The notes beneath the pieces were generated by a model. It ran no database searches, was not told the origin of the DNA, and saw only the letters and a list, made by a program, of their open reading frames with translations. A stretch of 34,076 nt of DNA from positions 1 to 34,076 of the forward strand of contig JAAYJW010000510.1 of assembly GCA_012522765.1 (NCBI GenBank). The letters run 5' to 3'. Source of the DNA: a candidate division WS1 bacterium (lineage in GTDB: Bacteria > Armatimonadota > Zipacnadia > Zipacnadales > UBA5352). Each line of letters begins with the position of its first letter. Positions within the stretch are counted from its first letter, which is position 1. Below are positions 1 to 34,076 of this stretch, in pieces. A program made the position numbers and the translations under genes.

Positions 1-467
1 TCGTAGGGGCCATCCACGACAAGCTGGATGCGCGTGCAGCCTTCGGGGATCGCGATGAGGTGCGAGAACTGCGTCCACGTAGATCCGGCCGTGTGACGGA
101 AGTCGGTATTGCCGCTGACCTTGCTGCCGGTGTCATCGAGCCACCTGACAAGCACTCGCCCGGAGAGAGGCGCTTCACCCGGAGGCCGCCTCGTGTAGCC
201 GCGCAGCAGATACATCTCACCCGGCTGCGTCTGCAGGTCCTGCCGAAGGCCGCTGCGATAGCGCACCCGCACCGCGCGCTCTCCCGCGTAGGCGTCATCG
301 CCGCTGAGCACCTGCAGCCCCTCATCCACCTGCCAGCCCTCGGGACGACCGTCGGTATCGAGTTGCTCGAAGCCGGGATTGGGCAGAATCGCTTCGTCCG
401 CAGCGCAGGCGTTGCATAGCAGCATGAGCGGAAGTAACAAGAGGGGCTTGCAGCGCAGCGTCATCAT
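1..467 (-). CDS. Secreted carbohydrate-binding-type protein, 3' end missing
   Basis: The frame is open from an ATG at 467 to the left edge, so only the first ~155 residues are present. The N-terminus is a Sec signal peptide: a basic start (MMTLRCK), a leucine-rich core, and a likely cleavage near CNACAA/DE. The mature part opens with LPNPGFEQ and continues GWQVDEGLQV, then GERAVRVRY. This is the usual start of a CBM4/9-like jelly-roll domain, as found at the head of secreted glycan-active proteins. An AGGTGA ribosome site lies 5 bases before the ATG (the second codon is also ATG). The gene lies 91 bases downstream of rex on the same strand. The catalytic part, if any, is outside the window, so only export and a likely glycan-binding role can be inferred. 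Confidence 0.72.
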   Translation of the reverse strand, partial: MMTLRCKPLLLLPLMLLCNACAADEAILPNPGFEQLDTDGRPEGWQVDEGLQVLSGDDAYAGERAVRVRYRSGLRQDLQTQPGEMYLLRGYTRRPPGEAPLSGRVLVRWLDDTGSKVSGNTDFRHTAGSTWTQFSHLIAIPEGCTRIQLVVDGPY

Positions 468-506
468 GTGATTCACCTGTCAGGGATGGTTGTTGTGGCG
501 CTATTG

Positions 507-544
507 CGGTCGAACGAGGGGCCACAGGGGATGCGTTTCGACCG
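507..544. repeat. Imperfect inverted repeat between rex and the next gene
   Basis: CGGTCGAACG (507-516) pairs with CGTTTCGACCG (534-544), a 10-bp stem with one bulged T and a 17-base loop. It lies just past the rex stop. No T-tract follows on the minus strand, so it is a weak terminator candidate; a regulator site is the alternative. Confidence 0.35.
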
Positions 545-558
545 TGGATTCTCCCCCG

Positions 559-1176
559 TCAGTCCTGCAGGTAGTAGGCCAGCGTCTCAAGCTGAAGGGT
601 CAGGTCAACGCCGCGAACTACGACGTCATCAGGCACCTTCAGCGTGACCGGGGCGAAGTTCACGATACCGGTGATGCCGGCGGCGATCATTGCGTCGGCC
701 ACCTCCTGCGCCGATACACGTGGAACCGCTATGATGCCGATGTCCACGTTCAGGTCGGCAACGGTCTCCTTGAGGCGGTCGAAGGGCATGATCTCGTAGC
801 CGCGCAGACGATGGCCGATCTTTGCGGGGTTGTTGTCGAAAACGGCGACGATGCGGAATCCGCGGTTCTCAAAGCCAGGGTAGTTGATCAGGGCCGAACC
901 AAGCGCGCCCGCACCGACGACAATGACCTTGAGCTCCTCGTCGAGCCCCATCATGCGCTTGAGCGAGGCGAGGAGTTCCTTTGTATGATAGCCGACACCG
1001 GGCTGGCCGAACTCGCCGAAGAACGAGAGGTCCTTGCGCACTTGCGCTGCGTTGACGCCTGCCGCCTCCGCGATGGCCGCCGATGAGATCGTGGGTTCGC
1101 TGTAACGCTCGAGGATGCGCAGGTATCTGCACATCCGCAGGAGCGTCGGATCTGGGATCTGCTTCCGCTCCGTCAT
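559..1176 (-). CDS. rex: Redox-sensing transcriptional repressor Rex
   Basis: Rex senses the NADH/NAD+ ratio and represses fermentation and respiration genes when NADH is low. The 205-residue length is typical. The winged-helix DNA-binding domain is residues ~1-75, with the family signature VRKDLSFFGEFG (46-57) followed by QPGVGY. The Rossmann domain starts at ~82, with the dinucleotide motif GAGALG at 88-93. The C-terminal stretch ending LETLAYYLQD is the swapped helix of the dimer. The ATG at 1176 is preferred over a GTG at 1182 because the AGAGG of the ribosome site sits 9 bases before the ATG but only 3 before the GTG. The gene is divergent from the aldo/keto reductase, so Rex may control that gene and itself. 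I see no clear TTGTG-N8-CACAA operator in the gap. Confidence 0.95.
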   Translation of the reverse strand: MTERKQIPDPTLLRMCRYLRILERYSEPTISSAAIAEAAGVNAAQVRKDLSFFGEFGQPGVGYHTKELLASLKRMMGLDEELKVIVVGAGALGSALINYPGFENRGFRIVAVFDNNPAKIGHRLRGYEIMPFDRLKETVADLNVDIGIIAVPRVSAQEVADAMIAAGITGIVNFAPVTLKVPDDVVVRGVDLTLQLETLAYYLQD

Positions 1177-1314
1177 TGGCACTGCCCTCTCCCCGGCACT
1201 TCCGGCAGCGGTTGACTGCGGAGTTAATGTCGCCGCTCAAGTACCGGATAATGCAATTCGACGGCTTCAGCGCGATTCCTCTATTCCGCGCGCGCGGAAG
1301 GAAGGGCCACCGAA

Positions 1315-1324
1315 GTTCGCGAAC
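1315..1324. promoter_or_regulatory. 10-bp perfect palindrome in the rex/AKR divergent region
   Basis: GTTCGCGAAC is a perfect palindrome 58 bases before the reductase start, in the 205-base region shared by two divergent genes. It does not match the Rex consensus. It may be an operator or chance in GC-rich DNA. Confidence 0.2.
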
Positions 1325-1381
1325 AAACCCTCTCCGGAGGTGTCGGGCCTGGGCCATCAACATCTGAGCGAGGTATCGGCC

Positions 1382-2434
1382 ATGCAGACACGCATTCTCG
1401 GGCGCACTGGACTTGCGGTATCGGTCATCGGCTTCGGGGGCATACCGATCCGCCGACCGGCACATGATGAAGCTGTCGCCCTCTACCGCCGCGCGATGGA
1501 CCTCGGCATGACCTATTTCGATGCCGCCCGGGCCTACGTGCGCAATGAAGAGCGTCTGGGGGAGGCGATCGAGGGCCGGCGTGATGAGGTGGTGCTCGCC
1601 TCGCGCGATCTCTCTCACACGAAGGAGGAGATGGCCGCCGCCATCGAGACGAGTCTGCAGACCCTCGGCACCGACTACGTTGACATCTACCAGTGCCACG
1701 AGCTGCATCAGATGACGGACCTCGACGAGTGTCTCGCGCCCGGTGGCGCCTTTGAGGCACTCGATGAGGCGCGCGATGCCGGCAAGATCCGCTTCATCGG
1801 CATGACCAGTCACAACCCCGACGTCATCATGGCCGGCCTGGAGACGGGCCTGATGGACTCAATCCTCATCATGCTCAACTACGTCAACCGGCGCATGGTT
1901 GAGGATGTGCTGCCGCGGGCTAAGGCGGACAATGTCGGCGTGGCGGTCATGAAACCCCTCGGGGGCTGTCTGCTCGCCTCACATGCCGATCTGGCGCTGC
2001 GGTGGGTGCTGTCACAGGAGGGTGTGCATACGACGATCCCCGGTATGTGGCGGCCCTTCGAGGTCGAGGCGAACGCGATGGTGGGGGAGAGCTTTGAGCC
2101 GCTGACTGAGGCGGAGCACCGGGTCCTCGATGAGATGCGGGCGACGAAGCTGCCGCAGTGCTGCCGCCTCTGCTACCGCCATCACACCTGCCCGAAGGGC
2201 GTGGAGATCAGCCGGCTGATGATCATGGACGTGCTCTACCAGCGCCACGGCATCGAGGAAGCGCTGGAACGCGGCTGGGATCGCGACCTCGCGGCCATCG
2301 AGCAGTGCTTCACCTGCGAGACGCGGGAAGAGTGCCGCGCCTCATGCGGCTTCGGCGTGGACATCCCGGCAGTGCTGGAGCGCATCTACCACACGTTCTA
2401 CCCCCCGCTGGCGCAGGCGAGGAGTGCCGAGTAG
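1382..2434 (+). CDS. Aldo/keto reductase with two C-terminal cysteine clusters
   Basis: This is a 350-residue NAD(P)H-dependent oxidoreductase of the (beta/alpha)8 AKR fold. It starts MQTRILGRTGL, the usual AKR opening, so the ATG at 1382 is chosen although the frame is open further upstream; GAGG lies 9 bases ahead. Of the catalytic tetrad, Asp47 (FDAA), Tyr52 and His106 (YQCHEL) are visible. The lysine position reads Arg75 (LASRD). The C-terminus is the Fe-S type found in ferredoxin-like AKRs: cluster 1 has Cys260, 261, 264 and 270 followed by PKGVEI, and cluster 2 has Cys309, 312, 318 and 322. The substrate cannot be told. It is divergent from rex, which fits redox control, and convergent with the DapA-like gene with a 9-base gap. 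Confidence 0.88.
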   Translation: MQTRILGRTGLAVSVIGFGGIPIRRPAHDEAVALYRRAMDLGMTYFDAARAYVRNEERLGEAIEGRRDEVVLASRDLSHTKEEMAAAIETSLQTLGTDYVDIYQCHELHQMTDLDECLAPGGAFEALDEARDAGKIRFIGMTSHNPDVIMAGLETGLMDSILIMLNYVNRRMVEDVLPRAKADNVGVAVMKPLGGCLLASHADLALRWVLSQEGVHTTIPGMWRPFEVEANAMVGESFEPLTEAEHRVLDEMRATKLPQCCRLCYRHHTCPKGVEISRLMIMDVLYQRHGIEEALERGWDRDLAAIEQCFTCETREECRASCGFGVDIPAVLERIYHTFYPPLAQARSAE

Positions 2435-2443
2435 GCGGGCCGC

Positions 2444-3382
2444 TCACGCGTAGCTGATCCATCCCGCCTCGGCGAGCGGATCGAGCAGATCCTTGATGCT
2501 GGCGACATCGTCATCGGTGATCTGTCGCGCCGGGAAGAGCAGGCGGCGGCTGCACAGGCCCTGCAGCTCCTGGGCGGTCTTCATGGCGCCTACGATGCTG
2601 CCGACGTGACGCGTTCCTGGCTCGGCGGCGAAGAAGTAAGGGAAGGACGCGTTGATGGTCTCCTGCAATTCCCGTGTGCGTGCAACATCGCCATCGCCGC
2701 CGGCCTGATGCAGGGCGACGAAGAGCTTGGGACAGGCGTTGGCCATGCCGGCGACGGCGCCGTCATAGCCCATCAATGCTGCTGCGCCCATCAGCATCTC
2801 CGAGCCCTGCAGTATCGTGAAGTCATCGCGGCCGGCAGTGAGGTTGACGAGGTCGATGCCGCGCTCGATGTTGCCGGTGCTGTCCTTGATGCCGATGATG
2901 CGCTCGTTGTCCGCAAGCTGCAGGACGGTATGAAGGGATAGCTCATTGTCGCTTCGTGAGGGGATGTCGTAGAGGACCAGCGGGAGCGGGCTGGCGTCAA
3001 CAAGCGCCTCGAAGTACGCGCGCAGTTCGTTCTGCCCGTAGAGGAAGTAGTAGGGGCAGGTGGCGACGATGGCGTCAGCGCCGAGTTCGCCCGCGCGCTC
3101 AGCCTGAGCAACGCTTTCCTGGAACGATGGTGAGGACACACCTGCCAGCAGCGGCAGGCGACCACCCAGGGCGTCGGCACAGGCGTCAACCATCTCGTAG
3201 CGCATCTCGCGCGTGAGCGATGGCCCTTCACCGGATGAGCCGATGGCGAAGATGCCGACCACGCCGGCGTCTATGAACCAGTCAACGAGGCGACCGACGG
3301 CATCGCGATCGATGGTGTCGCTGTCGGTCAGCGGCGTGGTGATCGGGGGGACAATACCTCTGAGATCGTCGGCATGGAGCAT
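2444..3382 (-). CDS. DapA/NanA-family aldolase (dihydrodipicolinate synthase-like)
   Basis: This 312-residue class I aldolase of the DHDPS/N-acetylneuraminate lyase family condenses or splits a pyruvate or related keto acid through a Schiff base. The lysine is Lys166 in GIKDSTG, the partner tyrosine is Tyr138 in LVLYDIPS, and the keto-acid binding loop is GSSGEGP (48-54). The opening LRGIVPPITTPL is standard. GGGAGG lies about 9 bases before the ATG. The gene stands alone behind its own near-consensus promoter. No lysine-biosynthesis gene is nearby, and many family members in such genomes act on sugar acids, so the true substrate (dihydrodipicolinate, sialic acid, or a 2-keto-3-deoxy sugar acid) is open. 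Confidence 0.9.
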   Translation of the reverse strand: MLHADDLRGIVPPITTPLTDSDTIDRDAVGRLVDWFIDAGVVGIFAIGSSGEGPSLTREMRYEMVDACADALGGRLPLLAGVSSPSFQESVAQAERAGELGADAIVATCPYYFLYGQNELRAYFEALVDASPLPLVLYDIPSRSDNELSLHTVLQLADNERIIGIKDSTGNIERGIDLVNLTAGRDDFTILQGSEMLMGAAALMGYDGAVAGMANACPKLFVALHQAGGDGDVARTRELQETINASFPYFFAAEPGTRHVGSIVGAMKTAQELQGLCSRRLLFPARQITDDDVASIKDLLDPLAEAGWISYA

Positions 3383-3423
3383 GATCGCATGCGCCTCCCG
3401 CGGCAGATTGCGATTGCGCCCGA

Positions 3424-3452
3424 AGCATACCCACCCCCCTTGCCCTTGTCAA
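3424..3452 (-). promoter_or_regulatory. Sigma-70 type promoter for the DapA-like gene
   Basis: On the minus strand, TTGACA (3447-3452) and TATGCT (3424-3429) are separated by 17 bases. The -35 is a perfect match and the -10 matches 4 of 6. The -10 lies ~40 bases before the ATG at 3382. Confidence 0.72.
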
Positions 3453-3477
3453 GCCGTGGATGATCTCCTGAGGAGGA

Positions 3478-3494
3478 GGCAGGATTCGCCTGCC
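3478..3494. repeat. Short hairpin upstream of the membrane-protein operon
   Basis: GGCAGG and CCTGCC flank a 5-base loop (ATTCG), 25 bases before the first gene of the plus-strand operon. It could be a 5' stem-loop of that transcript; no function is evident. Confidence 0.3.
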
Positions 3495-3519
3495 GGTACG
3501 GCTAACTTGACCGCGACGA

Positions 3520-4590
3520 ATGCCGGCCACCATCATGAGCAGATCAATAGTCATCGAGAGCGTCACCGAAGCCTGGGCACGGACCAGGGCGGTACTGCTG
3601 ACCCGACCTGACCCCGGTCGGTGGCTGAAGTACGCCTTCATTGCCATGCTCGGTGTCGGGACGATGAGCGGTAGTAGCTTCAACTTCTCCCTGCCGGGTG
3701 GGCCTTCTGGCGGCGAAAGCGGTGATTGGACCGGCCCCGGCGAGATGGGGCCCGAGGCGCTCCGGATGATGGCAAGCGCCGCGCGATGGCTCGGTGAGAG
3801 CCTCGGGGCGCTGGTGGCGCTTGCCGTGGGCCTGACGCTGATCTGGATCGCCGTGGTGCTCGTTGCTGCCTACCTCAAGAGCGTGTTTCGCTTCATATTC
3901 GTCGAGGCCGTTGCCGCGCCGACCGAGCCGTCCATCAGGAGGGCGTTCTTGCGTCATTCCGGCCGCGGACTGGCTCTGCTTCTGTGGTACATCGTCATAG
4001 GCATGGTGCCGCTGATCCTGATACTGCTGGCCCTGATCCCGATTCTCGCCAGCGCCGGCCTGATCTCCAGCGGCCGGCCGCTCGGGACCGTCCTCGGCGC
4101 CGGGGGCATCTTGGCGCTCGTGGGGCTGATCGTCTTTGCGGTGCTGCTGCTGATAATGTTCCGCGCGTTGACCGAGGACTTCCTCGTGCCCGCGATGTAT
4201 GCGAAACGCAGCGGGGTGATCGAAGGCTGGCGCAGTGTCGCTCGGGCATGGCAGGGGGAGCTTGCGAATGTGGTGGTCTTCTACATAGTCAAGCTTGGTC
4301 TGGGGCTTGGCGTGGGCATAGTCATGGCCTTCGCGGTCATACTGTCGCTGGTGCTGCTGGTGCTTCCCGCATTGAGCCTGGCTCTGATCGTGGGGTTGAT
4401 CGCACTGGCGAATGTGGGGTGGCAGGCGTCGGTGCTCGCGTTCGGGCTGCCGGCGCTGATCACGCTGATTCTTGGCGGCGCTACCTACGGCTACCTGCTG
4501 CAGGTGCTGCTGCTGCCGATGACGGTGTTCTTCCAGGCGTATTCGCTCAGCTTCATCGGCAAACTCGATCCTGCGCTACGCACGTTCTGA
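3520..4590 (+). CDS. Polytopic membrane protein (DUF7544/DUF4013-like)
   Basis: I do not recognise a specific function. The 356-residue protein has a soluble N-terminal stretch (IESVTEAWARTRAVLL, then WLKYAFIAML) and a Gly/Ser-rich loop at ~50-75. About six hydrophobic segments follow, grouped in pairs. The amphipathic links (RRAFLRHSGRG and GVIEGWRSVARAW) resemble integral membrane proteins that share the fold of the glycerophosphodiesterase membrane domain. The plan is similar to the protein encoded at 15436-16503, a likely distant relative. The start is uncertain: neither ATG 3520 nor ATG 3535 has a good ribosome site. It leads an operon with nfeD and a slipin, which suggests a role in membrane organisation or quality; this is inference. 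Confidence 0.78.
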   Translation: MPATIMSRSIVIESVTEAWARTRAVLLTRPDPGRWLKYAFIAMLGVGTMSGSSFNFSLPGGPSGGESGDWTGPGEMGPEALRMMASAARWLGESLGALVALAVGLTLIWIAVVLVAAYLKSVFRFIFVEAVAAPTEPSIRRAFLRHSGRGLALLLWYIVIGMVPLILILLALIPILASAGLISSGRPLGTVLGAGGILALVGLIVFAVLLLIMFRALTEDFLVPAMYAKRSGVIEGWRSVARAWQGELANVVVFYIVKLGLGLGVGIVMAFAVILSLVLLVLPALSLALIVGLIALANVGWQASVLAFGLPALITLILGGATYGYLLQVLLLPMTVFFQAYSLSFIGKLDPALRTF

Positions 4591-4618
4591 CGCATCCGCC
4601 GGTCAGGAGGAGAGATTG

Positions 4619-5071
4619 ATGGAGGTATATGGACTCTGGATCATCGTCGGCGTGATAGCGCTGATCATTGACCTGCTTTCGGCCACCATGTTCATGCTCT
4701 GGGTAGCGGGCGGTTGCTTCATCGCTGCTGTAGTGGCGGCGCTGCTGCCTGGCGTGCCGTGGGCGCCATGGGCGGCATTCGCGGTGTCTACGGCCGTGCT
4801 CTTGTACCTTGGACGCCCCCTTGCCCGTCGCTTCCAGGAGCAGGCGCTGGTACCTTCGAACGTTGACGCGCTGATCGGAAACGTGGGCATCGTCATCGAG
4901 ACGGTTGACCCGCTTCAGAACACCGGGCGAGTGCGGATGGGGTCTGAGGAGTGGCGGGCGCGTGCCGCTACCCGGATAGAGCCGGGTGCGAAGGTCTGCG
5001 TGCTGGGGGTCTCGGGCACGACCATCGAGGTGGCCGAGTGGACGCCGCAGGCCGCACAGGTCGAAGGCTGA
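4619..5071 (+). CDS. nfeD: NfeD-family membrane protein (short type)
   Basis: This 150-residue protein has two or three N-terminal transmembrane segments (YGLWIIVGVIALIIDLLS, FMLWVAGGCFIAAVVAALL and WAAFAVSTAVLLYLG). A C-terminal OB-fold domain follows (~80-145; GNVGIVIETVDP, then GRVRMGSEEWRARA). It is the short NfeD form without the serine protease domain, and such proteins are partnered with SPFH proteins. The slipin gene follows 44 bases downstream, the classic arrangement. ATG 4619 is chosen over an in-frame TTG at 4616 because AGGAGG sits 8 bases before it. By family knowledge the pair builds or maintains membrane microdomains or helps membrane protein quality control. Confidence 0.92.
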   Translation: MEVYGLWIIVGVIALIIDLLSATMFMLWVAGGCFIAAVVAALLPGVPWAPWAAFAVSTAVLLYLGRPLARRFQEQALVPSNVDALIGNVGIVIETVDPLQNTGRVRMGSEEWRARAATRIEPGAKVCVLGVSGTTIEVAEWTPQAAQVEG

Positions 5072-5115
5072 TCGAGTGACATGACCGGAGCCAGACGCTA
5101 AGGAGGGACTGTTCG

Positions 5116-6042
5116 ATGACCTTTGTCTGGATCGTACTGGGCCTGCTGGCGGTGATCCTGCTCAGCCAGGCGATCTTCGTGGTTCGGCAGTACGAGCGCG
5201 GTGTGGTCGCCACGCTCGGCAGATACTCCTACACAGCCGACCCGGGTCTTACGTTCATCTTCCCGTTCCTGCAGAGCCTTGAGCGGGTTGATATGCGCGA
5301 GACGGTGCTCGACGTCGCGCCTCAGGAAGTCATCACGGAGGACAACGTGGTGGTCACCGTGGATGCCGTGATCTACTTCGAGGTGACCGACCCGTTCCGG
5401 CGCGTGTACAACGTGACCGACTTCCGACTGGCCGCGATGAAGCTTGCGCAGACGAACCTGCGCAACGTCATCGGCGACCTGGAGCTTGATGAGACGCTCA
5501 CTTCGCGCGAGACGATCAACGCGCAGCTTCGCACGATCCTCGATGACGCCACGGACAAGTGGGGCGTGCGAGTGACGCGTGTGGAGCTTCAGCGGATCGA
5601 TCCTCCGCGTGACATCACCGAGGCGATGAGCCGGCAGATGAAGGCCGAGCGCAACAAGCGCGCGGCTATCCTGGAAGCGGAGGGCGTGCGGGAGTCGGCG
5701 ATCCTTGAGGCTGAGGGGCAGCGGCAGTCGGCGATTCTCGAAGCAGAGGGTCAGGCGCAGGCCATCCGGAATGTTGCGGATGCGGAGAAGTTCCGCGAGA
5801 TCGCGATAGCGGAGGGTCAGGCGAAGGCGATCGTGAATGTCTACAGCGCCATCCACGAGGGCGATCCGACCCACGATCTGCTGGCGATCAAGTATCTGGA
5901 GACGCTCCAGCGCATGGCGAACGGCAAGGCCACCAAGATATTCCTGCCGATCGAAGCCAGTGGTGTGCTGGCAGGTGTGGCCGCGATGGCGGACGCCTTC
6001 GAGGAGGGCAAGCGCCCGTTGCAGGAGGGCGGGGAGGCCTGA
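5116..6042 (+). CDS. SPFH/band-7 protein (slipin, stomatin-like)
   Basis: The 308-residue protein has one N-terminal membrane anchor (VWIVLGLLAVILLSQAIFVV). The SPFH domain follows (~25-190; VRQYERGVV, GLTFIFPF, VDMRETVLDV, VDAVIYFEV, and the conserved RIDPPRDITEAMSRQMKAER). A helical Ala/Glu-rich region holds three copies of AILEAEG at 11-residue spacing (bases 5665-5751). The C-terminus GKATKIFLPIEASG is typical of slipins. AGGAGG lies 10 bases before the ATG. The protein probably oligomerises at the inner membrane with NfeD encoded just upstream. I am confident of the family; the physiological role is inferred from it. Confidence 0.95.
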   Translation: MTFVWIVLGLLAVILLSQAIFVVRQYERGVVATLGRYSYTADPGLTFIFPFLQSLERVDMRETVLDVAPQEVITEDNVVVTVDAVIYFEVTDPFRRVYNVTDFRLAAMKLAQTNLRNVIGDLELDETLTSRETINAQLRTILDDATDKWGVRVTRVELQRIDPPRDITEAMSRQMKAERNKRAAILEAEGVRESAILEAEGQRQSAILEAEGQAQAIRNVADAEKFREIAIAEGQAKAIVNVYSAIHEGDPTHDLLAIKYLETLQRMANGKATKIFLPIEASGVLAGVAAMADAFEEGKRPLQEGGEA

Positions 6043-6075
6043 CGCGACAGGCCATCACCGCGGAAGGATGATTTG

Positions 6076-7215
6076 ATGCGACGACTCATTGGAATGGTGC
6101 TGTGCCTGGCGGTGGCAGCAGGCACTGCGCGGGCGCAGAAGGCCACGCTGACTGTGACCAACCCGCTCGACCGCGCGCGGCCGGATGCGATCTGCATCGG
6201 CCCGGCGTCTCTGCTGGGGGAGCACGCGCGGCCGGGAGCTTACACGGGCGTGACGGAGACGGGGGAAACGGTCGCGGTGCAGGTGGACGACATTGACGGC
6301 ACGGGCACCCCTGACGAGTTCGTGATGGTGCTCGACCTTGACGCCGGCGCCTCAAGGACCATCTGGGTGGACCTGGGGCGCCCGTGGGAGGGATCATCGC
6401 GGGTGGACGTGCGCACCTCCTGGCGCTGGGAGGGATACGCGGCGCTGGAGACGGAGTTGCAGGCCTTCGGCCTGTACGGCATCTACGCGCCACTGGACTT
6501 CCCGCCATCGCTGCAGTGGGATCTCTACGGCAAGCGGCCGGAGGCGCGAGGTCTCTCACTCGACGCGCTCGAGCCTGTTAACTACCACGAGGACAATCCG
6601 GTTGCGGTTGACTACCTGCTGGTCGGGCAGAGCCTGGGGCTGGGTGGCCCGATCCTCGGCAAAGGCAGGCCCTGCCACGGCGAGAACGGCAGCTACGTCT
6701 ACCGCGAGATATGTGACGGGCCGGTGCGAGCGGGGCTCGAAGTGGTCGTAACGGGTTGGAGCACGCCCTCAGGCGGTAGCCACCACGCCGGGATGCAGTA
6801 CTTTGTCTATGCAGGCCACGACTTCATTGACGCCGGGTGGACCCTCATGCCGCCCGCAGGCGCCGGGGACAATTTCGGCGTCGGCATCCGACGCATCCAG
6901 CACCCGGAGATGTTCCTCAGTTCAGACCGCGAGGGCATACTCGCGACGATGGGCCAGCAGGAGGGCATCATCGGCCTGACAGGCCTCGCCGTGATCTTTG
7001 AGCCGGACAGGTTCCTGAGGTGGGGCGTACTCTCGGATGGCGGGGACAGCTATGTAGTCTACCTGACGCCCGAGGGGCAGGAGGATCGGAGCTTCTACCG
7101 GACGCGACTGGTGGGCCTCTGGAGTGAGAGCGGCATCGCTACGGCGGAGACCTCCGCCGAGCACCTCCGCGACCTCGCGCAGCGCCAGCACAATCCCGTG
7201 ACAATCACGCAGTAG
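6076..7215 (+). CDS. Secreted DUF4861-family protein
   Basis: This is a 379-residue exported protein. The signal peptide MRRLIGMVLCLAVAAGTARA ends before QKATLTV. The body has DUF4861 features: an N-terminal beta domain (VTNPLDRARPDAICI, then VAVQVDDIDGTGTPDEFVMV), the acidic/aromatic stretch GPILGKGRPCHGENGSYVYRE, and a late GVLSDGGDSYVVYLTPEG. DUF4861 proteins often sit in polysaccharide-use loci of environmental bacteria; no activity is established for this one. The ATG at 6076 follows AAGGA by 7 bases; the TTG just before it is rejected. It lies 33 bases after the slipin gene and 27 bases before a sugar isomerase gene, so an operon is likely although the functions differ. Confidence 0.82.
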   Translation: MRRLIGMVLCLAVAAGTARAQKATLTVTNPLDRARPDAICIGPASLLGEHARPGAYTGVTETGETVAVQVDDIDGTGTPDEFVMVLDLDAGASRTIWVDLGRPWEGSSRVDVRTSWRWEGYAALETELQAFGLYGIYAPLDFPPSLQWDLYGKRPEARGLSLDALEPVNYHEDNPVAVDYLLVGQSLGLGGPILGKGRPCHGENGSYVYREICDGPVRAGLEVVVTGWSTPSGGSHHAGMQYFVYAGHDFIDAGWTLMPPAGAGDNFGVGIRRIQHPEMFLSSDREGILATMGQQEGIIGLTGLAVIFEPDRFLRWGVLSDGGDSYVVYLTPEGQEDRSFYRTRLVGLWSESGIATAETSAEHLRDLAQRQHNPVTITQ

Positions 7216-7242
7216 CGCAAACTCAACGACTGGAGAATGGAC

Positions 7243-8028
7243 ATGAAGATCGGCATCCGGAACGGATCGATGGGCTTCCCCGCGATGAAGCAGCTTTTCG
7301 AGCAGGCAGCGGAGATCGGCTTCGACGGTGTGGAGCTTGATATCCGCGAGCAGTGGCAGGATGAGCCGGTGCTCTCGCCGGAGGAACGTGAGGAGATCAA
7401 GCGTCTCTCAGCGGAGAGTGGAGTGGAGGTCCCATCGCTTTGTATCGGCGCTCTGTGGCGCTTCAGTCCCGCCGCGAGTGATTCGGAGACGCTTGCGACG
7501 GCCCGCGATTTGCTGGCGATGAGCATCGAAGCGGCCGTGGATCTGGGAGCACAGTGGATCCTGCTGCCGGTGACGCCCTCCGACGAGGAGATCAGCCATG
7601 AGGAGTGTCAGGCGCGCTGGATCCATGAGATGGAGACCGTGGCGCCGCTCGCCGAGGCGGCCGAGATCACGCTCTGCCTGGAGAACGTGGGCCGCGGCTG
7701 CGGTAAATCAGCAGAGGATCTGCTGACACTCGTGACGGCCATCGCGAGCCCGCGCGTGATGACCTACTACGACATCGGCAATGCCTGCGCCTTCGGCCAC
7801 GACGCCGTGGAAGAGATTCGGACGCTTGCGGAGGCCATCGGTGTGGTGCATATCAAGGACCGCGAGGCCGATCTGCTCGGTGAGGGCATCGTCAACATTC
7901 CCGGTTGCGTGGATGCGCTGCGGGAGATCAGCTACGACGGCTGGCTGATCCTCGAGACGCCGCCGACGGATGATCCGCTGGAGGCGGGGAATTACAATCT
8001 GGCATACCTGCGCGATGTGGTTGATTGA
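7243..8028 (+). CDS. Sugar phosphate isomerase/epimerase (AP endonuclease 2-like TIM barrel)
   Basis: This 261-residue TIM-barrel protein belongs to the xylose isomerase-like family. The divalent-metal ligands expected in the family are present in order: Glu147 (LCLENVG), Asp177 (TYYDIGNA), His203 (VVHIKD) and Glu238 (LILETPP). The opening MKIGIRNGSMG and the FDGVELDI strand also fit. The second ATG (7243) is preferred because GGAG is 7 bases upstream of it, against one base for the ATG at 7237. It probably isomerises or epimerises a keto-sugar or inositol-type compound in the cytoplasm. The exact substrate cannot be read from sequence. The following gene starts 19 bases on. Confidence 0.88.
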   Translation: MKIGIRNGSMGFPAMKQLFEQAAEIGFDGVELDIREQWQDEPVLSPEEREEIKRLSAESGVEVPSLCIGALWRFSPAASDSETLATARDLLAMSIEAAVDLGAQWILLPVTPSDEEISHEECQARWIHEMETVAPLAEAAEITLCLENVGRGCGKSAEDLLTLVTAIASPRVMTYYDIGNACAFGHDAVEEIRTLAEAIGVVHIKDREADLLGEGIVNIPGCVDALREISYDGWLILETPPTDDPLEAGNYNLAYLRDVVD

Positions 8029-8047
8029 GAGAAAAGAGGCGAGCGAG

Positions 8048-8674
8048 ATGAAGGGGGCGGCAGTAGCGCTCGTATTGGTGGCCCTGTTGGCATTCGTCGC
8101 CATCGAGGCGGTCGCGCAACCTGAGGCGCAGCCTGAGAACGACCAGGAGCGGCTGCAGCGGGAGCGGGCTGAGCAATTGCGCAATCTGGCGCAGCAAGGC
8201 CCGATGGGGCAGGTCATTGCCATCACCGGCGACGGCCGGGGCGGCTTCACTCGCTTCGGACCGGGCGCGGAGCAGATACCCGAGCAGATCATCCTGACGG
8301 GCGCCACCGAGGACGTCGTTTACATCGTGCGTGGCTTCATGATCTACCGCTACGACGCGAACCCGGAGCTTGCGCTGGTGGCCGAGGTGGACATGCGCAC
8401 TGAGGATGAGGCGCAGCGGATGGAGCAGGCGCAGGGGCAGATGATCTGGCCTGACCCGGCCATGGTGCCGGTGAAGGCGGAGTTTGCCCCCAAGTCGAAC
8501 ACGCTATTGGTGCTGCGGGGCGGCTATCTGTTGCAGTTCTCGGTGGATCTCGACCTGCTGGCCGAGTTCGACCTGCGCACGGAGGCGGAGAAGAACCGCC
8601 CACGCGTGCAGATGCGCATGGGGCCAGTCGTGCAACCCCCAGCGGAGGCGCCACCTCCGCCTCCGCAGCAGTGA
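8048..8674 (+). CDS. Small secreted hypothetical protein with Pro-rich tail
   Basis: The 208-residue protein is not recognised. It has an uncleaved-anchor or signal-peptide start (GAAVALVLVALLAFVAIEAVA, with likely cleavage before QPEAQ). A charged helical segment rich in Glu/Arg/Gln follows (~30-55). Next come two short beta-type stretches with matching layout (VVYIVRGFMIYRYD...ELALVAEVDMRTEDE and TLLVLRGGYLLQFS...LLAEFDLRTEAE), then a Pro-rich end. The two stretches look like an internal duplication, possibly a pair of beta-propeller-like blades. It is the last gene of the plus-strand operon and lies 7 bases from the convergent URO-D gene. AGAGG 8 bases upstream supports ATG 8048. Confidence 0.72.
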   Translation: MKGAAVALVLVALLAFVAIEAVAQPEAQPENDQERLQRERAEQLRNLAQQGPMGQVIAITGDGRGGFTRFGPGAEQIPEQIILTGATEDVVYIVRGFMIYRYDANPELALVAEVDMRTEDEAQRMEQAQGQMIWPDPAMVPVKAEFAPKSNTLLVLRGGYLLQFSVDLDLLAEFDLRTEAEKNRPRVQMRMGPVVQPPAEAPPPPPQQ

Positions 8675-8681
8675 GTGAGGT

Positions 8682-9791
8682 CTATCCGCCGCCCATCTCG
8701 ACGGCGGTTTCGATCATGGCGAGGTAGTTGCGCACGGTCAGCGGCGTGAGTTCGGCGGTGTGCGGGGAGGCGGTGGGGCAGAGGATGAAGCCGCCTCCCG
8801 GTACGCCCACCTCTATCGTCCGCTTGACCTTCTCGATGACCACGTCCGTCGGGTCATGGTAGAGGTCGCCGATCTGGATGTTGCCCTCGAGACAGACGCG
8901 GTCGCCGATGCGGCGCTTTGCGTCCTCGAAGGGCACATCTCCAAGCGGCGGCCCTTCGATCGGGTGGAGGCAGTTGGCGCCAAGCTCCGCGAAGTCCTCG
9001 AGGATATTGTTCAGCGGCCCATGGCAGTGGATATGCCGCAGCTTCCCGGCCGCCTGCAGCCGATCTCGGATTTGCAGCCCCGGCTTGACCACGAACTCAC
9101 GGAAATCTCGCGGACCGGCGAGTGGCGGCGTCATGAACTCCTCCCCGGAACTGGCGAAGACCGGCCCGATGCCCGCCTCGATGGCGTAGTCGAGCATTGC
9201 AAGCGTCCGCTCAAGCAGGATATCTACGACCTCGTTGATGCGCTCGCGGTCGGTGATCGTCCAGACAGCGAGGTTATCTGATCCGGTCAGCAGCGCAAGC
9301 TGATAGATCGGTGTCGGGATGGCGCACATGACGATGCCGCGGTCCCCGATCTCCTCCTGCAGCGCGAAGAACGGCGCCGGGTCGCGCCGCACCGGTTCCC
9401 ATGGCACGGAAAGCGCCGCGTCGAGGTCGTCGAGTGTCTTCACGAAGTACTCGACCTGCAGCCCCGGTAGCCCGCGGGTGCTGTTCTTGCGCGCGGAGGT
9501 GAGGGTGCCCTCGCGCGTATGCAGGGAGACGCGGCTGATGGTCCAGTCGCCGTCGTCCTCGGAGGACGTTTCAACATCAAGGGGGTGCCCGGTGAGCAGC
9601 GGCCCGCCACCGAGGCTGAAGCCGGCCTCATAGGAGCCATGTTTGGCCACAGCCTCAATTATCGGCCGGTAGCTCTCGTGGCGAGTGGCGCACCACTGTT
9701 CGTCCCACGCGCGCACTCCACGCACATGAATCGGGAAACGATCTACGTCTTCTATGCGAAATGCGGCCATCATACGCTCGTGATGCGTCAT
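8682..9791 (-). CDS. Uroporphyrinogen decarboxylase-family (URO-D) protein
   Basis: This 369-residue TIM-barrel protein has the URO-D fold. In this family it is more like the methyltransferase-type members than true HemE, because the HemE N-terminal substrate-binding motif is absent. Visible features are MTHHERMMAAFRIEDVDRFP at the start, IYQLALLTGSDNLAV, a cysteine/histidine site HIHCHGPLNNI, CLHPIEGPP, VCLEGNIQIGDLYHD, and GGGFILCPTASPH near the end. The last matches the region that supplies a zinc-ligand Cys in MtaA-type enzymes. It may move methyl groups to or from a corrinoid or thiol, but no corrinoid protein gene is adjacent. AGGAGG 6 bases before the ATG at 9791 fixes the start; the frame runs on upstream without other support. 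Confidence 0.85.
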   Translation of the reverse strand: MTHHERMMAAFRIEDVDRFPIHVRGVRAWDEQWCATRHESYRPIIEAVAKHGSYEAGFSLGGGPLLTGHPLDVETSSEDDGDWTISRVSLHTREGTLTSARKNSTRGLPGLQVEYFVKTLDDLDAALSVPWEPVRRDPAPFFALQEEIGDRGIVMCAIPTPIYQLALLTGSDNLAVWTITDRERINEVVDILLERTLAMLDYAIEAGIGPVFASSGEEFMTPPLAGPRDFREFVVKPGLQIRDRLQAAGKLRHIHCHGPLNNILEDFAELGANCLHPIEGPPLGDVPFEDAKRRIGDRVCLEGNIQIGDLYHDPTDVVIEKVKRTIEVGVPGGGFILCPTASPHTAELTPLTVRNYLAMIETAVEMGGG

Positions 9792-9911
9792 TCTCGGCCT
9801 CCTGCGGCGGGTTGCCTCGCGGAGGGGTATTCCTTGTAGGAGCGCTCGTCGCCTCCCTCGCGCGGGGATGGTCTGGGTCGTGTGGCGGAGGTGGTGCGGA
9901 CACGCCTCGGC

Positions 9912-9941
9912 TTGACTCTGCCGAAGGGTGGGCAATATAAT
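9912..9941 (+). promoter_or_regulatory. Near-consensus sigma-70 promoter of the LapA operon
   Basis: TTGACT (9912-9917) and a perfect TATAAT (9936-9941) are separated by 18 bases, about 44 bases before the GTG start at 9985. It is the strongest plus-strand promoter seen in the window and implies high constitutive expression. Confidence 0.82.
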
Positions 9942-9984
9942 GGCCGCGCCGGGTTTGTAAGGCCGCCAAGGGAGGAGTGTCGTC

Positions 9985-10629
9985 GTGGCCACAGATGATG
10001 CGGGGCGCAGAAGGTCGGCCGCCGGGTCTGATGCGGGTGCCGAGGAACAGCGAGATCGGGCCCGTGCAGTTGGCTCACATCGGCCGGGACTGGTGGAAAA
10101 GGTAGTTGACCGCGGCCGGACGACGGTAGAGGGCATCAGGTTGCCACGCGCGGACTGGCGTACCTTCGCGTGGGGGCTGTTGCTGCTCATAGCCGCGATC
10201 TTCGTCATCCGGAACTGGGCGCCGATGCGCCTCAACTTCTTCGGATGGTACCTCGACGCACCGCGCGCGGTGATCCTCGTCATCTTCTTCCTGCTGGGTA
10301 TGGTGACCGCGTGGCTGCTTGAGGTGCGGGGCAAGCGCGCGGCTCACGGTGTCACGGACGCGCGGGCCGAAGAGGAGCTTGAGATCGCCGCGGAGCTTGA
10401 TGAGCCGCTGATGGAAGACGTGGAGACCGGTTTTGATGGGGCAGAGGAGCCTGCTGAGGAGGATGCTCCGCTGGAGGTCCCTCCGAGCGAGTTTGAGCCT
10501 GCCCCGACCGACTTCGCGCCGATTGAAGAGACGGGTAGTGACGAGGACAGCTTCGACACGGAGGACTGGGAAGACGATCCTGATGTCGCGCGTTCCGAGG
10601 AAGACGACGACACAACGTCGGTCTACTGA
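9985..10629 (+). CDS. LapA-domain membrane protein with long acidic tail
   Basis: The 214-residue protein starts at a GTG preceded by GGGAGGAG. A basic, hydrophilic N-terminus (~1-55) leads to two membrane segments, FAWGLLLLIAAIFVIRN and AVILVIFFLLGMVTAWLL. The link APMRLNFFGWYLDAP is the LapA (lipopolysaccharide assembly A/YciS) signature. The last ~90 residues are strongly acidic and probably disordered. In enterobacteria LapA works with LapB on LPS synthesis control; no LapB gene is next to it here, so that role should not be assumed. The next gene follows after 19 bases, so the two are probably cotranscribed. The acidic tail is unusually long for the family. Confidence 0.82.
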   Translation: MATDDAGRRRSAAGSDAGAEEQRDRARAVGSHRPGLVEKVVDRGRTTVEGIRLPRADWRTFAWGLLLLIAAIFVIRNWAPMRLNFFGWYLDAPRAVILVIFFLLGMVTAWLLEVRGKRAAHGVTDARAEEELEIAAELDEPLMEDVETGFDGAEEPAEEDAPLEVPPSEFEPAPTDFAPIEETGSDEDSFDTEDWEDDPDVARSEEDDDTTSVY

Positions 10630-10648
10630 ACGGGGAGGAGGATCGAAC

Positions 10649-11287
10649 GTGAAGACACGATTGCGCACGTCATTTCTGATCACGATCCCGTTCGTCCTGC
10701 TCCTCAACTCCGACCGGGTGGTAGTCGTCACCACGATGTACGGCGACCTTTCCGGGGTACGACAGGTGCAGGCGACTGGCGACAGCTCGCTCAGTCGCGA
10801 GATTTCGCGCTGGGCGCGCGAGATGACGCCGGGATGGAACTCCGATGGGACGCGCTCAAGCTCCGGGAACGTTCGCATCTCTCGCAGCACGCAGAAGCAA
10901 AGCCTGCGGAGCGATGATGTCATGGCGGTCGCGTACGACGTCGTTCAGCGCCCCCTGTCGCTTGTCACGGAGTACAGATGGCAGGAAACGGTTCACGTAG
11001 CGTTCCTCGGGAACGAGCGGGAGCAGGCGGCCGCTCCGGTCACGGAGTTTGAGTACCGTCTGAACATGCCCGGAAAGATCGCGACGACGAATCCACCCGC
11101 TCAAGTTGACGGCCGGACGGCGATCTTCAAGCTGACCGCCGATCAGGAGGAGTACACTATCGGGGCGACGGCGACCTCGGTGCGGTGGGACATCATCGTC
11201 CTGCTGGTCTACATTGTGGGCTATCTCGCCTACAGGGTGGCAGCGCTCCTCATTCGCAGAGCGCGCCTCAGGCCGCGTAAGATCTGA
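10649..11287 (+). CDS. LppM-like bitopic membrane protein
   Basis: The 212-residue protein has a hydrophobic N-terminus (SFLITIPFVLLLN), an extracytoplasmic domain of ~150 residues, a C-terminal membrane span (WDIIVLLVYIVGYLAYRVAALLI) and a basic end (RRARLRPRKI). The stretch FEYRLNMPGKIATTNPPAQV followed by DGRTAIFKLT resembles the MPG...N...V-DG pattern of LppM (DUF3153) domains, which also have a C-terminal anchor. The match is weak. The GTG at 10649 is supported by GGAGG about 9 bases upstream. It is cotranscribed with the LapA-domain gene and followed by a strong hairpin, so the two form a closed unit, perhaps an envelope complex. Confidence 0.7.
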   Translation: MKTRLRTSFLITIPFVLLLNSDRVVVVTTMYGDLSGVRQVQATGDSSLSREISRWAREMTPGWNSDGTRSSSGNVRISRSTQKQSLRSDDVMAVAYDVVQRPLSLVTEYRWQETVHVAFLGNEREQAAAPVTEFEYRLNMPGKIATTNPPAQVDGRTAIFKLTADQEEYTIGATATSVRWDIIVLLVYIVGYLAYRVAALLIRRARLRPRKI

Positions 11288-11304
11288 AACCAAGCGCACA
11301 CGCG

Positions 11305-11332
11305 GCGGCCGCGGGGAGCATTCCGCGGCCGC
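11305..11332 (+). terminator. GC-rich hairpin ending the LapA unit
   Basis: GCGGCCGCGG (11305-11314) and CCGCGGCCGC (11323-11332) form a perfect 10-bp stem with an 8-base loop, 17 bases after the preceding stop. Only TT follows directly, so it is a terminator without a proper U-tract, or an attenuating stem before the next gene at 11361. Confidence 0.5.
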
Positions 11333-11360
11333 TTCGACTCCAGTCCGAGGGGGCATTACA

Positions 11361-12410
11361 GTGCCTGTCCCTGGAACTGACGTAGTGGACCTGCGCAGCG
11401 ATACAAAGACGCTCCCCGACGCTGAGATGCGGCTCGCGATGAGTGAGGCCGAGGTGGGGGACGACAAGTCGGGTGAGGACCCGACGATGCGGCGGCTCGA
11501 GGAGATGTCCGCCGAACGCCTCGGCAAGGAGGCGGGGCTCTTCGTCGTGTCTGGCACTATGGGTAATCTGGTGGCGATCAAGACCTGGACGCGCCCGCAG
11601 GAGGAGATCATCCTCGAGCGCGAGTCGCATGTGTACCTGTGGGAGGGCGGCGGCATTGCGGCGCTGTGCGGCCTGCTGCCGCGGCTCGTGCCCGGTGTCA
11701 ATGGTATCATGAAACCGGCCGATGTTGAGGCCGCTATCTCCGATGGCACGAACGTGCACAAGGGGCCGACGAGCATCGTAGAGCTTGAGAACACGCACAA
11801 CATGGCCGGCGGCACCGCGATGTCGGTGCGGCAGACGCAGGATATCTGCGATGTCGCTCATCGGCATGGACTGCGGGTACATCTTGATGGCGCGCGCATC
11901 TTCAACGCCGCGGTCGCCCTCGGTGTAGAGGCGGCGGATCTCGCCGCTCCGGTGGACAGCGTGCAGTTCTGCTTCTCCAAGAGCCTCGGGGCGCCAATCG
12001 GATCGATGATCTGCGGCGATCGCGACTTCATCGAGGAGGCGCGGCGGGTGCGGAATGTCGTGGGTGGCGCGCTGCGGCAGGCGGGCGTGATCGCTGCCGC
12101 CGCTATCGTGGCGCTGGAGACGGGCCCCCCTCGCCTGCACGAGGACCACGCGCATGCACGGATGATCGCGGAGACGCTGGCGGAGCTTCCTGGAGTCTTC
12201 GTTGATCTCGCGACGGTGCAGACGAACATAGTGAACCTTGAGCTGCGCCGTGAGGATGTCAGCGCGCCGTCACTGTGCCGGGCGCTGGGGACCTGCGACA
12301 TCAAGGCGATCCCGCGCGACGAGGCGCGGATCAGGCTCGTCACGCACAAACAGGTAACGGATGAGGACACCGAGCGCGTCTGCCGGGTGCTGAGAGAGGT
12401 GCTCGGCTGA
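11361..12410 (+). CDS. ltaE: Low-specificity L-threonine aldolase
   Basis: This PLP enzyme (349 residues) cleaves L-threonine or L-allo-threonine to glycine and acetaldehyde. It opens with VVDLRSDTKTLP, the family signature. His90 (ESHVYLWEGGG) is the residue that stacks on PLP. Asp176 (VHLDGARIFNA) binds the pyridine nitrogen, and Lys207 (CFSKSLGAPIGS) forms the Schiff base. The GTG at 11361 is chosen because GAGGGGG lies 8 bases upstream and no better start exists between the hairpin and the conserved N-terminus; a GTG at 11385 is a shorter option. It heads a run of seven genes with almost no gaps. Its pathway link to the nuclease that follows is unclear. Confidence 0.93.
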   Translation: MPVPGTDVVDLRSDTKTLPDAEMRLAMSEAEVGDDKSGEDPTMRRLEEMSAERLGKEAGLFVVSGTMGNLVAIKTWTRPQEEIILERESHVYLWEGGGIAALCGLLPRLVPGVNGIMKPADVEAAISDGTNVHKGPTSIVELENTHNMAGGTAMSVRQTQDICDVAHRHGLRVHLDGARIFNAAVALGVEAADLAAPVDSVQFCFSKSLGAPIGSMICGDRDFIEEARRVRNVVGGALRQAGVIAAAAIVALETGPPRLHEDHAHARMIAETLAELPGVFVDLATVQTNIVNLELRREDVSAPSLCRALGTCDIKAIPRDEARIRLVTHKQVTDEDTERVCRVLREVLG

Positions 12411-12414
12411 GGCG

Positions 12415-13182
12415 ATGCTCAGACACACGTTCATCCATCTGCCGGGCGTCGGAGCGAGCACCGAGTGCTCGCTGTGGCAGCAGGGCGTGTTGACATGGGC
12501 GGACGCGCTCGATCTGAGCGCATGTCCGACGGGTTTTGGCGCCGGTCGCTGGGACAGCAGTTGCCGGTTGCTGGAAGAGTCGCTGCGCAGTCTTGAGCGC
12601 GGCGACTACCGGCACTTCGCGCGGGCGCTCCCGAGCTGCGAACAGTGGCGCGCATGGCCGGACTTCCAGCGGCGCACGGTCTACCTCGACATCGAGACGA
12701 CAGGCTGTCACGGTATGGATCGGGTGACGGTCGCGGGGCTGTACGACGGCGCGCGCACGATGAGTTTCATCGCCGGGGACAATCTCGACGAACTCCCCGA
12801 GGCGCTCGAGCAGTACGCCATGATCGTGACCTTCAACGGCGCCAGCTTCGACCTGCCCTTCCTCATGCGCCGCTTCCCGGACCTGGAGTTCGATCACCTG
12901 CACCTCGACCTGATGCACGCGCTACGCCGGCTCGGCTACAGCGGCGGCCTCAAGTCCATCGAGCGGCAGGTCGGCATCGGGCGTGATGATGACCTCGCCG
13001 GGCTCAGTGGCTGGGACGCAGTAAGGTTGTGGCGCGAATACTGCGCGGGCCGGCAGGAATCGCTGGACACGCTGGTTCGGTACAATGCCGCGGACATAGA
13101 GAATCTTGAGCAGTTGGCGCAGTTGGCATACCGGGGCATCCGGGCGGGATTGTCACTCCCCTGCGATCGAGGCGAGGCGTAG
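12415..13182 (+). CDS. YprB-type RNase H-like 3'-5' exonuclease domain protein
   Basis: This 255-residue protein has a DEDD exonuclease-type RNase H fold. The four acidic residues are visible: Asp92 and Glu94 (YLDIETTG), Asp146 (FNGASFDLPFL) and Asp227 (YNAADIENL). The conserved HLDLMHALRRLG and GLKSIERQVGI are typical of the YprB_RNaseH-like family. In Bacillus YprB this domain is followed by TPR repeats; here it ends after the nuclease, so this is a short form with an ~85-residue N-terminal extension. It probably trims single-stranded RNA or DNA. It starts 4 bases after the threonine aldolase stop, and its own stop overlaps the next start (TAGTG). Confidence 0.88.
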   Translation: MLRHTFIHLPGVGASTECSLWQQGVLTWADALDLSACPTGFGAGRWDSSCRLLEESLRSLERGDYRHFARALPSCEQWRAWPDFQRRTVYLDIETTGCHGMDRVTVAGLYDGARTMSFIAGDNLDELPEALEQYAMIVTFNGASFDLPFLMRRFPDLEFDHLHLDLMHALRRLGYSGGLKSIERQVGIGRDDDLAGLSGWDAVRLWREYCAGRQESLDTLVRYNAADIENLEQLAQLAYRGIRAGLSLPCDRGEA

Positions 13183-14408
13183 TGAGCAGCCAGTCGCACG
13201 CGAGTGCGATTCTAAGTCCGGTGCGCCGCGTCTTCGTCGCAGCTTTCGTCATGGACCTCGCCGCGGCCATGATCGGGCTGTCGGTGCAGTTCCTCGGGCA
13301 CAAACTTGAGGCGCCACCGCTGATCCTCGGCCTGCTGGGCATGTCCTCCGCGGCGGCTTACGCGATCAGTTGCCTCTTCAGCGGGCGGCTCTCAGACCGA
13401 TTCGGCCGCAAGACGCTGGTGGTTGGCAGTTGCCTCATCTGCGCCGGCGCATGGCTGGCGATGCCCTACGTGACGGGTTACTACCAGCTTTTGGCGATCC
13501 TGCCGATCTCCGGCGCTGCAGCATCAATGTTCTGGCCGCCGATGCAGGCATGGCTGTCGGAGATCACCGTCGGCGGACGGCGCCGGCTGGTGCGCAACAT
13601 TGGCAACTTCAACATCGCGTGGACCGCGGGCCTGATGATCGGTCCGCCGATCGCGGGTGTGGCGTGGGCCCTCGGTGCCCCGGCGCCCTTCATTCTCGCG
13701 GCACTCTCGCTGCTGGGCGTGCTGATCATGACGGTGAGGATGCCGGCGAGTGTGGACGGTGGGGGAGAGAACGTTGCTGAGGATTTCGCGGGTGTGCAGA
13801 CCGATGGCGACGTGGCGCGCCGCTACCTGCACCTGGCGTGGATCGCGAACTTCGCAAGCTGGTTCGGCCGGGGGATGCAGCTTGTGGTCTTCCCGAAGCA
13901 GGGGGCGGATCTGGGCATGTCCGAGGGGACGATCGGGCTCCTCGTGGGTGCCTACCTCGCCGGGCAGCTTCTGATGTTCCTCTACCTGCGCAACCGGTCG
14001 GGATGGCAGTTCCGGCTCTGGCCGCTGCTGGCGTCGCTTGCCGCGGGGGCCGCAGGGTGGCTCATCGCGTGGCAGGCGCAGAGCATCTACGCTTTTGCGG
14101 CGGCGTTCATCCTGGCGGGCATGGGCGCCGGAGTGACGTACGCGTCCAGCCTCTTCTACAGCCTCCGCGACGTAACCGGATCACGCGGAGCACAGGCGGG
14201 CATTCATGAGGCGGTGCTGGGCAGCGGCGTGTTCCTCGGCCCGCTCTTTGGTGGCGCGGTGGCAGGGTGGGCGGGCATAGCCGCTCCCTACCTGCTGACG
14301 ACGGTCATCTTCATCATTTTCGGCGGACTGCTCTTCTCCGTCTGGCGCTCTACGGTTCGTCCGGTCATCCTTGCCGCGCAAGAGACGCTTGAGGCTGGTG
14401 GTGAGTGA
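13182..14408 (+). CDS. Major facilitator superfamily transporter
   Basis: The 408-residue protein has about 11-12 hydrophobic segments in two halves. MFS motif A is clear in the first cytoplasmic loop (SGRLSDRFGRKTLV). Loop 6-7 is charged (VDGGGENVAEDFAGVQTDGD). No signature residues identify the cargo; drug, sugar or metabolite export are all possible. The GTG start overlaps the stop of the exonuclease gene by one base, so translation is coupled. The next gene begins one base after its stop. Confidence 0.92.
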   Translation: MSSQSHASAILSPVRRVFVAAFVMDLAAAMIGLSVQFLGHKLEAPPLILGLLGMSSAAAYAISCLFSGRLSDRFGRKTLVVGSCLICAGAWLAMPYVTGYYQLLAILPISGAAASMFWPPMQAWLSEITVGGRRRLVRNIGNFNIAWTAGLMIGPPIAGVAWALGAPAPFILAALSLLGVLIMTVRMPASVDGGGENVAEDFAGVQTDGDVARRYLHLAWIANFASWFGRGMQLVVFPKQGADLGMSEGTIGLLVGAYLAGQLLMFLYLRNRSGWQFRLWPLLASLAAGAAGWLIAWQAQSIYAFAAAFILAGMGAGVTYASSLFYSLRDVTGSRGAQAGIHEAVLGSGVFLGPLFGGAVAGWAGIAAPYLLTTVIFIIFGGLLFSVWRSTVRPVILAAQETLEAGGE

Positions 14409-14409
14409 G

Positions 14410-15435
14410 ATGAAAGCTGTCATCCTCGCGGCAGGTCGTGGGACGCGTATGCTGCCGCTCACCGAGCATCGGCCCAAGCCACTGGTGCCGGTGGCGGGGC
14501 GGCCGATCCTCGAACACATCGTCGGAGGCCTTGCAAGCGCCGGTATCGACGAGGTGTGTCTGGTCGTCGGTTGGCATGGCGAGCAGATCGAGGCGCATTT
14601 CGGCGACGGCAGGCGACTTGGCGCTCACATCTCCTACGTCTGGCAGTCGGAGTATGGCGGCACCGGTGCGGCGGTATTGCTCGCGGAGGATTTCGTCGGC
14701 GAGGATCGCTTCGTGCTGGGCTGGGGCGACATTCTCGTGCCGCCGTGCAACTACCGGCGGCTGATGCAGACGTTTCGCGCCGAGCAGCCTGAAGCGATGC
14801 TTGCGGTGAACGTGGTGGATGACCCGTGGGAGGGCGCCGCGGTCTACGTCCGCGACGGCCACGTTGAGCGGATCATTGAGAAACCGGACCGGGGGACTTC
14901 GAGCACCAACTACAACAACGCGGGGCTCTTTGTCTTCGGCCCCGAGCTGATCGGCACCCTCAAGCAGACGAGGGTATCGTCGCGCGGGGAGCTTGAGGTT
15001 CCGTCGGCTATCGGCACACTGCTGGAGGGCGGCCTGAGGATACGGGCGCTGGAGATAGACGGCTACTGGTCAGACGTGGCGCGACCTGCGAGCGCTCTGG
15101 CGATCTCCGGCGAGGTCATCGCATGGATGTCCCACTCGGGGACGATCATACATCCTGAGGCTCACCTGGCGCCCGGGGCTGAGATCAAGCCGCCGGCGCT
15201 GATCGGCCCTGGTGCGACGATCGGCAGCGCGGTCATCGGACCGAACGTAACAGTGATGAGCGGCGCGTCCGTCGGCAGCGCCGCGCGACTGTCCAACGCC
15301 TGCCTGATGCCGAATGCGGCGGCTGGGGACGGCGCACAACTCGACTGGGTCTTTGTCGAGGAGGGCGAGCAGGTTGCCGCCGACGCGCGGCTTGCAGGCT
15401 CGGAGGCCGAGGCACGAGTAGTCCGGGGTGAGTGA
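14410..15435 (+). CDS. Sugar-1-phosphate nucleotidyltransferase with left-handed beta-helix tail
   Basis: This 341-residue enzyme makes an NDP-sugar from NTP and a sugar-1-phosphate. The nucleotide-binding opening is MKAVILAAGRGTRMLPLTE, followed by RPKPLVPVAGRPILEHI. Further motifs are LGWGDILV (the metal-binding Asp), the sugar-site region VERIIEKPDRG, YNNAGLFVFG, and GYWSDVARP. From ~235 on there are hexapeptide-type repeats (GTIIHPEAHLAPGAEI, ALIGPGATIGSAVIGPNVTV), a left-handed beta-helix. This plan fits RmlA-long/GlmU/GMP-type enzymes, with mannose-1-phosphate or glucose-1-phosphate the likeliest substrates. The start lies one base after the transporter stop, and the next ATG follows its TGA directly. 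Confidence 0.9.
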   Translation: MKAVILAAGRGTRMLPLTEHRPKPLVPVAGRPILEHIVGGLASAGIDEVCLVVGWHGEQIEAHFGDGRRLGAHISYVWQSEYGGTGAAVLLAEDFVGEDRFVLGWGDILVPPCNYRRLMQTFRAEQPEAMLAVNVVDDPWEGAAVYVRDGHVERIIEKPDRGTSSTNYNNAGLFVFGPELIGTLKQTRVSSRGELEVPSAIGTLLEGGLRIRALEIDGYWSDVARPASALAISGEVIAWMSHSGTIIHPEAHLAPGAEIKPPALIGPGATIGSAVIGPNVTVMSGASVGSAARLSNACLMPNAAAGDGAQLDWVFVEEGEQVAADARLAGSEAEARVVRGE

Positions 15436-16503
15436 ATGGCCGCCAGCGCGCGGGAGGCCGTCTTTGAGCTGAAGCCGATGGGCATCGCGGACCTGCTCGA
15501 TGCGGTGATCCGGCTCTATCGGCAGCATTTCGGCGAGCTGATCCGGATCGGCGCGGTGGTCTACGTCCCGCTGGGCGTGCTGCAGGTCATTTCGTCGGCT
15601 CTGATGTTTCAGGGCTTCGACGCGCAATCCCCCGAACCGACCTTTCCCGCCGTCACACTCGCCGGGGGTATCGGCTACGGCTTCTTCCTGCTGCTCTTTC
15701 TGCTCTCCATCCCGCTGATGCAGGCGGCGATTGCGAAGGCGGTCGCGGAGATCTACCTCGGCGGCGCCCCGACCATCGGCTCGGTGTACCGCTTCGCGTT
15801 CCGCAGGTGGTGGCCGCTGGTAGCCGTCGCGATCATCACCGGGCTGATCGGCTTTGTGGTGACGGCCATCGCCCTGGCGCCGCTGGTGGGCATAGCCGTA
15901 GCGGTGGGTGCGTTCGGTGACGAGACGGCAATGACCGTCGGTATCGTCCTTGCGGTGGTGGGACTGATCGCCTTCCTCGCGGCGCTCAATGCGGCCGTCG
16001 CGATCACCATCAGGCTCTTCTTCGGGCCACTTGTGGTCGTGCTGGAGGAGGAGGGGGCTGTCGCCGCGCTCCACCGCAGTTGGGAACTGACGGGCGGGCA
16101 CTTCTGGCGCATCCTCATCGCCATCGGGATTCTGTGGCTAATGGTGACCGTCCTCACAGGCGTCGTGGTCTGGCCCGCGCAGATCGGCACGTACTTCCTG
16201 CAGGAGGTCTCCTTCAGCGCGGCGCAGGCGGTACTCAACGGCCTCTCTGCGTTCGCCCAACTTTTTGTCCAGCCGATTCAGATCATTGGCACAGTGCTGC
16301 TGTACTACGACCTGCGCATGCGCAAGGAGGGCTTTGATCTCGTCATGATGGCGGAGGCCATCGGCGAGCCCGAACTTGCGGTGCGCGCGACATCAGGCGA
16401 GGCGCTGCCGGCGCTCTACGGACCGGCGGCGGCGCAGGCGCCTCCACCACCCCCGGAGAGTGAAGCAGACGATGAACCAGAGGATACAGATCAGCACCTC
16501 TGA
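15436..16503 (+). CDS. Membrane protein with glycerophosphodiesterase-type membrane domain
   Basis: The 355-residue protein has about six membrane spans after a short soluble start (FELKPMGIADLLDAVIRLYR, then FGELIRIGAVVYVP). Family hallmarks are the loop VVVLEEEGAVAALHRSWELT and the C-terminal LLYYDLRMRKEGFDL, both common in GPDPase_memb/DUF7847 proteins. No catalytic phosphodiesterase domain follows; instead there is a soluble tail with a Pro run and acidic residues. Its start abuts the stop of the nucleotidyltransferase gene with no gap. The function of stand-alone forms is unknown. Confidence 0.85.
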   Translation: MAASAREAVFELKPMGIADLLDAVIRLYRQHFGELIRIGAVVYVPLGVLQVISSALMFQGFDAQSPEPTFPAVTLAGGIGYGFFLLLFLLSIPLMQAAIAKAVAEIYLGGAPTIGSVYRFAFRRWWPLVAVAIITGLIGFVVTAIALAPLVGIAVAVGAFGDETAMTVGIVLAVVGLIAFLAALNAAVAITIRLFFGPLVVVLEEEGAVAALHRSWELTGGHFWRILIAIGILWLMVTVLTGVVVWPAQIGTYFLQEVSFSAAQAVLNGLSAFAQLFVQPIQIIGTVLLYYDLRMRKEGFDLVMMAEAIGEPELAVRATSGEALPALYGPAAAQAPPPPPESEADDEPEDTDQHL

Positions 16504-17398
16504 ACCTGCGGCCTCGGCCGCCGCAGTGCTTCTGACGCAGGACGCGCCGCAGGCTGCAGAGCTGCTGTGGAATATGCTTGAGACGCCGTTCGTGGGGCGG
16601 GCGGTGCATGCGATCTACGCCGGCCCCGCGGTGCTGCTGGCCATCCCTGAGCGCCACGGCGAGCCGCGCGGCGGGCAGATACCGGTGGAGAACGAGACGG
16701 AGCGGCCCGAGCCGGGCGACATCATGTTGCTGCCCGCGGCGGAGGATAGTGCTGAAGACATCTGGGGCGAGCCAGGTCCTGACGGAGGCGTGACGCTCGC
16801 CATCTTCTACGGTGAGCAGGGGCGCCCCTTCACCCCCAGTGGCTGGCAGCCCGGCGTGGTGGTCGCGAAGATCACCGACGGGATGGGGGCCATCCGCGAG
16901 GCCGGGCGGGCGATTCGCTTCGAGGGCGCGCGCGAGGTCTGCATCGGCCGCGAAGCCTGTGCGGGCGAGATCACCGAGGCGGTGCTGCACGCGGACGGCG
17001 CCTCGCTTGGCAACCCCGGACCGGCTGGAGCGGGCTTCGTTCTCGAGACGCCCGACGGGCGGCTGATCTCTGAGGGGTCGGTGCCACTCGAGCCGACCAC
17101 CGTGAACGTGGCGGAGTATCGCGCACTCATCGCGGGCCTCAGTGAGGCGCAGCGGCTGAAGATACGCACGGTGCACGCGCTGCTGGACAGCCAGCTTATC
17201 GTGAGGCAGCTATCCGGCGAGTATCGTGTTAAGGCCGCGATCCTGCGGCCGCTCTACCAGTGGGCGAGCAAGCTCATCAGCAAGTTCGAGCACTTTGACT
17301 GCCGGCACGTGCCACGTGAGCAGAACGCGCGCGCTGACGAACTGGCGGGCGAGGCCGCGAAGAAGTCGAAGGAGAGGCATGGGCGCAATGGCCGGTGA
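16472..17398 (+). CDS. DUF3830 (cyclophilin-like) - RNase HI fusion protein
   Basis: This 308-residue protein has two parts. Residues ~5-165 resemble DUF3830, a cyclophilin-like fold: VLLTQDAPQAAELLWNMLE, AVHAIYAGPAVLL, PVENETERPEPGDIMLLP, LAIFYGEQGRPF, and VVAKITDG. Residues ~170-300 are RNase HI with all four catalytic acids: Asp175 (LHADGASLGNPGPAG), Glu215 (AEYRALIAGL), Asp239 (LLDSQLIVRQLSGEYRVK) and Asp289 (NARADELAGEA). The second part should cut the RNA strand of RNA:DNA hybrids. The first part may bind a small ligand. The ATG at 16472 lies 32 bases inside the preceding gene; its ribosome site is weak, so the start is less sure than the domains. Confidence 0.85.
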   Translation: MNQRIQISTSEPAASAAAVLLTQDAPQAAELLWNMLETPFVGRAVHAIYAGPAVLLAIPERHGEPRGGQIPVENETERPEPGDIMLLPAAEDSAEDIWGEPGPDGGVTLAIFYGEQGRPFTPSGWQPGVVVAKITDGMGAIREAGRAIRFEGAREVCIGREACAGEITEAVLHADGASLGNPGPAGAGFVLETPDGRLISEGSVPLEPTTVNVAEYRALIAGLSEAQRLKIRTVHALLDSQLIVRQLSGEYRVKAAILRPLYQWASKLISKFEHFDCRHVPREQNARADELAGEAAKKSKERHGRNGR

Positions 17399-17873
17399 CA
17401 GCGGGTGGCTCAACCGCGTGAGCTGGATCATCGAGGGCGAGATCGCCGCGTTCTCGGCTTTCGTGCTGAGAGACCTCGATGCGCTCGCGGAGATGGGCAT
17501 CTGCGGAATCGTCTCGCTGACCGAGGACTCGCCGATTGAGCTGGTCGGTGAGGGGACGCGCTTTCGGCTTCTGCACATCCCGGTGACTGACATGACGCCC
17601 CCCGACAGCGATCAGATCGCGCGCTTCGTGAGCTTCGTGGAGACGCTGGTGGATGAGGGCTGCGCAGTGGGAGTGCATTGCCTCGCGGGTCTCGGTCGCA
17701 CCGGCACGATGATCGCGTGCTACCTCGTGAGCGAGGGACACGGTGCTGACGAGGCGATCGCGATGGTCCGGCGCGCCCGGCCGGGGTCGATTCAGACGGA
17801 AGAGCAGGAACAGGCGATCCGCCGCTGGGAGCGCTCACAACGCGGCGGATCGGCCATGGCTGAGTTTCTGTAG
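17379..17873 (+). CDS. Dual-specificity / tyrosine-type protein phosphatase
   Basis: This 164-residue cysteine phosphatase has the P-loop HCLAGLGRTG, giving nucleophile Cys101 and Arg107. A general-acid candidate is Asp71 in IPVTDMTPPD. The opening NRVSWIIEGEIAAF and ALAEMGICGIVSLTE match the small DSP/PTP family seen in archaea and bacteria. The substrate could be phosphotyrosine protein, phosphoinositide or nucleotide. The ATG at 17379 lies inside the end of the RNase H gene (20-base overlap) behind AAGGAG; ATG 17388 is an alternative. It is the last gene of the seven-gene run and is followed by a hairpin. Confidence 0.9.
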   Translation: MGAMAGDSGWLNRVSWIIEGEIAAFSAFVLRDLDALAEMGICGIVSLTEDSPIELVGEGTRFRLLHIPVTDMTPPDSDQIARFVSFVETLVDEGCAVGVHCLAGLGRTGTMIACYLVSEGHGADEAIAMVRRARPGSIQTEEQEQAIRRWERSQRGGSAMAEFL

Positions 17874-17911
17874 CGCAGACGCTTCACGCAAGGCGGCCGC
17901 GCCATCATCAT

Positions 17912-17939
17912 GTAGTGCGGGTGCCCTCGCCCGCACTAC
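17912..17939. repeat. REP-like hairpin between convergent genes
   Basis: GTAGTGCGGG (17912-17921) and CCCGCACTAC (17930-17939) form a perfect 10-bp stem with an 8-base loop, in the 123-base gap between two convergent genes. It may serve as a two-way terminator although no T-tract follows. Its left arm shares the GTAGxGCGGGxGC pattern with the hairpin at 25454-25474. Confidence 0.6.
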
Positions 17940-17996
17940 GCAGTCGGGGGCGAGAGGAACGCGCGGCGTCTTCCTCACTCTCCGGGATATGACCGC

Positions 17997-20576
17997 CTAC
18001 GCCGGCTCCTCGCGCTCGACGAGTTCGATCGCGCACTGCGGGCAGATGAGGTAGCAGAGACCGCAACTGTCGCAGACCTCGGGATCGACGCGCGTAACGT
18101 CGTCCACGCGCTCAATCGCCCGCCACGGGCAGACGCGGACGCAGTCGCCGCAGTTGCTGCAGCGGCCGCAGTCCATGCAGCGCACAGCCTCCGCGCGGCC
18201 AAGCTCCTCCGGCAGCCCCAGCGCAACCTCACCGAAGTCCGTGACGCGTTCCTCCGCCGGACGCACCGGCATCCGCTGACGCCGCGTGAGCACGATCGGC
18301 TGGCTCTCGCGGATGACCTGCTCAGGCTCCACGCGCTCCATCGCAGGCTCGGGTCGCGGGACCTCCTCGCCCTGCAGGAAGCCGGCGATCGTGAAAGCCG
18401 CGCGCTTGCCGGCGGCCATGGCCTCAACGAGCGGGCCTGAGCCCGTGACGCAGTCGCCGCAGGCGAAGATGTCCAGCTCGCAGGTCGCGCCGCTGTCGGC
18501 ATCTGCAAGCACCCTGTCGCCCTCGCAGAGACGGTCGAGCCCCACGCTCTTGAGCCACCCGATGTCGGGGATCTGCCCGACGGAGACGACCACGGTGTCG
18601 CACTCGATGATCTCGCTGGAGCCCTCGATCTCCTCGAAGCCCACGCGGCCATCGGGACCGGGCTGTGTCATGCGCGTTCGGGCGAAGCGCACTCCCGCAA
18701 CGCGGCCGCCCTCGTTGATGATCTCCACGGGCTGAAGCTGGTCCACGAGCTCGACGCCCTCCTCCAGCGCCTCCTCGATCTCCTCGCGGCGGGCGGGCAT
18801 GTCCTCGAAGCGCCGGCGGTAGGCCAGCGTGACCCGATCTATGAGGCGGATGGAGACACGCGCGCTATCCACGGCGACATCGCCGCCGCCGATGACGACC
18901 ACGTGCTCGCCGAGCGCGACCGGCTCACCCAGCGCATGCTCGCGCAGGAGGCGCACGCCGTCAATGACGCCCTCAAGCTGCTCGCCGGGGATGCCCAGCT
19001 TGCGCTGGCGGTGACCGCCGACGGCGAGCAGGATCGCGGAGTAGCCCTGCTCGCGCAGGTCATCGAGGCTCACGTCGCGCCCGACCGACACGCCCGTGCG
19101 GATCTCCACGCCGAGGCCCTCGATCTCGCCGATCTCATGTCTGACGACGTCGCGCGGCAGGCGGTACTCCGGGATACCGACGGCGAGCATGCCGCCCGCC
19201 ACCGGAAGGCGCTCGAAGACGGTGGAGCGGTAGCCCATCAGCGCGAGGCGGTAGGCGGCGGTGAGGCCACCGGGACCCGCGCCGACGATCGCCACGCGCT
19301 CGTCACGCCATGGCGGCGGCTCGGGCGTCTCAGGCAGGTAGCGGCCGCCGTGATCGGCGGCGAATCGCTTCATGGCCGCGATGGAGATCGGGTCATCCAC
19401 CTCGCCACGTGTGCAGGCCGTCTCGCAGGGGTGATGGCAGCAGCGCCCCAGGACGCCGGGGAACGGGTGATTCTGTTTGATCAGCCGCAGCGCGTGGTCA
19501 TACTTGCCCTCCGCGATCAGGTTGAGATAGCCCTGCGCGTCCTCGTTGATAGGGCACTCCCAGCGGCACGGAGCGGTTCCGCGTGGCTGGATATCCGCGA
19601 CCACAAGATGGCGCCGGTCAACCTGGTCGAGCGGGGTGATGCGCTCAGTCAGCTCTCCGCGAATCTCATCGAGCGTCTCGAGTCCGCGCGCTTCCATGAA
19701 CTCCAGCAGTTGCGCGTTGAGGCGCGTGAGGATCTCAAAGCCCTCAAGGTAGATGCCGGTGCAGACCTGCACTGTCTGCGCGCCGGCCATGATGTACGCG
19801 AGGGCGTGTTCCGCCTCAGAGACGCCGCCGCTGGCGCTGATCTGCAGATCGGTGCCGGGGGAGACGGTGTTGACCCAGCGAAGTACGAAGTTGCGCGCCC
19901 ACGGGCCCCCGTGGCCCGCATAGCCGCCGTGCATCACGGGCCGGCCCGTCTCCACGTCCACCTCAAGGCCGGTGAAGCGGTTGAACATCGTGACGCCCTC
20001 GGCGCCAATCTCCTCGATGGCCTTTACGAAGCTCATCGGGGAGGTGAGCTGCGGCGTGAGCTTGATGATGAGCGGCAGATCGATCGCCCTGCGCAGTTCC
20101 TCGACCACCTCGAGGATTCGGCGCTCGACATCCTGGCCGCTGAAGGCGATTGAGCCGTGCGGGCAGGAGACATTCGCCTCGATCGCCGCCGGACCGGCCT
20201 GAGCGACGATGCGCGTGGCCTCCAGCCAGCTCTCGACGCACTGGCAGTCGATGTTGGGGATGACCGGGATCGAGAGGGCCTCGACAGTGCGGGCGACCTC
20301 GGCGGCGTAGTCGTGTATGTCGAAGTGGCTGGCCTGTTCGTATGAGTAGAAGGTGAAAGCATCGCGGTCGGCCATCTCGTGCTCGATGACCCGGTAGCGT
20401 GGTGCGGGCGACTTGCGCATCGCCTCGATGTCGGAAAAGCCCTTCATGATGACCGCGCCCGCGCCGGCATCCTCGGCTCGGCGCATCTGGTCGAGGTCCT
20501 TGGTAATCGCGGCGGAGCCGGCAATGAGAGGGCTGGGCAGCGTCAGGCCGACGAAGCTGGTCTTCAGGGTGGGCAA
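17997..20576 (-). CDS. Fused FMN barrel - GltD-type FAD/NAD(P)H - ferredoxin oxidoreductase (dihydropyrimidine dehydrogenase-like)
   Basis: The 859-residue protein has four parts. Residues 1-~315 are a dihydroorotate/dihydropyrimidine dehydrogenase FMN barrel (SPLIAGSAAITKD, VIPNIDCQC, EANVSCPHG, LIIKLTPQL, ISASGGV). Residues ~335-415 are the GltD-type Fe-S helical domain (CRWECPINEDAQGYL, GRCCHHPCETAC). Residues ~425-745 are the FAD and NAD(P)H domains (AIVGAGPGGLTAAYRL, VVVIGGGDVAVDSARV, DIFACGDCVTGSGPLVEAM). The end (~800-850) is a double [4Fe-4S] ferredoxin (CMDCGRCSNCGDCVRVCP and CDSCGLCYLICP). Electrons should run NAD(P)H-FAD-FeS-FMN. The DPD catalytic Cys position appears to be Ser (AFSGQD). 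The TTG start is set by TGGAGGTC nine bases upstream. Pyrimidine or another unsaturated substrate is possible. Confidence 0.92.
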   Translation of the reverse strand: MPTLKTSFVGLTLPSPLIAGSAAITKDLDQMRRAEDAGAGAVIMKGFSDIEAMRKSPAPRYRVIEHEMADRDAFTFYSYEQASHFDIHDYAAEVARTVEALSIPVIPNIDCQCVESWLEATRIVAQAGPAAIEANVSCPHGSIAFSGQDVERRILEVVEELRRAIDLPLIIKLTPQLTSPMSFVKAIEEIGAEGVTMFNRFTGLEVDVETGRPVMHGGYAGHGGPWARNFVLRWVNTVSPGTDLQISASGGVSEAEHALAYIMAGAQTVQVCTGIYLEGFEILTRLNAQLLEFMEARGLETLDEIRGELTERITPLDQVDRRHLVVADIQPRGTAPCRWECPINEDAQGYLNLIAEGKYDHALRLIKQNHPFPGVLGRCCHHPCETACTRGEVDDPISIAAMKRFAADHGGRYLPETPEPPPWRDERVAIVGAGPGGLTAAYRLALMGYRSTVFERLPVAGGMLAVGIPEYRLPRDVVRHEIGEIEGLGVEIRTGVSVGRDVSLDDLREQGYSAILLAVGGHRQRKLGIPGEQLEGVIDGVRLLREHALGEPVALGEHVVVIGGGDVAVDSARVSIRLIDRVTLAYRRRFEDMPARREEIEEALEEGVELVDQLQPVEIINEGGRVAGVRFARTRMTQPGPDGRVGFEEIEGSSEIIECDTVVVSVGQIPDIGWLKSVGLDRLCEGDRVLADADSGATCELDIFACGDCVTGSGPLVEAMAAGKRAAFTIAGFLQGEEVPRPEPAMERVEPEQVIRESQPIVLTRRQRMPVRPAEERVTDFGEVALGLPEELGRAEAVRCMDCGRCSNCGDCVRVCPWRAIERVDDVTRVDPEVCDSCGLCYLICPQCAIELVEREEPA

Positions 20577-20630
20577 GATCTACGACCTCCAGCGTGAGCC
20601 CCGTCGGGCTCGGTGATTGCGCGTGCGAGC

Positions 20631-20660
20631 AGGTTACCACCTCAGGTGGCGCACGGTCAA
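20631..20660 (-). promoter_or_regulatory. Possible promoter with operator-like palindrome in the spacer
   Basis: On the minus strand TTGACC (20655-20660) and TAACCT (20631-20636) are 18 bases apart, ~55 bases before the TTG of the oxidoreductase. The -35 matches 5 of 6, the -10 only 3 of 6. The palindrome CCACCTCAGGTGG (20637-20649) fills most of the spacer, where a repressor or MerR-type activator could act. The rest of the 270-base divergent gap (20577-20846) holds only a perfect 12-bp palindrome CCTCCCGGGAGG at 20776-20787. Confidence 0.4.
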
Positions 20661-20846
20661 CAGCGGCTCACGTGTCCCGGTATGAATGGACGTCTCCGGG
20701 TCTCGATCGTCAGCACGAGTTGTGATGGATGCCGGCGCCTGCGTCGTCGAGATTTCGCCGCGCAGCGGAAAGATGCCTCCCGGGAGGTCAGGGCACCTCA
20801 GATGATGAACACCCGGGCTCAATCATCGAGACAGCAGGTGGTGCCG

Positions 20847-21791
20847 ATGCCCGCAATACTACCCTTCAAGCGCGAGATGGCCGACGATGTGGCCGGGCTC
20901 ATGCACGACGCATTCGTGGAGCACCGCTCCAGCTCACCGCGCATGCTGCTCTCGCCGCCGGATGAGTGGACGCCGGTAGAGGAGCTTGCGGTCGTGCTCG
21001 GCGGCGATACCGTCTGCCCCGAGGCAAGCTTCGTCGCGACAGAGGGCGGCCGGGCAGTGTCGGCGGCAATCGCCACCTCCGGCGAGGGTGGTGCTCAGTG
21101 GTGGCGCATAACGACTGATCCCGCCTGCCGGCGCTCCGGCCTCGCCTCAAGTTGCATGGAGGCAGGGGAGAGTGCGATGCGCGATGCCGGACAGCAGATC
21201 ATCGCAACAGGTGCGGTTGTTGACAGCCGCTGGACCGCCGCCGGAGCACTCCTCAGCAGCCGCGGCTATTCTCCTGACGAGCCGGAGAAGCGCAATATCA
21301 CCATGCGGCTCGACGAGTGGGTGCCGCGTGACGTGGCATTCCCCGACGGCTACGAACTCGCCACGCTCAGAGAGGACGACGTCCCTGAGTGGAGCGAGGT
21401 CAAGAGTCGCATCTTCGGCTGGCAGAGCGAACCGGAGTGGTTCCTGAACCGCTTCATGTCGCGGCCCGACTACGATCCGAGCGGCTGGCTTGTTGTGCGA
21501 CACGAAGGCAGCATCGTCGGCATCTCCGGCGTGCTCGCCATCCGCCTCGATCGCGATCCGGAGCGTCTCCACGGTGCGCAGATCGAGTACGTGGGTGTGC
21601 TGGACGAGCATCGCGGTCGCAAGCTCGGCCGACTGCTTGTGACGGAATGCCTCAACTGGGCATACGGGCGCGACTCGCTGCCGGTGATCCTTCTCACGCA
21701 GCCGTTCAGGGTCCCGGCGGTCACGCTCTACGAATCGCTCGGCTTCCGCACGCTCTGCGCCTGGCAGAGCTATGTGAAGCCGCTGCAGTGA
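20847..21791 (+). CDS. Tandem GNAT acetyltransferase
   Basis: The 314-residue protein carries two GNAT-type domains. The first (~1-155) has WWRITTDPACRRSGLASSCM as its acetyl-CoA loop region, then GALLSSRGYSPDE. The second (~165-314) has the better conserved site IEYVGVLDEHRGRKLGRLLV and the closing VTLYESLGFRTLCAWQSYVK. The second half is probably catalytic; the first may be degenerate, as in mycothiol synthase-type tandem GNATs. The substrate is unknown. The start at 20847 is chosen because AGGTGG is 6 bases upstream; the frame stays open back to 20613 but that stretch shows no family similarity. It stands alone, divergent from the oxidoreductase and convergent with the Gfo/Idh gene. Confidence 0.85.
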   Translation: MPAILPFKREMADDVAGLMHDAFVEHRSSSPRMLLSPPDEWTPVEELAVVLGGDTVCPEASFVATEGGRAVSAAIATSGEGGAQWWRITTDPACRRSGLASSCMEAGESAMRDAGQQIIATGAVVDSRWTAAGALLSSRGYSPDEPEKRNITMRLDEWVPRDVAFPDGYELATLREDDVPEWSEVKSRIFGWQSEPEWFLNRFMSRPDYDPSGWLVVRHEGSIVGISGVLAIRLDRDPERLHGAQIEYVGVLDEHRGRKLGRLLVTECLNWAYGRDSLPVILLTQPFRVPAVTLYESLGFRTLCAWQSYVKPLQ

Positions 21792-21806
21792 GCGCGAGCC
21801 GAGGCA

Positions 21807-22712
21807 TCACTGTCGCAGTCGCGCATACTCCTCGGCGAAGGCATAGCCGTCGAATGCTTCGCTGTTGTCGAGGTCCTGCAGGTAGCAGATCGTTCCCTCA
21901 CGGCGGGAGACCTTCGCCGCCAGCGCGACCTTGATCGCCTCCAGGTTGTCAATGAGCGACAGCGGCGGCTCTCCGGCGCGCACAGCCGTAACGAATGCCT
22001 CAATCAGCCGCCGGTAGTTGTCGCCGGTGGTGAGTGTGCGCGCAAAGACGCCCTTCGAGCCGCTGACGTTGATGTGCCAGGGGCTGGAGATAGCGCCCAG
22101 CGCGTAGAAGACCGGCACGCCATCCTCATAGTCGGCGCGGAAGACGTCCATCGCTCCCCGTGAGCCGACATGCTCCACCGACAGCACGCCTGCTCCGAAG
22201 AAGCCCTGGAACATCTCGACGGTGTGGATGCCGTAGTTGAAGAAGTCACCGCGACCCTGGCACCAGCAGACGCCGATCTCGCCCATCTCCTCGCGCAGCG
22301 AGTTGAGTTCCTGCACCTCGGCTGCATAGCGTACGCTTGAGCCGCCGGTGATCAACGTGCCGTGCTTTGCCTGCAGGCGCAGCAGCTCATGCAGGTCGCT
22401 CAGGTTGCCCACCATGGGCTTGTCAAGCAGCACGGGCGTGCCGGCCTCGATGAACGGCAGCGCGTGGGGCAGATGCAGGTCCCAGTTGGCGCTGTGAATG
22501 ATTGCGGCATCCACCTCGCCCACCATCTGCTCGATGCTGTCGGTGACCATCCCTATCTCATGCTCGGCAGCGAATTCCTGTGCGTAGCCAGCAGGCCGCA
22601 CACCACCTGAGTCATGTACCGCCACGACCTCCACGTCGTCCATCTGCTTGATGAGTGGGACCCACGCCCCCGGGTGCGAGGTACACAGGTCAACCATTCC
22701 CAGTCTAATCAT
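21807..22712 (-). CDS. Gfo/Idh/MocA-family NAD(P)-dependent oxidoreductase
   Basis: The 301-residue protein has an N-terminal Rossmann domain (MIRLGMVDLCTSHPGAWVP, VEVVAVHDSGG) with the family motif in the form LLDKPMVG (usually EKP, here DKP). An alpha/beta substrate domain follows, with GDFFNYGIHTVEMFQ, where the conserved His acts in catalysis. Members oxidise or reduce sugars, inositols or glycosides using NAD(P). The glycine-rich dinucleotide loop near the start is atypical (MVDLCTSH), so cofactor binding may be altered. ATG 22712 is preferred; a GTG at 22721 is nine bases further up. It is the last gene of the long minus-strand series. Confidence 0.87.
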   Translation of the reverse strand: MIRLGMVDLCTSHPGAWVPLIKQMDDVEVVAVHDSGGVRPAGYAQEFAAEHEIGMVTDSIEQMVGEVDAAIIHSANWDLHLPHALPFIEAGTPVLLDKPMVGNLSDLHELLRLQAKHGTLITGGSSVRYAAEVQELNSLREEMGEIGVCWCQGRGDFFNYGIHTVEMFQGFFGAGVLSVEHVGSRGAMDVFRADYEDGVPVFYALGAISSPWHINVSGSKGVFARTLTTGDNYRRLIEAFVTAVRAGEPPLSLIDNLEAIKVALAAKVSRREGTICYLQDLDNSEAFDGYAFAEEYARLRQ

Positions 22713-22793
22713 CGGCTGCACTTTCCCCGTCGGTCAGTTTCTTTGATTGCCACAGCATGCCACATTCGCCACCGGCGGCCGGCATCCTTCGGC

Positions 22794-23402
22794 TCACGCA
22801 CGCCACGCTCCGAGCAATCGCGCACCGGCGTCTGAGCTGTACATCCGCATGAGCGCCTCATCGGCACAGTGGCGGGCGAGACTTGCCAGCGGCTCCACGA
22901 CAAGCGCGTGGCGCCACGACTCGGTGAACGGAAAGCGCCCAAGCACGAGCCACTTGTGAGCGCCGATTTCGCGGGAACCGATTGGCCCGAGCATGCACGG
23001 CACCTTGGCGCGCATGAGTGATCTCATGATGCCCTCGATGTTGATGATGTCGGCGGACTGGCGATCTCCCTCCGGAACAGGGAGGAAGCCGCCGGGGGCG
23101 TGGGGCGGCAGGTGGTAGTTGAGCGGGCGCGTGATCTCATCTGCCACCACGTGCGCGATGCATGAAGCCGCGAACGCCCGTCCTTGCGCCGAGTGCAGGC
23201 ATTCGAGCTTGATGAGCTTGAGGATGAACGGGACCGGGTCGGTTCCGTGCGGCGGGTGGAAGCGGCCACGTCCCAGCCCAGGGCGCTGCGCATGCGCGTC
23301 GGGCGCAATGGCCCCGAGCAGGATCGCCCCGCGCAGCGTACGCGGCCACTGCAGCTTCTCACGCAGCGACTCGGCTACGACAAGATGGTGGACCAGATTC
23401 AT
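22794..23402 (-). CDS. Zinc-dependent phospholipase C-like protein
   Basis: The 202-residue protein looks like the zinc-dependent phospholipase C / S1-P1 nuclease-like family. It opens MNLVHHLVVAESL, then LLGAIAPDAHA, HPPHGTD, and FAASCIAHVVADEITRPL. These put several His and Asp residues at the spacing used for zinc ligands (GAIAPD and AHxxAD are the hallmarks). There is no signal peptide, so it is likely cytoplasmic, as for many bacterial relatives of unknown role. The match is by motif only. It starts 54 bases downstream of the GH42-like gene and may share its transcript. Confidence 0.68.
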   Translation of the reverse strand: MNLVHHLVVAESLREKLQWPRTLRGAILLGAIAPDAHAQRPGLGRGRFHPPHGTDPVPFILKLIKLECLHSAQGRAFAASCIAHVVADEITRPLNYHLPPHAPGGFLPVPEGDRQSADIINIEGIMRSLMRAKVPCMLGPIGSREIGAHKWLVLGRFPFTESWRHALVVEPLASLARHCADEALMRMYSSDAGARLLGAWRA

Positions 23403-23456
23403 CTTCGCACGAGACCCCCTTGTGCAACATGTGATCGTAGCGCGTCGATCCGCAGG

Positions 23457-26267
23457 TCAGTGAGCCTGTGCGGTCAGATCGATGCCACTTCTTCGGGCGA
23501 GGTACTGCAGCAACTGCTCAGATGGCGGGGCAGCGGAGAAGACCGACGTGCAGTGAGGGAACTTCCTCAGGGCCAGGCCGCAGAAGCCTTCGTCGCCGCC
23601 GGGGACTGTGCCCAGCCACTCCGCGCGTTCGTCCACGCTTATGAACCACGGGTCAAGCACACCGCTGAAGCCGTACGCAGGGAAGCTACCCCCGACCGGC
23701 GTGACGATCAGCTTCCCCCGTTTCGTGAGCGGGGAGAGCTTGATGCCGGTGAGATACTCCATTGTGCGGCCGGTGATGTAGTGACCGGAGATCGCGCCGG
23801 GCGCGTACACCCACACGAGCAGCGAACCGTCCCGTGCCGTGTTCTGCGCGAGTGCGCGCCCCTGCTCGGGCTCGGCGACGAAAAGATCGCGGAAGAGGTA
23901 GATCGAAGCCCGTGGGGCGCCGGTATTCAAAAGATCGCGTAGCAGGTAGCTTCGATGGGGGAGATCACCCGCCATCGGTCGCCCCAGCAGGTCCCTCGGG
24001 AGCGCTCCCGAACCGGAGAGAAAGCGCGCGCTGAAGTCGTCAAAGACCTCGATGACGGGCGCATCATCCGCCGGTGCCACCGGGGCCGGCAGACGCTGTA
24101 GTCCGGTGAGCGCGGCGGGAGAGGCGATGATTCCGCAATCCTCGGGGGCAGGCACGTCGTCCTCGATACGCTCGAGGTAGAGCACCCCCGCACGCCGCGC
24201 CGAGGAGGCCAGTGATGAGGCCAGCCACGGGGTGTCGTACCGGTACTGGGGCCCGGTCAGGAAGTCCATCTCGCCCGACTCGAGCAGTTGCGTGAGGGCC
24301 AGGTGCGGCCACGTCCAGTCATTCGCCCGCGCCTGTGAGAGCAGGTGCCCGTAGCAGGCTCCGACCAGAGTACCGGGGCGCGCCTGCTCGCGCACAACCT
24401 GCGCCATCGTAGAGATGATCCCGGCGATGGCCTCCGCGCGGAAATGCTGCAGGTCAATCATCGGCTGGTCGGCTGCCGGATCGTAGAGCGACGGCTCAGG
24501 TCGATCCTTCAGTGGCTCCGGGAACTCCACGGACTCGAAGCCCGCGGTGGGAGAGCCGAAGCCCCGCCTGCGTCCGAGCCAGTGATCGCGCAACGCCTCA
24601 ACGCTGTCGTAATGATCGTAGAGCCACTCGCGGAATGCGTCTTTACGGACGGTCGTCGCCTCGTCGCCAATCCCGAGCGACGCTCCCCACGGCCGCCAGG
24701 CGCCGAGGTCGCCCGCCTGCAGTTCATAGCCAATTATCTTCTGCCCCCACGGGGCCGCCTCGACATGTTCGATCAGCCCTCGCAGGCGCTCCCGTGCGTC
24801 GTCCTGCCAGCGCGGCGAGACGATGTCGGGACAGGTTCGCTTGAGCGAGAACACCGCGGGTGGGGCCAGCGATGAACCGCCAAACTGCTGGAGATCCTCC
24901 GGATGTTGAGCATCCCACGCCGCTGTGGAGTCCATCCAGACCTGCAGCACGATCAGGGCGTCGGGGTGTCTGTTGAGCAAACCGGCAATGCGGCGATCGA
25001 GGCCGGAAAGATCAGGTGTGCCGTCTGCAGCCTCCGCATCTGGCGTCCAGGCAAACGGGTGGCGGTCGGTAGTGGCCGGAACGCCCACTACTCGCGCCCT
25101 GCCATCGAGGTCCGCGGGCAGGCCGCCCTGCATCTCCTCGACGATGGGAGCGAAGCGATCGGCGCCGATCAGCAGCGCGGGCGGGCTCAGTCCGGGATCG
25201 ATGGCTACGGCCGTCTGCCGGGGTCCTGAGCCGCCGATGGCGATCTCACGGCTGCTGGCCCCGGTGATCTGCATGCCACTGGATGTGATCCGAACGCTGT
25301 ACTGCCCCGGCGTCAGCCATGAGGGGACGCCAAGAGACGCGGTGCCCTCAGGCGACATGCGCGCCTGGTTGACTACTGCACCTTCGGCGGAGACAAGCTG
25401 GGCCACGACCGGCGGCCCCAGTGCGCCGCCTGCAGTTGTCGTTGCCGTTGTAGGGCGGGGGCTTGTACCCCGCCGCGCCGTTGCCGTGCCATCGTTGTCG
25501 TCGCCGTCGGCCGTTGCAGTTGTGCCTGCCGTGCCGTTGCTGTCACCCGGCATATCCTCGCGGATAGTGGCCTCGCTGTCCCCGTCGGCGCTGAGGGGGG
25601 GCGCGAAGCTCACCCGAACCGCCAGCGTATCGGCCGGCGTAGCGCTGGCCGGGCAGACTATCTCGGCCACCGCGAGCGATCGCGCCTGAGGGAGCGTGGC
25701 GGTGAGTTCATCGAGGTAGATCGTGTGCGGGCGATCCGGCCCGAGTGATGAGACCACCAGTGCCAGTCGCACCAGGGGAAAGTCCAGGCCGACGAAAGGG
25801 TCGGCATCCTCGGTTGTCAGATCACCGATGCTGAACTTCAGCTCACGCCATGCCGTCTCCGCGGCAAGATCAACCGGTCGGCTCAGGTAGGCCGCCCCGT
25901 CCGCGTCCAGTGCCTCAAGCCGCAACTGAAGCTGATGAGCGTTGGGGTTCTTGACCCACACGGACACTTCGGAGACAGCCTCGGCCAGCGAGCCGGTCCA
26001 GGCGAGGCGGGCGGTGTGTTGGGCGGCGCTGGAAGGGCGCAGATGCCAGCGAAGACTCCTGCCGCTGACGCGCGCGCCATCGAAGACGGTAGCCTCCCAG
26101 GCGGAGAAATCAAAGCGCGGGTCGTCGGCCGTCCGTGCGGCGCTGAAATCGGCCGCGTCCTCACATGCGGAGAGCACAATCGCGCGGGGGTCTGCATCTG
26201 TCTGACAGAATGCAGGTGCCACGGCGGACAGTGCTGCCGCGATCGTGAGGATGGAGATTGCGCGCAT
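23457..26267 (-). CDS. Secreted GH42-like glycoside hydrolase-type protein
   Basis: The 936-residue exported protein has signal peptide MRAISILTIAAALSAVAPAF with cleavage near CQ. Next is an N-terminal beta-sandwich (~25-200; carbohydrate-binding type), then an Ig-like domain interrupted by a low-complexity Thr/Ala/Gly/Asp linker (~239-285). A TIM barrel (~330-720) follows, with VLQVWMDSTAAWDAQ, IIGYELQAGDLGAW, FREWLYDHYDSVEALRDHW and DFLTGPQYRY. This is the pattern of GH42 beta-galactosidases. The last part (~730-936) resembles the GH42 trimerisation/GATase-like domain. Whether both catalytic Glu residues are kept is not clear. Its ATG overlaps the gspG stop (TGATG), so the two are translationally coupled. 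Confidence 0.8.
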   Translation of the reverse strand: MRAISILTIAAALSAVAPAFCQTDADPRAIVLSACEDAADFSAARTADDPRFDFSAWEATVFDGARVSGRSLRWHLRPSSAAQHTARLAWTGSLAEAVSEVSVWVKNPNAHQLQLRLEALDADGAAYLSRPVDLAAETAWRELKFSIGDLTTEDADPFVGLDFPLVRLALVVSSLGPDRPHTIYLDELTATLPQARSLAVAEIVCPASATPADTLAVRVSFAPPLSADGDSEATIREDMPGDSNGTAGTTATADGDDNDGTATARRGTSPRPTTATTTAGGALGPPVVAQLVSAEGAVVNQARMSPEGTASLGVPSWLTPGQYSVRITSSGMQITGASSREIAIGGSGPRQTAVAIDPGLSPPALLIGADRFAPIVEEMQGGLPADLDGRARVVGVPATTDRHPFAWTPDAEAADGTPDLSGLDRRIAGLLNRHPDALIVLQVWMDSTAAWDAQHPEDLQQFGGSSLAPPAVFSLKRTCPDIVSPRWQDDARERLRGLIEHVEAAPWGQKIIGYELQAGDLGAWRPWGASLGIGDEATTVRKDAFREWLYDHYDSVEALRDHWLGRRRGFGSPTAGFESVEFPEPLKDRPEPSLYDPAADQPMIDLQHFRAEAIAGIISTMAQVVREQARPGTLVGACYGHLLSQARANDWTWPHLALTQLLESGEMDFLTGPQYRYDTPWLASSLASSARRAGVLYLERIEDDVPAPEDCGIIASPAALTGLQRLPAPVAPADDAPVIEVFDDFSARFLSGSGALPRDLLGRPMAGDLPHRSYLLRDLLNTGAPRASIYLFRDLFVAEPEQGRALAQNTARDGSLLVWVYAPGAISGHYITGRTMEYLTGIKLSPLTKRGKLIVTPVGGSFPAYGFSGVLDPWFISVDERAEWLGTVPGGDEGFCGLALRKFPHCTSVFSAAPPSEQLLQYLARRSGIDLTAQAH
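25454..25474. repeat. REP-like hairpin inside the GH42-like coding sequence
   Basis: GGCGGGG (25454-25460) and CCCCGCC (25468-25474) flank the loop GCTTGTA. The surrounding ~100 bases are rich in repeated CAACGGC-type units on the coding strand and encode a Thr/Ala/Asp/Arg linker, residues ~265-272. The left side matches the start of the intergenic hairpin at 17912 in GTAGxGCGGGxGC. It looks like a mobile short element that landed in frame. Confidence 0.5.
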
Positions 26268-26719
26268 CAGGGGATCTGTGTGGAGCGGTCCCATGACTGG
26301 ATATCGGCGTCTTCGCCCTCGCCTTTCTCGGCGCGGTCGGCGCCGTTGGACCAGAGGACGTACGGCCGGTTTCCCGCTCCCGGCGAAACGTACTGCAGGG
26401 GCATGCCCCATGCATCCTCAAGCATCTTCGGGTCATCAATGTAGGGCCCCGGCCAGCGGATGGGCAGCGGCGGCTGCTGCGGCTTTACGACAAGGGCATT
26501 GAGCCCCTGATCGGTGGTCGGGAACACGCCGGCGTTGTCGATGGCGTAGCGCTCCAGCGCGTCCATCACCGTCTGCACGCGCACGATCGTCAGTTCGCGC
26601 GCTTCATGGGTGGGATCCGCGACAAAGCGCGACGCGACGATCAGCGCAAAGGCTGCGACAAGTGCGGCGACAAGGAGCGTCTCGGTCGGCGTCAATCCCC
26701 GGCGATTGCTGCGTATCAT
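26267..26719 (-). CDS. gspG: Type II secretion major pseudopilin GspG
   Basis: The 150-residue prepilin-like protein has leader MIRSNRRG cut before LTPTE (Gly at -1, Glu at +5), then the hydrophobic helix TLLVAALVAAFALIVASRFV. The C-terminal domain matches GspG: AIDNAGVFPTTDQGLNAL, WPGPYIDD, LEDAWGMPLQYVSPG, and GEGEDADIQSW, which includes the calcium-loop acids. It would be assembled into the periplasmic pseudopilus. The proline in the TPTE stretch is less usual than the family F-T-L-I-E. No other secretion gene is in the window. Start ATG 26719 is set by the leader, with GGGGGT 11 bases ahead. Coupled to the GH42-like gene downstream. Confidence 0.93.
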   Translation of the reverse strand: MIRSNRRGLTPTETLLVAALVAAFALIVASRFVADPTHEARELTIVRVQTVMDALERYAIDNAGVFPTTDQGLNALVVKPQQPPLPIRWPGPYIDDPKMLEDAWGMPLQYVSPGAGNRPYVLWSNGADRAEKGEGEDADIQSWDRSTQIP

Positions 26720-26788
26720 GGCTGCGATTACCCCCGCGGACCGCCCTGTGGTGAGACGGGCGTTTGAGGCGGGCATTCAAGTGCGAGA

Positions 26789-26817
26789 ATTGTACGCCAA
26801 CGCACCGGCAGTGTCAA
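26789..26817 (-). promoter_or_regulatory. Consensus promoter for gspG and the GH42-like gene
   Basis: On the minus strand a perfect TTGACA (26812-26817) and TACAAT (26789-26794, 5 of 6) are separated by 17 bases. It lies in the 123-base gap before gspG and gives a leader of about 60 bases. Confidence 0.82.
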
Positions 26818-26842
26818 CTGCACTCGGATGGCCCTCACCGCA

Positions 26843-27847
26843 TCAGGGCATCTGTAGATCCGCGATGACCGGGCGGTGGTCCGAGGGACGCGCAGGCTCG
26901 ATCCAGCAGTGCAGCGGTCGTATGCCGCCCCCGGTCCAGATGTAGTCAATCCGCAGCAGCGACAGGTGGCGGCGCCAGATGAAGGTGTGCCCGAAGCCGC
27001 GCCCCGCCGCATCAAACGCATCCGTGAGGTGCTCGCTGGTGCGGCGCCAGAAGCGCGACGCCGGAGGCGTGTTCATGTCGCCTGCGAGAATTGCCGGCCC
27101 CGCCTCAGGCAGCAGATCGAGGATGTGATCGAACTTGTTGTCGCGGATCGCAACGCCCTCCTGCATGTACTGAGCCAGCAGCTCAAGCTCTCGTGGCGTC
27201 CCGTCGAACTCCAGTGCGCGCGGGATGTGGACGTTGATGATGGTGACGGGCCCCGCCGCGGTCTCGGCCTCAACGACCAGCATGCGCCGAGGCGCGTGAA
27301 GGCCGATGGTGGGCGTTTCAACGTTGGTGATCGTGCCGCGAACGTACGTGCGCAGATCGGCCACATGCGCGCTCTCATACTCGGGCAGCAGGCCGTCGAA
27401 GGTGCGCAGCGCGCTCTCCTGCAGGCAGACTACATCCGGCTCCCACGAACGCAGCCGGCTCTCGACCATCTCCACATCGCGCGTGCGGCCGTAGACATTC
27501 CACGTGGCAACCCGCAGCGTCTGAGCGTCCTCGGGAGCGGATATCGGGGCGTTTAGCTGGAAGCCCGCGATGAAGAAGAGCGCCATCGCCAGCGCCGCGA
27601 GGTTCAGCAACGACAGGAAACCCCGTCTGGCGGCAAGCGTCACGATCAGCGCGAGTGCCGGCGGCGCGATCCACTGCACCTGCGGGCCGTAGGTGAGGAG
27701 CGAGGTCGCCCACCAGTCCTCGCCCGGATGGCGCTGTAGCACCCACACGGCAACGACAAGCATCGGCGCGGCGATGCCCAGTATCGTGATTACGCACCCT
27801 CGGCACCCGCCGCGCCGTTTGCGATCTGCTGTTTGTGTCGCTCCCAC
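26843..27847 (-). CDS. Membrane-anchored endonuclease/exonuclease/phosphatase family protein
   Basis: The 334-residue protein has three N-terminal membrane segments (~17-100; CVITILGIAAPMLVVAVWVL, WIAPPALALIVTLAA, LNLAALAMALFFIAGF) and then an EEP domain outside. EEP motifs are complete: RVATWNVYG (Asn), PDVVCLQES (metal Glu), INVHIPRA, ILAGDMNTPP (Asp and Asn), RIDYIW, and SDHRPVIADL (catalytic Asp-His). It resembles the YafD / VanX-region type of membrane EEP, with DNA, nucleotide or phospholipid phosphodiester as possible targets. The GTG start directly follows the TAG of the M55 peptidase gene with no gap, so the two are coupled. Confidence 0.88.
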   Translation of the reverse strand: MGATQTADRKRRGGCRGCVITILGIAAPMLVVAVWVLQRHPGEDWWATSLLTYGPQVQWIAPPALALIVTLAARRGFLSLLNLAALAMALFFIAGFQLNAPISAPEDAQTLRVATWNVYGRTRDVEMVESRLRSWEPDVVCLQESALRTFDGLLPEYESAHVADLRTYVRGTITNVETPTIGLHAPRRMLVVEAETAAGPVTIINVHIPRALEFDGTPRELELLAQYMQEGVAIRDNKFDHILDLLPEAGPAILAGDMNTPPASRFWRRTSEHLTDAFDAAGRGFGHTFIWRRHLSLLRIDYIWTGGGIRPLHCWIEPARPSDHRPVIADLQMP

Positions 27848-28621
27848 CTATACTCTCAGCTCACATATATCCTCGGCGGTCTTCCGTACCGTACGCGCAT
27901 CCACAACTTCCCACCCCGCCTCAATCGAGGACTGAATGCTGACACCCTCGAGGTAGCGTATCTCCTGCGTGTACGGGCCGTCGAAGTAGTAAGGTTCGAT
28001 TTCGCCGGTCTGCTCGCAGGCCTCGTACGCTCTCGCGCGGATCAGCGCGCAGGCGGCCTCGTGTGAGAGATGTATCGCTAACTGCCGTCCCAGCGCCTGC
28101 TTCACCGCCGCCCCCACAATATTCGGCACAAGCTCCCGGGCCTCCTCGACTGCGACATCGTCGCCGGCACAGAAGACAGTCGGCACGCCCATCGTCCCGG
28201 CCATCAGCGCCCTGCAGCCGAACTCGCCCAGTTCAACCCCGTTGATCCTGTAATACTCGATGCTCTTCGACGAGTAGGTGTGGCAGAGCACGCCGTCTGT
28301 TCCGGCACGTGCATGCTGTCCGACGAACATCATCGCGTCGAAGCTGCCGTCGAGGGCATAGGGCGCCTGGATCGGGCCGTTCGCGATCAGCTTCGCGTCG
28401 CGATGGATCTCCTCCTCGATGATGCCGCCGGAGCCATGCCCGTCCCAGACGATGACCTCCGCCTCGGGGTCGAAATCCAGGATGCCATTAACGCAGGCAT
28501 TGACCTCCCCGGTGAGCAGGCGCATCCAGCGCGGCTTCTGCTCCGGTGTCACATCCCGCGTCTGGGTGAATCGGCTGATCAGCGCCGGACCCTCGAGGTC
28601 CGTCATGATGTAGACCTTCAT
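27848..28621 (-). CDS. M55-family D-aminopeptidase (DppA-like)
   Basis: The 257-residue zinc peptidase resembles Bacillus DppA, which removes N-terminal D-amino acids and forms a decamer. The metal residues are in place: Asp8 and Glu10 (MTDLEG), His62 (WDGHGSGG), His103 (VGQHARAG) and Glu133 (ELGEFG). Further family signs are VLCHTYSS, FCAGDDVAVEEARELVP and VGAAVKQALGR. The likely use is recycling of D-amino acid peptides such as peptidoglycan fragments. The ATG at 28621 has GGGAGGG six bases upstream and is preferred over an earlier in-frame ATG at 28639. It is coupled to the EEP gene downstream; no oligopeptide transporter is nearby. Confidence 0.93.
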   Translation of the reverse strand: MKVYIMTDLEGPALISRFTQTRDVTPEQKPRWMRLLTGEVNACVNGILDFDPEAEVIVWDGHGSGGIIEEEIHRDAKLIANGPIQAPYALDGSFDAMMFVGQHARAGTDGVLCHTYSSKSIEYYRINGVELGEFGCRALMAGTMGVPTVFCAGDDVAVEEARELVPNIVGAAVKQALGRQLAIHLSHEAACALIRARAYEACEQTGEIEPYYFDGPYTQEIRYLEGVSIQSSIEAGWEVVDARTVRKTAEDICELRV

Positions 28622-28640
28622 GTTTGCCCTCCCAATCATT

Positions 28641-28659
28641 GACGGCTCGATCGGCCGTC
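28641..28659. repeat. Intercistronic stem-loop
   Basis: GACGGC and GCCGTC enclose TCGATCG, a 6-bp stem in the 53-base gap between two minus-strand genes. No T-tract follows, so it is more likely an mRNA stem than a terminator. Confidence 0.3.
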
Positions 28660-28674
28660 CCGTTCACGTGGCGA

Positions 28675-30150
28675 CTAATCGGCGATGGGACAGCTCTTCA
28701 GATCGATCAGCATGGCCTCGCCGTCCATGCGCGGGATCTCGACCATCCGATCGCCCACGCGGCGCCGCACCGGCGCCTGACTGTCGGTGAAGTCCGTGCG
28801 GCGGACCAGAAGCCGATCGCCGAGGCGCAGCGCCGAGACGACTGTGCCGGGGCCATTTGGAACGTGGAAGATGACCGGCTCGCCGGCGCTGACGAACTCG
28901 CGGTACGCGAGCACCTCGTCAAGCACCTCCGTCATCAGCGTGATCTCCTTCACGGTCTCCTCGGCGGTGCACCACATCATCAGCCCGTCGCTTCCACGCA
29001 GATACAGGTGCCAGATCAGCTCCTGGTAGGCCCATTCGGACATCTGCGGGACCGGAGGGGCATCCTTCGGCGGCGCGGTAGTGTGCCAGTGCAGCCACGT
29101 GATCAGCGGGACATCCTGCGGTGTATGCCGGCCCGCGTTGGTGCCGACTTTGAGCAGGTTGTAGAACCAGCGGTAGTCGTCGTTGTCCCACGCCGGATAC
29201 CAGCTCCAGGTGGCGTACCATGTGTAGACGACGGGGTTCGCGAATGTGTAGCCTGACGGCTCGAACTCGTGATACCAGCGGCGGTACTTCGCCTGCTGGT
29301 CGGCGACGAAGGGCGCACCCTCGGGCAGCACTTCGAAGTAGTCATACCAGTAGCGGGTGCCGCCATGCGGGTTCGTCGCGTAGTTGCCGATCAGGGCATC
29401 GGGGGCATACTCCTGCACGACCTCCACGCAGCACTCGCGCTGCAGGTCGGAGCGGATCTCTCGCAGGGTGTCCTGGAAGACGTTGAAGTTCTCGATGTCG
29501 GGCACGTTCTCCCGGCATACGGTGCAGCGCTTCGAGTGCTCCCACGCCCCGTTCCACTCGATCGGCCCGTCTATCTCCCAGTCAAGATAGAGGAAGTCGA
29601 TGTCTATGCCGGCCTCCCGGTAGAGGTCGAGGAAGCTGCGGAACTGCGCCTTGATGTCGTCCTTGCGGTGCTCGAGACGGAACGGGCAGCCCATCTTCCG
29701 CGAGCTGAAGGTGTCGTCGAAGAACGGGGTGCCATCATCGGCGAGATGCGCGGTGCTCTCGTCGCCGTTGAAGAAGCCGTACATGGCGCGCGAGGCGTGG
29801 ACGCCGACCTGCAGCCCGAGTTCTTCCTGCAGATGCCCCATGCGCAGGGCTTCGGCCATCACGTCCTCATTGCCCGGCGTGATCCGCGCGCACATTGCAA
29901 GCCCTCGGGCGTCGAGCGCTCGAAGGACCTCGCGTGCCTGATCGTCGTCCTCGGGCAGCCAGCCCTCGAGCCGCGAACCGCGGATCGGCAGCGCCCCACC
30001 GAGCGGGTTCTGCAGCGGCGGAACGTTCTCGATGAGCTTTGTGATGATCTCCTCGGTTGTCATGCGCGCCTGAGCCTCACACTGTTGCGGCGTAGCGACA
30101 ATCAGCGCGACTGCCGCTGCGAAAAGGAACGCGACCGTCAGTCTCAGCAT
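28675..30150 (-). CDS. Secreted TIM-barrel-like protein of unknown function
   Basis: I do not recognise a named family for this 491-residue protein. A signal peptide (LRLTVAFLFAAAVALIVATP, with cleavage near CEAQA) directs export. The body reads like a glycoside hydrolase-type barrel: LGLQVGVHASRAMYGFFN, then IDIDFLYLDWEIDGP, whose D-W-E strand end recalls hyaluronidase-type (GH56) and GH18 active sites. It is followed by CTVC near a possible metal or disulfide site, DALIGNYATNPHGG, VVYTWYATWSWYPAWD, and DVPLITWLHWHTTAPP. A short beta domain ends it. It is Trp- and Tyr-rich, as glycan-binding clefts are. GGAGGA six bases before ATG 30150 sets the start. It lies 28 bases after the PL26-like gene, so the two probably act on the same polymer. 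Confidence 0.8.
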   Translation of the reverse strand: MLRLTVAFLFAAAVALIVATPQQCEAQARMTTEEIITKLIENVPPLQNPLGGALPIRGSRLEGWLPEDDDQAREVLRALDARGLAMCARITPGNEDVMAEALRMGHLQEELGLQVGVHASRAMYGFFNGDESTAHLADDGTPFFDDTFSSRKMGCPFRLEHRKDDIKAQFRSFLDLYREAGIDIDFLYLDWEIDGPIEWNGAWEHSKRCTVCRENVPDIENFNVFQDTLREIRSDLQRECCVEVVQEYAPDALIGNYATNPHGGTRYWYDYFEVLPEGAPFVADQQAKYRRWYHEFEPSGYTFANPVVYTWYATWSWYPAWDNDDYRWFYNLLKVGTNAGRHTPQDVPLITWLHWHTTAPPKDAPPVPQMSEWAYQELIWHLYLRGSDGLMMWCTAEETVKEITLMTEVLDEVLAYREFVSAGEPVIFHVPNGPGTVVSALRLGDRLLVRRTDFTDSQAPVRRRVGDRMVEIPRMDGEAMLIDLKSCPIAD

Positions 30151-30178
30151 TTCGGTCCTCCCTGTACGTGAGCGCGTC

Positions 30179-33100
30179 TCACTCAGCAACGAAGCTGCTT
30201 CCGGCCACTCCGGATACGCCCTCGCTATTGCCGTCGAAGTTGAAGAGCGCGAGGGTGTGATCGTCGGCGCTCAAGGAGCCGCGTGGCGGCTGGAAGTCGC
30301 CCTCGTAGCGCCTGATGTTCGAGATCCGCATTTCGTCAACCGTGCCGTCGAAAGGTCCGATGCGTATCTGTTCGTTTGCCTCGTGGAGTTCGTACGCGTC
30401 GCGGCCGGTGAGGCTGCGCGGGTAGTTCCACGTCGATTCAAGCCGCTGGCCATTGATGAACACATCAAAGGTCCCCTCAGTTCCGCGCGCCCCATCTTCG
30501 ATCTTCCACGAGGCGGCCAGGTGCACCCACTCGCCCGCGTTCATGAAGTGCCGCGCATGTCCGCCGATGTTGCCCTCGGCCTGGTTTCTGCCCAGCGGCC
30601 CCTTCGTGAGCAAGTCCACGTAGGAATACAAGTTGTCGCGCACCGGGCCCTGACCGTAGCGGTAGTAGAAGCTGATCGAACGGTCGGCGATGAAGTGGAA
30701 GTTCTGAAGCTGCACATCGCGGAATGGCAGGGCGCTGCTCGACCAGTTCGGCCGGAACCACAGCTCAATGGTGCCCTCGCGGGCCGGGAAGTGCTCATAA
30801 CCGCCGCCGTCGAGCGCTGCGCCGCGCGGGAACTGTAGCGTCTCTCTTGCGGTCAACTGCAGCGCCTGGCCGGCGATGCCTTCGACGAAACGCTCTCCCG
30901 CTGTGGGGAGAGCAGGCGGGGCGGGAGCCTCGACAGTCACTGCCTCCGTCGGGAGGCGATCGGGTGCGCCGTAGGCGACGACGGGGGTGAGGTTGCGAAG
31001 CTTGATGTGGCCGGGTGCGCCGGCAACCGCCGACCATGCGCCGAACCGGCCGTTGACCGGCAGCGAGACGTCGCCGATCGTGTCGGGTGACGGCTCGAGG
31101 GCAACACTACCGTCGGCGGCGTAGACCGTTAGCGGCCGACCGACGAAGAGTTCCACCGTCTCCGTGCCCTCGGGCACGTTAAACCACATTCGCTCGCCCA
31201 CCGATGCGCCACCGCCGCCCACCCAGAAGCCATTCGGGCAGGCGAGGCCGATACGCTCGATGTTGGCCTCCTGCACGATGAACTCGTCCGGTCCCCCGAC
31301 GCCGATCTGATAGACGCCTTCTGGCGCCGTGGCCGGGATGGTGACCACGTAGTTGAGGTGACGGAACTGCGACGGGGTGTGGTAGGGGATCCGCTCCTCA
31401 CCCTCAATCTCGACGGCGGCGGGCTGCCCGTCCGGACCGATTACCTCGGGCACAACGTCGCCCGTGCGCATCGTCTGCAGGTAAAGCACGAGGCGCACCG
31501 GCTGTCCGGCTGGCTTCTCAAAAATGGCCTGAGCCTGCTCCACGGTGAATGGCTTCACCAGCAGCGGGTATGCGGCAATCTCCTCGTCCGTCTGTGCCAT
31601 CAGCCGCAGAGCGGTGGGCACTCCGAGCAGCGGGTGCATGTTCAGGTGCGGGCCCCTGAATGGCAGGCGCTCAAGTTCGTAGGGATCGGTGTCGCCGATC
31701 TCATCCTCGAGCCGCACACTCTCCACTTCCAGCGCCGATCGCACAAGCTGAGCCGCGATCTGCCGGTACACCTCGCGCCCGGTCATGTTGTACGCCAGCG
31801 TGTAGAGGTAGGCCTTTCCGTTCTGGTATTCGATCGGCGCAGGGATGCGGTTGAAGCGATACTCGTAGTCGAGCGCCTTGAGGAACGTGTCCTTTGCCAG
31901 AGGATCGCCGGTGGCCCACCAGTAGTCGTAGGTCGCCGAAGCATTGCGGTCCACCTTGTAGAGCGGCCCGTAGGGCATTTCCTGGTAAAAACCGTTGGGG
32001 CTTTCCGGGTCCATCAGCCCGTGTGCGATATCATGCGCCATCTGCCCGAGCTGCTCGTCCCAGTCATGGGTATACAGCGCGGTGATAACGCGCATGAGCA
32101 TGAAGGGCGCCCAGCCATCTATCGCAGCCTGCGTGTCCCAGTGTCGCTTGAAGGCGCCTGCATACTCCTGAGCCAGAGCAAGCGCATGCTCATCGCCGGT
32201 CATGTAGTGCTCCATCAGCCAGTTGATGCAGTCATGCCCGGAGATATCGCTGCGGAGGAGGAAATGCTGGTTGCGGCCACTGCCGCCCCAGTAGAACGGC
32301 TTGTGGATGTCGCCGTAGCTGAAGGAGCCTTTCATCCGGCGCAGGCCACCCTCGCCCTCGCCCTCGACGTCCACGTGCTGCATCTCCCAGTCTCCCGCGA
32401 ATTTGTTGAAGCGGGAGCCGTAGTCGAAGTAATGGCGCTCACCGGACCTCGCGTAGAGGTTCCAGACATGGCGCCGGATACCGTAGTCCACCATCTGCGA
32501 GAGGCGGTAGAATCCCGCCTGCCAGCGCCCCTCGCTGTCGCGGCTGAAGCTCAGATAAGGGTTCATACCGTGGGCGATGAAGCCCGCCATGGGGAAGACT
32601 CGGAAGCCGATGGTCGTGCGGTCCCAGAAGTCCGCGATGAACTCCTCCTGTTCCGGGAAACGCTCCTCGTCCTTCGGCTGAAGCGGCCACGGCAGCGCGC
32701 CGCTGGTCGCGAGGAACTCCGGGTCGGCCTGCACGAGCACCGGCGCGGTGACGGCATGGGCCCGGCGGGCGGTGTCGGCAACATCAAGCGCACCGGCGTG
32801 TGGCATCAGCCAGAGCCGGTGCGTCTTCTGTGCGGCCTGTGCATCGCTCGGAAGCGCCGCCAGTGCCTCCCCGCCTCCGGGAGCCATGTTCGCCCACGAC
32901 TTCCAGTAATCGCGCACCAGCGTCTCGGAGCGGAAGTCCATCTCCTTGCCCGAGCGTTCCGGCCACAGGTGAACGGTGATGGCATCGGACGTAGCGGAGA
33001 AGCTCTTGGGGAACTGCTCGGCGAAATCCCGCACCGCGATAGTGCAGCCGATACCGCCGGCGGTGAGATCGGTCCATTCGCCACAGGCCTCACCGGAGGT

Positions 33101-34030
33101 CACCATGGTGGAGCGGTTCCCGCCGATGAGCAGTAGCTCAAAGAGCGAGTCGCGTTCGGCGAAGTGCGGGAACTCCACCTGGGTCATGCTGGCGAGATCA
33201 CCCGCGGCCAGTGGCATGCGCTCGACGGTCGTGTCGAAGGCGCGATCGGTGTCGAAGGTGGCCGCCGCGTCGCCATCTCCATCCACCGGGACCGTTATGC
33301 CGTAATCGCGGAACCAGATTTCGTTGGTGCTCTGCGTCAGCACGAAAGAATGCGTCAGCTTGACCATCGGGCTGCCCGCGAAGAACTCCATGATGCAGAC
33401 GCCGCGCGCGATGGGGGTGCCATCTTCGAGCACATAGTCGCCCTCGGTGCGCAGGGCACTGCGAACGGGACCGTTCTTGAGCACGGAGACCTCGATGCGG
33501 GCGGCATCTCCGGCAGCGACCGCGCGGCGGCCCTGATTGTCCACGGCGAAGGCTTCGGCGGCCCCCGGCGAATACAGGTCGCGGCCGCCTATCTGCGCCG
33601 TGAGCGGCAGAAGGCTCCGGGAAGTGACAGTGAAGACCGCGGCGCCGGTGTCCACGCGGTAGCCGCCATCCGCGGCGGAGGCCATCTGCTCGGCTGGGGC
33701 GCCCTGCGGACTGTCCATGATCTCCACGACGTAGCTGCCGTCCACAGGGGCCATCATGCTGACAAGCACCCAGCGGGCGGAGCCGTCGCGGTAGGTGGTG
33801 GCGATGTCAACCTGCGCGGGAACCGGTGCTTCGTTGTTCAACACGCGGACCTGCGCCGGGTTGGTCACGGCCCCCTCAGGGATCGGTACACCCCCGACCA
33901 GCGGCCATGGACCTGTGACACCGGAGAGATCGTCAATGACGAGGGGGCACTGCTGAGCGGCCCCAGTGGGAACAGTGAGCAAGGCCACGAATGCAATAGC
34001 GGTCACCAGTCGAAGGGTCTGTGAGGTCAT
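30179..34030 (-). CDS. Secreted PL26/YetA-like exo-rhamnogalacturonan lyase-type protein with C-terminal LamG domain
   Basis: The 1283-residue protein has signal peptide LRLVTAIAFVALLTVPTGAA. The N-terminal region (~30-330) follows the PcRGLX/YetA pattern: GPWPLVGGVPIPEGAV, QVRVLNNEAPVPAQV, and RDGSARWVLVSM. The central part (~400-900) is an alpha/alpha-barrel with WNLYARSGERHYFDYGSRF, HYMTGDEHALALAQEYAG, and YTLAYNMTGREVYRQIAAQL. A beta region follows. Residues ~1060-1265 are a concanavalin-like/LamG domain (GTIELWFRPNWSS, HLAASWKIEDG, FINGQRLESTWN, VDEMRISNIRRYEGDF). PL26 enzymes release unsaturated units from rhamnogalacturonan I; the activity here is inferred. GGGGAG 8 bases before ATG 34030 is the reason to prefer it over ATG 34045. 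Confidence 0.85.
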   Translation of the reverse strand: MTSQTLRLVTAIAFVALLTVPTGAAQQCPLVIDDLSGVTGPWPLVGGVPIPEGAVTNPAQVRVLNNEAPVPAQVDIATTYRDGSARWVLVSMMAPVDGSYVVEIMDSPQGAPAEQMASAADGGYRVDTGAAVFTVTSRSLLPLTAQIGGRDLYSPGAAEAFAVDNQGRRAVAAGDAARIEVSVLKNGPVRSALRTEGDYVLEDGTPIARGVCIMEFFAGSPMVKLTHSFVLTQSTNEIWFRDYGITVPVDGDGDAAATFDTDRAFDTTVERMPLAAGDLASMTQVEFPHFAERDSLFELLLIGGNRSTMVTSGEACGEWTDLTAGGIGCTIAVRDFAEQFPKSFSATSDAITVHLWPERSGKEMDFRSETLVRDYWKSWANMAPGGGEALAALPSDAQAAQKTHRLWLMPHAGALDVADTARRAHAVTAPVLVQADPEFLATSGALPWPLQPKDEERFPEQEEFIADFWDRTTIGFRVFPMAGFIAHGMNPYLSFSRDSEGRWQAGFYRLSQMVDYGIRRHVWNLYARSGERHYFDYGSRFNKFAGDWEMQHVDVEGEGEGGLRRMKGSFSYGDIHKPFYWGGSGRNQHFLLRSDISGHDCINWLMEHYMTGDEHALALAQEYAGAFKRHWDTQAAIDGWAPFMLMRVITALYTHDWDEQLGQMAHDIAHGLMDPESPNGFYQEMPYGPLYKVDRNASATYDYWWATGDPLAKDTFLKALDYEYRFNRIPAPIEYQNGKAYLYTLAYNMTGREVYRQIAAQLVRSALEVESVRLEDEIGDTDPYELERLPFRGPHLNMHPLLGVPTALRLMAQTDEEIAAYPLLVKPFTVEQAQAIFEKPAGQPVRLVLYLQTMRTGDVVPEVIGPDGQPAAVEIEGEERIPYHTPSQFRHLNYVVTIPATAPEGVYQIGVGGPDEFIVQEANIERIGLACPNGFWVGGGGASVGERMWFNVPEGTETVELFVGRPLTVYAADGSVALEPSPDTIGDVSLPVNGRFGAWSAVAGAPGHIKLRNLTPVVAYGAPDRLPTEAVTVEAPAPPALPTAGERFVEGIAGQALQLTARETLQFPRGAALDGGGYEHFPAREGTIELWFRPNWSSSALPFRDVQLQNFHFIADRSISFYYRYGQGPVRDNLYSYVDLLTKGPLGRNQAEGNIGGHARHFMNAGEWVHLAASWKIEDGARGTEGTFDVFINGQRLESTWNYPRSLTGRDAYELHEANEQIRIGPFDGTVDEMRISNIRRYEGDFQPPRGSLSADDHTLALFNFDGNSEGVSGVAGSSFVAE

Positions 34031-34076
34031 CTGCGTACTCCCCATCTGCGACGTGCGTGAGAACCCGAGTGACAGA

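Follow-up and report, generated by a model that had tools for sequence, protein, structure and literature searches.

An RNase HI joined to a DUF3830 cyclophilin-like domain in one family of Candidatus Zipacnadia

In RNase H1, the accessory domain that stands N-terminal to the RNase HI is a hybrid-binding domain, which is basic. RNases HI of the Rv2228c, LC11 and archaeal type (PF13456; 3hst, 3u3g/4h8k and 4e19) share one fold and four catalytic acids and lack a DUF3830 domain; Rv2228c carries a C-terminal CobC domain. This last arrangement, RNase HI-CobC of the Actinomycetales (NF005567; Rv2228c, MSMEG_4305 and SCO2299), joins RNase HI to a histidine phosphatase. Its two domains are dissociable in vivo, where truncation of the partner hardly mattered and drift was proposed, and the partner domain did influence RNase activity in vitro (PMC7466739). 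Here we describe, in a 34,076-nucleotide stretch of DNA from a candidate division WS1 bacterium (contig JAAYJW010000510.1; the window), an RNase HI of the same subfamily. As in RNase HI-CobC, its partner is of a metabolic type, the fusion is lineage-restricted and the RNase HI is the more conserved part, but the partner is an N-terminal cyclophilin-like domain instead of a C-terminal phosphatase. We found no literature that names DUF3830 or pairs "cyclophilin-like fold" with "RNase H", and the DUF3830-RNase HI fusion appears to be undescribed. The architecture is new for an enzyme that has been studied very closely, and it has been kept across a bacterial family; it provides a natural before/after case in which to ask how an accessory domain affects RNase HI.

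The ORF call reproduced the coordinates and strand given in an earlier, sequence-only reading of the window (16472-17398, +), and the claim made there that DUF3830 is joined to a complete RNase HI also stood, both Pfam domains scoring above their gathering cut-offs. DUF3830 (PF12903) was matched over residues 13-156 with E 5.5e-25 (88.4 bits, cut-off 26), and the RNase H part matched RVT_3/RNase H (PF13456) over residues 175-294 with E 3e-23 (82.5 bits, cut-off 21.6) and PF00075 with E 6e-9 (36.6 bits, cut-off 25.8). All four catalytic acids of RNase HI (D175, E215, D239 and D289) are intact and invariant across the orthologues (Table 1). Among NCBIfam families, NF005567 matched the RNase H part best, at 119.7 bits against a cut-off of 326 and covering this part only; identity as a bifunctional RNase HI-CobC was rejected, the C-terminal CobC phosphatase domain being absent and the score below the cut-off.

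Table 1 Features of the fusion gene and its flanking genes, in positions of the window
Feature	Position	Strand	Evidence or remark
Fusion ORF, DUF3830 + RNase HI, single protein of 308 residues	16472..17398	+	ATG at 16472, stop codon ends at 17398; ORF call, Pfam, orthologues in 8/10 family genomes
DUF3830 (cyclophilin-like) domain, residues 13-156	16508..16939	+	Pfam; PDB 3kop by profile (E 2.4e-22) and by fold (TM ~0.8)
Ala53	16628..16630	+	Glu in 14/14 other DUF3830 domains, Ala in 8/8 fusions
Fusion-specific loop RHGEPRGGQIP, residues 61-71	16652..16684	+	R, H, G, E, P, G68, Q, I and P invariant in 8/8
Thr108	16793..16795	+	Asp/Glu in 14/14 other DUF3830 domains, Thr in 8/8 fusions
Short variable linker, about residues 159-169	16946..16978	+	Alignment of 8 orthologues
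RNase HI domain, residues 170-296	16979..17359	+	Pfam; AF2 pLDDT >90 over most; best PDB matches 3hst, 4e19, 3u3g/4h8k
Catalytic Asp175	16994..16996	+	Invariant in orthologue alignment
Catalytic Glu215	17114..17116	+	Invariant in orthologue alignment
Catalytic Asp239	17186..17188	+	Invariant in orthologue alignment
Catalytic Asp289	17336..17338	+	Invariant in orthologue alignment
Membrane protein, GPDPase_memb-like, upstream	15436..16503	+	Conserved synteny; overlaps fusion start by 32 bases
Dual-specificity/PTP-SAK phosphatase, downstream	17379..17873	+	Start codon assumed; overlaps fusion end

The AF2 model of the full-length protein was poor over the DUF part (pLDDT <50 for residues 45-129). 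Modelled alone, the DUF domain reached a pTM of 0.82, two of five models being reasonable, and its best PDB match was 3kop, a solved DUF3830 relative (TM 0.79-0.82, E 3.7e-11). As modelled, the N-terminal domain has a cyclophilin-like fold, and the structural comparison that the sequence-only reading had proposed for it agrees with its assignment to DUF3830. Next in fold came the Pictet-Spengler enzymes McbB and KslB (3x27, 9ns6 and others; TM 0.63-0.70), followed by TM1367, AF2241 and cyclophilin A. A profile search also found McbB by sequence, weakly (E 0.0042, and 2.4e-22 for 3kop); McbB and KslB are larger than the DUF3830 domain and low in identity to it, and the likeness is confined to the fold and this weak profile match. 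The RNase H part was modelled with pLDDT >90 over most of its length and has its nearest matches in 3hst, 4e19 and LC11 (3u3g/4h8k), at TM 0.88-0.95.

Seven more genomes of the window's family encode the complete fusion, at 57-69% identity. The family, one of uncultivated sediment bacteria, belongs to the Armatimonadota class Candidatus Zipacnadia (described in PMC10290634); the fusion-bearing records are titled Candidatus Zipacnadia or Armatimonadetes UBA5352. All eight orthologues have kept the start ATG, the order of domains and the length, and a GGAG-like motif lies 5' of the start ATG in most of them. Pairwise dN/dS is about 0.2-0.5 for the DUF part and about 0.1-0.5 for the RNase H part, approximate values given partly saturated synonymous sites, and the linker evolves more freely than either part. 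To judge from these comparisons, the DUF3830 part of the fusions is under purifying selection. The window's assembly is fragmented (521 contigs), which could have pointed to an artefact of assembly or annotation, but the orthologues rule this out and we attach practically no credence to it: genomes of independent origin in at least two public series of assemblies, UBA5352 and the JALGSW/JALGUJ/JALGVA MAGs among them, carry the same fusion in the same synteny. That only the RNase H part is translated, an objection which the sequence-only reading had raised against itself, is unsupported because the start ATG is conserved in 8/8 and the DUF part is constrained. In most orthologues an in-frame GTG or ATG does lie about five codons 5' of the first catalytic Asp, from which most of the RNase HI might be made, the DUF3830 frame being vestigial. 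We consider such an internal start very improbable, since the frame of the DUF part, its start codon and its domain sequence have been preserved under purifying selection, no conserved ribosome-binding site was visible there by eye, and stand-alone relatives begin at least nine residues before the catalytic Asp.

Within the window's family, two of the ten genomes lack the fusion. One of them (G217) is 59% complete; in the other (G069) the locus as a whole is missing or unrelated, because the neighbouring phosphatase is also absent. No fusion was found outside the family among 251-291 Armatimonadota genomes, and its absence elsewhere is well sampled within this phylum, to which the statement is limited; the short peptide patterns with which 84,980 species genomes were scanned reach close relatives only. 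DUF3830 matches of any kind occur in 15/291 genomes of the phylum. Within the order, DUF3830 is found together with RNase H in members of the window's family only, and a single genome elsewhere in the order (G122, family f3) has an unlinked stand-alone DUF3830 gene in a catabolic-looking cluster. The fusions form one clade in the RNase H tree (support 98/95), among the order's stand-alone RNases HI, and their DUF domains form one clade in the DUF tree (98/98), with weakly resolved placement among other DUF3830. A genome of family f2 (G009) has an NTP-transferase, a membrane protein, a stand-alone RNase HI that begins 11 residues before the catalytic Asp, and a phosphatase, in the same order as at the fusion locus; in G122, the RNase HI likewise adjoins the membrane protein. 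The stand-alone enzyme in the syntenic slot of at least this one other family indicates that DUF3830 was added once ahead of a vertically inherited RNase HI. By these phylogenies, the fusion arose once, in the ancestor of one Candidatus Zipacnadia family.

The orthologous loci have the same two neighbours, the membrane protein and the phosphatase, and the overlap of the phosphatase with the fusion end holds if the phosphatase starts at 17379. A PTP-SAK/dual-specificity phosphatase also lies directly 3' of the RNase HI in family f2, where the fusion is absent. The fusion is the sole match to PF13456 and PF00075 in the window's genome (97.7% complete) and the only RNase HI found in some family genomes; RNase HI need not be essential there, because all ten have an RNase HII as well. 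PADLOC gave no match for the fusion and PHROGs recognised RNase H alone, so that there is no sign of a defence or phage origin. Neither a fusion nor, with the single pattern applied, a DUF3830 relative turned up in viral contigs; plasmids carry stand-alone DUF3830 and RNase HI, and none of their records matched the fusion over 80% of its length. Elsewhere in the window, a second RNase H-superfamily protein (PF13482, exonuclease-like) is encoded upstream at 12415-13182, separated from the fusion by three genes. At 17997-20576 (-) lies the gene of an 859-residue protein with dihydroorotate-dehydrogenase-like, FAD/NAD oxidoreductase and ferredoxin domains in a DPD-like order; its identity across the family is about 68-83%.

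We compared the eight fused DUF3830 domains with 14 not joined to RNase H, a small set. The fusion shares with DUF3830 and 3kop the fold and the core motifs AP, H46, G51, E73, Y113 and G152, of which H46, E73, Y113 and G152 were noted as retained across the fusions. It lacks Glu53 and Asp/Glu108, whose standing as a DUF3830 trait is an observation of this comparison and not a curated defining feature, and it has the loop RHGEP..GQIP, for which the 14 other domains offer no counterpart (Table 1). In one fusion, AD replaces RG at loop residues 66-67. The changed residues would line a predicted pocket. By sequence, then, the fused domain is a diverged member of DUF3830, and because none of the fusions keeps either of the two otherwise invariant acidic residues, it has probably left its ancestral chemistry, if any, while still under selection. 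The RHGE of the loop (16652-16663) resembles the RHG motif of histidine phosphatases, which CobC also has; we rejected this identity, there being no such Pfam match and the surrounding fold being different, and the likeness is probably a coincidence.

We infer RNase H activity from the intact active site: the protein would be a housekeeping RNase HI that cleaves the RNA strand in RNA:DNA hybrids by a two-metal, DEDD-type mechanism. The reading that we place first, while holding it with about as much doubt as belief, is that the RNase HI of the family's ancestor gained an N-terminal DUF3830 barrel that was then repurposed, with loss of the ancestral acidic residues and gain of a new conserved loop, and that would now be an accessory on the nuclease, binding a ligand or a protein. 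Constraint, the new invariant loop and the lost acidic residues argue indirectly for such a binding role, which agrees with the ligand or partner that the sequence-only reading had suggested to steer the nuclease. A metabolite-gated RNase HI, with a small molecule such as an amino-acid or amine derivative bound in the remodelled pocket, seems rather unlikely; if true, the metabolic state of these anaerobic sediment bacteria would tune the removal of hybrids or R-loops. The accessory barrel would not engage the hybrid in the way that a hybrid-binding domain does. Replacement of that domain of RNase H1, which might raise affinity or processivity on RNA:DNA hybrids, had been suggested in the sequence-only reading, and the N-terminal placement is indeed the same. 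However, the RNase H1 domain has a fold unrelated to DUF3830 and is basic, whereas the N-domain of the fusion is strongly acidic; hybrid binding is unlikely because every one of the eight orthologues has a computed pI of 4.4-5.7 and a net charge of -3 to -14. Stand-alone homologues in the same order, moreover, have no N-terminal domain at all, and we now disfavour the suggestion as highly improbable.

The main rival to the accessory reading holds that the two domains are independent, the DUF3830 domain keeping a metabolic role of its own, possibly catalysing reactions of amino-acid-derived compounds or binding them, and the fusion having been fixed by drift or co-expression. RNase HI-CobC provides the precedent (PMC7466739), and as its domains are functionally dissociable, an accessory role need not follow from the fusion. 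The catabolic operons in which stand-alone DUF3830 genes lie, beside genes for aminotransferases, FAD oxidoreductases and amino-acid transporters, a fold near the Pictet-Spenglerases McbB and KslB, and the lack of any second DUF3830 copy in the family genomes point the same way. Such independence is harder to reconcile with the disappearance of both acidic positions from all fusions and with the position of the fusion gene outside any catabolic operon, where other DUF3830 genes mostly lie. We regard it as doubtful, though a serious contender.

On plasmids, stand-alone DUF3830 genes adjoin GntR regulators as well as the aminotransferase, FAD oxidoreductase and amino-acid transporter genes named above. 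Because of these neighbourhoods and the likeness to McbB and KslB, we suggest that ordinary DUF3830 proteins may act on or bind amino-acid-derived small molecules; the fold tie makes the function of the stand-alone proteins directly testable. The statement in the sequence-only reading that DUF3830 proteins are usually stand-alone is mostly right, with an exception in three Armatimonadota of another family (f32; L059, L060 and L062). Their fusion is apparently undescribed, and its second part matched no Pfam family in L059 and L062; the single ORF continues past DUF3830 for about 250 residues, which contain Asp-box-like motifs (SPDEGRTW and SRDGGRSW).
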